NCBI GenBank assembly: GCA_947449255.1
Contig: CANFQX010000007.1
Location: 62,001-126,000, forward strand
Source: Pseudobdellovibrionaceae bacterium
GTDB taxonomy: Bacteria > Bdellovibrionota > Bdellovibrionia > Bdellovibrionales > Bdellovibrionaceae
DNA: 64,000 bases
Reading direction: 5' to 3'
Shown: piece by piece, positions 1-64,000 of the stretch
Layout of the letters: the number at the start of each line of letters is the position of its first letter
Position numbering within the stretch: position 1 is the first letter of the stretch
Position numbers and translations under genes: made by a program
Notes under the pieces: generated by a model
Told to the model about the DNA's origin: nothing
Seen by the model: the letters and a program-made list of their open reading frames with translations, nothing else
Databases searched by the model: none

Positions 1-1146
1 CTTAATTGGTAATCCTTTGATCGAACTTGGAGCTCGACTGTCATTGCATTTGTAATCGATATTGATTGTCGTTCCTGCTTGAATTGGAGTGTCAAAATTC
101 AAATTGGCACCTTGCATCTTGAATGTTGATCCATTCGCACTAGGACTGAAGCTTACGATTGGATCTTGAACTGGCGGGCAATCGAGGGGAACAGAAGACA
201 GCGAACTTATAATTTTGTCAGCAAATAGATTTAAATTGGTTGAATAATCTGCATCGCAGATGCTACCAACTCCACCACCTGTTAAATTTGCAAGTTCGGC
301 ATATTTTTTGCCAAAATGACTTTTTGCTCCGACGTCTTGAGCTTGCAGGCAGGAATTGTCCCCTGGCTTAACAATGATGGAATTTACCGTGAATCGTTTG
401 TCATTTCCAAACGTTGACTTAATATTTGAAACAAAATTAGCAGGTAAATCCTCATTTTCGAGAGGCTGGTATTCTGTTGAGTAGAACACTTGAGTTTTGT
501 CGCCGCCAACGCTTCGTTCGTCCTCATCTGAGATGATGATGTAGGCAATGGCCGCATCTGCTCGGTAGCAGCCACTTGCATTGGCATAGTGATAGTCCCC
601 ATTGTAGGCATGATGGTAGGCAGCCTTGATGGCTCGTTCATCTTCGGTGCCAGCCCACCCAGCCCCAATGTAATTGATTGTGTTTGAAAATATTGTGGGT
701 AAATTGGCCTGACCTTTCTTAAGGATGAAGCCAAGATCTGTCGAGTAGCTTGTGCTGTTTTGCCAATACATCGAAGCGCCCCAAACTAAATTTGCAGTCA
801 CCGCATTCGTTAATGTCAGACAAGCTTGCCAATCTAAACTTGAGTTCTGAAGAGAAGTTACGAAATTTGTTAAACGAGCAGCAAGTTTTTGATTGTCCGC
901 TAGCATTGACTTTGAATCATCAAGGACAACAACGATGTCGACCTTGTTGTTGGATGGCACCACTGTATTTGAATAGTGAACATCACGCAGACTTAAGGGG
1001 GTCGGATCAACTACGACGGGATCTTTTTTCTTATCTTCCACGGCAGAAAATCTGACGTCTCCACATGCAGATAAAACCAATGTTGAAATAATACATACGA
1101 AAAAAGAAAAAGTCCTCACGCTGCCAGCTGAAAATAAACTTAACAT
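1..1146 (-). CDS. von Willebrand factor A (vWA) lipoprotein, 3' end cut by the window edge
   Basis: The frame is open for 382 codons from ATG at 1146 to the window edge, so the C-terminus is missing. The N-terminus is a lipoprotein signal ending in LVLSAC with Cys28. A MIDAS-like DDSKSM stretch (Asp76, Ser78, Ser80) follows VDIVVVL, typical of the first strand of a vWA domain, and IIISDEDERS later resembles the fourth vWA strand. The domain fills about residues 68-290, followed by a beta-rich tail with a Cys pair. vWA domains bind protein partners through a metal ion; a surface or periplasmic adhesion role is only inference. Short frames on either strand inside this region are shadows. Confidence 0.8.
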   Translation of the reverse strand, partial: MLSLFSAGSVRTFSFFVCIISTLVLSACGDVRFSAVEDKKKDPVVVDPTPLSLRDVHYSNTVVPSNNKVDIVVVLDDSKSMLADNQKLAARLTNFVTSLQNSSLDWQACLTLTNAVTANLVWGASMYWQNSTSYSTDLGFILKKGQANLPTIFSNTINYIGAGWAGTEDERAIKAAYHHAYNGDYHYANASGCYRADAAIAYIIISDEDERSVGGDKTQVFYSTEYQPLENEDLPANFVSNIKSTFGNDKRFTVNSIIVKPGDNSCLQAQDVGAKSHFGKKYAELANLTGGGVGSICDADYSTNLNLFADKIISSLSSVPLDCPPVQDPIVSFSPSANGSTFKMQGANLNFDTPIQAGTTINIDYKCNDSRAPSSIKGLPIK

Positions 1147-1286
1147 ATCTTTAGTCTCCCAGGTTTGCAGAATATCACTAAGTTGATGGAGTCTCAAAAG
1201 TCTGCAAGTCCAGTCTGGGATTTAGACAAACTTGACCAAGGTCATATTGTGAGTCGGAGCAAGGAGAGACTACAATATAAGTTGGG

Positions 1287-2264
1287 ATGACATGGAGGTC
1301 GAGAGTGAATTTCTGGTTTTTGTTGCAACTTCTTTTTAATGTTATTTTTCTAACAGCCACAGTTGGGATTTGGGTGCGCCTCAATCGTCCACCTAAAGAT
1401 GATCCGAGATTGAATAAGGGGTTGCAGCTTCTGCAAAGTAAAATAGCCATTTTAGAAGATCTCTCAGATAGAACTGAAGTTCAGGTGCATCAGCTGACGG
1501 CTCTGCTAGAGCAGAAAGTTAAAGACATACAAAATAAAATTCAAACTTCGGAAAAACAAATTTCTAAAATCGACCAGAGCATGCAAAAAAGTCTAGAAGT
1601 CGCTAAAATATTTCAGGACAAAATCCCTCATGGTGAAATTATGGATCGTCAAAACACCATCAAATATGTGAATGCAGCCAGACTTGCGCACCAGGGGGTG
1701 TCGGTTGAAGAAATAGCTCTGCAAATCCCGGAGCTTTCTCACGGAGAAATTGATTTTATCGCCAAAATTAATCGCGATCAGTTGATGTTCTGTGAAGACA
1801 GTTTGCCTGAATGGATTGAAAACAGTGAGCCTCAAGAGGAGCAATATGAAAATGATTCCTCCGATCTCAGTGACGTGGATGACATGTCCTTTATGGCGCC
1901 TTTGCAGCGTGATAATAACAGCAGAAATCCATTTATCGATATAGGCTCAGTCTTTGACTCTCCTCGCGGAGAAAACAATGATTTAAAAAAGCTCGGGGAC
2001 GCCTTTAAAGAAGCCTGCCGATTTGAAGAGCAGCAGGAAAACAAGCCCGTCAAAGAAACTGAAAGTCTACCTCAGGTTCAAAAAGTGGCAGAGATTGCTG
2101 TCCAAAACAAGAAAGAAAATCAGGTAAAGAAGGCCGTATTCAACAGAAATTTTTCAGATGTTTTTGGCAATGCAGAAGTAGTCCAGGGACCGATGAAAAG
2201 AATGGATGGAATTGTTAGAACAGTCTCATTTCCAAGAATAGATCTATCCCGAGAGTTGGGCTAG
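1287..2264 (+). CDS. membrane-anchored coiled-coil protein with DUF2802 domain
   Basis: 325 aa. One N-terminal membrane helix (about residues 9-30) is followed by a coiled coil (about 45-110) and a short domain at about 124-165 with the pattern YVNAARLAHQG, then EEIA, then LSHGEIDFI. That pattern matches DUF2802, a helix-turn-helix-like unit often coded beside flagellar genes in proteobacteria. The C-terminal 140 residues are acidic and probably disordered. It is divergent from the vWA gene. The ATG at 1287 lacks a well-spaced ribosome-binding site (AAGGAG lies about 20 bases upstream), so the start is not certain. Function unknown. Confidence 0.75.
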   Translation: MTWRSRVNFWFLLQLLFNVIFLTATVGIWVRLNRPPKDDPRLNKGLQLLQSKIAILEDLSDRTEVQVHQLTALLEQKVKDIQNKIQTSEKQISKIDQSMQKSLEVAKIFQDKIPHGEIMDRQNTIKYVNAARLAHQGVSVEEIALQIPELSHGEIDFIAKINRDQLMFCEDSLPEWIENSEPQEEQYENDSSDLSDVDDMSFMAPLQRDNNSRNPFIDIGSVFDSPRGENNDLKKLGDAFKEACRFEEQQENKPVKETESLPQVQKVAEIAVQNKKENQVKKAVFNRNFSDVFGNAEVVQGPMKRMDGIVRTVSFPRIDLSRELG

Positions 2265-2417
2265 GGGCACTTTGGACCAAACGATTTGGAATCATCGGCA
2301 AAATTTTCTTCATCAGTAGGACTAGAGTTTCAGAGCATTTCTCGGTTTCCTTTGAACCTTGTTTTTAAAGACGGAAAACTTATTTAAGACGTCCGGCAAA
2401 ATTAAAAAGGGGGAAAA

Positions 2418-3239
2418 ATGAAAATGCGATTACCATTCAAGAATTCTTATAAGAGCTCAATCATAATCTCAACATGCGTGTTGGGATTAGTACTTTATTC
2501 GACGAAGGCAAAGGCAGCTCAAGCAGTCAAAAAAAATATCAATGGAAAAATAGTCGGCGGCCAAGAGGCTGCCGTTGGAGAGTTTCCATTCATCGTTTCA
2601 TTGCAATCCCGTGCCTATGGACATTTTTGTGGTGGATCTTTAATTAGAAAAAACTGGGTTTTAACAGCAGCGCATTGCACACGTGGCATACAAATCAATA
2701 AGGTATTTATTGGTCTTCATAATCTTTCCGAGGTCACAGAGGCTGAGGTGATCATTCCAAAACGGGTGGTTGTGCATCCCAAATACAATGCCAGTTTGAG
2801 CGATTATGACTTTGCTCTAGTCGAGCTTTCAAGTGACTCAAAGTATGAACCCATTTTATTGAATGAAACAGAAGTGAGCATTCCAGAAGGCGCCGATTTG
2901 ATATCAACAGTGGCGGGATGGGGAACGACCAAAGAAGGCTCAGCCCATCTTCCCGATCTTTTGCAAAAAGTGGATGTTCCCTTAGTGAATAAGGATGACT
3001 GCAATAAATCCTATCAAGGGCAAATAACCGATCGCATGATTTGCGCCGGCTATCCCGATGGTGGAAAAGATTCTTGTCAGGGCGATTCTGGCGGACCGCT
3101 GATGATGAATAGTGAGGATGGAAAGAGATATTTAATTGGTGTAGTCAGCTGGGGAGAAGGCTGTGCACGGGCAGGGTATCCGGGGATTTACAGCAAGGTG
3201 AATGCGGTGACTACTTGGATCAAGCAGGTTCTTCCTTAA
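2418..3239 (+). CDS. secreted trypsin-like serine protease (family S1A)
   Basis: 273 aa. A long signal region (about 1-33) is followed by a pro-piece ending in NGK and the mature start IVGG at residues 45-48, as in chymotrypsin-type zymogens. The triad is visible: His86 in TAAHC, Asp131 in DYDFALV, Ser224 in GDSGGP. Asp218, six residues before the catalytic Ser, corresponds to Asp189 of trypsin, so cleavage after Lys or Arg is predicted. Cys pairs around His86 and Ser224 suggest disulphides. The ATG has the purine-rich AAAGGGGG just upstream. Trypsin-like enzymes are expanded in predatory Bdellovibrio; digestion of prey protein is inference. Confidence 0.95.
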   Translation: MKMRLPFKNSYKSSIIISTCVLGLVLYSTKAKAAQAVKKNINGKIVGGQEAAVGEFPFIVSLQSRAYGHFCGGSLIRKNWVLTAAHCTRGIQINKVFIGLHNLSEVTEAEVIIPKRVVVHPKYNASLSDYDFALVELSSDSKYEPILLNETEVSIPEGADLISTVAGWGTTKEGSAHLPDLLQKVDVPLVNKDDCNKSYQGQITDRMICAGYPDGGKDSCQGDSGGPLMMNSEDGKRYLIGVVSWGEGCARAGYPGIYSKVNAVTTWIKQVLP

Positions 3240-3254
3240 GCTAATTAAAAATAT

Positions 3255-3295
3255 TCCTGAAGATTTCTTTCTTGTGTGAAATCGAATCTTCAGGA
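3255..3295 (+). terminator. rho-independent terminator after the trypsin-like gene
   Basis: An 11-bp perfect stem (TCCTGAAGATT at 3255-3265 with AATCTTCAGGA at 3285-3295), with further pairing inside the loop, lies 16 bases after the stop codon and is followed by CATTTT. The T-run is short. Confidence 0.7.
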
Positions 3296-3330
3296 CATTT
3301 TCCTAACTAGCCAGCTCTGTTTATTTACTT

Positions 3331-3384
3331 GGGGAAAGGTACGCTGGGGAAAGGTACGCCGTACCTTTTTGTCACTCACTGCAT
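3331..3384. repeat. palindromic intergenic repeat, copy 1
   Basis: The core palindrome GGTACGCCGTACC (3353-3365) is followed by TTTTT and a 14-base tail ending in CTGCAT. This 32-base block (3353-3384) matches 50991-51022 at 30 of 32 positions in the same orientation. In this copy the left part is duplicated: a 15-bp unit GGGGAAAGGTACGCY occurs twice in tandem. The form (short hairpin, T-run, conserved tail, intergenic) resembles a REP-like element; no transposase is seen nearby. Confidence 0.75.
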
Positions 3385-3570
3385 TATAATTCAGCTTAGA
3401 AAAAAAAAGAAGACAGTCCCAAAGCGACCCACCAACCCCAAAACTCCATGAACGATCCCCCACCAGGGTTGGTCGCCCCTCCGCTGGTCGAGTTCAGTAG
3501 AAGTTAAAGAAAAGTTATGTTGTAAAACAAACCATCAAAAATCGTACAAACTCAACGTACCAAAAGCGTG

Positions 3571-3690
3571 CTACATTAAAAGCTCAGAAAGTGACTTCAA
3601 GATTTTCAGAGCCAGCAAAACTAGCCCTAAAAAAATTTTAGTCACCTTCAAAAAACGCCGAATCTTATCTTGTTGGGTAAGATTAGTCAT
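3571..3690 (-). CDS. tiny hydrophobic membrane peptide (39 aa), possible toxin-like
   Basis: Read from ATG at 3690: a polar, basic head (MTNLTQQDKIRRFLK) and one hydrophobic helix (about residues 17-31, FLGLVLLALKIL). A strong ribosome-binding site GGAGGT lies 4 bases before the ATG, which favours this start over an upstream in-frame ATG at 3822. The ribosome-binding site is in the 3' arm of a 10-bp hairpin, an arrangement typical of tightly controlled small membrane toxins of type I systems. No antisense RNA gene can be proved by eye and I recognise no family. It could also be a leftover of a decayed gene. Confidence 0.45.
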   Translation of the reverse strand: MTNLTQQDKIRRFLKVTKIFLGLVLLALKILKSLSELLM

Positions 3691-3693
3691 TTT

Positions 3694-3718
3694 GACCTCC
3701 ATCGCAGTGATGGGGGTC
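3694..3718 (-). promoter_or_regulatory. hairpin hiding the ribosome-binding site of the 39-aa peptide
   Basis: On the minus strand GACCCCCATC (3718-3709), loop ACTGC, then GATGGAGGTC (3703-3694) pair at 9 of 10 positions. The right arm contains the GGAGGT that precedes ATG 3690, so the folded mRNA would block ribosome binding. No T-run follows, so it is not a terminator. Confidence 0.6.
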
Positions 3719-3952
3719 TTTCTTCGTTTCAGGGTTGGTAAGGTCAGGTTGGGCTTTAGTAATTTCCGTGTCAGTTCAAAAGGCCTTTGCATCAAAATGA
3801 TTTCCGCTTCCCATTCGATCAACTAGCCGTTTCGTAAGCCATAGAAGATAGATTAAGTATTTTGTAAAATATCCTTTTTTTGAGCTAGAGAATCTTTTGA
3901 CTTTTTCATAAATTCTCTTGAGATTTTAGTAAAAAACAATTAAATTCTCTAT

Positions 3953-5248
3953 ATGAGCTATATCTATAGAGAATTACTTGAAAATATAAGATCTTACTTA
4001 GATGATATTCAGACTAAAGGGGTTATTTTATCTGGAATTGTTGGTTGTGGAAAGACCACGTTGGTCCAAAATCTTTTAGAGAAGCTTAAAGATCAATTTT
4101 ATATTGTCTCATTTTCAGGAGATGATATTCAATTTCGAAATCATGTAGCTGAAGACTCTCAGTACCTCTTAAGGCAAGTTCAATCGCAGACAAAAAAACG
4201 AACTCTTATTTTTGTCGACGAAGTTCAAAAAAGCGAAGAGGTTTTTGATGCACTTAAAATAGCATTCGATTCAAAGCAATGTTCTTTTATTGTGTCTGGT
4301 TCAAATCCTGCGTATTTGTCTTCAGTTGCAAAAAAACGACTTCAACGAAGAGCCTATCAATTTCAAATGCTGCCCTTGAGTCTTTCGGAAATACTTGTTG
4401 CAGAAAATAAAATTTCGCAAAATCAGCAACGCCTTTTTCCAAGTCTTCTCCAAAATTTCGAAATGATAGACATTGCTAAAACCGAAGACCTAATTTTGAC
4501 TTCGCAAATACAAAATCTTGCAAAAATATATTTTAAATTTGGGGGATTGCCACTGGCGCATCTTGCGTCATCAAATGAAAAAAAATTAATGGAAATTCGT
4601 TTGACGGTGGAGCGGGGATTCGAACTGTTTGCTAATGCAAACGATTCATATAGTGAAAAAGTTAAAATAGAATTGGCCAGCCTTCAATCTCGGGAGTTTA
4701 CTTACAAAAATATTCTAGAAAAAACTCGAATTCGAAGTCGCGACACCGTGAACTCAACAATAGATGAGCTTATTAATCACGGATATCTTGTTAAGAAAAA
4801 GCCAGTTCTAATGAAAGAAGGTAAGTCATCATACCTTTCTATATATTCGTATATTGATCCCGGGGTGACAACATACTTGGCTGGAGAGGAGCCTGATGAA
4901 ACGCAGATTGGCTTTTGGTTAGAGGGTTATGTTCACGCCAGATTGGATTACTATCTGAATAACTCTCCATATAAGTCTGAGCTTGGTTACTATAAAGACC
5001 ATACTATCGATGCGAATGGAAAAACTAAGTTTCTCAATTCTGGAGAGATTGATTTTGTCCTAATTCGAGGAAAAAAAATCTTGCCCATTGAAGTCAAATT
5101 TAATAGCGACTTTGGACTTATAAACACGCAGTTTTTAGAAAAATTTTTATCAGCTCACAAGCTTCCATTTGGATTGGTCATTTATGGCGGAATTCCTTAT
5201 TTTGATAAGAATAAAAAAATTCTTTTTTGGCCATATTGGCTGATTTAA
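3953..5248 (+). CDS. AAA+ ATPase of the DUF4143 family
   Basis: 431 aa. Walker A GIVGCGKTT at 28-36, Walker B TLIFVDEVQ at 83-91, sensor FIVSGSNPAYLS at 111-122, then the family's PLSLSEIL turn near 140. The C-terminal part carries GEIDFVLI (364-371) and IEVKFNSDFG (379-388), spaced like the E-x-D...E-x-K core of DUF4143, which is related to restriction-endonuclease folds. These ATPases are common, patchily distributed and of uncertain role; links to DNA repair, defence or toxin-antitoxin functions have been suggested for relatives. It stands alone, is more AT-rich than its neighbours and adjoins the repeat-bearing gap, so acquisition by transfer is plausible. Confidence 0.85.
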   Translation: MSYIYRELLENIRSYLDDIQTKGVILSGIVGCGKTTLVQNLLEKLKDQFYIVSFSGDDIQFRNHVAEDSQYLLRQVQSQTKKRTLIFVDEVQKSEEVFDALKIAFDSKQCSFIVSGSNPAYLSSVAKKRLQRRAYQFQMLPLSLSEILVAENKISQNQQRLFPSLLQNFEMIDIAKTEDLILTSQIQNLAKIYFKFGGLPLAHLASSNEKKLMEIRLTVERGFELFANANDSYSEKVKIELASLQSREFTYKNILEKTRIRSRDTVNSTIDELINHGYLVKKKPVLMKEGKSSYLSIYSYIDPGVTTYLAGEEPDETQIGFWLEGYVHARLDYYLNNSPYKSELGYYKDHTIDANGKTKFLNSGEIDFVLIRGKKILPIEVKFNSDFGLINTQFLEKFLSAHKLPFGLVIYGGIPYFDKNKKILFWPYWLI

Positions 5249-5319
5249 AAACCAAGAGGTGCACCGTGCCTTGTTGTGGGCCCTAATGTGAGGATGCACT
5301 CAGAGAGTAGAAGTCAGAC

Positions 5320-5829
5320 TTACTTCGAACTCTCTTTAATAAACAACGTCAAGTAATGGCGAACCATGTATTCTAATTTAATGGGCTGATTTTGGTAGGT
5401 CCACACAAGTTCACTGAAGGCGCCCCATTGGGCTTCTATGATATGTTCATCCATGACATTGGTGGTGGCAGAAGCGCTCTCCAAGCCTGGGCTTGGAATG
5501 TAATTTGAACCGATAAAGTTAAAGCGAACACTGATATGCCCTGGCGACTTTAAGGAAAAAATCATCTTAAAACCATTTCGGAATAGCATAAAGTCAGCAT
5601 GGGTTTTTGCAATCCCATAGATTTTGATTCTGCCGATAGCTGAGGGTTTTAAATCATTAAACGCTGTTGAGGAATCTACAAAGTCATTTTTTAAACAAAG
5701 TAAATACTGAATCGTTTCGGTGACCAGAATTTTATCTGTGTCAAAACCGAAGCTCATATCCACGAGCCCTGATTCTTCCATTTGCTGTTCGGCTTTGACT
5801 AGATCTTTTATCCAGCTGATTTTTTCCAA
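5320..5829 (-). CDS. conserved hypothetical protein
   Basis: 169 aa, no signal peptide or membrane helix. The start is TTG at 5829, chosen because GGAGGAG stands five bases or so upstream on the minus strand; the next in-frame ATG is far inside. The fold looks alpha/beta, with several aromatic strands (HISVRFNFIGSNYIP). No family recognised. Upstream comes a 145-bp gap to the end of the large barrel protein. Confidence 0.65.
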   Translation of the reverse strand: MEKISWIKDLVKAEQQMEESGLVDMSFGFDTDKILVTETIQYLLCLKNDFVDSSTAFNDLKPSAIGRIKIYGIAKTHADFMLFRNGFKMIFSLKSPGHISVRFNFIGSNYIPSPGLESASATTNVMDEHIIEAQWGAFSELVWTYQNQPIKLEYMVRHYLTLFIKESSK

Positions 5830-5974
5830 GACTCCTCCATAGAGAACTTCGTAAAAGTAGCCGAACCAAAAGCGGCATTTTGCTGCTAGTTGTCTACACT
5901 CTTAATAGTTTCGAGGACCAAGCTCTTTGTCAAGAGGGCTTGCTTTGGCTCGCCGCAACAGGAGGTCTGGGTTT

Positions 5975-8944
5975 TTAAAAACCAGAAATTTGAATGCTGG
6001 TTCCAAAGACGGACTCAGCTCCCTGTGGTGTGTTGAAGGCTTGATAAAATCCAAAAACTAAATTTATCGGAAACACATATCCGAGCGTGGTTTCAAGGCG
6101 AGCTTCAGCTCCAGCACTCCAGAAACTCTGCTTCATATTGATGGATTCAGCCGCGCCCGTTTGTATATTAAAAAACTTTCCATCAGCAGACACGCCATCT
6201 GCTAAGAAAGCTCCCGACAATCTTTTTATAAAGACGGGGTCCGTTCCTGAACCGCGATAAATATTTAAGATGGGGAAGCGGTATTCGAAGTTGAAGTTGA
6301 CGAGATTCTTTCCGTAAATTTGCCCCCTCTGATAGCCGCGAAGAATATATTCAGGCAAATAATTATCAGGAATGAATACAATCGATTCCGTAGATACACC
6401 ATAGGCTGAAGACACATTTTCGGGAATGTAGGCTCCCTTTGCACGCAACATGATTGCATGATGGAGGGGTAAAAAAGCATTAAAATACTTTTCTCCACCT
6501 AAGAGGAACTGCCAATGGTGTAGGAAATTATCTTGGGAGATATAATCAAAAACACCCAAATACCCACCCAGCCCAGACTCGGGGGACACTTGGGCGCCAC
6601 TTTGCTTGTAATTATGGTAATCCAAAATTGTGAAGGGACCGGTTCGCTTGGAGACATTGAGGCCAAAGGTTCGTTCAATGTATTGCCATCCGATTTGCAG
6701 GCTCGAATACCTAGACAACGCAAAAGTGTCTGGAATGACTGATGCCATCAGTGACACTTCAGAGTAGGGATTGTTGATGTCGCCCAAATATGAATTTCTA
6801 TTGTAGGCGGCAAGAGCAAAGGGCAAAGAGGTTGTTTGATTTAAATAGCTGCCCTCTATGCTGGCCTTATTAAGCTGTGTGTCCCAAGAGAGAGTAATGG
6901 CGTAAGAGTGCTTTTTTAAAGGATCAAACCCTGAAGTGGTGGCCTGAAAAACGAGACCTGATTGATTGGTGGATCCGGCAATGAAGGGAATCCAATAGTG
7001 GGGCCACAAATAATCTGTCGCTGAGTATTCAGACAAAGTGGGTGCTTCAAGGGTTTTCAAATCCTTCTCTTTGGAGACTTCTTTTTCAGGATAGCGATCC
7101 CCCATCAAAGAACTAATTTTTGGCAGGCTTGGAGGAGTTGCAGACCAATCTTTTTGAGCAATGGAAGCGATCTGAAACCCTTTAGAAGTCATCGTGGTTG
7201 TGATCAGCTCATTATTCTGAGGGTCTAAGTCGGACATAAAAAATCCGGTCAAAGTGTGCGTGATGGGACGAGGGTTATGTAAATTAAAGTCTGTCAGATA
7301 GACATTTTGGGCGCCATTTTTATTTGAGTTGAATAGCAATCCCGCTTTTGTCATGCGCGCAAAACGTGCATTAGGATAATCTTTGAAGAGACGTTCGGTC
7401 TTGTTGGTTGTTAAAGAATACTTATAGAGGTGTTCAAGTCCATCCCTATTGCGCCAAGAAAAAATAATTTCCTGAGAATTAATAAAACTAGGATAGGATA
7501 TGCGTTCTTCCAGCGGCGAAGAAAAAAGGACTTGAACTGGGAAAGCAGGATCCTTGTATTTCATCAGGGCCAATCCTGTTTGACCGGCTGAAAGTTTCAC
7601 AAAAACGATACTGTTGCCATCCGGAGAAACGGCAGGTTCTCGGGCGCGAAGTCCAAGTCCAAGTTGGGTGCTTTTTTTTGTGGCTAAATCATAAACATGC
7701 AAATCTGAAAAGCTTTCAACTTTATTGATGATGTCGACTTTATCAAAAACAAGACTTTTCGAGTCCGGGAACCAACTTATTCTCTGAATAGATCCTGAAA
7801 TCGCCTCTTCAGAATTGGGCGTTGGAGTGTTTGCAGGATTAAATTTTTCTATAAGATCAGTTGTGCCTTTTTCTCCGTACACATCAAGAAAGCTTTTCTG
7901 TAAATTTGGCGAATCTTTTTTTGTGAGAATTTTTACAGAACGCGATTTGCTGTCATCTTGAGTGATAAAAGCCAAGTGTTTGCCATCGGGTGAAATAGCT
8001 GGAGCGCTAAGGTTGTCGCTGTTTTTTTGGAATTGATGCAGGCTTGTGGGAGGAGTTTGCCTTAGTTTTGTTAATTGATTTTCCACCCGCTCTGAGGTCT
8101 CAGTAAGTGCTCTTGTATACATATTTTTATAGTCAGAATGCAGGAAGGTTATCGCGGGCTGCTCGATAAAGTAAGGTGCACGTCGACCATGGTGCTGATT
8201 GAGCTCGTTGATCACTTGATTGCCATGATCGGCAATCATTTGGCTCCACATGATGGACCCAAAAAGATAGGGACTCATTCCGCCGGGCCAAGTCGGCAGG
8301 ATTTCATTTGCATGAGAAATATCAAAAGTAAATAAAGTGTCGTCAATGACCATAGCCCTAATCACAGAATCTTGAAAGTTGGAGCGAAGGCGCCCATAAT
8401 GGCCCAGTTGTGTTTCCATTTGAACGGCAAGTCCTTCTTTCCACCAAGTTGGCAGCAGCATGTTGGGGGAAACGATGCTGCCAAAAAGAAATCGAAGGGG
8501 TTTCATTATTCCACCGGCGGGCTCCATGTTCAAAATGTGAGTGTACTCATGCGCTAACAGCTCGAAGGCCCAGTCGCCCGTGTCACCCAAACTGTCCTCT
8601 GGTCCAGGCATGACAGGGTAAGCGACGATATGAGGATAGGGGATTCGAGTGGCATAGCCATTCGTGATGTCGGTTTTATCATTAATGAGCACAGAAATCT
8701 TTGGAGGTCGTTCGCTGAAAAAAGGCAACAAGTCGTGATAAGCTTTTTCTAGTTTTTCAGAATAGAGCGCAGCAAGCTCGTGCTGCGGCGTACTGTGAAT
8801 AACGTCGAAATGGGCAGAATGCAGGACTTGCCACTGCAATTCAGGCTTAACTTCCCATTGAGCTTGAAGGGGAGGAGTCATGCAAATGAGAAACAAGGAT
8901 ATCAAAATTGAAGTGAAAATTTGAATTTTTAATAATTTATTCAT
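5975..8944 (-). CDS. large secreted protein: HExxH metalloprotease-like domain, TolB-like propeller, outer-membrane barrel
   Basis: 989 aa. Signal peptide 1-28. Residues about 35-300 resemble a peptidase MA-like gluzincin domain: HEYTH at 132-136 and WWKEGLAV with Glu170 as likely third zinc ligand. Residues about 305-620 contain repeated blade motifs such as SPDGKHLAF, SPDGNSIVF and WFPDSKSLVF, as in TolB/PD40 propellers. The last 300 residues are alternating aromatic strands ending in Phe, typical of a BamA/surface-antigen-like barrel. The protein would sit in the outer membrane with protease and propeller on one side. Similar architectures occur as uncharacterised proteins in Bdellovibrio; substrate unknown. 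Confidence 0.85.
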   Translation of the reverse strand: MNKLLKIQIFTSILISLFLICMTPPLQAQWEVKPELQWQVLHSAHFDVIHSTPQHELAALYSEKLEKAYHDLLPFFSERPPKISVLINDKTDITNGYATRIPYPHIVAYPVMPGPEDSLGDTGDWAFELLAHEYTHILNMEPAGGIMKPLRFLFGSIVSPNMLLPTWWKEGLAVQMETQLGHYGRLRSNFQDSVIRAMVIDDTLFTFDISHANEILPTWPGGMSPYLFGSIMWSQMIADHGNQVINELNQHHGRRAPYFIEQPAITFLHSDYKNMYTRALTETSERVENQLTKLRQTPPTSLHQFQKNSDNLSAPAISPDGKHLAFITQDDSKSRSVKILTKKDSPNLQKSFLDVYGEKGTTDLIEKFNPANTPTPNSEEAISGSIQRISWFPDSKSLVFDKVDIINKVESFSDLHVYDLATKKSTQLGLGLRAREPAVSPDGNSIVFVKLSAGQTGLALMKYKDPAFPVQVLFSSPLEERISYPSFINSQEIIFSWRNRDGLEHLYKYSLTTNKTERLFKDYPNARFARMTKAGLLFNSNKNGAQNVYLTDFNLHNPRPITHTLTGFFMSDLDPQNNELITTTMTSKGFQIASIAQKDWSATPPSLPKISSLMGDRYPEKEVSKEKDLKTLEAPTLSEYSATDYLWPHYWIPFIAGSTNQSGLVFQATTSGFDPLKKHSYAITLSWDTQLNKASIEGSYLNQTTSLPFALAAYNRNSYLGDINNPYSEVSLMASVIPDTFALSRYSSLQIGWQYIERTFGLNVSKRTGPFTILDYHNYKQSGAQVSPESGLGGYLGVFDYISQDNFLHHWQFLLGGEKYFNAFLPLHHAIMLRAKGAYIPENVSSAYGVSTESIVFIPDNYLPEYILRGYQRGQIYGKNLVNFNFEYRFPILNIYRGSGTDPVFIKRLSGAFLADGVSADGKFFNIQTGAAESINMKQSFWSAGAEARLETTLGYVFPINLVFGFYQAFNTPQGAESVFGTSIQISGF

Positions 8945-9065
8945 AACTTATTTCTGGTCTCCTTGAAATTCTGCTAGTACCCTGTCACCATCTAACCTGT
9001 TTGCAATGAAGGATCACAAATTAAGTGACGCAGTTGCATCCGAAAGAAAGAGTGAAAGCTTAGAT

Positions 9066-9112
9066 TTGACATTGTACTGTCATAACTTAAAGTTTTTACT
9101 AATATTTATTAT
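9066..9112 (+). promoter_or_regulatory. possible promoter region of the pal operon
   Basis: TTGACA at 9066-9071 is a perfect -35 hexamer, but no good -10 lies 17 bases on; a TATTAT at 9107-9112 is a possible -10 with another -35. The stretch is AT-rich and precedes a strong ribosome-binding site (GAGGAGG) for pal. Confidence 0.3.
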
Positions 9113-9138
9113 AGTTTTCAATTGTTGAGGAGGATATC

Positions 9139-9645
9139 ATGATTCGTAAATTGGCATTTGGTCTGGTTGCTTGTACATTGGTTGTTGGTTGTAAGGGAAA
9201 ACAGTCAGTGTCTAATCAAAACCTTGAGTCGGCTTCAGCGGTTAGCCCTTCTGCGGCTATCGAGTCAACGCCCCTAAATTTTGATCCTACAGGTTCAGAC
9301 TCGGGCACTGTTACTGGTCTTAAGACGGTTCACTTTGGCTATGATAAGTCCACTTTGGATGAATCAGCAAAACGAGAAATTGCTGCGAACGCAGAATGGA
9401 TGAAAAAGAATCCAGACGCAAAAGTTCAAATTGAAGGACATTGTGATGCTCGTGGAACGATTGAGTACAATGTAGCTCTTGGAGAGCGTCGCGCAAATAC
9501 TGTTAAAGCCTATATGATCAGCTCGGGTGTTTCAGCGGAACGCTTAAGCACAATCAGCTATGGTAAAGAAAAGCCTCTAATGACTGGTGACTCTGAAGAA
9601 GCTTACAGCAAAAACCGTCGCGCTAACTTTGTACCAGCTCAGTAA
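9139..9645 (+). CDS. pal: peptidoglycan-associated lipoprotein Pal
   Basis: 168 aa. Lipobox LVVGC with Cys18, a Ser/Ala-rich linker, then an OmpA-like domain (about 64-165) with VHFGYDKSTLDESA, the peptidoglycan-binding IEGHCDARGTIEYN and GERRANTVKAY, close to the family consensus. Pal tethers the outer membrane to peptidoglycan and works with Tol proteins during constriction. GAGGAGG precedes the ATG. Two more lipoprotein genes follow, including the TPR protein CpoB, as in typical pal-cpoB clusters; tolQRAB are not in this window. Confidence 0.96.
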   Translation: MIRKLAFGLVACTLVVGCKGKQSVSNQNLESASAVSPSAAIESTPLNFDPTGSDSGTVTGLKTVHFGYDKSTLDESAKREIAANAEWMKKNPDAKVQIEGHCDARGTIEYNVALGERRANTVKAYMISSGVSAERLSTISYGKEKPLMTGDSEEAYSKNRRANFVPAQ

Positions 9646-9692
9646 TTTTAAAGTCTTAGCAATTGAGGTCAAACTTGTGTGAAGGACCTGGA

Positions 9693-10019
9693 ATGAGGAA
9701 GTTAAACATCTTATTCATCCGCAGTTTGTGTTTTTTGATGTTGATTCATTTTCAAACTGGTTGTCAGACAATGTCTCCACCTCTTGAGGATTATTCGCTT
9801 GCACGGGCAGCCATTGATGGCGCCCGCACAGTCCAGGCCGCCAGGCATTCACCAGGTTTTTGGCATCAAGCCGAAGAGGCTTATCGTAGAGGTCGAATCT
9901 ACTTTGATGATCGAGATTATTCAAAAGCAAAAGAGCAGTTTATTCGAGCTAGAATAGCAGCAGAAAAAGCTGAAAATTCGGCGCGAATGATTCGTCAAAA
10001 AACCGGAGACGTATTATGA
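9693..10019 (+). CDS. DUF4398-type lipoprotein
   Basis: 108 aa from ATG 9693, which has AAGGA seven bases upstream and starts directly with a lipoprotein signal (lipobox FQTGC, Cys24); a TTG at 9663 would add ten unlikely residues. Residues about 35-100 (ARAAIDGARTVQAA, then AEEAYRRGRIYFDDRDY, AKEQFIRARIAAEKAE) match DUF4398, a two-helix TPR-like unit found in envelope lipoproteins next to OmpA/Pal genes. Its stop overlaps the next start (ATGA), so translation is probably coupled to cpoB. Confidence 0.85.
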   Translation: MRKLNILFIRSLCFLMLIHFQTGCQTMSPPLEDYSLARAAIDGARTVQAARHSPGFWHQAEEAYRRGRIYFDDRDYSKAKEQFIRARIAAEKAENSARMIRQKTGDVL

Positions 10020-10705
10020 AATTCACAGGTGTATCCGCAGCATTAATTTCAATATCCTTAGTTTTTATTTCTGGATGCTTGCAGACACGAGGTGAAGTTA
10101 ACGAGAATCAACAGCGAAATGTCATACAACAACAAGTCAGCACCATGCAAAAGACCAATGCTGATGTTGGAAGTCGCTTTGCAGAAGTTGAAGAAGAGAT
10201 GCGGGCACTCAATGGTCGTGTGGAAGTCATCGAAAGCAAGTTAGATCAGAGCCACTCCATTCTTGAAGGCACGCTGAAATCGAACAAACAGCAAGGTCAA
10301 GACGTCAATGCAAAGCTTTCTCTAATCCAAGAAGCGCTAGTGAAAATGGAAAAAGAGATCAATTACTTAAATTCAGAACTTCAAAATTTTAAGGCCAGCG
10401 CGGCTGCGAATGCTTCGGCAATGGAAAGAAATAGCCGTCAGGTTCCAAAGGAAGCTTTCGAATTGGCCCAAGAGTACTTCACCAAAAAGGACTGGAAACA
10501 GGCCATTCTTCAATATCAAAAATATCGTGAAGAAAAGGTGAAAGGCCCTCATTTTGGAGAAGCCACCTATAAAATAGGCGTCGCGTTTCAAGAGTTGGGC
10601 ATGAATGACGAGTCCAAAACTTTTTATGATGAAGTTATCAGTAAATTCCCTAAGTCAGATGATGCACGTCGTGCTAAGATCCGCCTGAAGAGTCTTAAAA
10701 AATAG
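10016..10705 (+). CDS. cpoB: Tol-Pal system TPR lipoprotein CpoB/YbgF
   Basis: 229 aa. Lipoprotein signal with lipobox FISGC (Cys21); a trimer-forming coiled coil at about 45-125; TPR repeats from about 140 on (AFELAQEYFTKKDW, KGPHFGEATYKIGVAFQELG, ARRAKIRLKSL). The C-terminal pattern is that of YbgF/CpoB, which couples the Tol-Pal machine to peptidoglycan synthases during division. Most relatives have a plain signal peptide, so the lipid anchor is a variation shared with several deltaproteobacterial forms. Starts within the DUF4398 stop codon. Confidence 0.88.
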   Translation: MKFTGVSAALISISLVFISGCLQTRGEVNENQQRNVIQQQVSTMQKTNADVGSRFAEVEEEMRALNGRVEVIESKLDQSHSILEGTLKSNKQQGQDVNAKLSLIQEALVKMEKEINYLNSELQNFKASAAANASAMERNSRQVPKEAFELAQEYFTKKDWKQAILQYQKYREEKVKGPHFGEATYKIGVAFQELGMNDESKTFYDEVISKFPKSDDARRAKIRLKSLKK

Positions 10706-10742
10706 ATTCTATTAAACTTCATATTATCTGTGAGTTGTCGTT

Positions 10743-11780
10743 ATGATTGATAAAGTATTAGCTATAGAGACAAGTTGTGATGACACCTCGGTAGCCATAG
10801 TAGATACCTCAGGTTGGGTCTATTCGGTCGTTTCCGCATCACAGGATCTTGAGCATGAAGAGTATGGTGGGATTGTTCCTGAAATTGCGGCAAGAAATCA
10901 TTCAATAGCCCTTATTCCACTCATCGAAGAGGCATTCAAAAAGGCAAGTTTGAATTGGTCCGATGTGAGTGGCATTGCGGTCACAAACCGTCCAGGACTC
11001 GTCGGGGCTTTGATTGTGGGATTGGTTACCGCCAAATCATTATCTCAAGCCAAGCAGCTGCCTTTTTTAGGAATAAATCATTTAGAAGGTCACCTCTTGG
11101 CTCCATTTTTAAAAGATGACAATTATTCTTCGCCTGAAGACTTTGGTTATCCTTATGTGGGTCTTGCAGTGAGCGGTGGTCACACCAGTCTCTATTATAT
11201 AACGGGACTTGGAGAGTACCAAGTACTCGGCACAACCAGGGATGATGCCGCCGGGGAGTGTTTCGATAAATTTGCAAAGATGTCGGGGTTAGGATTTCCA
11301 GGTGGAGTGCGACTTGATCATACAGCCAGAAATGGAAATCCACAGGCTTATGATTTTCCGCGCAGCATGTTGAAAGAGGATACCTTTAACATGAGTTTTT
11401 CGGGGTTAAAATCAGCGGGACAAAGAATGCTCGAGGGAATGGGGCCTGAATTAGTGAAGGCCCACTTGCCAGATCTTTGTGCCTCTTTCCAGGAAGCCAT
11501 TGTTGATGTTTTGATTGCTAAATTAGAAAAGGCTGCAAAATTTTATAAGGTTCAAAGAATTATCATCACTGGGGGCGTGAGTGCAAATTCTCGTCTTCGC
11601 GCGCGTGCTGAAGAAATGGCGCAAAGAAAAAAACTGCGTTTGGTTATTCCTCCTTTAAGGTATTGCACTGACAATGCAGCGATGATCGGATATGTGGGTG
11701 CTTTAAGAATGGCTCGAGGGGAGTTCTCAACAATTGATCTGGGGCCTTCACCTCAAGCATTAGAATCGGATTTTAAATGA
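10743..11780 (+). CDS. tsaD: tRNA N6-adenosine threonylcarbamoyltransferase TsaD
   Basis: 345 aa, full length. Moves the threonylcarbamoyl group to A37 of ANN-reading tRNAs. Signature pieces: IETSCDDTS at 8-16, GGIVPEIAAR at 42-51, the metal-binding HLEGH (His113, His117), SGGHT, and the phosphate-binding GGVSANSRLR and CTDNAAMIGY near the C-terminus. The stop overlaps the rsmA start by 4 bases, a translationally coupled pair of RNA-modification genes. The other t6A genes (tsaB, tsaC, tsaE) are not here. Confidence 0.97.
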   Translation: MIDKVLAIETSCDDTSVAIVDTSGWVYSVVSASQDLEHEEYGGIVPEIAARNHSIALIPLIEEAFKKASLNWSDVSGIAVTNRPGLVGALIVGLVTAKSLSQAKQLPFLGINHLEGHLLAPFLKDDNYSSPEDFGYPYVGLAVSGGHTSLYYITGLGEYQVLGTTRDDAAGECFDKFAKMSGLGFPGGVRLDHTARNGNPQAYDFPRSMLKEDTFNMSFSGLKSAGQRMLEGMGPELVKAHLPDLCASFQEAIVDVLIAKLEKAAKFYKVQRIIITGGVSANSRLRARAEEMAQRKKLRLVIPPLRYCTDNAAMIGYVGALRMARGEFSTIDLGPSPQALESDFK

Positions 11781-12604
11781 GTACAGCAAGGGAACGTTTA
11801 AATAAGGCTCTGAAGGAAATAAGCGTTACAGCTAAAAAATCCTTGGGCCAAAATTTTTTAGTGAGTGACGTGGTTATCGGTCGAATTATCGATCAGGTTC
11901 GGGAATTCCAACCTGAAGCCTTGATTGAAGTGGGACCTGGTCCAGGTGCTTTGACCTATTTTTTAAAGCAGATGAATATTCCTCTGCAATTGATCGAGTT
12001 GGATCATGTGATTGCTTCTTATTGGCGAGACCAGGGGTTGCCCGTGATTGAAGAGGACGCCCTAAAGCTGGATTGGAAACAGTTTTATAACGGGAAAAAA
12101 TTAGTTTTTGTAAGCAATCTTCCGTATCAAATTTCCTCTAGTATATTGATAGAGCGCTCTTTAGAATCCGTCGGACCAGAAAATATGGTTCTGATGTTTC
12201 AAAAAGAAGTTGCACAAAGAATTCGTGGGACGGCCAGAGATGATCACTATGGACTTTTGAGTGTCATTGCTCAAACTTTTTGGAAAATGAGCTTGGTCAG
12301 CGAAGCGGGTGCCAGGGACTTTTCGCCAGCCCCTAAAGTTCAAAGTCGAGTGTTGGCATTCACTCGAAAAGACTCTGCAGTTTTAGATCGGAAATCATTT
12401 TTGACCTTTGTGAAAATCGCATTTGCGCAAAGAAGAAAGCTTCTAAAGAAAAATCTAACGGGTCTGTTAAATCAAAAAAAGATAACCGAGGAGCAGCTGG
12501 TGCTGTGGTTGGCTGAGCTTGGATTTAAAGAGACGGCCAGAGCTGAAGAGATCAGTCCTGACCAATTTGTGATTCTATTTCATAAATTTGGCTTTGATGC
12601 ATAA
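11777..12604 (+). CDS. rsmA: 16S rRNA dimethyladenosine transferase RsmA (KsgA)
   Basis: 275 aa. Dimethylates A1518 and A1519 of 16S rRNA during late 30S assembly. Motifs: KSLGQNFL at 21-28, the SAM loop EVGPGPGALT at 51-60, and the catalytic NLPY at 114-117. The C-terminal helical part carries FAQRRKLLKKNL, as in family members. Coupled to tsaD through an ATGA overlap. Confidence 0.97.
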   Translation: MSTARERLNKALKEISVTAKKSLGQNFLVSDVVIGRIIDQVREFQPEALIEVGPGPGALTYFLKQMNIPLQLIELDHVIASYWRDQGLPVIEEDALKLDWKQFYNGKKLVFVSNLPYQISSSILIERSLESVGPENMVLMFQKEVAQRIRGTARDDHYGLLSVIAQTFWKMSLVSEAGARDFSPAPKVQSRVLAFTRKDSAVLDRKSFLTFVKIAFAQRRKLLKKNLTGLLNQKKITEEQLVLWLAELGFKETARAEEISPDQFVILFHKFGFDA

Positions 12605-12607
12605 GTG

Positions 12608-12630
12608 TATTATTATTATTATTATTATTA
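12608..12630. repeat. TAT trinucleotide repeat between rsmA and smpB
   Basis: 7.7 perfect copies of TAT (23 bases) begin four bases after the rsmA stop and end about 38 bases before the smpB GTG start. Such a tract can change length by slippage and sits where an smpB promoter could be. Confidence 0.85.
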
Positions 12631-12668
12631 AAGACAACTTTTCTATAAGTTAGGATGAGTGAATTAAA

Positions 12669-13142
12669 GTGAGTAAAGACAGTGCTAAAAGCAACATTTT
12701 GTTAATCCAGGAAAACAAAAAAGCTCGTTTTGATTATACGATTGTGGATGTTTATGAAGCCGGTTTAATGTTGATTGGAAGTGAAGTGAAATCACTTCGG
12801 AACAAAGACATTCAACTCAAGGATGCCTATATAAGTTTTCGGGGAGATGAAGCTTTTTTGCAGAATGCGCACATAGCTGAATATAAGGCCTCAAGTTACA
12901 ACAACCATGCCCCCGAACGCCTTCGAAAGCTTCTTCTGAATCGCAGTGAACTTGATGAGATCAATGGAGCCCTTCGTGAAAAAGGCTATTCTTGTGTTCC
13001 CTTAAAAGTTTATTTTAAAAATGGTCGTGCGAAGGTTGAAATTGCTTTGGTGAAAGGCAAAAAAACCCACGATAAACGAGAGGCGATTAAGAAGCGCGAT
13101 GTTTCGGATCAATTGCGTGCAACGATGCGACGTTCTCGATAG
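12669..13142 (+). CDS. smpB: SsrA-binding protein SmpB
   Basis: 157 aa, normal length, GTG start. Binds tmRNA and brings it to stalled ribosomes. Seen: NKKARFDYTI near the N-terminus, EAGLMLIGSEVKSLR, the strand LKDAYISF, and the basic tail KGKKTHDKREAIKKRD, all typical. No tmRNA gene was recognised nearby. The last 56 bases overlap the 3' end of the convergent HAMP gene. Confidence 0.97.
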   Translation: MSKDSAKSNILLIQENKKARFDYTIVDVYEAGLMLIGSEVKSLRNKDIQLKDAYISFRGDEAFLQNAHIAEYKASSYNNHAPERLRKLLLNRSELDEINGALREKGYSCVPLKVYFKNGRAKVEIALVKGKKTHDKREAIKKRDVSDQLRATMRRSR

Positions 13143-13752
13143 AAATAATTTCTTCTTTGATACCTAAGCGAGATCTTTTTGTGGAGATGAGTTGTTTCCA
13201 AGCGGCATAGGCTTCACGATTTTGTGGGTCGATGCTGAGCTTAGATAATAATGTTAATTCAACTGAGGTGTTGGCCTTGAGCGACCTATAAAAATAATCA
13301 TAGGTCATGCCAAGTTCGCGAAAGTCTTCGTCATCTGTCAGTTGATAATCAGAAATGTTCCATTTGCCAAGCATCAGTTGGCGCATGTGTTTTTCTATTT
13401 TAGCAAGTGGTGCCAGTAATTTCTTGGTCATTGAGGCGCTTAAAATTAAGGTCAGACAGGCAATAAAAATAAAAGAAATGCTGAAAAAGACTTTCAACCA
13501 AGTCACTTCTCGCTCTAAATGTTCTATAAGGTGAGGCTGAGTATCGAAGGCTAGACTTTTAAATAGCTCATAATTTTGCATCAAAAAATAAAAAGCAGGT
13601 ATGAGGAAAAGCAAGGCTCCACCGGCTACTGCAGTCAGCATGTACCAGCAATATTTATACTGAAACATCTTGTTTACATTTTTATTTTTTATTATCTCGC
13701 CAAAATTTAATTGGGGATTTGGCAGATCAACCCCTCTACGTCTATAAAGCAT
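13087..13752 (-). CDS. two-helix HAMP-domain membrane protein without output domain
   Basis: 221 aa. Membrane helices at about 38-60 and 90-111 flank a short periplasmic loop; then a HAMP segment (MTKKLLAPLAKIEKHM, with DEDFRELG) at about 108-160 and a short helical tail. It has no kinase, cyclase or methyl-accepting domain. The first helix starts with FQYKYC, like FQIKYC in the C-terminal half of the LspA fusion at 46.4-47.4 kb; spacing and HAMP agree, so they are likely paralogues. Convergent with smpB and overlapping its end by 56 bases. The start could be the Met at the FQYKYC region. Confidence 0.7.
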   Translation of the reverse strand: MLYRRRGVDLPNPQLNFGEIIKNKNVNKMFQYKYCWYMLTAVAGGALLFLIPAFYFLMQNYELFKSLAFDTQPHLIEHLEREVTWLKVFFSISFIFIACLTLILSASMTKKLLAPLAKIEKHMRQLMLGKWNISDYQLTDDEDFRELGMTYDYFYRSLKANTSVELTLLSKLSIDPQNREAYAAWKQLISTKRSRLGIKEEIISIENVASLHAIDPKHRAS

Positions 13753-13792
13753 AAGTCTCTTATCGGGACATTTATGAATTTATAGAGTCCAG

Positions 13793-14689
13793 TTATCGTT
13801 GGGACTTGATCCAAACTGTAACTTCGTGTTTGTTCGCGTAAAGGTGCTGGACCCGTGCATTTTCCATGTTTTGAAACTCTTTGAGCGTGTTGAAGTCAGT
13901 TTCTTTTTGAAATTTAATTGTGCAGACAAAGTTTGAACAAAGCCCAGAATTCTGCCAATTCTTTACAAGTTGGAGCAGTTTTTCTGGGTAGCAAATAATA
14001 TCAGAAAAAAACCAATCAATTTTACCCAGATCCTGAGGGTTAATATTAAACGCATTTGTTTTCATAAATTGTATGCGCGGAAGTTTCGCAATTTTTTCAT
14101 CTAAGGGGGCTCGGTCAATGCTAATAACATGACAACCCATTTTTTGCAGAACCCAAGTCCAGCCTCCAGGGCAACTTCCGAAATCAACAACTTTATCCCC
14201 AGCCGAAGGTCTAACGCCATAAACTGTTAAAAGTTCCCACAGTTTCAAATAGGCTCTGGAAGGGGGTGTGAGCTTGTCTTCATTGAAGGCGACTTCACCT
14301 CGTGGAAATAGTGAATTTGTTTCGCTAGACAAAAGTAGTGTTTCTTTATCAAGAAGGGTCCAAGCTCCAAGGGGATCTTTAGGGAGTTCATCTAAAAAGT
14401 TAAGCACGCGTGAGCGAAGTTTAGGCAGCTGATCCTGAATCAATTCCGCCCGACGATGGTTTTCAAAGGAATAAAGTGCCCACAGCAGTCCACGACTCTT
14501 TAATATTTTTGCCGCTTCGGTAATGGATTTGAATGGAACAATCTCAGCATTCAGCCAAATGTTTTGGGCCCAAACAGAATTTTGAATAGGCCCCTCGGTC
14601 AGCACAAGGTTCCCGTGCACAGACCGAACATCTTTCAGTTCACTCAATAGTTCAGGAAGAAATTTTTCAGGAGCAAGATAAGCAATCAC
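13793..14689 (-). CDS. RlmM/FtsJ-like 2'-O-ribose RNA methyltransferase
   Basis: 298 aa. The C-terminal Rossmann domain shows VVDFGSCPGGWTWVL (SAM binding), a second acid loop ISIDRAPLD, DWFFSDI (catalytic Asp), TIKFQ (Lys) and NKHEVTVW (Glu), which fit the K-D-K-E tetrad of the FtsJ/RrmJ fold. The N-terminal half resembles the THUMP-containing part of RlmM, which modifies C2498 of 23S rRNA, but is shorter. The exact target is not shown by the sequence. The 4-base overlap with the gene upstream suggests one transcript. Confidence 0.75.
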   Translation of the reverse strand: MIAYLAPEKFLPELLSELKDVRSVHGNLVLTEGPIQNSVWAQNIWLNAEIVPFKSITEAAKILKSRGLLWALYSFENHRRAELIQDQLPKLRSRVLNFLDELPKDPLGAWTLLDKETLLLSSETNSLFPRGEVAFNEDKLTPPSRAYLKLWELLTVYGVRPSAGDKVVDFGSCPGGWTWVLQKMGCHVISIDRAPLDEKIAKLPRIQFMKTNAFNINPQDLGKIDWFFSDIICYPEKLLQLVKNWQNSGLCSNFVCTIKFQKETDFNTLKEFQNMENARVQHLYANKHEVTVWIKSQR

Positions 14690-14988
14690 GCAACTCTAGT
14701 TGCCACAGCAGGAGTCAAAAGTCCACGGTTGTTCCATGTTATCATGGCTTCATTCCAAAATTTTTCTTTAATTTTTACGTCAGTAGCATTCAATTTAACT
14801 TTCGGAAAGTCTTGTTTATCAAAATGCTCTGTAAATTGAGTTTCCGTGGAGGCCCTGACAATTTTCATCATCAAATTAAAATGCGCTTCTGAAAACGGTT
14901 TATTATCAATCAGCATCTTTCTAAGTCCACCCTCTGGTGTTTGCGTTAGAAAAGTATAAAGATTAGGCACATCATATGTTTGACTCAT
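14686..14988 (-). CDS. small conserved hypothetical protein
   Basis: 100 aa from ATG 14988, which has GGGAG seven bases upstream; an in-frame ATG at 15135 with AGGGGG upstream would give 149 aa with a basic head, and I cannot decide between them. The core (YTFLTQTPEGGLRKMLI, FSEAHFNLMMKIVRAS, KEKFWNEAMITWNNRG) looks helical and soluble. Its stop overlaps the methyltransferase start by 4 bases. No family recognised. Confidence 0.6.
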   Translation of the reverse strand: MSQTYDVPNLYTFLTQTPEGGLRKMLIDNKPFSEAHFNLMMKIVRASTETQFTEHFDKQDFPKVKLNATDVKIKEKFWNEAMITWNNRGLLTPAVATRVA

Positions 14989-15265
14989 CGAGAGCTCCCT
15001 TTTTTTTGCATCACATGCAAAGGATATAAGTTTATTTCTATGATTCTTCGACAAAGTTGAAATCTCTCGTGTTGATCGGTTTTCTATTTTAGTTCTGAAG
15101 ACCTGTTGTGGTCTAGATGGACCGATAATCTGCATGTACGCCCCCTAATAAATAAATTGAAAAAAGTGGTGGCCACTAACTTTTGAAATCTATGACTTAA
15201 GTCTAGTTCTATGGATGAAGGTACTGAATGACTAAAGTCCTAAGACCTTTGTCCGATCTAGAGGT

Positions 15266-16486
15266 ATGGATAAAATAAAACTTTCGTCTAGACATTTAAT
15301 AAGCAAAATCAAAGTTAAGAAGAAAATTATTTTGGTTTCACTGTTGATTTCATTACTACCTATGAATGCCATAGCTATGGCAAAAAAACCAATTCCAGAT
15401 CCTGGACCTCCCATTCTTCCAGTTGATTCAGGTGGTCCAGTCGAGCCCCCTCCTTCAAATGCAGACATGCCAGCACCAGTAGGTTTCGATCTCTATTCTA
15501 AAGTCTCCTATCCCGTAGGGCAGATTGTGGATGAAAAGTTTCAATCCTACCGCGAGTTGTTGCCACAAAGAATTGATGGTCAAGGTCATATCACTGATTC
15601 CTGCGATAGAAATGTTCAGGGAAATAATCGATTCTCAGATCGAATCGCTTATGCCGTAGAACTTAAGATGCATCCAAGAAAAGCTGGTTTGGGATATGTC
15701 GGATCCTCTTATGGAATGAGCGGGGACGAAAACTCTTATGCAGCGAACAGCTTGATTTCTCATCCACAGTGTATCGTGGATGCAAGCTCACTCAGTACGA
15801 CCTTAGGCAGCAAAAAGGTTCCCTCGGCGGCGACAATAAAAAAAGCCAATGAGTTCGCCATTAGAATGAATCAGTATCGAAGAGAAGCACTGAATGGAAA
15901 CACAGACAGTTACATTAAGGCTTCCAAGCTGTGGTCCAAATTGATGATGTGTACCTCCTATGTTGAATCCCTCACTTCTGCAAACACCGCAAGTTCTGAT
16001 CGAATCGCAGCACGTAATGCTCCACCTGGCTATCGCCGTCCAGCCAGCATTCTGTTCTACGAGGACCCTTATCAAAATGCAGCATCCAGACTCAATATTG
16101 GACTTTTTCAATTCACACCTAATTCAGGTGGAAATATTCAGGCCTGTATTCGCGAATGGAATAAAATTTACCCAAGTTGTTCTATTGCTGGGAATGCGAG
16201 TCAGGCAGAAATGATCAGGACGGTGGGCAGTTCACTGCAAACTTTCAATGCCTTTTGTGGGGTGGCGAAAATCACTGGGACATTTGCAGTCCAGGTCAAC
16301 TCTTCAAAGGCGATCAACACTCATCCATCAAATTTCGTAAACGGAAAGTTAAAGAGTCCTGAAAACCGCTGCGTCAGTCTGCACTTTCAAGCGGGAAAGG
16401 CTTACAATCACTTTGGTCCATTTCAGAATACTACGGGCTCAAATTTGGAAGAGGTCTTGGCTTGCACTTTGTCTGGTGAATACTAA
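15266..16486 (+). CDS. secreted lysozyme-fold-like protein (possible peptidoglycan lyase)
   Basis: 406 aa. Basic N-terminus and signal peptide (about 19-38), then a Pro-rich linker (PDPGPPILPVDSGGPVEPPP). The C-terminal half has CTSYVESL with Glu234 and NIGLFQFTP at 277-285. This spacing of a Glu-Ser pair and a G-L-x-Q loop recalls the active site of SLT-type transglycosylases (E-S and G-L-M-Q). Eight or so Cys residues suggest disulphides. No clear family name; a wall-degrading role is inference from two motifs. Confidence 0.55.
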   Translation: MDKIKLSSRHLISKIKVKKKIILVSLLISLLPMNAIAMAKKPIPDPGPPILPVDSGGPVEPPPSNADMPAPVGFDLYSKVSYPVGQIVDEKFQSYRELLPQRIDGQGHITDSCDRNVQGNNRFSDRIAYAVELKMHPRKAGLGYVGSSYGMSGDENSYAANSLISHPQCIVDASSLSTTLGSKKVPSAATIKKANEFAIRMNQYRREALNGNTDSYIKASKLWSKLMMCTSYVESLTSANTASSDRIAARNAPPGYRRPASILFYEDPYQNAASRLNIGLFQFTPNSGGNIQACIREWNKIYPSCSIAGNASQAEMIRTVGSSLQTFNAFCGVAKITGTFAVQVNSSKAINTHPSNFVNGKLKSPENRCVSLHFQAGKAYNHFGPFQNTTGSNLEEVLACTLSGEY

Positions 16487-16607
16487 GAGGGCTGTGTTTA
16501 GATTGATTCATTGAAAACTCGCGGCCCAGCAAATATATTGATAGTGGACCCTTATGAACTCAAGAGTCCAAAAGCGAAAATAATTTTTTGGAAAAAGTGG
16601 TTAGGTC

Positions 16608-17954
16608 ATGTTCTCTCTTAAAAATTTATTTATTTCTACTGCTGTTTTGTGTTTAAGTTTTTCAAACTGTCTTGTTAAAGCCTCGGATGTGGCACTGGCG
16701 AATTCGAATTTAGAAAAAAATTTAGTCCTAAATTTAACCGATTCTATGCGACTTGTGGAAGAATCATCACCTCAGGTCCGAAGATCAGATGCCCAAAAGT
16801 CCGAAGCCAATGCCAAACAAAAAGAAGCATTTGCAGTTTTTTTACCGCGAATAAACTTAGTCGCGCAGCATTTACTGACTGAAAAATTTATGCAAGAAAA
16901 GCTGACTATGGGTGGGAGCCCAGTCACGATTGACCTTATTCAGCCCTATTCAATTTTGAGCCTTCGCGGCGAGTGGGGACTCTTCGATGGATTTTCAAAT
17001 TTAGATTTTTATCAAGCCCAGAAATTGGCGGCAACAGCTGCTGAAAAAGAAGCCGAATGGGCTCACTTTCAAGTCAGACAAGAGGCAAAACAAAAATTTT
17101 TCAAAGCTTTAGCCTCTGTGGAACTCGAAAAAGTAGCCAACCAAAATGTGAAAACATTAACAGATCATCTAGAGCGAGCTAAAGCTTTACGACAAAGTGG
17201 TGTTGGAACAAATTTTGATGTGCTCCGTGTGGAAGTTCAATTGAATGAATCACAAACTGAAAGACTCAACGCCGAGGATAACGTTGTCTTAAGTAAGCTG
17301 GCCCTCCTAAATCTCTTAGGTCTGGATGACTTGGGGCAATCCATATCGGGAAGTCTTCCGATACCAACGACAGCCAAGGTTTTACAAGTGGAAAAACCAA
17401 CAGCAATGGATCGACTCGATTTTCAAGCCATATCAGATCGTGAGTTGAGCTCACATAAGTCTTTTTCAGCGGCTCACAAACATTGGATTCCAAAACTTTC
17501 AATGGTCGCGCAAGCAGATTATTATAACAACATCAGTCAGGGTGTCGGTGATCAGGATTATGCTAACGCCTATTCAGTTGGCTTAAATTTGACCTGGAAT
17601 TTATTTGATGGTTTTGCGTCGTCATCAAGAGCAGCGCAAGCGGAGGCTCGTGAGGCTCAAGCGGTTGCAACCACAAGACAGGCCTATTTAAAAAATAAAT
17701 ATGACTTTGATTTTTGGAAGCGCCGATATCTCTATTCTGCATCTTTGTATAAAGCAAAAACTGACGATGTTGAAAAAGCACAAGAAAGTGTAAGATTAGC
17801 AACCCAATCTTTTAAAGCGGGAGCGAGAACAAGTTCAGAAGTCTTAGATGCAGAACTCGATTTATTTCGAGCTCGAGCCGGAGTGGTCAATGCACAAGTG
17901 AATGCTGTTGAAGCCCTGGTAAATTTAGAGTTGGCCTTAGGGAAGGAATTGTAA
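16608..17954 (+). CDS. TolC-family outer-membrane efflux channel
   Basis: 448 aa with a signal peptide. Two similar halves of long helices and barrel strands, as in TolC: LRLVEESSP-like start, FLPRINLVAQ, LRGEWGLFDGFSN and its second copy LNLTWNLFDGFAS, and FKAGARTSSEVLDAELDL near the end. It begins a three-gene operon (gap of 4 bases to the adaptor gene) forming a tripartite exporter across both membranes. Confidence 0.93.
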   Translation: MFSLKNLFISTAVLCLSFSNCLVKASDVALANSNLEKNLVLNLTDSMRLVEESSPQVRRSDAQKSEANAKQKEAFAVFLPRINLVAQHLLTEKFMQEKLTMGGSPVTIDLIQPYSILSLRGEWGLFDGFSNLDFYQAQKLAATAAEKEAEWAHFQVRQEAKQKFFKALASVELEKVANQNVKTLTDHLERAKALRQSGVGTNFDVLRVEVQLNESQTERLNAEDNVVLSKLALLNLLGLDDLGQSISGSLPIPTTAKVLQVEKPTAMDRLDFQAISDRELSSHKSFSAAHKHWIPKLSMVAQADYYNNISQGVGDQDYANAYSVGLNLTWNLFDGFASSSRAAQAEAREAQAVATTRQAYLKNKYDFDFWKRRYLYSASLYKAKTDDVEKAQESVRLATQSFKAGARTSSEVLDAELDLFRARAGVVNAQVNAVEALVNLELALGKEL

Positions 17955-17958
17955 TTTT

Positions 17959-18819
17959 ATGGAAAAAGTAAAAAGCAATCGCAAACAAATTTTGTTTTTA
18001 GTTGGGATTTGCGCCGCCGTAGGTGTTGGATTTCTTTCGGTTTATAAATGGCGCCACGTTTCTACGGACAATGCTCAGATTCAAGCTCACACATTGATGC
18101 TTTCATCAAAAGTATCAGGCATCGTGATGGAAGTCTTAGTTCAGGAAAATGAAAAAGTGAAAGAGGGTCAAGTCTTAGCTAGGATCGACAGCAAAGACTA
18201 TAATAACTCAGTCGTTCAAATTTCAGCTGAATTAGAATCGGCAAGAGTTAAACTTAAGGATGCAGAGTCTAATTATCATCGCATGGATGAACTTGTTAAA
18301 TCCAACGTGATTTCAAGACAGCAATTTGAAACTGCACAAGCTACTTACAGAGAATTAAGCAAGCGTGTAGCTGCCATTTCTGCTCAAGTGGCCCAAGCAA
18401 AACTCAATGCCAGCTATACTGAAATTAAAGCTCCAAGCGATGGAAAAATTGCCCGTAAATCCGTTGAACCAGGAATGGTCATTCCCATGGGACAACCGCT
18501 TTTTGGATTTGTTGATTCTTCATTGCGCTGGGTGACTGCGAATTTCAAAGAGACTGAAATAGCTCATATTTTTGCAGGAAATCCTGTCATCTTAGAGGTC
18601 GATGCCTTGCCAGGTAAAGAATTTCAAGGGCAGGTTGAAAGTATGAGTCCAAGCACTGGCGCTATATTTTCTTTATTGCCTCCAGACAATTCAACAGGAA
18701 ATTTCACAAAAGTAGTTCAGCGAGTCCCTGTTCGAATTAAATTATTAAATTTGAGTTCAGAGGATATTGATCGCTTGCAAGCAGGACTCTCTGCCAACGT
18801 CACTGTAAAGATTCGATGA
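17959..18819 (+). CDS. emrA: EmrA/HlyD-type membrane fusion protein
   Basis: 286 aa. One N-terminal membrane helix (about 8-28), then WRHVSTDNAQIQAH, the biotinyl-lipoyl-like half VLVQENEKVKEGQVLARID, a helical hairpin (about 85-150), and SYTEIKAPSDGKIARKSVEPG. This pattern is that of EmrA, the periplasmic bridge between an inner-membrane MFS pump and a TolC channel; both partners are coded next to it. Gene symbol given by family only. Confidence 0.88.
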   Translation: MEKVKSNRKQILFLVGICAAVGVGFLSVYKWRHVSTDNAQIQAHTLMLSSKVSGIVMEVLVQENEKVKEGQVLARIDSKDYNNSVVQISAELESARVKLKDAESNYHRMDELVKSNVISRQQFETAQATYRELSKRVAAISAQVAQAKLNASYTEIKAPSDGKIARKSVEPGMVIPMGQPLFGFVDSSLRWVTANFKETEIAHIFAGNPVILEVDALPGKEFQGQVESMSPSTGAIFSLLPPDNSTGNFTKVVQRVPVRIKLLNLSSEDIDRLQAGLSANVTVKIR

Positions 18820-18856
18820 GGCAGAGTCGGTATTTCCTAATTGGAGTAGCATAACT

Positions 18857-20410
18857 ATGAACACAAAATCAAAATTGATTGTGCTGGTTGCTGTCATGGC
18901 TTCATTGCTGGAAATCATCGACAGCTCCATCGTGAATGTGGCGCTGCCCACGATGATGGGAAACTTGGGTGCGACTCTCGAAGACATCAGTATGGTCATC
19001 ACGGGCTATGCCATTGCCAATGCTATCGTCCTTCCAGTTTCAGCGTGGGCTGGCGAACGAATAGGTCGCCGAAGGTATTTTGTAGGTTGCATCGCTCTCT
19101 TTACTATTTTTTCGGTTGCCTGTGGCTTTGCCCCAAATCTTTACACATTGATCTTCTTTAGAATTTTGCAAGGTTTGGCTGGTGGTGCTTTGTTGCCAAC
19201 ATCTCAAACTTTGATCTATGAGCAATTTCCCAAAGAAAAAGCGGGAATTGCCGGTGCTATTTTTGGAATGTCCGTGATGATTGGACCCACTCTTGGGCCA
19301 ACTTTGGGGGGATATCTGACGGATAATTTTGGCTGGCGGTCCATTTTTAATGTAAACCTGCCGCTTGGAATTGTCGCGATCATGATAGGACTAGTGGCCA
19401 TTGATAAGCCAACCTTTGAGGCCGGAAAAAATGCAGTAAAAAAGGCCTTTGATTCGTGGGGATTGACCTTGTTGGTGATGGGAATTGGTTGTTTGCAGTA
19501 TGTTCTTGAGCGTGGTGAATCGAGTGATTGGTTTGATTCTAAGGTCATCTTGTTGTGCACGATGATTGCGGCTATTTCACTGCCACTTTTTGTGTGGTGG
19601 GAAACAAAGGTGGCAGAGCCCATTATTAATGTGCGCCTCTTTAAGAATTCAATTGTAACGAATGGCGCGCTATTGCAGGGGCTTTTGGGTTTTTTCCTTT
19701 ACGGCTTGGTCTTTGTTTTGCCCATCTTTGTGTCACAGACTTTTCACTATGATGCGACTCAGACAGGTATGCTTTTTATTCCAGGATCAATTTTAACGGC
19801 TATGATTATGCCATTGATTGGCAAATCAATGAGCAAGGGTGTTAATCCAAAATTATTAATCTCTATCGGAATCACTGCAGTCTTAGGATGCATATATGCC
19901 ATGACGCTATTGACGCCGCAGTCCTCAAAGGGAGATGTTTTGTTGGCGCTGTATATTCGTGGTTTTGCGATGGCCTTTTTGTTTGTACCAATCAACTCAT
20001 CTATTTTGTCGCAGTTTTCGGGAATTACGATGGGACAAGTTTCAGGTATGTTGAATTTATTTAGACAAATTGGCGGCAGTATTGGGATAGCCTTTATAGG
20101 AACGAAAATGGCCACTCTCAGTAAACAGAACTATTTAGACTTGTCAGCCCATGTGAGTTTGCTGGATTTCAATACTTGGACTTCTTACAGTCAAATGGCA
20201 GGTGGAAAAAAACTAAGTTCATCGCTAGGGATGGCCTCAAATTCTGACTTGGCTCTCAGAGGCTTGTATGGTCGCATCCAGAGCCAAGTGTTCATGCTCA
20301 GTTTTAGAGAGATCATGTTTTTGCTGATGGTGATTTTTTCCTTTGCCTTTGTGCCCCTCTATTTCTTAAAGTTCAAAGTCAAGCCAACAAAGGTTGTGGA
20401 CTCACACTGA
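18857..20410 (+). CDS. emrB: EmrB/QacA-type MFS drug exporter (DHA2 family)
   Basis: 517 aa with about 14 membrane helices. Motifs: LLEIIDSSIVNVALPTMMG in the first helix (the family's D-x-x-x-V-N-V-A-L-P), the loop AGERIGRRRYF, RILQGLAGGALLPTSQ, and GPTLGPTLGGYLTD (motif C of antiporters). Proton-driven export of drugs or lipophilic compounds is expected. 37 bases after the adaptor gene, same operon; no regulator gene is adjacent. Confidence 0.93.
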   Translation: MNTKSKLIVLVAVMASLLEIIDSSIVNVALPTMMGNLGATLEDISMVITGYAIANAIVLPVSAWAGERIGRRRYFVGCIALFTIFSVACGFAPNLYTLIFFRILQGLAGGALLPTSQTLIYEQFPKEKAGIAGAIFGMSVMIGPTLGPTLGGYLTDNFGWRSIFNVNLPLGIVAIMIGLVAIDKPTFEAGKNAVKKAFDSWGLTLLVMGIGCLQYVLERGESSDWFDSKVILLCTMIAAISLPLFVWWETKVAEPIINVRLFKNSIVTNGALLQGLLGFFLYGLVFVLPIFVSQTFHYDATQTGMLFIPGSILTAMIMPLIGKSMSKGVNPKLLISIGITAVLGCIYAMTLLTPQSSKGDVLLALYIRGFAMAFLFVPINSSILSQFSGITMGQVSGMLNLFRQIGGSIGIAFIGTKMATLSKQNYLDLSAHVSLLDFNTWTSYSQMAGGKKLSSSLGMASNSDLALRGLYGRIQSQVFMLSFREIMFLLMVIFSFAFVPLYFLKFKVKPTKVVDSH

Positions 20411-20490
20411 TTTGAAGTGAGAATTTCTTTGAATCTGTATCTTGTGTGTGAAATTTGCGATAACAAGGGTGCTGGGTTAGAATTGATGTC

Positions 20491-21444
20491 ATGGCCATAA
20501 ACAAAAAAAGACAACGAAAGAATCCCAACAGAGATCATTCAGCTTCGATCTTAGATCGAGAGAAGATTTTTATTTTTAATGAGAAAGCAGCTCTAAAGTT
20601 GCTGCCCTCTATTTCAACTCAGGACAACAAAGTGCGAAGAGGGCGTGGACTCCTTTTTGCTGGCAGTGCTGATTTCCCAGGTGCGGGTGTTCTCGCTGCT
20701 CGGTCCGCTTTAAGAATGGGCTGCGGTTATGTGACACTGGCACAGTTTGGAAATCAGATCTCGTCTTTAAAGAATCCGGACTTTCTCATCTGTGACTTGA
20801 ATCAAAAAGAATGGAAGCAGCTTTCATTCACTGCGGTTTTAGTAGGTCCCGGATTTGGAGTTCATCAATTCACTGCAAATTTAATTGGGGAACTAAAAAA
20901 CTTAGGAATAAAGAATGTGATTCTTGATGCGGATGCATTGACCGTGTGCGCTCGTGAGAGCCTTTTCCCCCTTCCGAGTTCATGGATTGTGACTCCACAC
21001 ACGGGGGAACTCTCTCGGTGCATTGGTGTTTCTAGTGAGTTGATTGATCAAGACCGAGCGCTGTATGTCAGAAGGGCTCAGCATATTCTGGGCTGTGTGG
21101 TCCTACTCAAAGGTCATCAAACTTTGGTGGCAAGTGCTACACGAATATATAAAATCACTACCGGCAATTCAGCTCTAGCAAAATCAGGAACGGGCGACGT
21201 GCTTGCTGGGATAATCACAGCTTTAAGAGCTCGCGGCTTTGGTCCTGTGAAATCAGCGGTGCTGGGCGGCTACCTGCAAGGGGCCTGCGCCGACCAGTGG
21301 GTGAAGCTGGGTAAGGATCAACTTTCAATGATGGCCTCCGATGTAATTGAAATATTGCCTGAAGTGATCTTTCAATTGCGGAATAAAAAACAGCCACATA
21401 AAAAAGAGGAATTTAAAAAATATGCCAGAACTTCCCGAGGTTGA
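20491..21444 (+). CDS. nnrD: ADP-dependent NAD(P)H-hydrate dehydratase (NnrD domain only)
   Basis: 317 aa. Repairs damaged NAD(P)H. The YjeF C-terminal/ribokinase-like fold is shown by RGRGLLFAGSADFPGAGVLAARSALR (split here as RGRGLLFAGS and AGVLAARSALR), VILDADALTV, TPHTGELSR and GTGDVLAG at 233-240. The usual N-terminal epimerase domain is absent; only a short basic head (1-30) precedes it, so the epimerase must be coded elsewhere or be missing. Overlaps mutM by 23 bases. Confidence 0.9.
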   Translation: MAINKKRQRKNPNRDHSASILDREKIFIFNEKAALKLLPSISTQDNKVRRGRGLLFAGSADFPGAGVLAARSALRMGCGYVTLAQFGNQISSLKNPDFLICDLNQKEWKQLSFTAVLVGPGFGVHQFTANLIGELKNLGIKNVILDADALTVCARESLFPLPSSWIVTPHTGELSRCIGVSSELIDQDRALYVRRAQHILGCVVLLKGHQTLVASATRIYKITTGNSALAKSGTGDVLAGIITALRARGFGPVKSAVLGGYLQGACADQWVKLGKDQLSMMASDVIEILPEVIFQLRNKKQPHKKEEFKKYARTSRG

Positions 21445-22264
21445 AGTCGTTCGAAGTGGACTTCAGGAGATTTTAAAGAACCACCCTATCATCGAAAAAA
21501 TTGAATTCAAAACGGCTGATTTGCGAGACCCTATACCAATTAAAAAAATTCAAACTCTCATAGGCGAGCCTATTTTATCTGTCGAACGAAGGGCTAAATA
21601 TCTGCTTATCTGGACTAAAAAAGGAGCGATGCTCTCTCATTTAGGAATGACGGGCACTTGGCGAGTAGCCCCTTTGGGGGACGAGCGAAGTCATGATCAT
21701 ATCTATATCTATTTTTCAGGGAATCTGAGGCTTTGCTATCGTGATCCTCGCCGGTTTGGATGTTTCGATTTTATTCAAAACCCAATCGAAGAGCACGATA
21801 AGGTCAAAGTTCTGGGGCCAGAGCCCTTGTCGCCTGACTTTGTCGGAGAGTCCTTATGGAAAAGTCTTCGCAATAAAAAGATCGCTCTTAAAGTGGCCAT
21901 CATGGATCAAAAAATTGTAGTGGGTGTGGGTAACATTTATGCCAGCGAAGCCCTTTTTGCAGCTGGAATAAAACCAACTCTAGCCAGCGAAAAATTATCC
22001 AAGGATCGAGCAAACATCTTAGTTGCTGAAATTAAGAAAGTTCTGAACTTAGCCATTCAAATGGGGGGATCTTCGATCAGTGATTTTGCCCAGGCCAGTG
22101 GCGAGAATGGTTATTTCCAAATGAACTTCAAAGTTTATGGCCGAGCTGGTGAGCCCTGTGTTCGCTGTGGAACGGCGATCCGGTCAAAAGTTTTGGGCGG
22201 ACGAAATACTTTCTGGTGCCCAAGTTGCCAAGTTGCCAAGTTGCCAAGTGTGATTAGAGGGTGA
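21422..22264 (+). CDS. mutM: formamidopyrimidine-DNA glycosylase MutM (Fpg)
   Basis: 280 aa. Removes 8-oxoguanine and nicks the strand. PELPEVEVV gives the catalytic Pro2 and Glu3; later HLGMTG, YRDPRRFG, the helix-two-turns-helix VGVGNIYASEALF and the zinc finger with Cys246, Cys249, Cys266 and Cys269. An 8-bp tandem repeat starts inside the last finger codons and forms most of the ten-residue tail after Cys269. The start lies inside nnrD. Confidence 0.97.
   Translation: MPELPEVEVVRSGLQEILKNHPIIEKIEFKTADLRDPIPIKKIQTLIGEPILSVERRAKYLLIWTKKGAMLSHLGMTGTWRVAPLGDERSHDHIYIYFSGNLRLCYRDPRRFGCFDFIQNPIEEHDKVKVLGPEPLSPDFVGESLWKSLRNKKIALKVAIMDQKIVVGVGNIYASEALFAAGIKPTLASEKLSKDRANILVAEIKKVLNLAIQMGGSSISDFAQASGENGYFQMNFKVYGRAGEPCVRCGTAIRSKVLGGRNTFWCPSCQVAKLPSVIRG
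22221..22250. repeat. 8-bp tandem repeat at the 3' end of mutM
   Basis: The unit CAAGTTGC is repeated 3.75 times (22221-22228, 22229-22236, 22237-22244, then CAAGTG). As 8 is not a multiple of 3, gain or loss of a unit would shift the frame of the tail after the last zinc-binding Cys. Confidence 0.9.
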
Positions 22265-22395
22265 ACCAAAAAAGTGTAGATTTTTTTTACACAATCCATG
22301 ATCAAATCAATTCCTGACTTTATTTTTACGGGAGATGCAGGTATCTATGGCCATCGAGAAATCCCTCGTTAAAGTAAAAGTAGTTTGGAGATTCC

Positions 22396-23322
22396 ATGGT
22401 AAAGGCTCTGTTGCTTGTCGGTTTAATTAGTCTTTCAACCTATTCCCATGCAGAAACCTTAAGTGCATCGGCGGCAGGCCCTCTGCAGTCCACAATCAAG
22501 GCTGATTCCTTAGGGAATAATAAATTTGCAGAAGACAGCAATATTACTGATATCAAGCTCAGGGCAGACTCTGGGTCCCTGTCGAAATATTCAATGAAAT
22601 TTAGCTTGAGTTTCTCTGGGCCACCTGTCGGTGACCTTAATAACCCCATGCAACCCAATCCGGATGGATCTCCGGGTACTTTTGAAACCTCTTTAGGTGG
22701 CTCTTTGAGTGCTCGTTACCGAGTGAGTTCATCCAATGCAGTAAGCTTTGGTACTGGAGTCAGTGCCCTGACGCCATTTCAAGGTGTAAAACGTTATGAT
22801 ATTAAAAACCCATTTATGAGCTATGACATGAGCACGCGAATTTTTGAATCGCAAGTGCGAAATGTCTTGGGTGCAACGATTGTCACAAATCCAGATTGGC
22901 GCGCGATGGGCGAAACTTTAGGGCTCGGTTTGGACAATTACTGGGTTTATAATTTAGGATCCAGTAAATGGGCTGTCGAGTGGGACACCTCAGTGGCTTA
23001 TTATTTCTATGAAAGAGGGCCAAATAAAAAATCAAAGACGGAGATGAAGGCAGGACTCTATGGAGTGTCTTTTTATCCTCAGTTAAAGTATATTTTATCG
23101 GATAAATTTTATGCCTACACTTCATTGAATATTTCTTTTATTAATCCTCGATGCTCTGAGGATATGACTGTTCTCTGGAATCGGACTCTCGGTCAACGCG
23201 TCGGCTTGGGGTATTCATTAGCACGAAATATTTACTTTGCTCCGTATTTGAATTTTTATCCTAAGGATTTTAATCTCGATGCAACGACGGTCAATTTTAC
23301 GACCACTTTTTCAATGCTCTAG
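22396..23322 (+). CDS. outer-membrane beta-barrel protein, unknown role
   Basis: 308 aa. Signal peptide MVKALLLVGLISLSTYSHA, then a Ser/Asp-rich head and alternating aromatic strands (MKFSLSFSG, SARYRVSS, AVEWDTSVAYYFYERG, FYAYTSLNISFI, IYFAPYLNFYP). A predicted barrel of about 10-12 strands ending in FTTTFSML. No family name recognised. A terminator follows closely. Confidence 0.7.
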   Translation: MVKALLLVGLISLSTYSHAETLSASAAGPLQSTIKADSLGNNKFAEDSNITDIKLRADSGSLSKYSMKFSLSFSGPPVGDLNNPMQPNPDGSPGTFETSLGGSLSARYRVSSSNAVSFGTGVSALTPFQGVKRYDIKNPFMSYDMSTRIFESQVRNVLGATIVTNPDWRAMGETLGLGLDNYWVYNLGSSKWAVEWDTSVAYYFYERGPNKKSKTEMKAGLYGVSFYPQLKYILSDKFYAYTSLNISFINPRCSEDMTVLWNRTLGQRVGLGYSLARNIYFAPYLNFYPKDFNLDATTVNFTTTFSML

Positions 23323-23342
23323 ACGGGTCCTTATAAAAACAT

Positions 23343-23374
23343 AAAAGCCAGTACGCCTCGCCGCACTGGCTTTT
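23343..23374 (+). terminator. rho-independent terminator after the barrel gene
   Basis: Perfect 10-bp stem AAAAGCCAGT (23343-23352) with ACTGGCTTTT (23365-23374), 12-base loop, 20 bases after the stop. It could also act on the minus strand, where the 28-aa gene ends at 23410. Confidence 0.8.
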
Positions 23375-23409
23375 AGTCTTATAATCTATTCAATTTTCTT
23401 TAGTCCTTC

Positions 23410-23496
23410 TTACGGTGGACCGGTCTCAGGCCGATTCAGCAATTCGCGAAGCTCCCTGTTTAAAATAAATTCATGAAGAATCAATCCTTTAGGCAT
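23410..23496 (-). CDS. 28-aa small protein with a perfect ribosome-binding site
   Basis: ATG at 23496 is preceded by AAGGAGG with a 6-base gap, among the best sites in the window. The product starts MPKGLILHEF and ends RPETGPP, amphipathic, no membrane helix. It lies after the helicase terminator, so it needs its own promoter in 23497-23595, where two small hairpins occur (CTAGC/GCTAG at 23520-23535 and GAGG/CCTC at 23550-23563). It ends near the bidirectional-looking terminator at 23343-23374. No family recognised; it could be a leader or a free small protein. Confidence 0.5.
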   Translation of the reverse strand: MPKGLILHEFILNRELRELLNRPETGPP

Positions 23497-23595
23497 TTTA
23501 GGCCTCCTTCGCTAAGTGACTAGCTTATCGGCTAGACTTTGGGATAGTTGAGGAGAAAACCTCATTTATTTTAAAAAAGTTTTTTTATATAAAAA

Positions 23596-23634
23596 AAGAC
23601 AGGTTTTGGTTCAAATACCAAGGCAACCTGTCTT
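23596..23634 (-). terminator. rho-independent terminator of the DEAD-box gene
   Basis: On the minus strand AAGACAGGTT (23634-23625) pairs perfectly with AACCTGTCTT (23605-23596), with an inner TTGGT/ACCAA stem; a run of seven T follows. Downstream of the helicase stop by 44 bases. Confidence 0.9.
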
Positions 23635-23678
23635 AAAATAAGTCATTTAAATTTCATATTGGGACAATAGAGGGAAAT

Positions 23679-24983
23679 CTATTTGCCTCTTTTTTCAAAG
23701 GTAGGAGCTTTTTTGCGTGGATTTAGATTGCGGCGTTTCTGCAATTTTCCTGATCCCGGGCGGCCATCTCGTTCGCTACGGCCTTCAATCACGGCTTTTG
23801 CTTTTCCTTTTGACATGACAGCAGCTTTTGCAACCTCTTCGGAGTGGTAAGGTTGATCTATAATGACAGGAATAGGTTTTCCTATGAGTCTTTCAATATC
23901 TTTTAGATAAGACTTTTCTTCAGCATCACAAAACGCAATGGCAATCCCTTGAGCTCCAGCGCGAGCCGTCCGGCCAATTCTGTGCACATAACTTTCTGTC
24001 TCATGGGGCAGCTCAAAATTGATGACGTGAGTGATGTTATCGATATCAATTCCTCGCGCGGCGATGTCTGTGGCCACAAGAACTCGAATTTTTCCCTCAC
24101 GAAGGTTTTCTAAGGCTCTTTGACGGGCATTTTGTGATTTATTGCCATGAATGGCTTCAGCAGGAATATTGCTTTTTAAAAGTGTTTCAACAACACGATT
24201 AGCCCCGTGCTTGGTGCGGGCGAAAACGATAACGCGATGAAAAGCTTTGTTGCCAAGTAAGCTTTTTAAGAGATCTCGCTTTTTGCTTTTATCAACAAAC
24301 ATCACGGATTGCTCAATCATGTCCGCAGTGGAAGCCACCGGCGTCACTTCAACGCGAATTGGGTTGTTCAAAAGGGAATCTGCCAATTTCTGAATATCTT
24401 TCGGCATTGTCGCTGAAAAGAACAAATTCTGCCGGGTTTTAGGGAGCAGATTAACCACTTTTCGAATATCAGGCAAAAAACCCATATCGAGCATTCTGTC
24501 TGCTTCATCCAGGACAAAGACTTCAAGTTTATTCAAATAAACATATTTTTGATTCATAAGGTCGAGCAGTCTTCCTGGGGTTGCAATCAGGATGTCGACT
24601 CCAGCAGTAAGCTCTCGAGTTTGAGGTGCTTGGCCAACTCCACCAAAGATCACAGAAGATCTTAGGCGAAGGTGCTTTCCATAGGTTCTAAAGCTATCGT
24701 GAATTTGTATTGCCAGCTCTCGAGTGGGGGAGAGTATCAAGGCTCGAGGGTGTTTAGGTTCAGGACGAATAGGATTTTGATGGAGTCGTTGCAAAATAGG
24801 AAGTGCGAAGGCTGCTGTTTTGCCAGTCCCTGTTTGTGCACAACCTAAAAGGTCTCTTCCCTCAAGAAGGTGAGGGATCGATTGCACCTGAATGGGGGTG
24901 GGAATCGTATAGCCAGATTCGGAAACGGCTTTTTGAAGAGGTTCAATCAGGGCAAGGTCAGTAAATTTTATTTGTGATTTCAT
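23679..24983 (-). CDS. DEAD-box RNA helicase, RhlE-like
   Basis: 434 aa from ATG 24983, which starts at the usual [10 protein letters not shown] just before the Q motif; an upstream ATG at 25022 would add 13 residues rich in Cys. Motifs in order: [10 protein letters not shown] (Q), AQTGTGKT (I), PTRELAIQI (Ia), [13 protein letters not shown] (II, DEAD), FFSATMP (III), [11 protein letters not shown] (V), [10 protein letters not shown] (VI). The C-terminal tail is basic ([15 protein letters not shown]), as in RhlE proteins that aid ribosome assembly or RNA decay. It is followed by a strong terminator. Confidence 0.95.
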
Positions 24984-25187
24984 AAGGCTCAGGAACCTAC
25001 AAGGCCCAAGGCATGAGAGCAAGGACCAATTCCATTTAAAGTCAAAAAATACAGGGTTTAGAAACTATATTTGGCCTGTGCCTCCAGTTAAGTTGAATTA
25101 AGCCAGGATTTCATTTGCATTCCAACATGACTGTTAGATCTGCCTAGGCCTAAGAAAGACTTCATTTTATTCTATAAACAGCCAGAG

Positions 25188-25307
25188 ATGGCCTTAAGAG
25201 CCCAGGCGATGGACCATTCAAAAGTCGATTGTGACACTTTGGTTTTAGTTAAAAACTTTATTCTAGAAGCAGAGAGTATTATTCAAAAAAATGCAGACAG
25301 AAATTGA
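25188..25307 (+). CDS. possible 39-aa small protein
   Basis: An open frame from ATG 25188 to TGA 25307, starting MALRAQAMDHSK and ending QKNADRN, with an amphipathic helix (VLVKNFILEAESIIQ). It ends 18 bases before the next gene and could share its transcript. The ribosome-binding site is weak (CCAGAG just before the ATG) and I know no family, so this is a candidate only. The rest of 25023-25187 shows no gene. Confidence 0.25.
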   Translation: MALRAQAMDHSKVDCDTLVLVKNFILEAESIIQKNADRN

Positions 25308-25325
25308 AAAACAAGGAGGTTTAAG

Positions 25326-25862
25326 TTGAAAGCAAAATCACAAGATCTGGTTAAGAAAAATTTAACTAAACAGGAATATCAATTATTTAGCAGCAGTCAG
25401 CCTGAGAAATTAAAAAAGCTCTCCTTGAATAAATTAACCGATGCTGTTGGGAAAACAAAAAATTTAATTGATAAATATCGAAAGGCGAAACTGACAGCAA
25501 GCGAAGCCAGGTCGCAGGTCATCAATTTTAGAATTAAGAATCTCTCAGGAATTAGAAAACGGCTGAACGAAATGCTAGCAGCTGCTGAAAAAGCAAAGCT
25601 GGGTAAGGCTTTAAAAAGCACTAAGAAACATCCAAAGAGAATGACAGCACAGCTAAAAAGAAAAATTGATCTCCATCAACCCAATAAACTGAGTTTTGCC
25701 AGCACTGAAAAAGCTAAAATGTTTGATAAAAGTTTAATTATGGAGCGCAAGAAAAATTCTCCAGGCGAGGCTATGTCTAAAAGGATCGCGGGATTTTTGA
25801 AGACACGAACGCGAAGAGGACAAGTCGAAAGGGACCGCGCTACGACTTCCAAGGCAAAATGA
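25326..25862 (+). CDS. highly basic helical protein, possibly nucleic-acid binding
   Basis: 178 aa, TTG start with a near-perfect AAGGAGGT seven bases upstream. Lys and Arg make up more than a quarter of the residues, Cys and Trp are absent, and most of the chain is predicted helix. Basic blocks: KNLIDKYRKAKL, IKNLSGIRKRLNEML, TKKHPKRM, KTRTRRGQVERDR. This composition suggests DNA or RNA binding, as in histone-like or ribosome-associated proteins. No family recognised. Confidence 0.7.
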   Translation: MKAKSQDLVKKNLTKQEYQLFSSSQPEKLKKLSLNKLTDAVGKTKNLIDKYRKAKLTASEARSQVINFRIKNLSGIRKRLNEMLAAAEKAKLGKALKSTKKHPKRMTAQLKRKIDLHQPNKLSFASTEKAKMFDKSLIMERKKNSPGEAMSKRIAGFLKTRTRRGQVERDRATTSKAK

Positions 25863-25893
25863 TTTTTCAGTAAATTTACTTTACACCGGCGGA

Positions 25894-26580
25894 TTGATCG
25901 AGTTAGACCTTCCCAAGATGTCCTCGATCAATCCATACTACACCTTTAAATATTCACAACCCTCAGAGTATAGATTCTCTCATGATTCTGTTTTTTTAGC
26001 TCGTCGTGTTTTTGAGCTCTGTCAGAAAGAAAATATACAATCTTGGCGAGTTTTAGATCTTTGTGCTGGCTGTGGAATTATTGGATTGGATTTTATCTTT
26101 CACTTTCAAAATGAAATGGGAATTTTTCCAGCTTCCTGTGATTTTATTGAAGTGCAAAAAACATACGAAAGTCATTTCTTAGAAAATGTTGAGCAATTAA
26201 AAAAAGAAAAAAATAAAATCAAATCTGAGATGAGATTTCTAAATGCAAACTATGATGACTTGCAAAACGCAGAATTTAAAAAAAAATATAATTTAATTTT
26301 ATGCAATCCACCTTATTTTTTTTCTCATCAGGGAACATTGTCGCCATCCCAGTTTAAAAATAGGTGTCGCTTCTTTATAGATTCAGACTTTAAGCAATTA
26401 TTTTTAGGAATCGCTACAAGTTTGGCACCGTTAGGTGAAGCCTTCCTTGTGCTAAGAGATCTCAAAAAAAATGGATTTGATGTGTTGTCAGAAGTCCAGG
26501 CCTTATTGCCAGACTTTCTTCAGCTTGAATCACTTAGTGAGATACGTGGCAACCATTTTATTAAAATTTACTTTAAGTGA
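25894..26580 (+). CDS. TrmN6-like adenine-N6 methyltransferase
   Basis: 228 aa, TTG start at 25894 (an ATG lies at 25918). After an N-terminal YRFSHDSVFLA the SAM loop is VLDLCAGCGIIGLD, and the catalytic ILCNPPYFF fits the N-P-P-Y signature of amino-group methyltransferases. Both features match the tRNA1(Val) A37 methyltransferase YfiC/TrmN6, which also begins with a phosphate-binding F-S-x-D-S/T-hydrophobic stretch. The RNA target is by analogy. A weak stem (GGGACC at 26582, GGTCCC at 26605) follows the stop. Confidence 0.8.
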   Translation: MIELDLPKMSSINPYYTFKYSQPSEYRFSHDSVFLARRVFELCQKENIQSWRVLDLCAGCGIIGLDFIFHFQNEMGIFPASCDFIEVQKTYESHFLENVEQLKKEKNKIKSEMRFLNANYDDLQNAEFKKKYNLILCNPPYFFSHQGTLSPSQFKNRCRFFIDSDFKQLFLGIATSLAPLGEAFLVLRDLKKNGFDVLSEVQALLPDFLQLESLSEIRGNHFIKIYFK

Positions 26581-26633
26581 CGGGACCCGAATTTTAAAAA
26601 AACAGGTCCCATCTTCACTAAGTTAGTTAGCGC

Positions 26634-26897
26634 TTAGTGTTTTCTGCGTGAAAGGAATCCCGCAAGAAATCCAACAGCAGCAGCCCCAAGGACTACGCGA
26701 ATTGGGCGAGCACGAATGAAGTCTTCAGACGTAACGACAGCTTCTTGGGCCTTTTTTTGAACTGTGACATAAGCTTCTTTCATGCTTTCAGTCATGTCGC
26801 CAGTTAAAGAATGGGCAGAGCCCAATGATGCTGATGAATGAGCACTTGCGCCAGCAGGGTTAGATCCAGATTGTTTTGATCCTGTAAGTTCAGCCAT
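26634..26897 (-). CDS. DUF883/ElaB-YqjD-like membrane-anchored protein
   Basis: 87 aa. A Ser/Ala-rich head, an amphipathic helix (MTESMKEAYVTVQKKAQEA), then RARPIRVVLGAAAVGFLAGFLSRRKH: the R-P-hydrophobic helix-R-R tail typical of ElaB/YqjD/DUF883 proteins, tail-anchored proteins that bind ribosomes in stationary phase in E. coli. GGAGG precedes the start. Monocistronic as far as can be seen. Confidence 0.82.
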   Translation of the reverse strand: MAELTGSKQSGSNPAGASAHSSASLGSAHSLTGDMTESMKEAYVTVQKKAQEAVVTSEDFIRARPIRVVLGAAAVGFLAGFLSRRKH

Positions 26898-27022
26898 AGA
26901 AACCTCCTTGTTTGTATAGTTTATCTGAACTTATTTTGAACCCTTCAGTAGGAAATAAAAATCATTTTTATCGAATACTGTTAGAGTTCAGTGAATCGAT
27001 TGTGTCCATTTGAAAAAGCTAT

Positions 27023-28162
27023 TTATTTTAGCAAGAAATTTATAATTGTTTCCCTTTGTGCCAAGCCATCTTTCCTGCCAATTTCCACGAGGTCAGCACA
27101 AAACGAGGGCTCAAACATTAAATAGCTGATAATTTCACTCGCATCTTGCAGCGAACCAAGTCCTTTTAATAAATACCGAATGATTCTTGGCAATTTGTTA
27201 GCTTTTTGGACTGCCAGTTCGCCGATGTCAGCCGAGGGCGAAATCAATAAATGCTCCAAGGGACGTAAGGATGTGGTGGATCTTTGGGCTTCAGTGAGTG
27301 CCATAGCGTATTCATTGAAGCGAGTTAGTTTTTCGATGTCTTGTTCAATCGCATCCATCAGTGTGCTGTTTAATATAGTATTTAAGACTCTCGCAACACT
27401 AGGGGCTTCTGTAAATTGACTTGCTCGTTCTTCATAGGCCGTCTTTCCAGACTGAAACCGAACACCAATCACCAATAATTTTTCGGCTCCCAAATAAATT
27501 AAGGGACTGCAAGGGGCATGATTTCTAATTGCACCATCACCAAAATATCTGTCATCGATTCTGACGGGTGGAAACAGCAACGGTATTGCCGAAGAGGCCA
27601 TGACATGTTCCGTAGAAATGATCGTCTGTTCACTTCTTTTTCGTCCTTTATCCCAAGAAGGCAAGGCATGTTTTCCTTGCATGAATGTTGTTGTTGCGGA
27701 TTTTGCATAATCAATTGAAGTTATACAGAGTGTTTTTAAAATCTCATCATCAATATTTTTTTTTATTTTATCATAATTCATGTTTTTATGAATTAACTCT
27801 CGCAACGGAACTGTGTCTAGCAAGGCCCTTCCTGGAGTTGTGCCAGTGAGTCCACCCAGAGACAGCTCTCGCATCCATTGCATTCCAATTTTGCCCATGG
27901 TGAGTGAATCGGTTGAGAAAACTTTTTCAAAGCTGAGTTCACTCCATAATTTCACTAATATATCTGCAGCATTTTTGGGGTTTTCACAGTTTGAAGCGTA
28001 GGAGCATGCATTGATGGCGCCAGCACTCACGCCAGAGATAAGATCAAAATTCGCTGGCACCCCTGAACTTTCACTTATTTCCTGTACGGCTGACAATATT
28101 CCCGCTTGGTATGCGCCACGTGCCCCACCACCAGATAGTACTAAGCCTGTTGATTTGGCCAT
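27023..28162 (-). CDS. patatin-like phospholipase
   Basis: 379 aa. The oxyanion loop SGGGARGAYQ at 10-19, the nucleophile GVSAG at 44-48 (Ser46) and the dyad Asp209 in YFGDGAIRN are all present, so an active lipid acyl hydrolase of the RssA/patatin type is expected. There is no signal peptide, which suggests a cytoplasmic enzyme or one exported by another route. In Bdellovibrio a patatin-like lipase has been linked to prey exit; whether this is the same gene cannot be told here. Confidence 0.92.
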   Translation of the reverse strand: MAKSTGLVLSGGGARGAYQAGILSAVQEISESSGVPANFDLISGVSAGAINACSYASNCENPKNAADILVKLWSELSFEKVFSTDSLTMGKIGMQWMRELSLGGLTGTTPGRALLDTVPLRELIHKNMNYDKIKKNIDDEILKTLCITSIDYAKSATTTFMQGKHALPSWDKGRKRSEQTIISTEHVMASSAIPLLFPPVRIDDRYFGDGAIRNHAPCSPLIYLGAEKLLVIGVRFQSGKTAYEERASQFTEAPSVARVLNTILNSTLMDAIEQDIEKLTRFNEYAMALTEAQRSTTSLRPLEHLLISPSADIGELAVQKANKLPRIIRYLLKGLGSLQDASEIISYLMFEPSFCADLVEIGRKDGLAQRETIINFLLK

Positions 28163-28220
28163 GAATTAAATCCTCTCGTTGAGTTGAGTTCATATATTAT
28201 AGATTTTTGTTCAGAAAGAA

Positions 28221-28238
28221 AAAGGCGCCTTGGCCTTT
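28221..28238 (-). terminator. probable terminator after the zinc-ribbon gene
   Basis: On the minus strand AAAGGC (28238-28233) pairs with GCCTTT (28226-28221), continuing into TTTCTTTCT. Lies between the stop at 28289 and the patatin start at 28162. Confidence 0.5.
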
Positions 28239-28288
28239 CTGATTTTTTAATGAAATTCCTAGACTGAAGTCTGGGGAGGAGCTGGAAC

Positions 28289-28702
28289 TTAGCTTTTTAA
28301 AAAGACCTTCATATTTGTTCTGCAATTAAAGCAATAAACTTTTGAAAAAGGATCGAGCTTTGTTTGAAAAACCTTTTTCTCATTCAAGTATTCGTGGCAT
28401 TTTGGGCACTTAAAATCAGTCAAATCAATGCAAGAATTTTCACTAAATCGGCGATATCCAATCACTACAGATGAGATCAATAAACCAGGAACTAAAACAA
28501 TATGAAAAACAGGTATGAGTATCGAAAGGAGTGACGCGCACACCAGAATCCCAGATGTCTTCAGTGCTCTCTCAATGCGAGTCCTCAAACTAAATTTAAT
28601 AGAATTTAAATCAACACTCTGAACAGTTTGATCTTCAAAAACAACTTGGGTACCCATGGCACTCACTTTCGCAGGAGTTGGTGCAATTATAGACGAGTCC
28701 AT
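28289..28702 (-). CDS. membrane protein with C-terminal zinc ribbon
   Basis: 137 aa. Two close hydrophobic segments (about residues 48-83, ILVCASLLSILIPVFHIV then VPGLLISSVVIGY) are followed by CPKCHEYLNEKK and YCFNCRTNMK, two Cys-x-x-Cys knuckles 26 residues apart that would hold zinc. Only three bases separate its ATG from the stop of the ThiL-like gene, so the two are one transcript. Function unknown. Confidence 0.7.
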   Translation of the reverse strand: MDSSIIAPTPAKVSAMGTQVVFEDQTVQSVDLNSIKFSLRTRIERALKTSGILVCASLLSILIPVFHIVLVPGLLISSVVIGYRRFSENSCIDLTDFKCPKCHEYLNEKKVFQTKLDPFSKVYCFNCRTNMKVFLKS

Positions 28703-28705
28703 TAT

Positions 28706-29731
28706 TTATTTAAACTTCGCTAGAAAGGCATTGTTTTCCTTAATAAGGGCAGAATAAGAATCAACATCCCTTGGACAGTTCGTGATCTTTTCCATTGGAA
28801 ATTCAACCGCCTGATTCTTGTAATTTAAGATATAATTGCCTTTGTTTATTTTTTTATTTTTAAATTGGCCAAGAACTGTGATTTTGTTTTTCGGGATTTT
28901 ATTTATGTTTTTCTTTGGAATGACAAATAAGGTTTGAAGGTCTCCAAGGTCACCTAGCCACAGCATTATAGGAGAAAATTTTATAGCTGAGCAAAGATTC
29001 AGTGCTTGAGGATGATTTAATTTTTCTATCCAATTGATCTCAAAGCCAAGATCATTCAATAAAGCCAGAGTGTACATCCCAGCGGCTAGGCCATCGCTAG
29101 TATCAATGGCAGCGGTCGCCCAGGGTCGAATTTTTTGAGCAAGCTCCCACGATGGGGTAGGGCGAAAGATGGACTCTGGTAGTAACTCTTCCTTGCCTTG
29201 CTTCAGAAATCTGTAGGCCAGTGCTGGACCTACTCCAACTGTCTTTTTATTTGCAAGAACCAAGTAATCACCGTCCTGGGCACCGATTCTTGTCAGTGGC
29301 ATTGAAGTTGAATGTCCTAGAATATTAGAGGTCATGACGTGATCTTTGGCATATCCAGAGTCTCCGCCAAGGAGGGGAACCTTTGCTTTTTTGCAGGCGT
29401 TTTTGACTCCTGCAAAAAAAAGTTTCTGCAGAGTCTCTGGAGTTTCAAACGCCCACTGAGTCGAAATTGTTAATCCGAGTGGTTTAGATCCGCTAGCGCA
29501 CAAATCGGAAACTGAAGACATGACCGTCATCCAAGCCCAAGTTTCAACCTCTTTGTAAAGGCCGATTGTGATTTCTTCGCCAATGGAGTCAGTGGATGTT
29601 GTTATGAAGTTTTTGGGACCTACTTTAACAATTTCACAATCGGATTCAAAGAGTCGATTGCATTGATTTTTAGACCGAATTTGGGTGCCCAATATTTTTT
29701 TTAGATTTTTATATTCTCTTAGGGTGTTCAT
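28706..29731 (-). CDS. thiL: ThiL-like kinase (AIR synthase/PurM fold)
   Basis: 341 aa from ATG 29731, chosen for GGAAAG six bases upstream; a TTG five codons earlier is possible. The PurM fold is shown by STDSIGEEI (metal and ATP site), SSVSDLCASGSKPLG, LLGGDSG and AAIDTSDGLAAGM. The stretch R-P-x-P followed by I-D-x-S-D-G-L-A is the ThiL pattern, so phosphorylation of thiamine monophosphate is the best guess. GGDS replaces the usual GGDT. No other thiamine gene is near, so a different AIR-synthase-like substrate is possible. Confidence 0.65.
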   Translation of the reverse strand: MNTLREYKNLKKILGTQIRSKNQCNRLFESDCEIVKVGPKNFITTSTDSIGEEITIGLYKEVETWAWMTVMSSVSDLCASGSKPLGLTISTQWAFETPETLQKLFFAGVKNACKKAKVPLLGGDSGYAKDHVMTSNILGHSTSMPLTRIGAQDGDYLVLANKKTVGVGPALAYRFLKQGKEELLPESIFRPTPSWELAQKIRPWATAAIDTSDGLAAGMYTLALLNDLGFEINWIEKLNHPQALNLCSAIKFSPIMLWLGDLGDLQTLFVIPKKNINKIPKNKITVLGQFKNKKINKGNYILNYKNQAVEFPMEKITNCPRDVDSYSALIKENNAFLAKFK

Positions 29732-29913
29732 GTTTTCACTTTCCAAAATAGAATCTCAGCTGGTGCTCTTATTCTGCAACATCTTTTGACAACTTAAACT
29801 GAAAAATGTCACTGGAGGCTTTTTGTCTCGTTTTAGGACGCCTCATTTCACATATATTCGAGATGAGGTGGCATACTCTCTGCTCTGTCATTATGTAGGA
29901 TAGAGGAGGGCCC

Positions 29914-30987
29914 ATGAGCTACATTGAAGATAAATTTGAAATTGTGATTTTCACGCTCGCCCTAGTGCTATTCTCGGCCCTTGTCTACGTCGCAAAAGCA
30001 CCTCAGCATCTAAAATCTGCTGGAGCCGATGATGTGGTCTCAGAAATGCCTCGGCCTAAATCTTTTTGGGCTAATCTCTTTGGAATAGGCCTTGAGAATC
30101 GTGAAATCCAAAGAAAATATATTAACCCCTTTGATGTTAAAAAAGCAGGTAATAAAAAAGACCTTAAAGAAGTAAATACCGTTGTTAACCAGGCCTCAGT
30201 CCCCAAAACGAAACAAGATCTAAAAAAAGGGGCTGCATCAGAGGATAAAAAGCCCCATGTAGATATAAATATTGTTGGTGATGAGCGGACTGGTTTATCA
30301 GCTTCAGAGACTGTTTCGAATTCATGGGGCCAATTGACACCGAGGCACGCCAGCACTTCCAGCAGATTCACTTCAGAGGAAGACAAGTCTAAGCTCAACG
30401 AAAAAAATAAGTTAAGTGCTGACCAATGGAGATCGCTATTGTTGGGACAGCCCACCAAGGAAAATATCGCAAAATTTATTAATGCCTATAATACTTTGGA
30501 AGTCGACGAATCCACCTTCTATTTGATCACCAATGAGTTGCTTCATGATTCGAAATCGGATGTTCAGTTTTTGGGATTGAGTGCCGCAGGTTCCTTTCAT
30601 AACTCAAATAGCTTTTCATCTGTCGCTTCGGCCTATGATCAGTTGAATGCTGAGAATCAGTCTAAAGCTCAGGCCTTCTTGATGAGCTTTTCAACCTCAC
30701 AGCGTTCAAATGTACTTTTGGTCGTTTTAAAATCAAGCAATCCAGTTGTTGTTGACTTGGCAACTCAAGTTATTCTTAAAGGATTTCATGACTCCAGTTC
30801 AGGATCAGTAGGAGTCGTTGATCCTAGAAGTTCACGTGGCGATATAAATGAGACTGCTAATTTGGTTTCTGATTATCAAAAGTTTGTCCCTATATTTCAG
30901 CAGTTAGCCAAGGGATCAGACCCCACGATTGCAAATATTGCGAGCTCTGCACTAAGGCAAATTCAAACTGGAGTGGCGTCACTTTAA
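29914..30987 (+). CDS. membrane-anchored protein with HEAT-like helical repeats
   Basis: 357 aa. One N-terminal membrane helix (about 9-26, IVIFTLALVLFSALVYV), a polar linker rich in Lys/Asp (about 40-165), and a helical C-terminal half with alternating amphipathic helices (LLHDSKSDVQFLGLSAAGSF, VLKSSNPVVVDLATQVIL, LAKGSDPTIANIASSALRQI) that look like HEAT-type repeats. GAGGAGG before the ATG. Probably inner-membrane bound with the repeats in the periplasm. Unknown role. Confidence 0.65.
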   Translation: MSYIEDKFEIVIFTLALVLFSALVYVAKAPQHLKSAGADDVVSEMPRPKSFWANLFGIGLENREIQRKYINPFDVKKAGNKKDLKEVNTVVNQASVPKTKQDLKKGAASEDKKPHVDINIVGDERTGLSASETVSNSWGQLTPRHASTSSRFTSEEDKSKLNEKNKLSADQWRSLLLGQPTKENIAKFINAYNTLEVDESTFYLITNELLHDSKSDVQFLGLSAAGSFHNSNSFSSVASAYDQLNAENQSKAQAFLMSFSTSQRSNVLLVVLKSSNPVVVDLATQVILKGFHDSSSGSVGVVDPRSSRGDINETANLVSDYQKFVPIFQQLAKGSDPTIANIASSALRQIQTGVASL

Positions 30988-31029
30988 AAAAATATAGACA
31001 GAATGATTGATTTTTACAAAGATGAGGCG

Positions 31030-31776
31030 ATGAAGACTTATCCTCAGCTTTTTTTAATTTTAGCCCTATCTCTGTTTTCAATGGAGGGGCTGGCATTTAA
31101 TGCTTTACCCAACAATTTGGACTCCAAGGCTCAGATTCGTGCTTTAGAAATACTCGGATACGGTTCCGCTGCTAAGTTATTGGACAATCCGTATCCCCTT
31201 GGGGGTAATTTAGGATTGGAATTGGGTCTGACTACTGATTTTATCCCCCTCGACGACTTGGCAAATCTAGGTAATAAAACTCATGATACTGGTGAATTTA
31301 ACTATTTCACTCTGACTTTTGGCAAAGGCCTTTATAATAATTTTGATGTTTTTCTATATTTTACTCCGCCTATTCAAACCGAAAATATTCAAAATTTTGG
31401 TGTCCAAATTAAATGGGGTTTATATCAGGCCACTTCCTTTCCAATAAACTTTTCCCTGGTGGGATACTTTGGTGGTGCAAATTTTAATAATTTAATCAAT
31501 ATAACGACAACCGGTGGTGATCTCATTGCATCTGTGGGGATTGATAACTTGGCACTTTATTTTGGAGTTGGAAGAGTCCGAGCTAAGGGTGTTTTTCTGG
31601 GTGCTCCGGTTATTGCCGAGGGCATAACGGCCAGCGGAAGTAATGAAGTGCAGGTGATTGATGATTTTCATAGCTTATTTGGTCTTAATGTAAATCTTGA
31701 GAGATGGTTTTTTGCTTTAGAGTTCAATCGATATGCCGACTCAATCTATAGCGGTAAAATTGGCTATAGATTTTAA
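31030..31776 (+). CDS. secreted, beta-rich envelope protein
   Basis: 248 aa from ATG 31030, where a signal peptide starts directly (MKTYPQLFLILALSLF to GLAFN) and GATGAGG precedes; an upstream ATG at 31003 would spoil the signal. The rest is strand-rich with alternating aromatics (FNYFTLTFGKG, FDVFLYFTPP, GDLIASVGIDNLALYFG, RWFFALEFNRYAD) ending YSGKIGYRF, as in small outer-membrane barrels. No family recognised. Close to the HEAT-like gene, probably one operon. Confidence 0.65.
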   Translation: MKTYPQLFLILALSLFSMEGLAFNALPNNLDSKAQIRALEILGYGSAAKLLDNPYPLGGNLGLELGLTTDFIPLDDLANLGNKTHDTGEFNYFTLTFGKGLYNNFDVFLYFTPPIQTENIQNFGVQIKWGLYQATSFPINFSLVGYFGGANFNNLINITTTGGDLIASVGIDNLALYFGVGRVRAKGVFLGAPVIAEGITASGSNEVQVIDDFHSLFGLNVNLERWFFALEFNRYADSIYSGKIGYRF

Positions 31777-31830
31777 AAAATTTATTCATTCCTGTTTGAA
31801 TTTTACTTTCCAGAGATTGAATGAATCAGA

Positions 31831-32304
31831 TCATTCGTTGATTTGTGATTTCTCAATTATCTTTGTGGTCGATTTTCCATCAATAAATTGAAGTGACATC
31901 ACTTTGCCGCCATAAGACATCACGTAAGGTGCTCCAACGATGGAATCAATTTTCCAATCACCACCCTTGACTAAAACATCAGGCTTAACCTGATGAATAA
32001 GTCGCTCAGGGGTGTCCTCGGTAAAGATCGCGGTAAAATCAACACAAGCTAATGCTGCTAATATTTCGGCACGATCATTTTCGTTTTGAATGGGACGAGT
32101 GGGACCTTTTAGTCGCTTTACACTGGAGTCAGAGTTAACACCGATAACCAGGATATCACCAAGAGACCTGGCTTCCTTTAAATAACGGACATGACCAATA
32201 TGCAGAAGATCAAAGACACCATTGGTAAATACAATTTTCTTACCTTGCTTACGGAGAGTCAGCAAGGTCTCGTCTATATTTTCAAAGGTACTCACTTGAC
32301 CCAT
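31831..32304 (-). CDS. rfaE2: heptose 1-phosphate adenylyltransferase (RfaE2/HldE C-domain)
   Basis: 157 aa. The nucleotidyltransferase core shows [17 protein letters not shown] (with the HxGH site), [30 protein letters not shown] and VLVKGGDW, which match the cytidylyltransferase-like half of HldE that makes ADP-heptose for the LPS core. It is a stand-alone domain; the kinase half is not nearby. Last gene of a minus-strand run with rsmE, prmA and an RDD protein, six bases after the RDD gene. Confidence 0.93.
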
Positions 32305-32309
32305 TTAAA

Positions 32310-33221
32310 TTAGACCTTTCGCATGATTCTTGCGCCGGTGATTTGGCCAGCGAAATCTTTTCTAAATAACATGGAGACGATTGGCAGTAAAATAAATCCA
32401 GTCAGAACGACAAGTGCACTTCGTGCAATAATTTTTATGCTGTAGGATTTTGAATTCAAATCTTCTGGAGTTCCAATTCTTTCATCAAAAGCCCACTCAC
32501 CAGGGGTATAACCCAAAAAAATTCGATTTACACTGAGGTAAATAAAACTGACCACTGCGAACATACCCAGAGTTGATAAATAGATCATGCCGCTGTCATC
32601 AGGATGAGTCAGGTTTCTAATCAAGTCCGTTTTTGTGATAACCAATAGTATGATCATACACAGAATACTGGCCGCCGTTATTAACATGGCATCAAGCAGA
32701 CTGGATTCAAAAGTCCAGGAGAGTGCCTTAGAGGTTTCCTTTGCTTTAGGAGCTATTAATTCTGTAGTTCTCGCCGTGGTTTTCGTTGCGGACTTAAAAG
32801 AAGAACTCTGCTGAAGCGGTTTGGTCGAATTTAGGGTGGTGCTTGTGATTACAGAATTGCTTATGGTTTTATTGCCATGAGATTCTTCTTCAATGTTGAA
32901 GCGCCGATTTTTTTGCAGAGTTTTTAGAATGTCATCTACAGCATTCGCAGGTGAACTGTCAGAATTGACTTCGAAATTAGACTCAGTATTTTGATTGACT
33001 GAAATCTTACCAAGACCAGGATTGATTTTTTTACGAGGGAGCGGGGTGCTTAATGGATTAACATTAACCTCATCCAATAAAGATAAACCTTGGTCTTTAA
33101 TAAATTTTTTAGAAGTGAAGGTCTCTTCTTCTTTATTGAATTTTTGTCCAGTGGACTTTTTCTTATGAAAACCCAAACCATCAGTTAGTGGCTTAAATTC
33201 AAACTCATCAAAAGGATCCAT
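32310..33221 (-). CDS. RDD-family membrane protein with long polar head
   Basis: 303 aa from ATG 33221 with GGAGGAG five bases upstream (a GTG two codons earlier is less likely). Residues 1-170 are polar and probably disordered; 175-300 form a RDD domain with three or four membrane helices (LLDAMLITAASILCMIIL, YLSTLGMFAVVSFIYLSV, ARSALVVLTGFILLPIV) and GYTPGEWAF plus FAGQITGARI, which fit the family. RDD proteins are poorly understood, some acting as ion exchangers. Confidence 0.75.
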   Translation of the reverse strand: MDPFDEFEFKPLTDGLGFHKKKSTGQKFNKEEETFTSKKFIKDQGLSLLDEVNVNPLSTPLPRKKINPGLGKISVNQNTESNFEVNSDSSPANAVDDILKTLQKNRRFNIEEESHGNKTISNSVITSTTLNSTKPLQQSSSFKSATKTTARTTELIAPKAKETSKALSWTFESSLLDAMLITAASILCMIILLVITKTDLIRNLTHPDDSGMIYLSTLGMFAVVSFIYLSVNRIFLGYTPGEWAFDERIGTPEDLNSKSYSIKIIARSALVVLTGFILLPIVSMLFRKDFAGQITGARIMRKV

Positions 33222-33248
33222 ATCCACTCCTCCCAGATCATCAAAATA

Positions 33249-34010
33249 TCAGATCATCAAATCAAAATCATACTTTATGGCTGATAACAGAGCCATGCAA
33301 GCCGTTTCAACTCGTAACACTTGTGGGCCCAAGGTGACTGGATGAAGGCCTAGTTTTTCAAAAGTTTGAACTTCTTGATGAGAAAAACCACCCTCGCTTC
33401 CCACGATAATCCAAATATCCTTAATACCCTGAGGATGCTCGGCCTTTAATTTTTGGCAGTATTGCTTTATTCCAAAGGCTGAAACCCCTTCATAGGCAAA
33501 AAGACCCACTTGGGATTCTTTTGGGTTAATGAATTCAATAACTTTGTCCAAAGTCACAGGTGAACGCACTTGCATGAGGTCGCCACGGCCACATTGTTGG
33601 GTGGCCGACCGAACTATTTTATCCCAGCGGTCTAATTTATTTTCAGAAATTTTATCACCCTTGTGGATAAAGCTAAATTCAGAAAAAAATGGTTGAATAC
33701 TTTTTGCGCCCAACTCAACTGCTTTTTCCATAACGGCATCCATGACTGGAAACCGAGAAATTGACAGAGCGATGTGGATATGAGGATTTTTTAATGCTGG
33801 AATAATACGTTCTTCTAGGATTAATGCTGTGGCAATTTTCTTGGACACATAAGTGACCTCAACAAAAAAGGCCTTGCTGTCTTCGGTGAGGACTTCAAAT
33901 TTTGAGCCCAGTTCTTGCCGACAGACATCAAAGATGTGGTGAAAGACATCCCCAGAGAAATTGACTTGGTCGCCGAAAAGATCTTTTTTCTCAATCCAAT
34001 ATCTTCTCAT
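33249..34010 (-). CDS. rsmE: 16S rRNA m3U1498 methyltransferase RsmE
   Basis: 253 aa from ATG 34010, which overlaps the prmA stop (ATGA) and begins with the typical MRRYWIE. The SPOUT knot is shown by IVGSEGGFSHQEV and LGPQVLRVETACMALLS; ALSISRFPVMDAVMEKAVELG is the usual middle part. Methylates N3 of U1498 in the decoding region. Coupled to prmA, as in many bacteria. Confidence 0.95.
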   Translation of the reverse strand: MRRYWIEKKDLFGDQVNFSGDVFHHIFDVCRQELGSKFEVLTEDSKAFFVEVTYVSKKIATALILEERIIPALKNPHIHIALSISRFPVMDAVMEKAVELGAKSIQPFFSEFSFIHKGDKISENKLDRWDKIVRSATQQCGRGDLMQVRSPVTLDKVIEFINPKESQVGLFAYEGVSAFGIKQYCQKLKAEHPQGIKDIWIIVGSEGGFSHQEVQTFEKLGLHPVTLGPQVLRVETACMALLSAIKYDFDLMI

Positions 34011-34903
34011 GATTGCACCCAGTATCCAACCCACTCATCTTTTTCAAGGCGCCGAACCACAGTCAGGCCAGAACCTTCAATGAACTTTTCAAAGAAAAAA
34101 CTGTCTCTTTCTTCAAGAATGCCAGTCAAAAGCATATGGCCACCAGGCTTTAAAACTCGAAAAAGCTCTTTTTTTAGTTTAATTAGAACTCCATCGACGA
34201 TATTTGCCACAACAACGTCATATTGTTCTCTAATCTCTTCAAGTTGGGCTTCAGGCAGTAAAATTTGGTCGAGTTTGTTGAGCTTAATGTTTTCACGAGC
34301 TACGCGGCGGGCTTCTGGATCAATCTCGATGCAAGTCACAGTTCCAACTCCACTCATTTGAGCCAGAATTGCTAGAATTGCAGTTCCTGTTCCAACATCA
34401 AGCATCGACATGTCCGCGAGCTTGGCTTTATTTTTTTCAGCCAATTTATTTATAAAAAAGGCCATCATCTGGGTGGTGGCGTGTGTTCCAGTTCCAAAAG
34501 CCATTCCAGGGTCGATTGAAATGGGATATTTGCATTCTTCAGGAGCCGTTAACCAAGAGGGAACAACCCAATAATCACCGACGAGTTTGAAGGGCTTAAA
34601 CCCTTTCTTCCACTCGGCAAGCCAATCCTTATTGACCTCTTCAAAGAGAGTCCATTTGATAGACTTATTGAGACCTAAAAGGCCATCAAAGAAAGTTTGT
34701 TCGGGATTTTCTTGGAAGAAGACATCCAGTTCATGGTTGTGAACTTGGACAATGGTGGGCTCATAGGCCAAATCAGTCTGGGAAAAAATCAGGGCCTCGG
34801 AAACTCCGGTTGCACCAGATTCGAAACAATGGGTTGTAATAATATCTTCAAGGTCCGCAGGGACCTGGCTTAAACGGACGCGGATGTAGGAATTTTCACT
34901 CAT
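34007..34903 (-). CDS. prmA: ribosomal protein L11 methyltransferase PrmA
   Basis: 298 aa from ATG 34903 (MSENSYIRV), preceded by GGGG; a start at 34939 would add 12 residues inside the gene before it. The SAM domain shows SIDPGMAFGTGTHATTQ, MLDVGTGTAILAILA and VVANIVDGVLIKL (the N-I/V pair near the catalytic site), all standard for PrmA, which trimethylates L11. Overlaps both neighbours by a few bases. Confidence 0.93.
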   Translation of the reverse strand: MSENSYIRVRLSQVPADLEDIITTHCFESGATGVSEALIFSQTDLAYEPTIVQVHNHELDVFFQENPEQTFFDGLLGLNKSIKWTLFEEVNKDWLAEWKKGFKPFKLVGDYWVVPSWLTAPEECKYPISIDPGMAFGTGTHATTQMMAFFINKLAEKNKAKLADMSMLDVGTGTAILAILAQMSGVGTVTCIEIDPEARRVARENIKLNKLDQILLPEAQLEEIREQYDVVVANIVDGVLIKLKKELFRVLKPGGHMLLTGILEERDSFFFEKFIEGSGLTVVRRLEKDEWVGYWVQS

Positions 34904-35489
34904 GCCCCGATTTGTTATCAGATATTGCCACTTTTTCAAGTCTTTCCGGAGGACTGCTCTTTATGAGTTCGGCTTTTGAATTTTGTGCTTTATTTTTTTG
35001 AATATCAGCGGGACTTTTTATCAGTGCAATTTCAACGGTCGGTTTCTGAGGTGCTGAGGCATCCGCTACTTTTTTTGGTTTGCTCGAATCAATAAATGAA
35101 CCTTTGAGCTCAATTTGATCACCAGTCATGATGCCTATTTGTTCTAGCATGGGCAGCTCATCTCGAGAAAATAGACTGAATTCTCTAGCCACAGTGACTT
35201 TTTCATAGATCGCAATGATTTTAAGTTGGCCCACGGGAACTAAGATTTCTCCGACTGAATTTGTTCCACCACTATCGCGGATATTGATCTTGCGAATGAC
35301 ATTGACGACAAGATTTTTTTTCAACCCTGAGTTGGCTCCCGTATTGATGAAGAAATCCTTATAGATGGGATCTTTGTCGGCCAAAGTGATATTTCTGCGG
35401 ACATCAATGACAGTCATCTCTGCAGCACTGACTGAGAATGATAGTCCTAATGAAAACATCGTAGAGAAGAAAAAGGGAAGCAGCTTCAT
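34896..35489 (-). CDS. periplasmic protein of unknown role
   Basis: 197 aa. Signal peptide MKLLPFFFSTMFSLGLSFSVSA. Residues 25-130 form strand-rich segments (VIDVRRNITLADKD, LVVNVIRKINIRD, VGQLKIIAIYEKVTVAREFS); residues 135-197 are Lys/Pro/Ala-rich and likely disordered. First gene of the run that continues with prmA, whose start it overlaps by 8 bases. No family recognised. Confidence 0.7.
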   Translation of the reverse strand: MKLLPFFFSTMFSLGLSFSVSAAEMTVIDVRRNITLADKDPIYKDFFINTGANSGLKKNLVVNVIRKINIRDSGGTNSVGEILVPVGQLKIIAIYEKVTVAREFSLFSRDELPMLEQIGIMTGDQIELKGSFIDSSKPKKVADASAPQKPTVEIALIKSPADIQKNKAQNSKAELIKSSPPERLEKVAISDNKSGHE

Positions 35490-35612
35490 AAATAAAACCT
35501 TTCCGTGGTTTTATATTATTTCGGAATTCTCGCAATGAAACTTAAGTTTTGTTTTTTTAGACCAGAATTGTCCCAAAATGAGACTGATTTTTTTAAGCAA
35601 AAAGGCAAAAAA

Positions 35613-35639
35613 AGAGGCCACTGTCTTGAAGTGGCCTCT
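35613..35639 (-). terminator. rho-independent terminator of rluB
   Basis: Perfect 10-bp stem: on the minus strand AGAGGCCACT (35639-35630) and AGTGGCCTCT (35622-35613), 7-base loop, followed by seven T. 29 bases after the rluB stop. Confidence 0.92.
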
Positions 35640-35668
35640 GAAATAAATAAGGATGAGTGGACGGAAAG

Positions 35669-36574
35669 TTATTTCTTTACTGTGTTTGCTTCTTTATGAG
35701 CACGAGAAGCCTTTGTCCCGGTCTTTTTGAGGCGAACTCTTGAAGCCGGTTGAGCAGTTTTTTTCAATGAAGGTGCTCTTCCTTTGTAAGATTCTTTTTT
35801 GACTTTCAGTGCCTCTGGATCATCAGCAAGAAAGACGCGTTCTGCGGCAACATCATTTATAAAGACGAGCTCTCCAATTCGCAAAGCTCCCATGCGCAAT
35901 CTTCCGATGGCAACACGTTGAAGTTTTAGAACGTCAAAGCCCACCTTGGCAAACATTTGTCGAATTTGGCGGTTTTTACCCTCGGTAATAACCATCTTAT
36001 ACCATTCGTATTTCTCTGATTTTTTGTCGCCTGATTTTTTAATTTTTTCAAGATGCCGAGCTGACACTTTGCCACCAACAATTGAAACGCCTTTACGAAG
36101 CTTTTCAATGTGATGGGGTTGAGGCTGTCCATCCAATTTAACTAAATATGTTTTGGTGACCTCTGCTTTTGGATGCATGACTTTGTTGGCAAAATCACCA
36201 TCATTCGTCAAAAGCAACATTCCTTCAGAGTCCCAATCCAGCCGCCCAACAGGGAATACTCGTCCCGGAACACCCGCAAGGTAGTCGGCCACAGTGGGGC
36301 GGCCTTCAGGGTCTTCCATTGTTGTTAAAACGCCAGTGGGTTTATTTAAAAGGAGATAAAGCTTTTGTGCTAATGGTTTCCTAAGGGGTTTTCCATTGAC
36401 CAAAATTTTATCTTCGGAGGGATCAACTCTCACACCAAGCTCGTAAACGCGTTTTCCATTTACGGTAATTTGGCCTTCTTCGATCATTTTGTCAGCATGC
36501 CGGCGTGACGCCAAGCCACTGTCAGCTATTAATTTATTAAGTCTAACTCTTTGAGTGGAGCTATTTTCAGACAT
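35669..36574 (-). CDS. rluB: 23S rRNA pseudouridine synthase, RluB/RsuA family
   Basis: 301 aa. An N-terminal S4 RNA-binding domain (RLNKLIADSGLASRRHADKM), then the catalytic GRLDWDSEGMLLLTNDG with the essential Asp, and GKNRQIRQMF. The C-terminal tail (about 250-301) is Lys/Arg-rich, as in RluB proteins. Makes pseudouridine in helix 80-90 of 23S rRNA (position by analogy). Its first 46 bases lie inside the preceding gene. Confidence 0.92.
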   Translation of the reverse strand: MSENSSTQRVRLNKLIADSGLASRRHADKMIEEGQITVNGKRVYELGVRVDPSEDKILVNGKPLRKPLAQKLYLLLNKPTGVLTTMEDPEGRPTVADYLAGVPGRVFPVGRLDWDSEGMLLLTNDGDFANKVMHPKAEVTKTYLVKLDGQPQPHHIEKLRKGVSIVGGKVSARHLEKIKKSGDKKSEKYEWYKMVITEGKNRQIRQMFAKVGFDVLKLQRVAIGRLRMGALRIGELVFINDVAAERVFLADDPEALKVKKESYKGRAPSLKKTAQPASRVRLKKTGTKASRAHKEANTVKK

Positions 36575-37581
36575 TCTTCATCAGCCTCAGATAGTTGTTT
36601 AGAAATCAGTATATCACTACTTAGGTCTGATGAGGAGGATATATTGCTGCGATTGCATGCTGCGATTGCATGGCGCAGATCTCGCGCCAATAGAGTCATC
36701 AGTTTATCCCCTAAAAATATATTTTCCAGGGCCGTATCAGTCTTACCAAGGATTATATTGGCCCATTTTATAGCCTCAGAGTCACCTTGTTGGACTAGAG
36801 CCCCGGTTCTTTCAAGCTGAGTGATCAAGTCTTGGTAATAGGGGTCTGTTCGGCGGTCTAAAAAAAATTGTTCGAGTCGCTTTATTGGGAATAAAACTCG
36901 CGTTTGATCTTGCAGGGACTCATTCTTCATTTCCAAAAGCCTTTGAAAGACATATCCCCTCATTAAAACGCCAGTGATTCTGTCATTCAAGACCCTGAAT
37001 TGAGCTGTAATATAGGGAGCAACTTCAATTTTATGGGTGTGATGGGGGCTTAACTCCAGGTCAGGTGTGTAATATAAAACCAAATCATTACGCAGCGGTT
37101 CAAGCACTCCCGATCTGATCGTGAACTTTTTATCATAAGTGCGCACTTCAAGGGACTTGTCTGATCGCAATAAAACAGCCACAACCCTCTTATTTTGATC
37201 AGGAAGAATGCGAAACTTGTCGCCCTCCCTCGAGATCGACTTTATATAGGACTTAACTGCGTCAAGAAGGTCTGAGAAGTGCTCGATCTCGAGCACTTGC
37301 GTGTGCTGAGGGAAATGGATCAGGGCAAGATCAAATTTTTGTTGATAGAAGCTATTGAAGTTTTCAAGCAGAAATTGAACTTCATGCCCTAACTGCTGCT
37401 TGTTGGATGCCCAATGAGGATAATCCATACAGTAGGAAAAAAACATATCAATCAATTCAGGAGTTAAATCGTCTTCGGCGTGAGCGAATCCGCGAAGGAA
37501 ATTATAAAAGGACAGCCTGGTCGGCGTGTTCTGCGGATTAAGATCAGAGACGAATTTTAGAAGCTGTCCTACTTTTAACAT
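36529..37581 (-). CDS. conserved hypothetical protein with a duplication-altered C-terminus
   Basis: 350 aa from ATG 37581 (GAGGG five bases upstream); an upstream ATG at 37641 would add 20 residues. Soluble, alpha-helical at both ends with a strand-rich middle (RVVAVLLRSDKSLEVRTYDKKF). A perfect 13-bp tandem repeat (36647-36672) near the 3' end shifts the frame; without it the protein would end in IYPPHQT at 36621, before rluB. The present 35-residue tail would then be new and overlaps rluB. No family recognised. Confidence 0.7.
   Translation of the reverse strand: MLKVGQLLKFVSDLNPQNTPTRLSFYNFLRGFAHAEDDLTPELIDMFFSYCMDYPHWASNKQQLGHEVQFLLENFNSFYQQKFDLALIHFPQHTQVLEIEHFSDLLDAVKSYIKSISREGDKFRILPDQNKRVVAVLLRSDKSLEVRTYDKKFTIRSGVLEPLRNDLVLYYTPDLELSPHHTHKIEVAPYITAQFRVLNDRITGVLMRGYVFQRLLEMKNESLQDQTRVLFPIKRLEQFFLDRRTDPYYQDLITQLERTGALVQQGDSEAIKWANIILGKTDTALENIFLGDKLMTLLARDLRHAIAACNRSNISSSSDLSSDILISKQLSEADEECLKIAPLKELDLIN
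36647..36672. repeat. 13-bp tandem duplication inside a gene
   Basis: CTGCGATTGCATG occurs twice without a gap (36647-36659 and 36660-36672). The repeat length is not a multiple of three, so it changes the reading frame of the surrounding minus-strand gene. Confidence 0.95.
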
Positions 37582-37795
37582 TTTTCCCTCGGGAATTAAG
37601 GTATGAATATTTGAATTTTTAGTCCAGGAAAAATATTTCAAAATTCAAACTATTTTCTGGCCAATGGAGGACTCATACAAAAATGTTCAAATCCTAGATC
37701 AAGGCCTAGTTCTTGGTAAAATACAGTTCCGTTGATAGCAGTAGATTTCACAATGGAATTCAATGATTCTGGCGGTTGAAATTGATAGTTTATGT

Positions 37796-37829
37796 TTACC
37801 TGTGTTCAATAAGACTATTGTTCAGGTAA
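37796..37829. promoter_or_regulatory. composite palindrome upstream of the coiled-coil gene
   Basis: Arms TTACCTG (37796-37802) and CAGGTAA (37823-37829) surround an inner CAATA/TATTG pair with a 4-base loop. No T-run follows on either strand within a few bases, so an operator or mRNA element is more likely than a terminator. It lies 66 bases before the ATG at 37895. The rest of 37642-37894 shows no gene. Confidence 0.4.
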
Positions 37830-37894
37830 CACGGAATGAGTAATACTGTTTAGAACCGAGCGAGATACAGATAGAGATTAAAAAGGGGTAGGGA

Positions 37895-38407
37895 ATGCAA
37901 AAAGAATTAAATCCAGAATTATTTGGCGACAAAAAAATTATGAAAAGTTCAAATTTGGTAGGAGCAGAGAATTCAAATTCAATGGCAAATTCTCAAAATA
38001 ATTTCTTAAATACAGATCGTCAGATTTTTGAACTCAAATCTCAGAATCAGATGTTAGCAGATCAAATGAATAAAATCGTAGCCACGGTGAACGAACTCAT
38101 TAAAAACAATTCATCTAAGTTCGATCGCCAACAAGCACTTCTAACCCGCATGGAACAAAGTCATAATGGACTGGCTGTAGAGGCGGGACAAAAAATCACT
38201 CAACTTTCTCAAAAATTGAATGAACGCAAAGGACTTGATTTAAAGATTCAAGAGATGGTCGATCGTCACAACAACGTCATCAAAAGTTTTGAAGTGCGTA
38301 TGAATCACCTGCAAAAGTTGCTTGCCGAAAAAGAGGCCCAAATGATTTCAGGCCAGGCGGCATTGAATGAAGCTAAAATGGAATTGGCGAGATTGAAAAG
38401 GCTGTAA
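37895..38407 (+). CDS. coiled-coil protein of unknown role
   Basis: 170 aa, no signal or membrane helix, no Cys or Trp. Residues 45-170 are a nearly continuous coiled coil (IFELKSQNQMLADQMNKIV, ITQLSQKLNERKGLDLKI, MNHLQKLLAEKEAQM). The ATG follows AAAAAGGGGTAGGGA. The product could be a scaffold or filament-like protein; no family recognised. Convergent with the gene at 38410. Confidence 0.7.
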   Translation: MQKELNPELFGDKKIMKSSNLVGAENSNSMANSQNNFLNTDRQIFELKSQNQMLADQMNKIVATVNELIKNNSSKFDRQQALLTRMEQSHNGLAVEAGQKITQLSQKLNERKGLDLKIQEMVDRHNNVIKSFEVRMNHLQKLLAEKEAQMISGQAALNEAKMELARLKRL

Positions 38408-38409
38408 AA

Positions 38410-39045
38410 TTAAAAGGTCTGGAGGAAGAGGTAATGGCCGCGATCTTGATATTTTTTCATGAAAAAGTACAACTGATCGGCCATTTTCATTTTTCTTTCG
38501 GCATCCTTGATTGAAAGCAGGCTGAGACATTTAAAATCCAAAAGCTTTTCTTTTTCACACTGTGAAATTTCCAACTCAGATTGGTTTTTTTCTAGCCGCC
38601 TAAATTCAATAAGATTCAGGGTGAAATAACTGCGACCTAAGGGCTTAATAACAGATTCAATGTATTTATTTTGCTCGAGCTCTTGAGCTTCTTCAGGTTG
38701 TACGACAATCCAACATAATTTTTTGCAGTCTTGAGGGTTTAATTTATCATCGACTCGGTGAATGGGCGCTCCCAGAAGTTGACTCGCTGAGGCCGCAATT
38801 TGTTCGGCTACGATTTGAAGTCGCGAATTCCCTGCCGGTAGACCAATGATTAAAATCTCTGAGGCTTGAAAGTCGGGGAATAAGCGCTGGGCGATGGCTG
38901 GTCCGACATTGCTGTCATTCTTGCTGATTTTTGACGGGGTAATCAATGTATTCGCGCGCAGGCTGACACCTTTTTTAACAAGGCTCACCATAGCCCCAAT
39001 GATAATGAGAAAGGCCAGGGAAATGAGGATAACAATTTTTTTCAT
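38410..39045 (-). CDS. membrane-anchored periplasmic hypothetical protein
   Basis: 211 aa. N-terminal helix (about 4-24, VILISLAFLIIIGAMVSLV) serves as signal anchor. The rest is a soluble alpha/beta domain (EILIIGLPAGNSRLQIVAEQIA, CWIVVQPEEAQEL, SYFTLNLIEFRRLE) with four Cys. It resembles substrate-binding-type folds only loosely. 29 bases downstream of dsbD on the same strand, so possibly cotranscribed and a client of DsbD; that link is inference. Confidence 0.65.
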   Translation of the reverse strand: MKKIVILISLAFLIIIGAMVSLVKKGVSLRANTLITPSKISKNDSNVGPAIAQRLFPDFQASEILIIGLPAGNSRLQIVAEQIAASASQLLGAPIHRVDDKLNPQDCKKLCWIVVQPEEAQELEQNKYIESVIKPLGRSYFTLNLIEFRRLEKNQSELEISQCEKEKLLDFKCLSLLSIKDAERKMKMADQLYFFMKKYQDRGHYLFLQTF

Positions 39046-39074
39046 ATTTTTCCCATATTTTTTAAAGCAATCAG

Positions 39075-40949
39075 TTATTGAAGTCCTTTTTCAAGACGAA
39101 GCAGAAACTCTGCAGGCTTTTCGAATTGAGTGAGTGTGAGTGCATCTATCCAAACTCCATCTTTATTTATAAAAATCAAAGTGGGCAGGCCCTGGATTTT
39201 ATATTTCTTCTTCAATGCACGAAGTTCAACACTGTCTCTTGTGGCATCAAATTTTAGCAGCGTGTAGTTTTGTGCCATTATTCGAATTCTGGGGTCAGTG
39301 AAGGTTTGCTCTTCCAATTCATGGCAGGCAGCGCACCACTCTGCCCAGAGATCAATAATGAGAGGTCTTTTTTCAACTTTTGCCTGTTGAATCGTCTTTT
39401 CAGAGTAAGGCTGCCAATTGAGTTCTTGGATTTTGTTTAAGGAGTGATCTGCCATTATGCGACCTTGGATGTAGGGGCGAAGGTCAAAAACAGAAAGGCA
39501 AATATAGCCAATTCCCACAATCAGAAGGGCTTGCATTAAACCTTTTTGAACGCTTTGACTGGAACGCAAATTCTTAACCGACAAAAAGGCTCCAGACGAA
39601 CTGGCAAGAATGACTAATCCAAAACCAAGGAAGAAATCAAATCCCCGGCTTGGCAACAGCAGCCCTAAATAATAATAAAAAGCCGACAACATAAGAGTTC
39701 CCAGAATAAATTTAATGCCAATCATCCAGGATCCTGAGCGAGGCAGTGCTTTAGCAAATTGATTGGAGAGTCCTAAGGCAATAAATATCAATCCAAAGCC
39801 AAGTGCGTAAGTGAACAAGAAAAAGAAACCCAGCAGTTTGTTTTGAGTGGAAGCTACATAGGTCAAAATAGCAACCAACACTGGGCCAACACAGGGGCTG
39901 GCTACAATTCCTGCAAACATGCCCGTTAGATAGACCTTACCTAGACCTTGGCCGTGCTTCTTTTTACTGAGGCGATTGTGAATAAATGCTGGAAGCTGAA
40001 GATCAAAAAGTCCATACATGCTCAGCGACATTAAAAGAAAAATACCGCAAACAATGGAAAGCACAATAGGACTTCCAAGACTTGCACCAAAAACTTGTCC
40101 CCCAGAGGCGGCAATGACCCCCAAAGTTGAATAGGTGGTGGCAATCCCCAGGACATAGCTCAAACTTGTGATGAAATTTTGTAAGCGTGTTTTTTCTTCA
40201 GCGTGATTTCCTAATACGGCCAAGGTGATCGGAATCATTGGGAAAATGCAAGGAGTGAAGCTGGTGAAGATCCCCGCAAAAAAGATAAAAATAAATCCAA
40301 AAAACAAATTGGTGCTTAAATATTTCTTGAAATTATTGGAATCAAAATACTGACTCCAGGGGCTTCCCGTCGGGGATCCTGCTTTTTCGCCATTTGAAAT
40401 GAGTTCGCTGGTTCCCTCGGGGTAGCCATTTATCACAATGGGAATGCTGATGGTTTTAGTTATTGGAAAAAGACAAAACTGCTCGGAGCAAGCCTGATAG
40501 GACAACTCTAATTTCATCGAGTCTTGTTTTTTAATGAAATGATCTGGGGCTTCAATTTGCACTCTTAAGGTGGCATCACCCTTTATTCCACTGCGGTTTT
40601 TTTTAGAAAAATGATCGTACCAGGTGGATAGTGGAGTTATTTTGAGCGCTGCAATCTTAAAGCCGTCAGGCTCCAAAATGGTTAACTTAAACTTGTCCGC
40701 ATAGGCGTGAAAGCCGTCGGGGAGATGCATTTTCATTTCTATAGAACCATTTTGCCCTTCGTTCCAATCGACGGGTGTTATCTTTGCATTCAAGGTTAGT
40801 GGATCTGTGTTTTTATCATGAAGTGTATTGTCGCCGATATCTTGAGTTTTTAATTGAAATTCGGACTGAGCCCAAGTTGCAGTTTGAAAAGCAAAAAAAG
40901 TTAAAATGAAAAGGGCAAGTCTGGGAAGTTGTCGCAATTGTGATTTCAT
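39075..40949 (-). CDS. dsbD: thiol:disulphide interchange protein DsbD
   Basis: 624 aa, all three parts present: signal peptide (1-27) and periplasmic alpha domain with YQACSEQFCLFP; about eight membrane helices with FTPCIFPMIPITLAVLG and IVASPCVGPVLVAILTY carrying the two membrane Cys; and a C-terminal thioredoxin domain with WAEWCAACHELEE. It carries electrons from cytoplasmic thioredoxin to periplasmic partners such as DsbC or cytochrome c assembly proteins. No other Dsb gene is near. Confidence 0.95.
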   Translation of the reverse strand: MKSQLRQLPRLALFILTFFAFQTATWAQSEFQLKTQDIGDNTLHDKNTDPLTLNAKITPVDWNEGQNGSIEMKMHLPDGFHAYADKFKLTILEPDGFKIAALKITPLSTWYDHFSKKNRSGIKGDATLRVQIEAPDHFIKKQDSMKLELSYQACSEQFCLFPITKTISIPIVINGYPEGTSELISNGEKAGSPTGSPWSQYFDSNNFKKYLSTNLFFGFIFIFFAGIFTSFTPCIFPMIPITLAVLGNHAEEKTRLQNFITSLSYVLGIATTYSTLGVIAASGGQVFGASLGSPIVLSIVCGIFLLMSLSMYGLFDLQLPAFIHNRLSKKKHGQGLGKVYLTGMFAGIVASPCVGPVLVAILTYVASTQNKLLGFFFLFTYALGFGLIFIALGLSNQFAKALPRSGSWMIGIKFILGTLMLSAFYYYLGLLLPSRGFDFFLGFGLVILASSSGAFLSVKNLRSSQSVQKGLMQALLIVGIGYICLSVFDLRPYIQGRIMADHSLNKIQELNWQPYSEKTIQQAKVEKRPLIIDLWAEWCAACHELEEQTFTDPRIRIMAQNYTLLKFDATRDSVELRALKKKYKIQGLPTLIFINKDGVWIDALTLTQFEKPAEFLLRLEKGLQ

Positions 40950-41049
40950 ATCTTTTTTTATTCTTTCTCTCGACCTTGGGCAAGTTTATTTGGCAATGAC
41001 TCAATTCAAACACTTAAGTGGCCGATAGGTGACGCAGAGGTTATTTCAC

Positions 41050-41916
41050 ATGGGTTTTCTAGGTATATTAATCGTTTTTGCAACAGTGTTTGGTGGATAT
41101 ATTGCCGGTCATGGGAAAATGGGGGTCATCATTGAGGCCGCCGCTCTTGAAATGGTGATCATCGGTGGTGCAGCCTTCGGTGCTTACGTCATCGCAAATC
41201 CCATGAAAATTGTAAAGATGGGAATAAAACTTTCCATCAAAGCGATGACCGCAAAAGGTCCACAGAAAAAAGACTACGTAGAATTAATGCAAATGCTGTT
41301 TCAGCTTTTCCAAGCCTTTAGAAAAGAAGGCCCGCAAGGAATCGAGAAGCACATTGAAGAACCTGAAAAATCCGACATTTTTAAAGCCTACCCAGGTTTC
41401 ATGCACAACCATCATGCCGTTGAATTTTTGTGTGATACGATGAAGGTCACACTTTCTTCTGAACTTTCACCCTATGATGTCGATGATTTGTTAGATGCCG
41501 ATATTAAGGGAATTCATGCCGAAGAACATTTGGCCCAACATGCTATTACAGCAGTGGCCGGAGGATTTCCAGGGTTAGGAATCGTTGCCGCGGTTCTAGG
41601 GATCGTTAAAACAATGGGTGTTTTGACGGCAGGAACCGAAGTGATCGGTGAGTACGTGGCCCATGCCCTTGTTGGAACGATGCTGGGAGTGTTTTGCGCC
41701 TACGGTTTGATTGAACCAACGGCCACAAAAATTGCTGCAGATATTGAAGCGGAGGGTCGCTACTTGAGTTGTATTAAGGCTGCTCTTGTAGCCTTACAGA
41801 GAGGTGCACCACCCATAGTTTGTGTCGAGTTTGCTCGGCGTTCGATTATGCCAGAGGAACGACCGTCATTTGCCGAAATAGATAAAGCGACAAAAGAAAT
41901 CAAGAAAGCTGCCTAA
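41050..41916 (+). CDS. motA: flagellar motor stator protein MotA
   Basis: 288 aa from ATG 41050 (MGFLGILIVFATVFGGYIAG), with AGAGGT nine bases upstream; a GTG at 41029 would add seven residues before the first helix. Four membrane helices; typical pieces are AALEMVIIGGAAFGAYVIANP, HAITAVAGGFPGLGIVAAVLGIVKTM and the conserved Pro region GLIEPTATKI. Forms the proton channel with MotB, which follows 37 bases later. Confidence 0.94.
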   Translation: MGFLGILIVFATVFGGYIAGHGKMGVIIEAAALEMVIIGGAAFGAYVIANPMKIVKMGIKLSIKAMTAKGPQKKDYVELMQMLFQLFQAFRKEGPQGIEKHIEEPEKSDIFKAYPGFMHNHHAVEFLCDTMKVTLSSELSPYDVDDLLDADIKGIHAEEHLAQHAITAVAGGFPGLGIVAAVLGIVKTMGVLTAGTEVIGEYVAHALVGTMLGVFCAYGLIEPTATKIAADIEAEGRYLSCIKAALVALQRGAPPIVCVEFARRSIMPEERPSFAEIDKATKEIKKAA

Positions 41917-41953
41917 GAAAAATAAATAGGCGCAGAAGGTTGAACTCGGAAGT

Positions 41954-42916
41954 ATGGCTGCAGATAAAAGACCAATCATAGTCATTAAAAAAATCTACGT
42001 CCAGGGTGGCGGAGCGCATGGGGGGTCATGGAAAGTGGCTCTTGCCGACTTCATGACAGCCCTGATGGCTTTCTTTCTAGTTATGTGGATCGTTGGACAA
42101 TCCGATCAAACAAAAAAAGCGGTCTCTGATTATTTTTCTACACCTTCAGTTATAGAATATAATTTTCAAAATTTTGGTGCTGAAATCACTTTAGAAAAAC
42201 TTTTCTTAGACCTAATGAATGAGCCACTCAAAGCCATTCAAAGTTTCATGCAACCCCTCCATCAGGCCCCAAATCTTTTAGAAATGGGTTCAACAAAAGT
42301 CGTGGCTGCCTACCTCGCAGATCAAATGAGAGATGTCGCAAAAAATGTAGAAGTCAATTCTGATGGGTTTGATTTTGATATTCCCGATTATTTGTTATTT
42401 GAAAAAGGCAGTTCTCAGCCAGTGGCAGGCTTTGTTAGTGTCATGGATAAAATGAAAGTGATCATGGCTGGAATGAAAGATGCCGAGATAAAAATGACTT
42501 CAGGTCTTTATGTTCAATCGGTACCCGATGCAAGTTTAATGACGGCAAATAGAGTGGCCTCACAAAGATATGATTTGGTTCGAAAAAATATTTTAGCAAG
42601 TTTGGATAACAAGTCCGTCAATGTCAGCGGCGGAATTAATGTCAAAGAAAAGCACGGCGATTTTGATCCAAAAAAATTGTTTGGCTTTATTCGCATTAAG
42701 ATAACTCAAAAGCCTTTAACTTCTGATGGTCACAAACAGCGTAAGCTGGAGTCGCTCTTTGGCGAAGCCAAGGTGGATATGTCAGTTTATGATAATTTTG
42801 TCCAGCAGATGAGCAATCGTCGCAAGACCGAAGAAAAAAACAAGAGACCGCTCAAGCAGCAAATTGATCAAGAGTTGAAAGATGAAGCCAAGAGTCCTTC
42901 TTCGTTGATTGAATAG
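41954..42916 (+). CDS. motB: flagellar motor stator protein MotB, divergent peptidoglycan-binding domain
   Basis: 320 aa. GGGAHGGSWKVALADFMTAL followed by MAFFLVMWIVGQ is the single membrane helix with the proton-accepting Asp. The C-terminal half is OmpA-like in outline (FEKGSSQPVAGFVSVMDKM, then NRVASQRYDLVRKNIL), but the usual G-H-T-D and N-x-x-L-S-x-x-R-A motifs are not seen, so wall anchoring may differ. The C-terminal 50 residues are charged. Pairs with motA upstream. Confidence 0.88.
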   Translation: MAADKRPIIVIKKIYVQGGGAHGGSWKVALADFMTALMAFFLVMWIVGQSDQTKKAVSDYFSTPSVIEYNFQNFGAEITLEKLFLDLMNEPLKAIQSFMQPLHQAPNLLEMGSTKVVAAYLADQMRDVAKNVEVNSDGFDFDIPDYLLFEKGSSQPVAGFVSVMDKMKVIMAGMKDAEIKMTSGLYVQSVPDASLMTANRVASQRYDLVRKNILASLDNKSVNVSGGINVKEKHGDFDPKKLFGFIRIKITQKPLTSDGHKQRKLESLFGEAKVDMSVYDNFVQQMSNRRKTEEKNKRPLKQQIDQELKDEAKSPSSLIE

Positions 42917-43118
42917 TGTTGTGGGAGGTCGGCATCGCATCGTCGAAATTATTGATGTTTCAAAATGAAGCACAGGTGTTTTGATTAATTTTTTGTCGGG
43001 GTGTCTAAAGTTACATTCACTGTCTAGGGTCTATGGCTTTAGCTCCATGGCCTCCGAATTGAGACTGGCCAGCATTTTGCTGCAAAATACAGCAGGCCTA
43101 TAGCGATGAGGGATCTAA

Positions 43119-43958
43119 ATGTTTAAAGCTAAGTCCATCTTTATTTTTGCTGCTTTTTCTTTTTTTACGATTTTTGCTTTTCAGAATTGTTCAAAATCCT
43201 TTTTTCTGCCTTCTCATGGAATTCTAGATAATAGCAGCTTTTCCTCGCAAAGTGTACTTGCTGTAACAGAGATGAATACTCCTGTGGAATTCACGCTGCC
43301 TCATCAGGGAAATTTGTCTGGTGTTAAAATTGATTTTGCGGGTGCAAACGGTGTCAAAATTAATGGCACTCTTGAGGTTGTTGATGCTGCTAATTTTAAA
43401 ATCAAGTACCAGCCTAATTTTGGTTTTCGTGGAAGTGAATATGTTGAAGTGACTGTCGCTGATGTTTATGGAAATAAAGTTCAAGTCTATGCTAATATTT
43501 CTGTTGGGAATCCACTGAGTCAATTGTCTCCAGCCTTAGCCATTCGAGGAATGGGTTGTATTCAGTGCCATGCGAATGTGCAATCAAATATCATTACGGA
43601 TTTTGGCTACAAGGGAAACGGTCAGGGACTAGATTATTTCTTCAATCAAAATCCATCAGGTCATTGGTATAAGAGTGGTGGCGTCTATGGTGATCACGCG
43701 CTTACTTTTAATACAATGAAGCTCAATTCAGGCCAAATAATCGTTCCTCAAGCGATCTTGCCAGACAAAGTAGGAAATGACTTTAAATTAAAGACCTTGA
43801 CTGAATATATCGAGTCCCAAATGAAAGTATCAGCTAATCCAGGGACAATGAGCACTAAGGTCACAACGGTAAAATCAGTTTATATCGGTGCACCGACTGA
43901 TAGTAATTTAGAAAATGCTTTCCAATTGAGAATGAACTCAGCTGTGATGGGGATTTAG
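43119..43958 (+). CDS. c-type-cytochrome-like lipoprotein, 5' part of a frameshifted gene
   Basis: 279 aa until a stop at 43958. Lipoprotein-like start (FAFQNCSK, Cys24); an Ig/cadherin-like domain at about 45-130 (NTPVEFTLPHQGN, GFRGSEYVEVTVADVYGN); then MGCIQCHANV with the haem-binding CIQCH at 147-151. The other frame continues the protein without a break from about 43940 to 44647, so this is the first half of one ancestral gene of about 510 codons. GAGGGAT precedes the ATG. A sequencing error, a recent mutation or a shift site are all possible. Confidence 0.7.
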   Translation: MFKAKSIFIFAAFSFFTIFAFQNCSKSFFLPSHGILDNSSFSSQSVLAVTEMNTPVEFTLPHQGNLSGVKIDFAGANGVKINGTLEVVDAANFKIKYQPNFGFRGSEYVEVTVADVYGNKVQVYANISVGNPLSQLSPALAIRGMGCIQCHANVQSNIITDFGYKGNGQGLDYFFNQNPSGHWYKSGGVYGDHALTFNTMKLNSGQIIVPQAILPDKVGNDFKLKTLTEYIESQMKVSANPGTMSTKVTTVKSVYIGAPTDSNLENAFQLRMNSAVMGI

Positions 43959-44647
43959 TAGTCCGAGGTCCAATCGTTATTGAGAATTTAAATCTCACGA
44001 CAACTCATGGATGTCGATTGTATGTTATTGGCTCGGTATTTTTCTATGGAGAACTCAAATATTCAAATTCTGACCCAGATCGAAACTTGCAGATCACTAG
44101 CACAAAATCAGTTTTGATGGGCTTAGGAGAAGTGAAAAAAAACGATACATATTGTGAACCGGATATTCCCACAGCCCGCAATCAGTGGCTTCAGCATAAT
44201 GATTTACTCAACGATTCAAATCTCACTAACGATCCCCCAAAAACCAATGGCAGTTACACCTCGTTTTCTAGAAATTCATCTCTATACACTCGCTTAGTTG
44301 ACATGTGGACAGTGCCTAGCTTTTTCGTTCGGCAAAATTCTGTTCCCTTGGCTTTTGGAAATTCAATCGTTGACGAGGCCAATATCATTCAGGCAAATGA
44401 AGGCCAATTCTTGGATGCATCTTGTCTGCTAGCCAGTCGAGAAAGTCGCAATGTCTCATTTGAAAGATTACTTTTGAATGCGCCTATTATTCACAGTCGT
44501 TATACTGGAAATTTCAGTGGCACTGTCATTGCTGAGTACGCAATCATGAGTTTGAATCAATTTAAGTTTGAATTTGATGAGGTATTTAGAAGGGTGAGTA
44601 TTTTCCCATTCCTAGACAGTAAAATCTATTTAGACGTTCAGCAATAA
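43943..44647 (+). pseudogene. 3' part of the frameshifted cytochrome-like gene
   Basis: In the +2 frame relative to 43119 the text reads CDGDLVVRGPIVIENLNL on from 43943, through an internal Met at 44018, to the stop at 44647. The stretch LVVRGPIVIENLNL, then GCRLYVIGSVFFYGEL, looks like a short strand-rich repeat unit of polymer- or filament-type surface proteins. It has no start signal of its own. Loss of one base around 43938-43943 (AACTCAGC would be AACTCAAGC) explains the break. Confidence 0.65.
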
Positions 44648-44672
44648 TCCAATATAAAGACAGAGGACTGAT

Positions 44673-45365
44673 CTAGAATTCGGTCTTAGCAGACAGAATA
44701 AAGAATACATCGCCATCGCCATTCAGAGAAGTGCTGGCTGACGTGGCAGTTAAGCTGGCGTCCAGATACACGGCGCTGATTTTTTTGCCCAGAGCGGTTC
44801 TAAAATCTAAAAATGGGGAAATTGTGCTACCCGAAGGGGAGCAAAAACCGATTTCATTGTCCCAGTCCCAGCCATCAAAGAAAGCCCTTAGATTTTTTTC
44901 CAGTGCGTATCGAGTTGCAGAACTACCAGAGGCTTGCCAATTGGTGTTGCGACTGTAAGAGACGCGAAAACTTGTAAAGTTCAGATCAAAATTAGTGATG
45001 TTTCCATTGTGTTCGCCTCCTTTGAAATACTTGCTGTCACTATAGGCCACCACACCTTGGATTGATGATGAAAAGTTAATTTTTAGGTCTGCCTTGGCTC
45101 TTAAATTAAAATTATCATTACCAACGCTATAATTGGTGTTTGTGCCCCAGACGCCCAGTCGGAATTGTTGGCCAACATTGAACCAAAGTGCTCCTTGGAT
45201 CGCCGGCAATTTATTTGATTGGGTTAAGCCGTTTTCCACAAAATGTGAAAGCAAAGCCATAGTCCCGCTCATTTGCTTTGGTGGATTGAGGCTGTCCTCA
45301 ATGGCTCTCGCGCTGAGGGATTGAAGCATAATTAATATAATGAGTAAGGCTCTATTTTTTTTCAT
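44673..45365 (-). CDS. outer-membrane barrel-like protein
   Basis: 230 aa from ATG 45365, where a signal peptide begins (MKKNRALLIILIMLQSLSARA); an upstream start at 45446 would add 27 residues without such a signal. Strand-rich with many aromatics (GALWFNVGQQFRLGVWG, NFDLNFTSFRVSYSRN) ending in KTEF, like a small porin-type barrel. No family recognised. The upstream gap to the divergent exonuclease is about 145 bases. Confidence 0.65.
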   Translation of the reverse strand: MKKNRALLIILIMLQSLSARAIEDSLNPPKQMSGTMALLSHFVENGLTQSNKLPAIQGALWFNVGQQFRLGVWGTNTNYSVGNDNFNLRAKADLKINFSSSIQGVVAYSDSKYFKGGEHNGNITNFDLNFTSFRVSYSRNTNWQASGSSATRYALEKNLRAFFDGWDWDNEIGFCSPSGSTISPFLDFRTALGKKISAVYLDASLTATSASTSLNGDGDVFFILSAKTEF

Positions 45366-45509
45366 AAACACTTGTGTTAAATTGTGTCTCATCTCACGGC
45401 GAAAGACAAAGAAACTGAATATTTGCTGTATCTGGGGCTGGACCAATAGCGATAGACAGAGTATTCTTGCCGATCAGGAAGCCTAACAGACGAAAGTGTC
45501 GGTGCAGAT

Positions 45510-46334
45510 ATGAATCTAGAACTGCCTTTAAATGAATACACCTACATTGCTTTTGATACCGAAACCAGCGGAGCCTATCCGGTGGGCTTTGATATTGTCG
45601 AGTTAGGCGCCGTTAAATATTATAAAGGGCAGGAAATTGGAAGTCTGCAGTTCTTGCTAAAGCCGAGAGAGCCAATGAGTGATTTCATTATCGGGATTCA
45701 TGGAATCACCAATGAAATGGTTGCTGATTCACCATTGATGAAAGATAAAGTGCACGAAATTTACGAATTTTTTAGGGGGGCCATCGTGATGGCTCATCAC
45801 TGTCCCTTTGATTTAGGATTTCTAGCTATAGAATATGAAAAAGTGGGACTGCCTTTGCCTCCTGAACCAGCGCTTTGTACAAGTTTGCTTGCACGAAAGT
45901 TAGTTCATGGCGTTGAGAATCACAAACTTCAAACTTTGGTTAAGCATTTTTCAATAGATGGTGGACAGGCACACCGGGCTTATGATGATGCTAAATCTTG
46001 TCTAAGCGTGGGTTTAGAATGTTTCAAGAAGTTGGGTGACGACGCGACTCTTGCTCAAGCGATAAAAAGTCAAGGCAAGCAACTTTGGTGGCGAGATTAT
46101 TCTTTGGCAAAAAATGAGAGTTCACTCAAAACGATGATAGAGGCCATTCAATCGAAAAAAGACATCGAGATGGTCTATCAGGGTGGCTCTGCAAAAGGTG
46201 AGATTCGCAAAGTTAAACCCATAGGTATTGTTCGGAATCCTGATGGGGATTTCCTTCAGGCCTTTTGCTTTAAAGATCAAAAAGACAAGAGATATTATCT
46301 GACCCGAATAAAAGATGTTGCCGTCGTTTATTAG
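45510..46334 (+). CDS. DEDDh 3'-5' exonuclease (DnaQ/epsilon-like) with WYL-like tail
   Basis: 274 aa. Exo I is AFDTETSGAYP (Asp16, Glu18), Exo II lies in VMAHHCPFDLGFL and Exo III in QAHRAYDDAKSC (His and Asp), so the DEDDh set is complete. The last 65 residues (from about 210) do not belong to the exonuclease: IEMVYQGGSAKGEIRKVKPIG, then FLQAFCFKDQKDKRYYLTRI, follow the WYL pattern (Y...R.v.P, dry strand, R-y-l-x-R-I). WYL domains sense ligands or nucleic acid in defence regulators and nucleases. Confidence 0.88.
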   Translation: MNLELPLNEYTYIAFDTETSGAYPVGFDIVELGAVKYYKGQEIGSLQFLLKPREPMSDFIIGIHGITNEMVADSPLMKDKVHEIYEFFRGAIVMAHHCPFDLGFLAIEYEKVGLPLPPEPALCTSLLARKLVHGVENHKLQTLVKHFSIDGGQAHRAYDDAKSCLSVGLECFKKLGDDATLAQAIKSQGKQLWWRDYSLAKNESSLKTMIEAIQSKKDIEMVYQGGSAKGEIRKVKPIGIVRNPDGDFLQAFCFKDQKDKRYYLTRIKDVAVVY

Positions 46335-46399
46335 TCAGTGTTTCCAAGTTATTATTCAATCGATAGAAGCCCTCTTTCAAAGAAGGCTCAGCATAATTT

Positions 46400-47356
46400 C
46401 TATTCGGTAGGTTTTGCTGTTTTAGTTGAAACTGATTCATCAAATTCCACGACATTGATCATTCGCTCTCTCTTGATGGCTAATAATCTTAATCGGACCT
46501 GTTCGGCAAGCTCTTCGAGATGCTGGAACTCATCGCCATTTCTTAGTTTGAGGGGCTTTGCAGTGCCCTCAAGAATTTCTTTTAAATACCGTTCAAAGGC
46601 AAAAAGTGGCCCCGCAATACGATGAGAGATCACCCGACCCACTGAAAATAAAATGGCACAAAAAGCGATGCAAATAATGGCATAGGTGATGATAAAGGGC
46701 GTAAGAAATTTATGCATCAGCTGCAAATTATTGCCAACCAATTCCTGGATAGTCACTCGCAAGAATGTGTAGGAAAAAACCAGGCTGATAAGTGTTAAAC
46801 TTAGACCCACGCCCATTAAAATAAAACAGTACTTAATTTGAAAAGTAAAATTCACCCAATACTGTCTCCTGGCATTGTATTCTGGCCAAATTTTATCACC
46901 TTCGCGTATGATGATGAAGATGATTAAAATGTATCCAACCCACTGCAAGGCATCGGCGAGGTTGAATGCGGGACTCATCCAACTTCCCTTACCGATGATG
47001 ATGAAATCAACAACATAGCCCCAAATAATTCTGTCGGTGACATTTCCGATGATTCCACCAATTAAAATTGATAGTCCGGACCTCAAAGTAAGGGACTTGA
47101 TTGGTAGCAAATACTGGATCAAAGCATAAGTACACAGAAGAAACGCACCGCCAGTTGAAAGTGATACGATTCGAAGAACAGCAGGTAAGTCAGAAAAAAG
47201 CCCTAGCATTGCCCCATGATTGTGGTGCAAAATAAAACTAAAGGGGCCAACTGTGTGTGCCTCTGTCAAACTAGCGGCCCAGGACTTGGTAACACGGTCA
47301 ACAAGCCAAGTTGCTAAAAGAGGCAGAATTACAATAAGCCATTCACGTTTTTTCAT
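46400..47356 (-). CDS. lspA: lipoprotein signal peptidase (LspA) fused to a two-helix HAMP module
   Basis: 318 aa, about twice the usual LspA. Residues 1-155 are a complete signal peptidase II: HHNHGAMLGLF, GNVTDRI with Asp108 and FNLADAL with Asp135 as the aspartic dyad, four membrane helices. Residues 165-318 add RRQYWVNFTFQIKYC, two more membrane helices, a HAMP region (ISHRIAGPLFAFERYL, then GDEFQHLEEL) and a short tail. LspA cuts the signal from prolipoproteins; the HAMP part could regulate it or be a separate sensor stalk. The frame is continuous with no start site between the two parts. Confidence 0.92.
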   Translation of the reverse strand: MKKREWLIVILPLLATWLVDRVTKSWAASLTEAHTVGPFSFILHHNHGAMLGLFSDLPAVLRIVSLSTGGAFLLCTYALIQYLLPIKSLTLRSGLSILIGGIIGNVTDRIIWGYVVDFIIIGKGSWMSPAFNLADALQWVGYILIIFIIIREGDKIWPEYNARRQYWVNFTFQIKYCFILMGVGLSLTLISLVFSYTFLRVTIQELVGNNLQLMHKFLTPFIITYAIICIAFCAILFSVGRVISHRIAGPLFAFERYLKEILEGTAKPLKLRNGDEFQHLEELAEQVRLRLLAIKRERMINVVEFDESVSTKTAKPTE

Positions 47357-47486
47357 ATAGAAAAGTCTATCAACCAGAACCCTACTTGCGAATTGATTTT
47401 TTGCTGGCTATTATCGTCTGGACCATTGGACATCATTTATTTTAAATGGACTAGCCTTTGGAGATATTTTGAGAGGGATTTTTACC

Positions 47487-48917
47487 ATGAAGTCTTTAAT
47501 ATTTTTTATTTTTTTATTCTCGAGCGTGCAAAGTCTAGCTAAGAAAAACAGTGACGACGCAGGCAATATTTTGCATGAGTTAGAATCCCTCGCTAAAGCC
47601 CATGGTGTGAAGTTGAAAGATCTTTCGATGTACGCAACGGCGGGAGAGGGAGACAATTCAAAATCTTTAATAGATATTAATTCCAAAGAGGTCAAAATTC
47701 CCGCCTCAATCACCAAAATTGCTACCGCCTCGGCTGTTCTAGCTAACTTTCAGCCAGGATTTAAATTTAAAACTCAAATTCTTGGGCAAGGTCAAATTAA
47801 GAATAAGGTGCTAAAAGGAAATCTCTATTTAAAGGGCGGGGGTGACCCTTCTTTTGTGTCTGAAAACATGTGGTTTTTGGTGAATGCTTTTACAAGAAAG
47901 CAGATTTCAAAAGTCGAAGGAGATATTGTCGTTGATGATTCTTTGTTTGATAAAATGCGCTACGATGTCAGTCGCCAAAAAGAGCGGGTCGACCGAGCCT
48001 ATGATGCTCCCGTGGGGGCGATGTCATTCAATTGGAATTCAATTAATATATTTGTTCAACCGACTCAGCCTGGACAAGAGGCTTTAGTTTTTGCCGATCC
48101 TCAGAATGATTATATTAGACTTATCGCAAAGGCAAAAACAACCTCTGGCGGTGAAAATCATCTTATAGCAGATCGACAGGAAGACCAAAAATTTGAGGGT
48201 GATGTGATTCATGTCAGTGGAAGCATCGGAAAGTCGAATAGAGAGATCGCAATCTTTAAAAACATCACTCAACCAGACCTGTGGTCGGGATACAATCTAA
48301 GAACATTTCTAGCGCAGCGAGGAGTTACTGTCACGGGTTCTATAAAAAATGGAATTACACCTGATTCAGCGGATGTTTTAGCTGAGTGTGAAAGTAAATC
48401 TATTGAACAGATTCTTGGTGATATGAATAAGTTTTCAAATAATTATGTTTCCGAAATGTTGACTAAAAATATGGGTGCCCTCAAAAAAAATAAGGGTGCA
48501 ACATTAGCCGATGGAGTTCTTCAGATTCGGGAGCATTTAAAAGAAATTGGTTTACCAGAAAATCAATTTCAAATTGAGAGTCCCTCTGGGTTAACTCGGG
48601 ACAATAAGTTTTCGGCCTACGCCATTTGGAAGATTCTTCAGCACTTGCGCATTGATTTTAGGGTCCAACCAGAGTTTTTATCTTCCTTGCCAATAGCTGG
48701 AGTCGACGGGACTTTAAAGAAGCGGATGAAGCAATCACCCGCTGAGCGCTGGGTAAGGGCGAAAACAGGATATATCGATAATGTGGTCTCCTTAGCCGGA
48801 TATGCTGGACTAGATAATGGTCAAGTCATTTCTTTTGGCTTCATCTACAATGGAGCGGCAGATGAGGCCGAAGTGAGACATTTTTTTGATAAATTACTTA
48901 TATTTATGGTAAAATAA
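47487..48917 (+). CDS. dacB: D-Ala-D-Ala carboxypeptidase/endopeptidase PBP4 (family S13)
   Basis: 476 aa from ATG 47487, at the start of the signal peptide MKSLIFFIFLFSSVQSLA; a TTG at 47469 would add six residues. Catalytic motifs: PASITK (Ser74, Lys77), SNN in FSNNYVSEML, and KTG in RAKTGYIDNV. PBP4 trims peptide crosslinks and side chains; in Bdellovibrio two PBP4-type enzymes round prey cells during entry (established for that genus, not shown here). It is divergent from lspA. Confidence 0.94.
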   Translation: MKSLIFFIFLFSSVQSLAKKNSDDAGNILHELESLAKAHGVKLKDLSMYATAGEGDNSKSLIDINSKEVKIPASITKIATASAVLANFQPGFKFKTQILGQGQIKNKVLKGNLYLKGGGDPSFVSENMWFLVNAFTRKQISKVEGDIVVDDSLFDKMRYDVSRQKERVDRAYDAPVGAMSFNWNSINIFVQPTQPGQEALVFADPQNDYIRLIAKAKTTSGGENHLIADRQEDQKFEGDVIHVSGSIGKSNREIAIFKNITQPDLWSGYNLRTFLAQRGVTVTGSIKNGITPDSADVLAECESKSIEQILGDMNKFSNNYVSEMLTKNMGALKKNKGATLADGVLQIREHLKEIGLPENQFQIESPSGLTRDNKFSAYAIWKILQHLRIDFRVQPEFLSSLPIAGVDGTLKKRMKQSPAERWVRAKTGYIDNVVSLAGYAGLDNGQVISFGFIYNGAADEAEVRHFFDKLLIFMVK

Positions 48918-48949
48918 ACCGAAGAGAATTCAATACAGGAGCACCTTCT

Positions 48950-50218
48950 ATGAATATGGCTAAGTTTGTTTTTTCTAGTGTAGTTTTCTTAAATTCAGCA
49001 ATTGGATACGCTGAAAAAGGAATCGATGTTAATAATGTTGCCGTCACTCCTGTTGTTGCCTCAGCGGCGGTTCCTGTTTTAACTTCGACTCAAGATTCGA
49101 CAGTGATTGTTTCAAATGAAATAAAAAAATCTGACACTTCTCAGAATATAGACAGTCGACCTTGGCGAGCTCCTGATTTTACCAACCAAAAAGAAGCCCT
49201 GGGCTATTCTGAAAATAGCTTTGTTGTCCCTAAGGGTATGGAAGGACAGGTTCAGTTCTGGATAAGTGTGTATTCAAAATACTCATCCACAGAGGGCGTC
49301 ATTCATGATTTGGATAATGTCGAAAATATATATGAAATAGTGGATCTCAAAGGCTTAAAGACAGAAAAAGAAAAACAGAAAAAAATTGATCAGGCTAAAA
49401 AGGCTGTCGCTGTTCGATTAAAGCTTGATAAAGAATCTGAGGACCGACTGCGATTTCAATTAGGCCAAAAAGACCGAATGCAAGATGCTATTTTTAATTC
49501 AGGTCGCTATTTAGAGGAGATGGAAAAAGTATTTCGTGAAGCAAAGCTGCCTGCTGAATTGACCAGGTTGGCCTTTGTCGAAAGCGCCTTCAATGTGATG
49601 GCCAGATCCAAAGTCGGAGCGAGCGGAATATGGCAAATAATGCCCTACACGGCACGCCCTTACAGAATGATGTCCGCAGCGGTAGATAAGCGAAATCATC
49701 CAGCGGATGCGACTAAATTGGCAGCAAAGCTGTTAAAGCAAAATTACTCAATGCTGGAGTCGTGGCCACTTGCTGTGACCGGGTACAATCATGGACCAAC
49801 CGGCGTAAAAAAAATGACAGTCGAGTACAAGTCTAAAGATTTAGCGCATCTCATAGAAAACGTGGATTCCCGCAAAAGTTTTGGTTTTGCGTCGAGGAAT
49901 TTTTATGCCTGCTTTTTGGCAGCCTTGGAAGTTGAGCGCAATGCTAAAAAATACTTCAGTGAAATTACATGGTCTAAGCCATTTAATTCACAAGATTTAA
50001 AATTGCCAATACCAACAAAATATTCGGTCATACTTAAGTTGTTTGATGGCGATAAGGGAAAAGCTCAATTGTTTAATCCGCATTTAAATCAAATAGTGAC
50101 TCGAAAAGGACATCCCATTCCAGCTCAAACTGTAATTTCTATCCCTAAAGAGAAATACAGTGTCGCATTGATTTCTTTATCACACAGAGGTCGATTTATC
50201 GCCAATGACGATAAATAA
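48950..50218 (+). CDS. lytic murein transglycosylase, MltD-like
   Basis: 422 aa, signal peptide 1-21 and a polar linker to about 95. The SLT domain has LTRLAFVESAFN with catalytic Glu211, SKVGASGIWQIMPYTARPY and LAVTGYNHGPTGV. A C-terminal strand pair (KGHPIPAQTVISIP) looks like a remnant LysM-type or linker unit. Cleaves glycan strands to anhydro-muropeptides. Same strand as dacB, 32 bases after its stop, so both are probably cotranscribed wall hydrolases. Confidence 0.92.
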   Translation: MNMAKFVFSSVVFLNSAIGYAEKGIDVNNVAVTPVVASAAVPVLTSTQDSTVIVSNEIKKSDTSQNIDSRPWRAPDFTNQKEALGYSENSFVVPKGMEGQVQFWISVYSKYSSTEGVIHDLDNVENIYEIVDLKGLKTEKEKQKKIDQAKKAVAVRLKLDKESEDRLRFQLGQKDRMQDAIFNSGRYLEEMEKVFREAKLPAELTRLAFVESAFNVMARSKVGASGIWQIMPYTARPYRMMSAAVDKRNHPADATKLAAKLLKQNYSMLESWPLAVTGYNHGPTGVKKMTVEYKSKDLAHLIENVDSRKSFGFASRNFYACFLAALEVERNAKKYFSEITWSKPFNSQDLKLPIPTKYSVILKLFDGDKGKAQLFNPHLNQIVTRKGHPIPAQTVISIPKEKYSVALISLSHRGRFIANDDK

Positions 50219-50231
50219 GTTTAAGGTGAAT

Positions 50232-50942
50232 CTATTTTAATTCTTCGGAACAGAAGATTTGGGCTCTCTGGTGATGTGCTGGATAGTCCATACTGTTTGC
50301 AAAATACAGACATTGTTTTTCAGTTAAAGTCTTTCTGAATTGTCTCATGCATTCCCAACGAACATCATCTCCAGAGTCAGGATACTCCATGGCTTTGGAA
50401 ATTTTCAAACAGTCCTTAATAGTGATCGGTTTGCCTAATTCATAGAGGCAAATCTGCCTCGCCTCTTCGGCATTGGTGGAGTATTCCATTGAGTTTGCAA
50501 CGTTTAAACAAATTGAAACATTCATCTCAGATTTTTTTTTCTTGAGACATTCAGTGCGAGCCTCGTCTCTTTGATCCATAGCGAGTTTTGAGTTCTTTGA
50601 AATATAGCAGAATCTTCCAAAGGCAGCATTCGGAGACGAGTCTCCGTTCATATTCTGAATCATATTTTTGATGTTTGGATTGTCTTTTTGAATGTGAATG
50701 ACAGCTGAGGACTCTGTAGGCTGCAAAAATAGGATCAATATGGTGGCACCAAGCCCGGCGACATCAAAAAAAGATTTACACATCAATAAACCTGCCGTTT
50801 TTAGCCGAATAACTTTTTTGAATTTAAACAAAAATGTCATAATCCCAGAGCTCCACAATTTTTGATGAAGTTCATTTTCCCGTTGCCTACAGTTGAAGAA
50901 CCTAGCAAAAATGAAGCCCAATTGAAAGTCCTCTAGCTTCAT
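50232..50942 (-). CDS. protein with four Cys-containing helical repeats
   Basis: 236 aa from ATG 50942 (GGGGAG seven bases upstream). A hydrophobic segment (about residues 50-75, AGLGATILILFLQP) acts as signal anchor. The C-terminal 130 residues hold four units of about 33 residues: CYISKNSKLAMDQRDEARTEC, CLNVANSMEYSTNAEEARQIC, CLKISKAMEYPDSGDDVRWEC and CLYFANSMDYPAHHQRAQIFC (each Cys to Cys about 18-19). The pattern C-x3-(A/S)-x-(S/A)M-(E/D)Y is regular. Disulphide-linked helical hairpins like Sel1 repeats are plausible. No known family seen. Repeat copy 2 lies just upstream. Confidence 0.65.
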   Translation of the reverse strand: MKLEDFQLGFIFARFFNCRQRENELHQKLWSSGIMTFLFKFKKVIRLKTAGLLMCKSFFDVAGLGATILILFLQPTESSAVIHIQKDNPNIKNMIQNMNGDSSPNAAFGRFCYISKNSKLAMDQRDEARTECLKKKKSEMNVSICLNVANSMEYSTNAEEARQICLYELGKPITIKDCLKISKAMEYPDSGDDVRWECMRQFRKTLTEKQCLYFANSMDYPAHHQRAQIFCSEELK

Positions 50943-50990
50943 TTTGAGACTCCCCACTCTGTCGAACTTTTTGACAGGGACGGGGGGACG

Positions 50991-51022
50991 GGTACGCCGT
51001 ACCTTTTTGCCACTCGCTGCAT
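50991..51022. repeat. palindromic intergenic repeat, copy 2
   Basis: Same core GGTACGCCGTACC (50991-51003), TTTTT and conserved tail as at 3353-3384, with two substitutions (C for T and G for A in the tail). It lies in the 110-bp gap between the Cys-repeat gene and murB and lacks the tandem duplication of copy 1. In the same orientation as copy 1, 47.6 kb away. Confidence 0.75.
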
Positions 51023-51067
51023 CAGATTTTTATAAATTAAAAAGACTCTGTGAATAGAAAACCTGAA

Positions 51068-52078
51068 TCACCATTGAATCGGTTCAGGTTCAATCTCAAT
51101 GCCAAATTGTTTTTTGACATCCGCACGAACTTGATTTGATAAAGCCCAGACATCATCAGCAGTAGCCTGACCATGATTCACTAACACCAAAGCTTGCTTT
51201 TCATACATGCCAACAGGCCCCAGCTGTTTTCCCTTCCAGCCCGATTGATCGATCAACCAACCCGCTGCAATTTTAAATTTATCACCAGCAGCATAGTGAA
51301 CCAAATTAGGGTGTTTGAGCAAAAGCGCGTCAGCGACTTCTTTTGTCACTATGGGATTTTTAAAGAAGCTTCCGACATTGCCAATGATCTTTGGATCAGG
51401 CAGTTTGCTTTGTCTGATTTTGATCACAGCCTTAGAGATATTTTGTGGATTGATTTCAAGACTTTGTTTTTGCAGTTCTTTTGAAATATCGCCGTATTCA
51501 AGATGCATTTTGTTTTTTTTGGGTAATCTAAAAGTGACATCCCAAATGATGTACTTTCCGGATCCTGCTTGTTTAAAAAAGCTCTCACGGTAGGAGAAAT
51601 GACAATCAGAATTTTTAAAAATTTCCGGAAGTCCACTTAAAAGATTGATCGCCGTAACTTCCCAGAGCAAGTCTTTGATCTCAACTCCATAGGCCCCAAT
51701 ATTTTGAATTGGCGCAGCACCAACAGTTCCCGGGATTAAAGAAAGATTCTCAAGTCCAAAATAAGAATTTGATAAGGTCCATTGAATGAAATCATCCCAA
51801 ACCTCGCCAGCGGACGCTTTGACATACCAGAACTCATCATCTTGAAGAATAAGCTGCATTCCCTTGTTAGCCATTTTAATGACTAAGCCATTCACAAGAT
51901 GTGGAATGACTAAGTTGCTTCCGCCCCCTAAAACATGCCATTTTTTATCTTTAACGGACTCCTCTTTTAAAAGTTCGCTGAGTTCTTGAAGCTCATGAAT
52001 TTCGGTGTAGTACTTTGCCTGTGATTGGAGGCCCAAGGTGTTTAGATGACTCAGGCTGATGTTTGTTTGGATAATCAT
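51068..52078 (-). CDS. murB: UDP-N-acetylenolpyruvoylglucosamine reductase MurB
   Basis: 336 aa. FAD-binding N-terminal part with VLGGGSNLVIP and SLIPGTVGAAPIQNIGAYGVE; substrate domain with YRESFFK (type I Tyr-Arg), GSFFKNPIV (catalytic Ser) and the C-terminal IEPEPIQW (Glu). Second step of peptidoglycan precursor synthesis. Lies apart from the rsmH-ftsL-ftsI cluster by 5 kb. Confidence 0.95.
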   Translation of the reverse strand: MIIQTNISLSHLNTLGLQSQAKYYTEIHELQELSELLKEESVKDKKWHVLGGGSNLVIPHLVNGLVIKMANKGMQLILQDDEFWYVKASAGEVWDDFIQWTLSNSYFGLENLSLIPGTVGAAPIQNIGAYGVEIKDLLWEVTAINLLSGLPEIFKNSDCHFSYRESFFKQAGSGKYIIWDVTFRLPKKNKMHLEYGDISKELQKQSLEINPQNISKAVIKIRQSKLPDPKIIGNVGSFFKNPIVTKEVADALLLKHPNLVHYAAGDKFKIAAGWLIDQSGWKGKQLGPVGMYEKQALVLVNHGQATADDVWALSNQVRADVKKQFGIEIEPEPIQW

Positions 52079-52119
52079 GATTTGGCCACTCTACCTTCGC
52101 GAATTCAGGGGGGATCAAT

Positions 52120-52653
52120 TTACTCTAATTCTTTATCTTTTCTTTTGTAAGTTAGAAATGAAAAGGGAATTGGATTTTCGACATCGCGGCGATCTGTTAA
52201 TTCAAAAATATTTTCATTGATCGATGGATAGAATGTATCGCCCTCAAAGGATTGATGAATTTGGGTTAGATAAATCTTGTCCGTCAGATCGAGTTCAAGG
52301 GATTGTTTATAGATTTCTCCGCCGCCGATAATAAACACTTCTTCACCCCAAGTCTTGGTCAGTGAATCTGCATGTTGAATGGCCTCTTGCAAGCTACTAA
52401 CAAAAACAACAGGGCTGGATTCAGGGGCATTGAAATTATATTTTGAAGGGTATCGAGTGATCACAATGTGGTATCGCTGAGGGAGAGCTCGTCCATTGAA
52501 GGATTCAAAAGTTTTTCGTCCCATGATCATGACGTGCCCCTTGGTTGTATCGCGGAAGAACTTCATGTCTTCAGGGATATTCCAAGCGGGCAAAGTGCCA
52601 TGGCTTCCAATGGTTCGGTTTTGGGCACAAGCCACAATGTGAGTCAGGATCAT
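52120..52653 (-). CDS. folA: dihydrofolate reductase FolA
   Basis: 177 aa. [28 protein letters not shown] holds the M20-like loop and the acid in the active site; [19 protein letters not shown] and [15 protein letters not shown] (NADPH loop) complete the family pattern. Its start overlaps the thyA stop by 4 bases; the pair regenerates folate used in dTMP synthesis. Confidence 0.95.
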
Positions 52654-53444
52654 ACGGCCACCGGGGCCTTGATAGCTTCATGGGGGTCATAATTGACAAC
52701 TTCAATGTCATCAAAAGTAAAATCAAAGATATTTTTTCGCAGAGGATTCAGTTTTAATTTTGGTAGTTCTTTGAAACTTCTTGAAAGCTGAAGGTGAGTT
52801 TGTTCAAGGTGATTTGAATAAAGGTGGGCATCGCCGAGGGTGTGAATAAATTCACCAACTTCAAGATCACAGACCTGTGCGATCATGTGAGTGAGCAGGG
52901 CATAGCTTGCAATATTAAAAGGAACACCTAAGAAAATATCAGCACTTCGTTGGTATAGTTGGCAGGAAAGTTTGCCATTGGCCACATAGAATTGAAAAAA
53001 AGCATGACAGGGAGGCAGTGCCATCTTGTCGACGTCTCCAGGATTAAAGGCGACAACTAGCAAGCGTCTTGAGTCTGGATTTTTTTTAATTTGTTCAATC
53101 ACGTTCGAAATTTGATCTATAGTTCGTCCGTCAGCGGTTTCCCACGAGCGCCATTGTTTGCCATAAACAGGTCCTAAATTGCCATTTTCATCGGCCCATT
53201 CATCCCAGATGGTAACCTTGTTTTCTTTTAAGTAGCGAATGTTGGTCTCGCCCTTCAGGAACCATAAGAGCTCATGAAAGATAGATCGTGTATGAAGTTT
53301 TTTAGTTGTCAGCAGGGGGAAGCCTGCATTCAAATCAAAGCGCATTTGATATCCAAATACTGAAAGAGTACCAGTGCCGGTGCGGTCCTCTTTTTGAGTT
53401 CCATGATCTAAAACAAATTTCATTAATTCGTGATACTGCTTCAT
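52650..53444 (-). CDS. thyA: thymidylate synthase ThyA
   Basis: 264 aa, full length. [31 protein letters not shown], the catalytic Cys in [37 protein letters not shown] and [13 protein letters not shown] are the classical motifs. Makes dTMP from dUMP. First gene of the thyA-folA pair. Confidence 0.97.
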
Positions 53445-53582
53445 AAGTCCTCGCTGAATGAACTCAAATCTATAAAATAATTGAAAATGACGATATCGCA
53501 GGGCAGAGTTTAGAGGAAGACTTTGATGGGTGAGTCATTTTAAAAGCTGTCCCATTACAACGAACCAAGGAAGGACTTTGCT

Positions 53583-54284
53583 ATGTTACTATATCGAGCG
53601 TCAAAGGACAGAGGATTTGCCGAGTTTGGTGGTTGGTTGCGAAGTTATCATACTTTTTCTTTTAATGATTATTATGATCCTCGTTACATGGGGTTTCGCG
53701 ATCTGCGTGTCATAAATCAGGATTGGATCGAAAAAGACGCGGGTTTTCCCACCCATCCCCATAAAAATATGGAAATTATCACTTATGTCTTAAAGGGAGC
53801 TGTCGAACATCGTGATAGTCTTGGCAATGTCGGACAAATTCAGGCCGGCGAAATACAAGTGATGCATGCGGGTAAGGGTGTTCGACATAGCGAGGCAAAT
53901 CCCTCAAAAACTGAGGTGCTAGAGCTCTTTCAGATTTGGATTCAACCGGACACAAATGGGGTTGAAGCTGGCTACACCCAGCAGATTTTTAAGCGCGAAG
54001 AGAAATTGAACTCATTGCGTCTGATGGTGTCAAAATCGGGTCGTGAAAACAGCCAGAAAATTTATCAGGATGTTGATCTTTATGCCTGTATTTTGGAACC
54101 TCAAAAGGAAATTGATTTTAAAATCAGAGAGGGACGAGGCTGTTGGGTTCAAATTGCTGAAGGTAAATTATCAGTAAATGGTCAGCTGATGTCGTCTGGT
54201 GATGGAATGGCTGTGGAAGCTGAAGAGATTTTGCGATTGAAGGCAATCACTGAGACTGAGTTTTTGTTATTTGATTTAGCTTAA
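53583..54284 (+). CDS. pirin-family cupin protein
   Basis: 233 aa. Metal-binding cupin strand DAGFPTHPHKNMEIITYVLKG, GEIQVMHAGKGVRHSE and ELFQIWIQP are as in YhaK/pirin proteins; RYMGFRDLRVINQDW at the start is typical. Bacterial pirins bind iron, and some have quercetin dioxygenase activity; role here unknown. A strong terminator follows. Confidence 0.88.
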   Translation: MLLYRASKDRGFAEFGGWLRSYHTFSFNDYYDPRYMGFRDLRVINQDWIEKDAGFPTHPHKNMEIITYVLKGAVEHRDSLGNVGQIQAGEIQVMHAGKGVRHSEANPSKTEVLELFQIWIQPDTNGVEAGYTQQIFKREEKLNSLRLMVSKSGRENSQKIYQDVDLYACILEPQKEIDFKIREGRGCWVQIAEGKLSVNGQLMSSGDGMAVEAEEILRLKAITETEFLLFDLA

Positions 54285-54300
54285 GTACAAATATTAAAAA

Positions 54301-54325
54301 AAAGACCAACTTAGAGTTGGTCTTT
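54301..54325. terminator. bidirectional terminator between pirin and hpt
   Basis: Perfect 10-bp stem AAAGACCAAC (54301-54310) with GTTGGTCTTT (54316-54325), 5-base loop, T-run on the plus strand and A-run on the left side, so it can end both convergent transcripts. Confidence 0.93.
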
Positions 54326-54353
54326 TTTTAAGGAAATCATTCAGGCCATTCAG

Positions 54354-54884
54354 TTACTGAAAATTTTGAACCTGAGCAATATATGGAAGATTGCGATAAT
54401 AACCTTGGTAATCGAGTCCATAGCCCACCACAAAGTCATTTGGAATTTTAAATCCAACATGGTCCAATTTGCATTCAACTTTGAGTGCATCGGGTTTTTC
54501 AAGCAAAGTGACTGTCGTAAGACTTTTTGGTTTACGCGACAAAATAGAGTTTTTTAAGTAGTTCATTGTTAGGCCAGAGTCGACAATGTCCTCTACTAAA
54601 ATTACATGAACACCTTCGATGGGACTAGATAAATCCAAAGTGACTTTCACTTCCCCAGAAGAAGAGGTTCCACCGTTATAGCTAGAAACGCCAAAAAATT
54701 CACATGTGATATCTGTTTCGATATTTCGAATCAGGTCAGAATAAAACATAAAGGAACCTTTTAAAACGCAGACCGCAATAACTTTTTCACCTTTGAATTT
54801 TTTTGTTAAGATCGCACCTAACTCTTTTACTTTGGCTTGAAGTTGATCTTCTGTGATGTAAGGTTTTAGTGTCAAGTTGGTCAT
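54354..54884 (-). CDS. hpt: hypoxanthine phosphoribosyltransferase
   Basis: 176 aa. PRPP loop VILVEDIVDSGLTMNYL, the KGSFMFYSDLIR strand and VGYGLDYQGYYRNLPYIA are standard for Hpt. Converts hypoxanthine and guanine to nucleotides. 13 bases from the Upp gene upstream, one salvage operon. Confidence 0.95.
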   Translation of the reverse strand: MTNLTLKPYITEDQLQAKVKELGAILTKKFKGEKVIAVCVLKGSFMFYSDLIRNIETDITCEFFGVSSYNGGTSSSGEVKVTLDLSSPIEGVHVILVEDIVDSGLTMNYLKNSILSRKPKSLTTVTLLEKPDALKVECKLDHVGFKIPNDFVVGYGLDYQGYYRNLPYIAQVQNFQ

Positions 54885-54897
54885 GGGGATGCCTTTC

Positions 54898-55701
54898 TTA
54901 AACGAAGGAGTTGTTCATGATTTCGCCGAAGCCGCCGCCGCCGGGAACAATATATTGTTTGTTATTCAGGCCGCATTCTTGATCCCAATATTTTCCCGGT
55001 GCTGAACTTAAAACTGCCTGAGGAGATAGCCCACGGTCAAGTCTTAAGGCATAGATTTGAACATCTGGATGGGCAGTGCAAAGATTCTTTAGATACTCTG
55101 GGGTTACAATCAAATTAAGCGCTAGATATTTTTTTGCTGGTCCCTCAATGTGTTTTTTATAATACTCAACAGCAGAGATCATCGTGTTGCCGGTGGCTCC
55201 CATGGGATCTGGAAAGAGGACGTAGGAGTCTTTCACTCCGCCACCAATTTTCATTCCATCGAGATGAGTGCCAGTCACCATGTCTTTTTGATCGGTTGTT
55301 CGTGCGGCAAAGATGTGGTCCTGACGAATCCGGTGAGCCTCAAGAGAAAAATGCATAAAATTGTAGCACAAATGACTTGGAAATGTTCCTGCACGAGCCA
55401 GATTGACTGTCACCGCATTTTGCTTGGGCAATATTCGCCTTGTTTTTAGTTTTTGATCTGGGTGGGCTGCGGTCATTCTTGTGATCTGTTCGAGATCTTC
55501 TTTTTCAAACTCGTTGTCCATCACAAGAGTCATCAGGTTTGTGTAAAGCACATCTATAATTCTGTTGATTTCAGGTTGAAAGCACTCTGGATGACAAAGT
55601 CTTGCAAGTATTCCATTTAAAAAGGGGCTATCAATGATGTGAACTTGAGGGCCGTAATGATGCTTCAGCTCTTGAGTAGACGCTGTCTGTGAATTATTCA
55701 T
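54898..55701 (-). CDS. upp: divergent uracil phosphoribosyltransferase
   Basis: 267 aa, longer than the usual 208-residue Upp. The PRPP loop is VLFPDPMGATGNTMISAVEYY, and the N-terminal half shows ITRMTAA and an Arg-rich flexible loop. The C-terminal end PGGGGFGEIMNNS replaces the usual P-G-x-G-D-x-G-D-R, and the N-terminus has about 40 extra residues. Still most like the Upp family; other PRTase activity cannot be excluded. Cotranscribed with hpt. Confidence 0.72.
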   Translation of the reverse strand: MNNSQTASTQELKHHYGPQVHIIDSPFLNGILARLCHPECFQPEINRIIDVLYTNLMTLVMDNEFEKEDLEQITRMTAAHPDQKLKTRRILPKQNAVTVNLARAGTFPSHLCYNFMHFSLEAHRIRQDHIFAARTTDQKDMVTGTHLDGMKIGGGVKDSYVLFPDPMGATGNTMISAVEYYKKHIEGPAKKYLALNLIVTPEYLKNLCTAHPDVQIYALRLDRGLSPQAVLSSAPGKYWDQECGLNNKQYIVPGGGGFGEIMNNSFV

Positions 55702-55730
55702 TTTAAATCCTCTGGTCTGTTTCCTAGGTG

Positions 55731-56741
55731 TTATTTCAAGACCGGGGAGAACTCAATGAAAATCACAAATTCACTTTCGCCAGATTTAAATTGTGCAGAG
55801 TGCAGTATTTTAAAGACGTCGATCGACGTCAATTCATCCTCGTTTTCCATAAAGGATTGCAAAGGCATAATACCTGACAGAAAAAATCCTGTTCCAGTGT
55901 TGATTTCGAAAATGGCAGGGAAGGACTTTCTTTGAATTTCAATGCCTCCGGTTGCGCCTTGTTCGCGCCATGTTCTCTGGATTTCTATATTTCCGCGTAG
56001 ATTGTTGTTTTCCAGCTCATTCAATTCAAAAAAGGTTGTCATCCCAATATCTGTGTTCGGGTTGCGGCGGTCTTTTAAACCATAAAACCACTGCATAGAT
56101 TTTGATGAACCTAAGGCTCGTGTTTCTTTGTGAAGAATTTTAATGCCATTATTTTGCAAGCGCTTTTCGATGCCAGGCAAAATTCCAGCAGTATAATCTT
56201 TAAAATTCATAAACTGCCCGGTGGATTGACTGGCTTCAAAGAGAGCATTCAAAAGACTTCGGTTTACCTCAGCATAGGTGACGATCAATTGCTGCGAATG
56301 AAGACTGGCGGGGTTGCGTCCATCTTTTTTATTTGTGGCTGAATCTAAAAGCTGCTCTTTTGAGCTCGTATTTGAAATATTTTGAGTGGAGTCATCTTCC
56401 GAGTTCGCTTGTGCTATATCAAATCCTGAATGGGAGGAATCTGTGGTGCCGTTGTCCGGAAAATCACTCTGGTTGTTGCTTTTCTCTGAGGAATTTATTT
56501 GTAGTTTTGATTTAAAGAAGGCTGTGGCACCAGTTTGACTATTTCGATTTGTCTTATAGATGGTCAAACCCACGGTGGCTGATAGAATGATCAAAAGGCA
56601 TAATTGAACGAAAGGATTTTTAAAAATCTTTGAAAAAAAAGGAATTTGCGGTTTTTTATAATTCTTAACATCGACGCCACATTGAGCGCAATATTGATCT
56701 TCTGGCTGTTGAAACCCACAACGTGGACAATTTATAAGCAT
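55731..56741 (-). CDS. zinc-ribbon membrane protein of unknown role
   Basis: 336 aa. An N-terminal zinc ribbon (CPRCGFQQPEDQYCAQCG), one membrane helix (about 46-66), an Asp/Ser/Asn-rich linker (about 70-150), and a C-terminal domain (about 160-336) with FNFKDYTAGI-like and strand-rich segments (NIEIQRTWREQGATGGIEIQ). A cytoplasmic ribbon with a periplasmic domain is predicted. No family beyond the ribbon recognised. Confidence 0.68.
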   Translation of the reverse strand: MLINCPRCGFQQPEDQYCAQCGVDVKNYKKPQIPFFSKIFKNPFVQLCLLIILSATVGLTIYKTNRNSQTGATAFFKSKLQINSSEKSNNQSDFPDNGTTDSSHSGFDIAQANSEDDSTQNISNTSSKEQLLDSATNKKDGRNPASLHSQQLIVTYAEVNRSLLNALFEASQSTGQFMNFKDYTAGILPGIEKRLQNNGIKILHKETRALGSSKSMQWFYGLKDRRNPNTDIGMTTFFELNELENNNLRGNIEIQRTWREQGATGGIEIQRKSFPAIFEINTGTGFFLSGIMPLQSFMENEDELTSIDVFKILHSAQFKSGESEFVIFIEFSPVLK

Positions 56742-56872
56742 CGAAATTCAAATCCTTTAAATATTCGATTAAAATGAAAAAATCTTATCTCTCACAAAAA
56801 AATGTTTATCCTATAGAAATCCAGTTTTGTGTTTAAAATAAATCCTCTATTTAAAGCCTAAAGCAAAGCCAC

Positions 56873-56901
56873 TTGACGCTCAATAGAATTATTCATACCT
56901 T
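56873..56901 (+). promoter_or_regulatory. possible promoter of rsmH-ftsL-ftsI
   Basis: TTGACG at 56873-56878 and TACCTT at 56896-56901, 17-base spacer, 72 bases before the rsmH ATG. The -10 match is poor, so this is tentative. A GGGTT/AACCC mini-hairpin with TTTT (about 56923-56941) lies between and might attenuate. No mraZ gene or MraZ-box array is seen. Confidence 0.3.
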
Positions 56902-56972
56902 GAAGTATATGTAGAATTTTTCCGGGGTTGCTTTGAACCCTTTTAGACGTGGAATTTCAGCGAAAGTGCTAA

Positions 56973-57959
56973 ATGAAAAAGTATAAACCGAAATCAGGCG
57001 AAAAAATTGAAATTAGAGAAGAAATAAGCCCGCCAAAAGTCGAGCTCCCTTTGAATTTTTCTAAAGAACACAATCCTGTTTTAATTCAAGAGGTCCTGGC
57101 GGCGTTTTATCCGTACAGGAATATCGCGAATCCGACCTATTTTGATGGAACTTTTGGTCGCGGAGGACATTATCTCGCTGTGAAGTATGTGACTTCAAAT
57201 CTTTCGGCGACAGTGATGGATCAGGATTTAGCCGCGATTGCCTATGCAAAGGCGCAATTTGCAAAAGAAATTGAAAATAAGACCTTGTATGTTGTGCACG
57301 GAAATTTTGCACAGTTTTCTGAATTTAGTTTTTCTCCTTTTGATATGATGCTCTTAGATCTGGGCGTGAGCTCTCCTCAGTTGGATCAAGCTGAGCGGGG
57401 ATTTAGTTTTTACCATGATGGCCCCTTGGACATGAGAATGAATCAGCAGCAGGGATTAACAGCTGAACTCATCGTGAATACAGCCTCAGAAGAGGATCTG
57501 ATTCGCATCTTCAAGGACTATGGTGAGGTTTATCGGCCGAATCGTGTTGTGAGAGCCATTGTGAATGACCGAAAGGTTAAAGCTTTTCAGTCGACAAATC
57601 AGCTGGCGGGATTGATTGAGCGAGTTGATGGGTGGCAAGTTAAGGGTCATCATCCGGCGACAAAATATTTCATGGCCTTGAGACTGGCTGTAAATTCTGA
57701 ATTGGAAGTTGTTGGTGAAACGTTACCAGCGATGATGCGAGCACTGAAACCTGGTGGTCGTTTGGCCGTGATTACTTTTCATTCGCTTGAAGATAGAATT
57801 GTAAAAAATATTTTTCGTGATTCTGAAGCCATAGGCAAATCCGTATATAAAAAAGTTGTTGTTCCATCTCAGGAAGAGCTGGATTTGAACTCACGATCGC
57901 GATCAGCGAAGTTAAGAGTTTTTGAAAGGAGTGCTCAGGATGAGCTCGGAAAAATTTAG
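56973..57959 (+). CDS. rsmH: 16S rRNA m4C1402 methyltransferase RsmH (MraW)
   Basis: 328 aa. HNPVLIQEVL, FDGTFGRGGHY (SAM loop), MLLDLGVSSPQLDQAERGFSF, DGPLDMRM, HPATKYFMALRLAVN and FHSLEDRIVK are the known blocks. First gene of the division cluster; mraZ, normally upstream, is absent. The 3' end overlaps ftsL by 20 bases. Confidence 0.95.
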   Translation: MKKYKPKSGEKIEIREEISPPKVELPLNFSKEHNPVLIQEVLAAFYPYRNIANPTYFDGTFGRGGHYLAVKYVTSNLSATVMDQDLAAIAYAKAQFAKEIENKTLYVVHGNFAQFSEFSFSPFDMMLLDLGVSSPQLDQAERGFSFYHDGPLDMRMNQQQGLTAELIVNTASEEDLIRIFKDYGEVYRPNRVVRAIVNDRKVKAFQSTNQLAGLIERVDGWQVKGHHPATKYFMALRLAVNSELEVVGETLPAMMRALKPGGRLAVITFHSLEDRIVKNIFRDSEAIGKSVYKKVVVPSQEELDLNSRSRSAKLRVFERSAQDELGKI

Positions 57960-58281
57960 ACAATTGAAACCCTTTTTTAGTATTTTACTGGTTATTTTTA
58001 CTTTATTTTCGATTGTCTTTTTGCAAATGGAAGAGCGTCGAATGGGCTATGTGGTTTTGAAGTTAAGTCATGAACACAAAAAAGTACTGGAAGAAAAAAG
58101 AGTCAGGGAAATAGCCTTAGCAAAGGTGACCAGACCGCAATTGCTAGATCATATGGCACAGCAAAAATTCACTCTTAAGCGCATTCAAGCCAGTCAAATT
58201 ATTCATTTGGGTGGAACTCATGAAAAAATTATTTTGAAAAGCCAAGATAAGATCGACGCCAAGGTTTCTATCAAAAACTAA
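57940..58281 (+). CDS. ftsL: FtsL-like cell division protein
   Basis: 113 aa from ATG 57940 (AGGAG nine bases upstream); a TTG at 57922 is less likely. A short cytoplasmic head, one membrane helix (about 11-28, FFSILLVIFTLFSIVFLQM), then a coiled coil and a C-terminal LARPQLLDHMAQQKF-like zipper. Assigned by position between rsmH and ftsI and by topology, since FtsL sequences diverge fast. Confidence 0.8.
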   Translation: MSSEKFRQLKPFFSILLVIFTLFSIVFLQMEERRMGYVVLKLSHEHKKVLEEKRVREIALAKVTRPQLLDHMAQQKFTLKRIQASQIIHLGGTHEKIILKSQDKIDAKVSIKN

Positions 58282-58321
58282 GGAAGAGTAGCCAAAAACT
58301 GATGACAGGAAGGAATCAGAT

Positions 58322-60469
58322 TTGAAATCAAGAATTGTATTTATTTTTGTGAGTGTCTTGGTGCTGTGGTCTCTGTTGATCATGCGAGCGGCTTATCTGC
58401 AATTTTTACCGAATGATCGTTTGAATGCACTTCAAAGTCGGCAATTTCAAACAAAAATAACCCTGCAAGCTAGGCGAGGCGCAATCATCGATCGAAATGG
58501 TCGGGATTTAGCAATGTCAGCCACGGCTTATTCATTATATGCTGATCCTAAGTTGCTTGAAAATCGTCGAAGCGTGGCAAAAAAATTAGCTAAAATTTTA
58601 AATCAGAATTTTGATACGATCTATTCGAAAATCAAAGATGGTTCACGCCGATTTGTGTGGATTCAAAGACTTCTTGATCAAGATAAAGCCGAGGAAATCA
58701 AGGCTTGGGATTTGAGGGGAATATCGCTGGTTGAAGAGTGGCGGCGTGTTTATCCCAATGAAACTTTGTTAGCACAAACATTGGGCTTTCTAGGTATCGA
58801 AGGACAAGGCCTTGAGGGACTTGAACTTCATTATGATCCTATTTTGCGGGGCAATCAGAAAAAGGTCTTATTAAAGAGGGATGCGCGCGGACGGCCACTC
58901 ATTAATAATGGGTTGATGTTCACGGAAAACCCTGAAGGAAATGAAGTTCAGCTCACGGTGGATTCAGATCTTCAGTACACTTTGGAAAGTGAATTGCATG
59001 AGGTCGTGTCTTCATTTGAAGCCGATCATGCTGTCGGCATTGTTTTGGATGCAAAGACCTCCGCTATTTTAGCGATGGCTTCTTCGCCAACTTTTGATTT
59101 GAATAAAGCTGCTGGAGTGTCTGCAAACAGTCGCAGAAATAAGGTTGTGACCGATACTTTTGAACCGGGTTCGACAATGAAGACCTTGCTGATTGCGACG
59201 GCACTTCGCGATGGAGTGGTTAAGCCCAGTTCTAAATTTTTCTGTGAAAATGGCAGTTTCAAAGTCGGCGATAAAGTCATCCACGAAGCTGAAGCTAAAG
59301 AAAAATTTGGTCATTTAAGTGTCTCTGAAATTTTAGCGGTGTCGTCGAACATTGGTTCAACGAAGATCGCCTTAAAATTGGGACAAGATCGATTGCGACA
59401 AGGACTTCTTGATTTTGGCTTAGGACAAAAGCTGGGGGTCGATTTGCCGGGTGAAGCCCGTGGAGTAGTGCAAGCTCTTCCTTGGCGGCCACATCTCATG
59501 AGCAATATTTCCTTTGGTCACGGAATTTCGGCAACACCTCTGCAAATAGCGAATGCTTATGCGGCGATTGCCAACGGCGGAGAGCTGAACACTCCCTTTG
59601 TCGTGAAATCAATTCGCGACTCAGAGACTGGTGTGTTGACAGAGACAAAAGTAAAAACAATGCGCCGAGTGATGACCGAAGATCAGGCCAATCAAATGAG
59701 GTCCATGCTGTTGGGAGTGACAACCTTGCCCATCGGCAGTGGAAAGAATGCGCGTGTTGAGGGATACATGGTTGCAGGTAAAACCGGCACTGCACAAAAA
59801 GTGAATGCCAACGGGGGAGGATATATGAGTGGAACATATATTTCGAGCTTCGCAGGTTTCATTCCAGCAAATGATCCAAGATTTGTTATCTATGTGGCGG
59901 TGGACTCTCCTCGTAAAGGCTACTATGGAGCCATGGTGGCGGCACCCCTGTTTGCAAAGGTGGCTTCCTACGCTGTACGTAAAGAAGGCATTGCCCCCGT
60001 TATTTTGGGAGATTCAATAAAACAAAATTTTAAAAGAAAAATTGGACTGAATCAGTCAAAATCAATTCTGAATGCGAAGGCGCCGATCTTTGATTCTAAT
60101 AATTCAAGTGATAGTTTGGCGGAAAGAGCCCAGGGACGTCAGAAAATCACCGCAGAAATTTCTTCAGGCTCCGCGAATCCAGCGGCTCCAGATCAAGCAG
60201 TCCCTGCTTCGGCGCTGTTAAATGGGCGAGCAGACATTCCTTTAGAAGTGCCACCGATATCTGGTGTTACAGAAACTCCTGTTGTTGCTTCGCCACCCAA
60301 GGAAAGTGTTCCGGATCTGATGAATCTGACCACTCGAGAAGTTTTTCGCAGGGTCAGCGGACAAAACATCAAGTTGAAGTTTGTGGGACAAGGAGTGGTT
60401 GCTGAAACTTTACCGGCAGCGGGGGCTCCGATGCCTGATGATAAGACGATAACGGTGATTCGTAAGTAG
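58322..60469 (+). CDS. ftsI: division transpeptidase FtsI (PBP3) with C-terminal PASTA domain
   Basis: 715 aa, TTG start with AGGAAGGA upstream. One membrane helix (about 5-25), then the pedestal (RRGAIIDRNGRDLA), and the transpeptidase with STMK (Ser284, Lys287), SSN at 341-343 and KTG at 487-489. Residues about 650-715 (VPDLMNLTTREVFRRVSG onward) form a single PASTA domain, common in Gram-positive and deltaproteobacterial division PBPs and rare in gamma-proteobacteria. murE, murF, mraY and the rest of the cluster do not follow. Confidence 0.94.
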   Translation: MKSRIVFIFVSVLVLWSLLIMRAAYLQFLPNDRLNALQSRQFQTKITLQARRGAIIDRNGRDLAMSATAYSLYADPKLLENRRSVAKKLAKILNQNFDTIYSKIKDGSRRFVWIQRLLDQDKAEEIKAWDLRGISLVEEWRRVYPNETLLAQTLGFLGIEGQGLEGLELHYDPILRGNQKKVLLKRDARGRPLINNGLMFTENPEGNEVQLTVDSDLQYTLESELHEVVSSFEADHAVGIVLDAKTSAILAMASSPTFDLNKAAGVSANSRRNKVVTDTFEPGSTMKTLLIATALRDGVVKPSSKFFCENGSFKVGDKVIHEAEAKEKFGHLSVSEILAVSSNIGSTKIALKLGQDRLRQGLLDFGLGQKLGVDLPGEARGVVQALPWRPHLMSNISFGHGISATPLQIANAYAAIANGGELNTPFVVKSIRDSETGVLTETKVKTMRRVMTEDQANQMRSMLLGVTTLPIGSGKNARVEGYMVAGKTGTAQKVNANGGGYMSGTYISSFAGFIPANDPRFVIYVAVDSPRKGYYGAMVAAPLFAKVASYAVRKEGIAPVILGDSIKQNFKRKIGLNQSKSILNAKAPIFDSNNSSDSLAERAQGRQKITAEISSGSANPAAPDQAVPASALLNGRADIPLEVPPISGVTETPVVASPPKESVPDLMNLTTREVFRRVSGQNIKLKFVGQGVVAETLPAAGAPMPDDKTITVIRK

Positions 60470-60471
60470 AG

Positions 60472-60544
60472 GTGCTAGCTAGGCGGCACCGCTTAATAGG
60501 TTTGCTCTTCTAGCTCGGCCAGCTTTTTCTTGCTGGCAGGCTCG
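60472..60544. other. two hairpins between ftsI and the next gene
   Basis: GGTGC/GCACC (about 60472-60490) and a longer GCCAGC/GCTGGC stem (60518-60523 with 60532-60537) extended by partial pairing of AGCTC with GCTCG. No T-run follows, so they are not classical terminators, although transcription of both convergent genes must end here. Confidence 0.35.
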
Positions 60545-60564
60545 TTGTAGATGGGTTCTATAAA

Positions 60565-61137
60565 TTAAAAAGTGCAGGTTTTTACTAAAGTATGCTTTTC
60601 AGAGTCTGATAATCCGCATTTATAGTCCATAACGAATGAAACCCAATTGTCGCCTATAATAAATTCTGAAAATATTTTAATCGTCGGTTTTGGAGTCTTC
60701 CCCCAAGTTCCACAAACACTTGAGCTTTCTGTGACTTTTACTGTCGGAGTGTAAGCTGCGCTATCATCATCGAAAAGTATTCGGTTTGAGTTGGTTCTTT
60801 GTTTTGTGGAAATTGCTTCTTGGCCTGTGCTCGCCGCATAAAACAGGACTGAGGGAATCATTTGTTGTTCGTCGCTTGATCCTACAAGAATCAAGAATGA
60901 GACAGAATCATTTGGAGTGGTGCGAGCATTCAGGACATATTGGCATCGACGAGTACTAGTGGATACAACTTGGCGATCATGGTATTCAGTGTATTCACCG
61001 AAATGTCCGTTTAAATATTTTGAATCTCCTTGAGAAAATTCTATTATTTCTTCTCTAGTGTTTCCATAGGCTAGAGCTGTCTGGTTTGTTAAAAGAGTCG
61101 AGATAAAGGGGATTATGAAAAATAAATACTTCTGCAT
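60565..61137 (-). CDS. secreted protein of unknown role
   Basis: 190 aa, signal peptide MQKYLFFIIPFISTLLTNQTALA. Strand-rich (CQYVLNARTTPNDSVSFLILVG, YTPTVKVTESSSVCGTWG, EFIIGDNWVSFVMDYKCG) with four Cys that could form two disulphides. No family recognised. Convergent with ftsI. Confidence 0.65.
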   Translation of the reverse strand: MQKYLFFIIPFISTLLTNQTALAYGNTREEIIEFSQGDSKYLNGHFGEYTEYHDRQVVSTSTRRCQYVLNARTTPNDSVSFLILVGSSDEQQMIPSVLFYAASTGQEAISTKQRTNSNRILFDDDSAAYTPTVKVTESSSVCGTWGKTPKPTIKIFSEFIIGDNWVSFVMDYKCGLSDSEKHTLVKTCTF

Positions 61138-61482
61138 AGGTATCCTTTTTTAATTGGCAGTGCCCTTAATTTTTATTTTTTGTGTATACCCTCAACGCAT
61201 AAGGACTGCAAGTTTTGCGTTCAAGGATGGGGGGGGGGAGTTCCCTTGTTTGTCGATTAATGTAAAAAAGATAGCAAATTGGGCCTGTTTAGATTCTTGG
61301 CGTTGCGATTATCGGGGGGGGCGTCGGAATAAGCTGGTTTTTATAAAGAAATAGATCATTGGCGAGTACCCAGCACCGAGACTCTCGCCTGACTAAGCTA
61401 TTTAATAACGGGAAAACCTTAAGTCTTTGAGGAGACCAACCCTCCCGGTATTGGCCAACCGAATCTGATCAAATCCTGGTGA
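61138..61482. other. gene-free stretch with two poly-G tracts and a hairpin
   Basis: No convincing gene. It holds a run of ten G (61229-61238), a run of eight G (61314-61321), and a stem GGCGAG (61361-61366) with CTCGCC (61384-61389). No match to a known riboswitch was recognised. The G-tracts could vary in length. Confidence 0.5.
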
Positions 61483-61797
61483 TTATTTAAGGTGCATGTC
61501 ATTCTTAACAGAAGCCACGCCTTTCACACGACGGGCAATTTCGGTAGCTCGATTGATATCAGCTTGTGATTTCACAAAGCCACTCAACTGAACCACACCG
61601 TTAAAGGTCTCAACGCCGATCTCAGCAGATTTTAATTTAGGCTCTGCAAGCAATTGCGACTTAACTCTAGTCGTAATTACACTGTCATCAACATATTCCC
61701 CAACTCTCTGACTTTTTCCGTTTTCTGCAAAGCTGGTGGAAAGTGGCAAGGCCATAGAGATTAAACAGCTGTATAAAAATAGGGTAAGGTATTTCAT
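61483..61797 (-). CDS. BON-domain periplasmic protein (OsmY-like)
   Basis: 104 aa. Signal peptide 1-24, then one BON domain: DSVITTRVKSQLLAEPKLKSAEIGVETFNGVVQLSG and ATEIARRVKGVASVKNDMHLK (shown as blocks, VQLSGFV being the central strand). BON proteins bind phospholipid and respond to envelope or osmotic stress. The start is preceded by AGGAG. The 265-bp gap upstream, shared with the divergent barrel gene, is AT-rich and may hold both promoters. Confidence 0.88.
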   Translation of the reverse strand: MKYLTLFLYSCLISMALPLSTSFAENGKSQRVGEYVDDSVITTRVKSQLLAEPKLKSAEIGVETFNGVVQLSGFVKSQADINRATEIARRVKGVASVKNDMHLK

Positions 61798-62062
61798 CTT
61801 AAATTTCTCCTGTTAATGGTTGGTTCAATTAAATTTATCGCTCTATAAATTTATAGAATTAAATATGAAAAGATAAAAGTTGCATTGAAGAGAACTGATA
61901 AAAATCAAAAGTCCTTTTTTTAAAAATATATTTTTTTAAATATTACCTTGAACGCCTTCAATTAAGATTCCGCGTATTGAGTGATTTTTCACACTAATAT
62001 TTGAATTTGTAGGAGGCGCCTTTTTATCACATTAAAGTAAATGATTATAAAAGGAGTACACT

Positions 62063-62644
62063 ATGAAAATTATTATTCTTGCATCCATTCTTCTGTTGTC
62101 CTTAAATTCTTTTGCGGGATTGTATTTTGAGCCCGCAATAACCTACGAAAAAGGAGACAATACCCTAGACTGGCCTTCACCATTTAGTTCATCTACGGGG
62201 ACGACAGAGGGCTTGGGGCTGGATTTAAAATTGGGGTTGGCTGTTGAAAGCACATTCTTTGCGGGTGTTGATGCCAGTTACTCAAAACCAAAATTTAAAA
62301 ATTCAGCTAATAATTATGATGCATGGGCGACTTCTCAAACGATTGGAGTTATCGTCGGTGCACAAATGCCAATTATTGGACTTCGAATATGGGGTGGATA
62401 CATCTTGGATGGCAACTTAGATCCGGATCAGGATGGAAATATAGACGTGAAGTTTTCGGGGGCAAGCGGACCCAAAATCGGGATTGGTTTTAAAATATTT
62501 ATTGTCAGCGCCAATCTAGAATACATGGACTTAACCTACAAAACATCAACGCTGCAGAATGCAGGCCCCATCTCAGGTACGCTGGACAGTGAACTTAAAA
62601 ACAAAGTCGCCCTTTTCAGTCTCAGCATGCCCCTCACTTTTTAG
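62063..62644 (+). CDS. small outer-membrane beta-barrel protein
   Basis: 193 aa. Signal peptide MKIIILASILLLSLNSFAG; then eight or so alternating strands (LYFEPAITYEKGD, LGLDLKLGLAVE, TFFAGVDASYSKP, IIGLRIWGGYILD, GPKIGIGFKIFIVSANLEYMDL) ending ALFSLSMPLTF with a terminal Phe, the pattern of OmpW/OmpA-like 8-stranded barrels. AAAAGGAG precedes the ATG. Ligand unknown. Confidence 0.75.
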   Translation: MKIIILASILLLSLNSFAGLYFEPAITYEKGDNTLDWPSPFSSSTGTTEGLGLDLKLGLAVESTFFAGVDASYSKPKFKNSANNYDAWATSQTIGVIVGAQMPIIGLRIWGGYILDGNLDPDQDGNIDVKFSGASGPKIGIGFKIFIVSANLEYMDLTYKTSTLQNAGPISGTLDSELKNKVALFSLSMPLTF

Positions 62645-62658
62645 GATTCAAATAGAGT

Positions 62659-62695
62659 GGCCTTCTTGATTTATCTCATTCAAATCAAGAAGGCC
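62659..62695. terminator. long perfect stem after the barrel gene
   Basis: A perfect 14-bp stem, GGCCTTCTTGATTT (62659-62672) with AAATCAAGAAGGCC (62682-62695), loop of 9 bases, 15 bases after the stop. T-run missing on the plus strand, so termination is likely but unproven; it may also block the convergent DUF1328 transcript. Confidence 0.65.
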
Positions 62696-62701
62696 AGAGA
62701 G

Positions 62702-62875
62702 TCATTTAGTTCCACGTCGACCTAGAAGGTTAACGACAAATGAAATCACTGCTAAAATTAAAAAGACCATGACCAGGATTCGGCCAATTTCCATCGAAAG
62801 CCCTGCCACTCCGTAAGCGCCAAGGACGAAAGCAAGCAATGCCAGGACAAAAAATAAGATCGCTGCACGTATCAT
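62702..62875 (-). CDS. DUF1328-type small membrane protein (YtjA-like)
   Basis: 57 aa. ATG 62875 preceded by GGAGGG three bases upstream. Two membrane helices (ILFFVLALLAFVLGAYGVAG and GRILVMVFLILAVISFVV) joined by LSMEI, ending LLGRRGTK, which fits DUF1328/YtjA: LxxAVxxFxxAxxAGxxGF, then AGIAxxLxxxFL in relatives. Role unknown, often stress induced. Between a terminator-like stem and the C39 peptidase gene. Confidence 0.8.
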   Translation of the reverse strand: MIRAAILFFVLALLAFVLGAYGVAGLSMEIGRILVMVFLILAVISFVVNLLGRRGTK

Positions 62876-62930
62876 AAACCCTCCATTTTTTATTTTGGTT
62901 CTCGAAAAATAATGCGCAAAAATTCTAATT

Positions 62931-63848
62931 TTAAAGCCACTGTTTCAGACTTTCCAGGTAATGCGGTCTTGCCCCCTCATTGGCCAAGCGCAGTGCTTCC
63001 AAGGCACATCGGTTGGCTTCGGATTTATTGCCGACAGCACCCTCAGCAATAGCTGAATTATGCCAAGCAATAGCAGAGGTCGGATGATCGATCTTAGCCT
63101 TTTGTAAAATTTGATGAGCACTTATAAAATTCTTCTGCGAATAAGCAATATTGCCTAGACCTAATTGTGCGACTAAACTCTTGGGCCATTTTCGAAGAAT
63201 TTCTTGATAGGATCTTTTGGCAGCATCCAAAAATCCGAGTTGCTCCAATCCAGAGGCAGCGCTGGTGTGGGTAAACTCGTCAGAACTTGCTGACAGTTGG
63301 TCGGGTCGCAGAACGACCAAGCCCCAGTAGTCGCCCAAACTCCAAGACCTCTCAAACTTTCGCAGATCCCAATTTTTAAAGGACTCTGGCCCAGAGTGCA
63401 TCAAGATTTTCTGTTCTTTCAGATCATAGCCAAATACAAGTGCATAGTGCCATTGCGGGAGCCAGCTCAAAGAAAGATTCTCAAAGACAATCACCGGATG
63501 ATTTTCATTCAATTCAATGAATAAGGCTTCAAATCCCTGAATAGGAATAGCAATCAGTCCCTGACGTCGAATAGCAACAATCATGTCGCTTTGCAAACTG
63601 CCCCTGATACCGGGTGTGTATGTCTGAGAGGCAAGCTCCTCCTCCGAAATGTTTCGACCCGCCCACTGCATAGCCATGGCTAGGGTAGCAGGTCCACAGA
63701 AGCTGGCCCTTTGTTTAATAAAGGGCACCCCAGCAATGGTATAGGAAGCTTTTTTGTCAGTAGCTTTAGCCAGCAAGGAATCCACTTGCGGAGTTGAACT
63801 TGCACATCCAAGCAAGAGACAACTTAGTAAAAAAAAATATCTCTTCAT
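62931..63848 (-). CDS. PA2778-family C39-like cysteine peptidase lipoprotein with TPR tail
   Basis: 305 aa. Lipobox LLLGC with Cys15. The C39-type core: VPFIKQRASFCGPATLAMAM with Cys51 and HYALVFGYD with His134. TPR repeats fill about 200-300 (AAKRSYQEILRKWPKSLVAQLG, AHQILQKAKIDHP, EANRCALEALRLA). This matches the PA2778 family, normally encoded beside PA2779, as here. Cleavage of an export leader or an envelope substrate is unknown. Confidence 0.88.
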   Translation of the reverse strand: MKRYFFLLSCLLLGCASSTPQVDSLLAKATDKKASYTIAGVPFIKQRASFCGPATLAMAMQWAGRNISEEELASQTYTPGIRGSLQSDMIVAIRRQGLIAIPIQGFEALFIELNENHPVIVFENLSLSWLPQWHYALVFGYDLKEQKILMHSGPESFKNWDLRKFERSWSLGDYWGLVVLRPDQLSASSDEFTHTSAASGLEQLGFLDAAKRSYQEILRKWPKSLVAQLGLGNIAYSQKNFISAHQILQKAKIDHPTSAIAWHNSAIAEGAVGNKSEANRCALEALRLANEGARPHYLESLKQWL

Positions 63849-63855
63849 AAAAAAT

Positions 63856-64000
63856 TTAAATTCTTTTTATTAGATAAATAATAAGCACAACAATAAGAAC
63901 GGCTACTAAAATATCCCCACCGGCTCTAGCTTGTTGGACTTGCCCTGAAAGCTGACGCAATTCAACTTCTGATAGGCTAGCAACACGCAATGAAGCTTCT
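63856..64000 (-). CDS. PA2779-like membrane protein, C-terminal end only
   Basis: The frame runs in from the right edge to a TAA at 63856-63858. Visible: ASLRVASLSEVELRQLSG, AGGDILVAVLIVVLIIYL and KRI, that is a helical periplasmic piece, a short Gly-rich turn and one C-terminal membrane helix, as at the end of PA2779 proteins. Seven bases before the PA2778-type gene, so one operon. The start lies beyond the window. Confidence 0.65.
   Translation of the reverse strand, partial: EASLRVASLSEVELRQLSGQVQQARAGGDILVAVLIVVLIIYLIKRI

Follow-up and report, generated by a model that had tools for sequence, protein, structure and literature searches.

What would a single secreted chain do that runs from a domain resembling zinc peptidases through a TolB-like propeller to an outer-membrane barrel, and on which side of the outer membrane would its peptidase work? 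The question is raised by a gene of a Pseudobdellovibrionaceae bacterium, located in a stretch of 64,000 nucleotides (positions 62,001 to 126,000 of contig CANFQX010000007.1), which we refer to as the window. Our preferred answer, to which we assign a probability of roughly 0.55, is an outer-membrane-anchored, periplasm-facing zinc metallopeptidase (endopeptidase) of the WD40-Omp85/OMP-TolB-like family, working near Pal and CpoB. Observed at this locus are the three-part order of the chain, an invariant zinc pattern, a set of fold resemblances, and a neighborhood consisting of pal, a DUF4398 gene, and a CpoB gene of the Bd0635 type.

Positions 5975 to 8944 form one open reading frame of 989 amino acids with an ATG start on the minus strand; read on the plus strand, the same interval contains 36 stops. 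The original prediction placed HEYTH, a downstream WWKEG, PD40/TolB-like blades, and a terminal barrel ending in Phe in one 989-residue chain. The reading frame, Pfam, profile searches, and a structural model bear this out, the last residue being Phe, and the same order of parts recurs in the aligned relatives. Searched against its own genome, the protein is found once; the family profile gave three matches there, and among the matches listed the gene at 5975 to 8944 stands alone. The whole-chain model, built with 14 sequences, has a mean pLDDT of 76.2 and a pTM of 0.64. The features of the gene are as follows:

5975 to 8944, minus strand: whole gene, 989 residues; signal peptide, HExxH peptidase-like domain, TolB-like propeller, and Omp85-type barrel
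8858 to 8944, minus strand: putative Sec signal peptide, residues 1-29, read from the sequence by eye
8045 to 8857, minus strand: N-terminal domain, residues 30-300, with a gluzincin-like fold; nearest folds M30 lugdulysin, then M1 and M9
8537 to 8551, minus strand: HEYTH, residues 132-136, predicted zinc site with catalytic Glu133, from conservation
8432 to 8446, minus strand: WWKEG, residues 167-171, with Glu170 as predicted third zinc ligand, from conservation
8267 to 8269, minus strand: Tyr226, candidate transition-state tyrosine, from conservation, with its role assigned by analogy
7139 to 8044, minus strand: beta-propeller, residues 301-602 (about 299-602 in the model); PD40, and TolB by profile and fold
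5978 to 7003, minus strand: Omp85-type barrel at the C-terminus, residues 648-989 (about 648-988 in the model), with Phe as the last residue; from the model and its nearest folds
6332 to 6340, minus strand: RGY, residues 869-871, resembling the loop-6 RG[FY] motif of Omp85

The zinc pattern and the N-terminal domain

The case for a peptidase begins with conservation. In an alignment of 39 sequences (the query and 38 others), H132, E133, H136, E170, G171, and Y226 are identical throughout, as are D92, N95, E177, and R433. The HExxH motif, the later EG, and Y226 are also kept in 20/20 more distant relatives, 18 of which come from outside the class. L058, one of the 39, comes from a genome that carries L039 as well and is the second, more distant copy there. 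As evidence for a predicted zinc site, this invariance is stronger than the shuffle statistics: when the protein was shuffled 20,000 times, HExxH by itself turned up in 3.4% of the shuffles, and HExxH followed 25-45 residues later by W..EG in none. Judged by the alignment, the peptidase-like domain is the best-conserved part of the chain; the commonest residue has a mean share of 0.55 in the N-terminal domain, against 0.43 in the propeller and 0.44 in the barrel, and median identity to the query is 40%, 32%, and 29%, respectively.

Matches to the propeller and barrel had taken up the initial fold lists, so the N-terminal domain was folded separately (residues 30-302, 16 sequences), which gave a model of low confidence (mean pLDDT 58.9). 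With this model, the best 50 chains listed by each of two fold-search tools are all M1, M9, or M30 zinc peptidases. In Foldseek, the best E value is 1.4e-3, to a Colwellia aminopeptidase, and none falls below 1e-3. In VIA-align, M30 lugdulysin is matched at Z 13.2 (229 residues, rmsd 7.8) and 13.0 (216 residues, rmsd 3.9) and M1 enzymes at up to Z 11.6, on a scale where values below about 13 among helical folds can reflect a common arrangement. We read the domain as a probable gluzincin because the invariant motif coincides with zinc-peptidase nearest folds. The gluzincin fold that had been expected around HEYTH is likely but, with a model this weak, not firm; zinc binding and proteolysis are what we infer from it.

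With the known gluzincins (M30 lugdulysin, M1 aminopeptidases, and M9 collagenases), the domain shares the HExxH...E pattern and its nearest folds; it differs from them in its fusion to a propeller and a barrel and in leaving their curated models unmatched. The Pfam matches of the 39 members include no catalytic peptidase model, apart from one weak Peptidase_M9 match (E 0.055, 1/39). Membership in Peptidase_MA_2 (PF13485) was considered and rejected: the family is absent from the Pfam matches of the query and of the 39 members, and its profile matches the genome at other places, none of them above the cut-off. PF00149, a metallophosphoesterase family, is likewise not among the Pfam matches of the 39 members.

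Genes beside the putative peptidase gene and their linkage

Across an intergenic gap, and divergent from the putative peptidase gene, lies a plus-strand series:

9139 to 9645, plus strand: pal, the divergent neighbor; TIGR02802 at 138.8 bits against a cut-off of 125.35
9663 to 10019, plus strand: small lipoprotein-like gene, DUF4398 (reading frame from TTG; scanned from 9690); PF14346 at 31 bits against a cut-off of 27.9
10016 to 10705, plus strand: CpoB-like lipoprotein of the Bd0635 predatory-vesicle family; NF053852 at 312.9 bits against a cut-off of 250

This pal is the best Pal match of the whole genome. The name of NF053852 is 'CpoB-like predatory vesicle lipoprotein'; its namesake Bd0635 is reported to mark the vesicle that Bdellovibrio bacteriovorus leaves in its prey, and attempts to delete it are reported to have yielded revertants only (PMC10769870). 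The putative peptidase gene and pal are divergent, hence not one operon. In the gap between them, a promoter scan picked out three promoter-like sites where 0.9 would be expected; all three are on the plus strand, and the result is not firm.

How general is this arrangement? A match to the family is present in 58/59 genomes searched (source genome included), in some cases to weak paralogues alone. Within the order, pal is divergently adjacent in 50 of the 53 genomes with a usable locus, a sample that was drawn from relatives of the source genome and favors its genus and family; beyond pal, the order pal, lipoprotein, CpoB usually continues. Among the linked loci, L053 was scored on a partial pal (52 bits) that is truncated where the contig ends. 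The three exceptions are G006, G050, and G054; in G006 the gene is split, and its N-terminal piece adjoins pal. Six of the 59 relatives fall outside the 53: G010, G026, and G045 have weak paralogue-level matches only and retain pal with no family member adjoining; G031, a genome 72% complete, has no match; and in G049 and G057 the gene lies in pieces on two contigs.

Linkage is patchier at greater distance. Outside the order, 5/20 family-side loci adjoin pal (L129, L134, L137, L138, and L139), and both same-class loci are among the five. For much weaker relatives, with 26-32% local identity to the query, the count is 5/11 (L165, L166, L167, L172, and L175); the six lying away from pal are L163, L164, L168, and L171, which carry HE[YF]RH, and L169 and L170, which carry HETAH. 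Counted from the pal side, a family member is adjacent at 1/13 loci in family f4; outside the class, one directly adjoins pal at 5/27 loci and lies 1.2 kb away at a sixth. These 40 pal-anchored loci (13 from f4 plus 27, the latter one per genus) were picked by hand among the pal matches listed; the sample omits genera with short contigs, as well as L129 and L137, which had already been counted, and three of its loci (L205, L209, and L216) have only about 2 kb on the upstream side of pal. The pal-anchored counts cut back the idea of a universal linkage. We read the linkage as old and lost many times over. Since the surrounding block of g5320, TsaD, RsmA, and SmpB is itself conserved, the adjacency may also be simple block synteny.

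Propeller, barrel, and the side of the membrane

The propeller points to TolB by several routes. Pfam matches PD40 (E 7.1e-9), a profile search against solved structures returns TolB as the best match (E 9.2e-11), and TolB is the nearest fold (Z 25.0, 241 residues, rmsd 2.5). Below cut-off, NCBIfam also offers S9-type names (Dpp5 in 27/39 members and lasso isopeptidase in 7/39), which in the query cover the propeller part. The likeness to TolB is confined to the propeller: TolB is without a barrel or a peptidase domain, TolB_N is not among the Pfam matches of the 39 members, and the 989-residue protein scores 42.1 bits with TIGR02800 against a cut-off of 343.15, which places it outside that family. 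A role as substitute for a missing tolB is ruled out, as the same genome encodes a TolB with TolB_N above cut-off (G000:C2). This separate TolB, at 323.4 bits just below the TIGR02800 cut-off, sits in a run that we read from translations as tolQ-tolR-tolA-tolB, with pal absent; split tolQRAB and pal-cpoB loci are reported in other bacteria (PMC12204202).

Might the protein act as a TolB-like adaptor that docks Pal or TolA at the outer membrane with no proteolysis, its peptidase fold serving only to bind? The resemblance of the propeller to TolB and the proximity of pal are what such an adaptor would show, and the family has been proposed as an ancestor-like state of TolB (PMC12204202). Nonetheless, we consider an adaptor unlikely: the 39 aligned sequences and the 20 distant relatives all retain Glu133, the predicted ligands, and Tyr226, which is unexpected for a dead enzyme, and the genome already has a TolB of its own.

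The C-terminal part does look like a barrel, as had been predicted: its nearest folds are TamA (Z 24.2, 284 residues, rmsd 3.2) and BamA (Z 24.1), and its strands in the model are compatible with 16, by a hand count that is not decisive. At the RGY site, the 39 aligned sequences have R in 38/39, G in 37/39, and Y or F in 38/39, and RG[FY] is present in 20/20 more distant relatives. No Pfam Omp85 model was matched among the 39 members, and no POTRA family appears in their Pfam matches at E 0.1. The resemblance to TamA and BamA suggests another role, that of an assembly or quality-control factor whose barrel helps to insert outer-membrane proteins while the peptidase removes failed substrates, the nearness of pal being incidental. 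For Omp85 subfamilies of unknown function, Heinz and Lithgow take a role in protein assembly as the conservative hypothesis (PMC4104836), and the pal linkage is patchy in f4 and beyond the order. Against this stand the lack of a POTRA match in the 39 members, the recurrence of pal adjacency across scattered families, and the example of PlpD, which suggests that Omp85 scaffolds have been adopted for other uses (PMC11116518); we regard this role as rather less likely again than that of an adaptor.

Orientation is best judged from other Omp85 proteins. Their N-terminal POTRA domains are reported as observed in the periplasm only, and the N-terminal enzyme of PlpD, also an Omp85 protein, was placed in the periplasm by experiment after earlier being believed exported (PMC11116518). 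The self-anchored surface protease of the original prediction is supported at the level of sequence and fold as a predicted self-anchored protease, on the zinc pattern, the gluzincin-like folds, and the Omp85-type barrel, and not supported as a surface one. Export of the peptidase and propeller through the barrel in autotransporter fashion, to attack prey or surroundings, would agree with the signal-peptide-like start and C-terminal barrel, and export was left open by Heinz and Lithgow for another Omp85 subfamily (PMC4104836), but it is improbable, as two folded domains, together about 570 residues long, would need to cross a barrel of a type whose N-terminal domains, including the PlpD enzyme, face the periplasm. 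By analogy, we place the peptidase domain and propeller inside the outer membrane, facing the periplasm.

As a periplasm-facing metallopeptidase, the protein could work as follows. Anchorage in the outer membrane would come from the Omp85-type barrel (residues 648-989). Just inside, the TolB-like propeller (301-602) would serve as a docking platform that chooses the partner or substrate, and the gluzincin-type domain (30-300, with HEYTH, Glu170, and probably Tyr226) would sit against the inner side of that membrane and cleave an envelope protein there. The work would presumably concern Pal/CpoB-dependent remodeling between the outer membrane and peptidoglycan, or the turnover of outer-membrane proteins.

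Described families and distribution

The original prediction could name no assigned function for the combination. The architecture itself has already been described (PMC4104836, PMC12204202), and it is the function that stands undemonstrated in the portions of those two articles covered here. The WD40-Omp85 subfamily, named in 2014 by Heinz and Lithgow and likened to a BamA-BamB fusion acting as a platform, shares with our protein a WD40/TolB-like propeller ahead of an Omp85 barrel and the lack of POTRA; its description, as far as covered, mentions no peptidase domain with the propeller (PMC4104836). The same article has a 'Metallo' subfamily that it calls Omp85 metalloprotease, but this is a separate subfamily defined by PF00149 (PMC4104836). 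The OMP-TolB-like proteins, described in 2025 with the Bdellovibrionales example A0A1F3SUA3 and proposed to resemble the ancestor of TolB, have in common with it an outer-membrane barrel, a TolB-like periplasmic propeller, a further domain, and occurrence in Bdellovibrionales (PMC12204202). The adjacent domain is called Rossmann-fold in that article (PMC12204202), whereas here it has an invariant HExxH...E and gluzincin-like nearest folds; A0A1F3SUA3 was compared by description. The listed fold matches of the N-terminal domain are all gluzincins, but they come from a low-confidence model, and the absence of a Rossmann fold from the best rows excludes nothing. PlpD, too, joins an enzyme domain to an Omp85 barrel; its enzyme is a patatin-like lipase domain, and it has a POTRA domain and no propeller (PMC11116518).

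No peptidase domain is named for WD40-Omp85 (PMC4104836) or OMP-TolB-like proteins (PMC12204202) in the article text covered. A literature search on Omp85 or outer-membrane peptidases with a propeller or in Bdellovibrio returned nothing on the subject by title. The novelty, within an already described family, lies in the peptidase assignment and the gene neighborhood, neither of which seems to have been pointed out before.

A bolder proposal, which we offer as tentative and doubtful, is that the proposed ancestor-like outer-membrane form of TolB is a working metallopeptidase: in this phylum, an Omp85-anchored gluzincin would dock by its TolB-like propeller at Pal/CpoB sites and cut envelope tethers where the outer membrane is remodeled, in Bdellovibrio perhaps at the invasion vesicle of CpoB(Bd0635). 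If this were true, an outer-membrane protein bearing a protease would be the ancestor of TolB or have its propeller in common with it. The family proposed to resemble the source of TolB seems to hold an intact-looking zinc peptidase site, which is a reason to re-examine the N-terminal domain in the published scenario of TolB origin. For proteolysis at the Tol-Pal machinery, the family also supplies a candidate that can be tested, with a gene that adjoins pal and cpoB in most of its own order, and it places a possible protease at the locus that encodes the marker of the Bdellovibrio invasion vesicle.

At E 1e-3 the family profile matches 287/290 genomes of the phylum, although many of these matches are weak, partly to other paralogues or to TolB, and family f18 has none better than 1.5e-55. 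OMP-TolB-like proteins are reported more widely than the Bdellovibrio phylum (PMC12204202). The phages and plasmids searched gave no match, nor did PHROG. The named genomes gave no match when scanned with the single protein; scanned with the alignment, they yielded 15 loci, in Bdellovibrio, Pseudobdellovibrio, and Bdellovibrionaceae records.

Genes beside the family gene and pal

The family gene, whose product joins a HExxH peptidase-like domain, a TolB-like propeller and an Omp85-type barrel, is adjoined by g5320, which in most loci from the window's own order (Bdellovibrionales) lies beside the family gene or its divergent neighbour, pal; the g5320 protein gave no match in Pfam or NCBIfam. 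Two other loci hold genes for stand-alone HExxH proteins immediately upstream of pal and on its strand, and a Pfam scan of both proteins returned no match. The window also encodes a putative serine protease.

Window 5320-5829, minus: g5320, 169 aa, adjoining the family gene
L190:3298-4425, plus: stand-alone protein, 375 aa, HExxH and later EG
L204:2197-3333, minus: stand-alone protein, 378 aa, HExxH and later EG
Window 2418-3239, plus: gene for a putative trypsin-like serine protease, its translation containing TAAHC and GDSGGPL

A divided family gene

In genome G006, a single contig, the family gene is in two parts (loci L159 and L160): the N-terminal part still adjoins pal, and the remainder, about 0.6 Mb away, adjoins g5320. 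The split reflects either a rearrangement or a misassembly.

Other HExxH and propeller proteins

A second protein group, with HE[YF]RH and W..EG, has members in L063, L064, L163, L164, L168 and L171, loci in which pal was sought and not found. Complete members span 941-958 aa (that in L171 is truncated by the locus end), and RG[YF] lies close to the C-terminus in L063, L064, L164 and L168. Pfam matched neither of the members scanned (L064 and L163).

L063:2049-4889: HE[YF]RH-group protein
L064:2711-5587: HE[YF]RH-group protein

Besides the TolB gene on contig C2, the window's own genome carries a second TolB-like gene on contig C10 (L061:3120-4427, 435 aa). Propeller-like repeats occur in two larger proteins.

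L059:3215-6190 (own genome, contig C17): propeller-like-repeat protein, 991 aa
L062:3004-5937: propeller-like-repeat protein, 977 aa

The L059 protein, the one scanned of the two, contains PD40, M28 peptidase and PDZ domains, and is by this predicted domain content a further propeller-peptidase fusion.

Follow-up and report, generated by a model that had tools for sequence, protein, structure and literature searches.

A second signal peptidase II of Bdellovibrionota carries a two-helix HAMP module

Signal peptidase II (LspA) is an antibiotic target and is regarded as a housekeeping enzyme that is simple and free of regulation. It customarily occurs as a stand-alone protein of about 160–190 residues, a size that is a habit of the family and no requirement of catalysis. 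More than one LspA is found in the predatory bacterium Myxococcus xanthus, which possesses LspA1–4, with LspA3 and LspA4 belonging to an antibiotic cluster (PMC8689077). In Bdellovibrio, the lipobox proteins Bd0875, Bd3285, Bd0314 and Bd3279 act on or at the prey (PMC11003981, PMC10127604), so that the predatory switch could include control over how they are processed. Here we describe a gene in a window of 64,000 nucleotides from a Pseudobdellovibrionaceae bacterium, in which LspA continues into a putative signalling module. Our literature search on LspA with HAMP and on Bdellovibrio LspA returned no description of such a protein; since it covered few of the subscription papers, a prior report is possible, and the conserved LspA–HAMP fusion is apparently undescribed so far.

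The peptidase domain and its HAMP tail

The original prediction had read this gene as a complete LspA with both catalytic aspartates that runs in frame into two further membrane helices and a HAMP region lacking an output domain, and had pointed to residues 155–165 as the place where a stop or frameshift might betray two separate genes. A check of the reading frame found neither, and the gene forms a single open frame (Table 1). Residues 14–150 match PF01252 with 81.8 bits (cut-off 25), the TIGR00077 equivalog cut-off is missed (50.4 versus 73.95 bits), and with its 318 residues and fused tail the protein departs from the usual LspA format. Alignment to the solved LspA structures places D117 and D135 at the catalytic positions, and each is conserved in 89 of 90 fusions. 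D20, K24, N46, G48, N105, D108, R109, N132 and A134 of the active site are present as well. All 12 active-site residues checked are retained in 81 of 92 fusion sequences, and the conservation of active-site residues extends to fusions that are only 30–40% identical. Since it is retained in nearly all species, the LspA half would be expected to cleave diacylglyceryl-prolipoproteins.

Assignment of the tail by Pfam failed, as the fusion itself yields no PF00672 match at E ≤ 1 and HAMP is not among the Pfam families of 64 fusions. We thus replaced direct assignment by homology via stand-alone modules. While the mixed alignments A1 and A2 were too diverged to serve as genome-scan profiles, A3 worked. 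A profile made from fusion tails alone matches 84 stand-alone open reading frames of about 120–310 residues in many phyla, and 26 of 53 such homologues match PF00672 at E ≤ 0.01, the best with 52.5 bits. Because these homologues match the family, the tail (residues ~155–309, with no output domain behind it) is a real HAMP too diverged for direct Pfam detection, and this part of the original prediction holds by homology and by the predicted structure. Q173, G249, P250, R272 and D275 are invariant over 48 fused and stand-alone modules, and S244 and H245 are conserved together with G249 and P250 in the helix 6/AS1 region. The hallmarks R163, Q173, G249, P250, R272 and D275 are common to the fusions and to stand-alone modules of many phyla, indicating that the module retains its ancestral constraint within the fusion.

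An AlphaFold2 model built on 64 homologues (pLDDT 89.9) agrees with this division of the protein. Its residues 1–150 superpose on PaLspA (5dir_A) with Z 16.9 and an rmsd of 2.9 over 148 residues, and the tail consists of a helix at 170–207, a helix at 211–263, a connector at 264–278 and a final helix at 279–309. Four membrane helices in LspA plus the helices 170–207 and 211–263 give the six-helix topology that had been proposed. The tail superposes on the TM1-TM2-HAMP part of WalK over 143 residues (rmsd 2.4 Å, Z 8.7), and a model of the module by itself matches WalK likewise (Z 9.4); middling Z values are usual for helical proteins, and the WalK match lies 1–2 Z units above unrelated rows. 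Compared to Af1503 HAMP crystal structures, the module-only model aligns 48–50 of 52 residues at about 2.5–2.7 Å, with 2y20 matched over 50 of 52 residues (rmsd 2.5). Since HAMP domains generally dimerise, this part of the fusion probably dimerises too.

About three residues separate the two membrane helices of the tail, and the part exposed outside the membrane is thus a short helical hairpin that carries no sensor. The idea that a periplasmic signal tunes the enzyme is therefore weak: the hairpin extends for only a few turns, and of the possible inputs a periplasmic one has the least support. An input from the cytoplasm or the membrane fits no worse, and neither does LspA acting as the input.

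Table 1. Coordinates of the fusion gene, its parts and neighbours in the window, and of orthologues with a decayed peptidase half
Feature	Position	Strand	Basis
LspA–HAMP fusion gene (second lspA paralogue), 318 aa	46400..47356	minus	ATG start, open frame
Peptidase_A8 domain, residues 1–152, four membrane helices and beta-cradle	46901..47356	minus	PF01252
First catalytic Asp, D117 (PaLspA D124)	47006..47008	minus	alignment to solved LspA structures
Second catalytic Asp, D135 (PaLspA D143)	46952..46954	minus	alignment to solved LspA structures
Cytoplasmic linker, residues 153–169, conserved W157 and R163; module start	46850..46900	minus	conservation
Membrane helix 5, residues 170–207	46736..46849	minus	predicted helix, pLDDT ~90; hydropathy peak 177–195
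Membrane helix 6 into HAMP AS1, residues 211–263, motif SHRIAGP	46568..46726	minus	predicted helix
HAMP connector and AS2, residues 264–309, LRxGDEF..LE	46430..46567	minus	model and conserved columns
dacB, PBP4-type D-Ala-D-Ala carboxypeptidase, divergent neighbour	47469..48917	plus	PF02113, 283 bits
SLT lytic transglycosylase, beyond dacB	48950..50218	plus	PF01464; conserved context
RNase_T-type exonuclease with C-terminal WYL domain, convergent neighbour	45510..46334	plus	domain matches; conserved context
Fusion orthologue with decayed LspA half (G126)	L240:4718-5611		
Fusion orthologue with decayed LspA half (G123)	L236:4361-5239		
Fusion orthologue with decayed LspA half (G124)	L237:4150-5019		
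Fusion orthologue with decayed LspA half (G125)	L238:4334-5236		

Distribution, origin and genomic setting

Alignment with related genomes reveals that the in-frame fusion is kept in 126 of 141 genomes of the order (single-ORF matches, full length) and in 98 of the 103 that are at least 90% complete. Beyond the order, the three other genomes of the class all contain it, as do roughly half of those of one family of another class (f12), and in the remaining phylum it is rare (all as judged by E-value); out-of-class loci fetched to check these calls were true fusions by ORF. An alternative held that relatives carry two genes which a sequencing or assembly error had joined here. Its probability is practically nil, as the identical in-frame fusion recurs in the order and in other classes across independent assemblies, including single-contig genomes. 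This conservation of the frame rules out chance as well as an assembly artefact. In 11 genomes of other phyla, the query matches separate genes, with a stand-alone module in 11 of 11 and a separate LspA in most. A search at 1e-18 of 297 genomes of one other phylum, which very diverged fusions could escape, gave no fusion.

A tree of 59 LspA domains places the fused ones on one side of a single branch (support 99/97, with the bootstrap not fully settled). The simplest history is that the fusion arose once in the Bdellovibrionota line and was later lost in places, and it may have been transferred into f12. Both halves are under purifying selection, with dN far below dS in each (e.g. 0.003 versus 0.34 and 0.006 versus 0.55).

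The fusion is not the sole lspA of the cell. When we searched the same genome for another lspA, we found a canonical copy (131.8 bits) directly after ileS on a different contig (C5), with lgt about 1.5 kb beyond it (ileS and lgt named from their translations). Hence, the view of the fusion as "the" lspA has to be given up. The LspA domains of the two copies are 34% identical. A strong canonical lspA is present in 103 of 103 good-quality genomes of the order, and the genomes with only a weaker-type lspA are few and all less than 90% complete. Since good genomes always keep the housekeeping gene, the fusion performs another task. Some genomes of the order (G038, G048, G066, G088, G084, G069 and G053; loci L221–L227) additionally contain a third, separate LspA clade of about 160–230 residues and about 110 bits with the motif ENPGAFLS.

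The fusion gene is monocistronic by layout, and a promoter and terminator scan at the gene gave no signal above shuffles. A dacB gene lies within 2.5 kb of the fusion at 28 of 29 near loci, at 29 of 38 other loci of the class and at 0 of 18 loci of the other class. The same dacB–fusion arrangement is found in G004, where dacB probably is Bd3244, a constitutively expressed housekeeping dacB (PMC3276566).

Readings of the fusion: control, sensing or spare enzyme

We consider it roughly an even call that the fusion is a second signal peptidase II specific to Bdellovibrionota, a competent LspA that was joined once to a two-helix HAMP module and is coupled to a partner. The LspA half would act at the outer face of the inner membrane alongside the housekeeping LspA. 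Helices 5 and 6 with the cytoplasmic HAMP hairpin would pair with another molecule of the fusion or with a stand-alone HAMP module of the same cell, and a cytoplasmic or membrane partner would set the HAMP bundle and thereby change LspA activity or its access to substrates. Since LspA is the only catalytic part and an output domain is absent in most species, control from HAMP to LspA is the most economical assumption, and we infer that the halves are coupled in this direction rather than the reverse. Intact active sites, the LspA fold, the grouping of the fused domains in one clade apart from canonical LspA, the excess of dS over dN and the always-kept housekeeping lspA favour this control of a second peptidase, as do the hallmarks shared with stand-alone modules, the WalK-like layout and the occurrence of the two parts as separate genes in other phyla. 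Against it we count that no input domain or partner for the fusion was identified and that the gene is monocistronic.

Candidates for a partner may be sought among the stand-alone two-helix HAMP proteins, which mostly comprise 140–230 residues and occur in Deltaproteobacteria, Spirochaetes, Omnitrophota and others. The genome to which the window belongs encodes two of them with 145–147 residues (L095:1288-1731 on C1 and L096:1498-1935 on C17), and these homologues of the fusion tail are possible partners of the fusion. In G039, the fusion is immediately followed by the gene of a stand-alone module (L057:6452-6961 and 6983-7978). LspA was absent from all 80 stand-alone module loci fetched, their neighbours were varied envelope genes with no common function, and we found no role for these modules, which are spread over many phyla; the fusion argument thus gives them a testable partner.

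A departure from the general pattern comes from four reduced genomes of one family (G123–G126, 1.4–2.0 Mb). Here the LspA half of the fusion no longer has the N-x-G motif and is missing further residues of the active site, in G126 including both catalytic aspartates (D117N, D135V), and all module hallmarks stay. As dacB is found beside three of these four copies, those three look like true orthologues. The decay of the peptidase half with persisting hallmarks indicates that, at least in this family, the module has a value that does not depend on peptidase activity, and that the function of the fusion is not everywhere confined to peptidase output, which counts against control of the peptidase by HAMP as a general explanation. 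The reverse case also occurs and was likewise counted against it: an extra diverged fusion copy of G118 (L061:5192-6136) keeps the active site and has lost the module hallmarks.

These pseudo-peptidase lineages turn the opposite direction, from LspA to HAMP, into a serious rival, although we regard it as possible rather than probable. LspA would then be the input, and binding or cleavage of a prolipoprotein or signal peptide would shift helices 5–6 and the HAMP part and so reach a cytoplasmic or membrane partner, with cleavage being secondary and lost in some lineages. Apart from the decayed copies and the dacB that three of them keep, such sensing would fit three g57 pairs in which, contrary to the usual pattern, the module is better conserved than the LspA half, as is the case in only 7.6% of control pairs. 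It would also fit a fusion of 485 residues in G287 (L081:6421-7878), where an AhpC-TSA domain (39 bits) follows in frame after the HAMP part, at the position where an output would sit; this domain is possibly an output or a redox input. A pure binding sensor would not need the active-site residues, however, and these are kept in nearly all other fusions, nor is there a partner or an output domain in most species. That the fusion senses lipoprotein flux in particular, with LspA as the receptor end of HAMP, prolipoprotein processing being sensed across the membrane and a dead peptidase kept only for signalling in some reduced lineages, is unlikely in our estimate.

The question of substrates bears on a third explanation, which we judge improbable: the fusion may be a reserve LspA, or one specialised for a class of substrates or against an inhibitor, with the tail as a mere membrane anchor or oligomerisation handle. 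Proteins with the unusual FQNC lipobox, common in this order, would be candidate substrates, and LspA inhibitors of competing myxobacteria a candidate pressure. In support of this, FQNC is enriched over a reversed-pattern control in the order (13 versus 3 in G000, 28 versus 1 in G035 and in G061, 49 versus 5 in G039) and is near background in most of the phylum outside it, about 11 of 36 FQNC sites in G004 end a signal-peptide-like N-terminus, and M. xanthus has extra LspA copies within its myxovirescin cluster (PMC8689077). However, FQNC is also rich in two genomes in which no fusion was detected (G073, 12 versus 4; G048, 12 versus 2), and the fusion-bearing Bacteriovoracia are not enriched. 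FQNC proteins as a dedicated substrate class are hence suggestive at the level of the order and contradicted by these cases, and we treat the link between FQNC and the fusion as a lead. Furthermore, no cluster for an LspA-inhibiting antibiotic lies beside the fusion, its neighbours being the exonuclease–WYL gene, dacB and the SLT gene, and a plain anchor would not retain the HAMP hallmark residues. The window itself encodes one FQNC protein (43119-43958). Many lipoproteins of the window had been expected to be clients of the enzyme; a simple lipobox scan found only about 2–4 lipobox-like open reading frames, and even these are no evidence of specific clients because the housekeeping enzyme could process any of them.

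Comparison with known LspA and HAMP systems

A conserved second LspA on a signalling module suggests that lipoprotein maturation can be regulated post-translationally and that lipoprotein processing in Bdellovibrio-type predators is wired to a signalling switch, and the fusion opens a direct test of whether such regulation exists. Should LspA instead be the sensing part, HAMP signalling would gain a novel type of input domain, and the protein would be the first LspA known to us that plays a regulatory role.

With LspA (MEROPS A8, PF01252; PaLspA 5dir, SaLspA 6ryo), the fusion has the four-helix core, the beta-cradle, the Asp dyad and the predicted fold in common; it differs in about 150 extra residues, which make up two membrane helices and HAMP, and in not lying beside ileS or lgt. 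With the HAMP domains (PF00672) of WalK and Af1503, it shares the order TM-AS1-connector-AS2, the AS1 proline and the DE at AS2, but it has no sensor between the membrane helices and no kinase, MCP or cyclase output, and instead a peptidase is attached. The stand-alone HAMP proteins are homologous over the whole fusion module, including the R, FQ, SHRIAGP and LRxGDxF motifs, but are encoded by separate genes. Like M. xanthus, the predators bearing the fusion have more than one LspA; we know of no HAMP tail on LspA1–4 of that species, and the fusion gene adjoins cell-wall genes rather than an antibiotic cluster.
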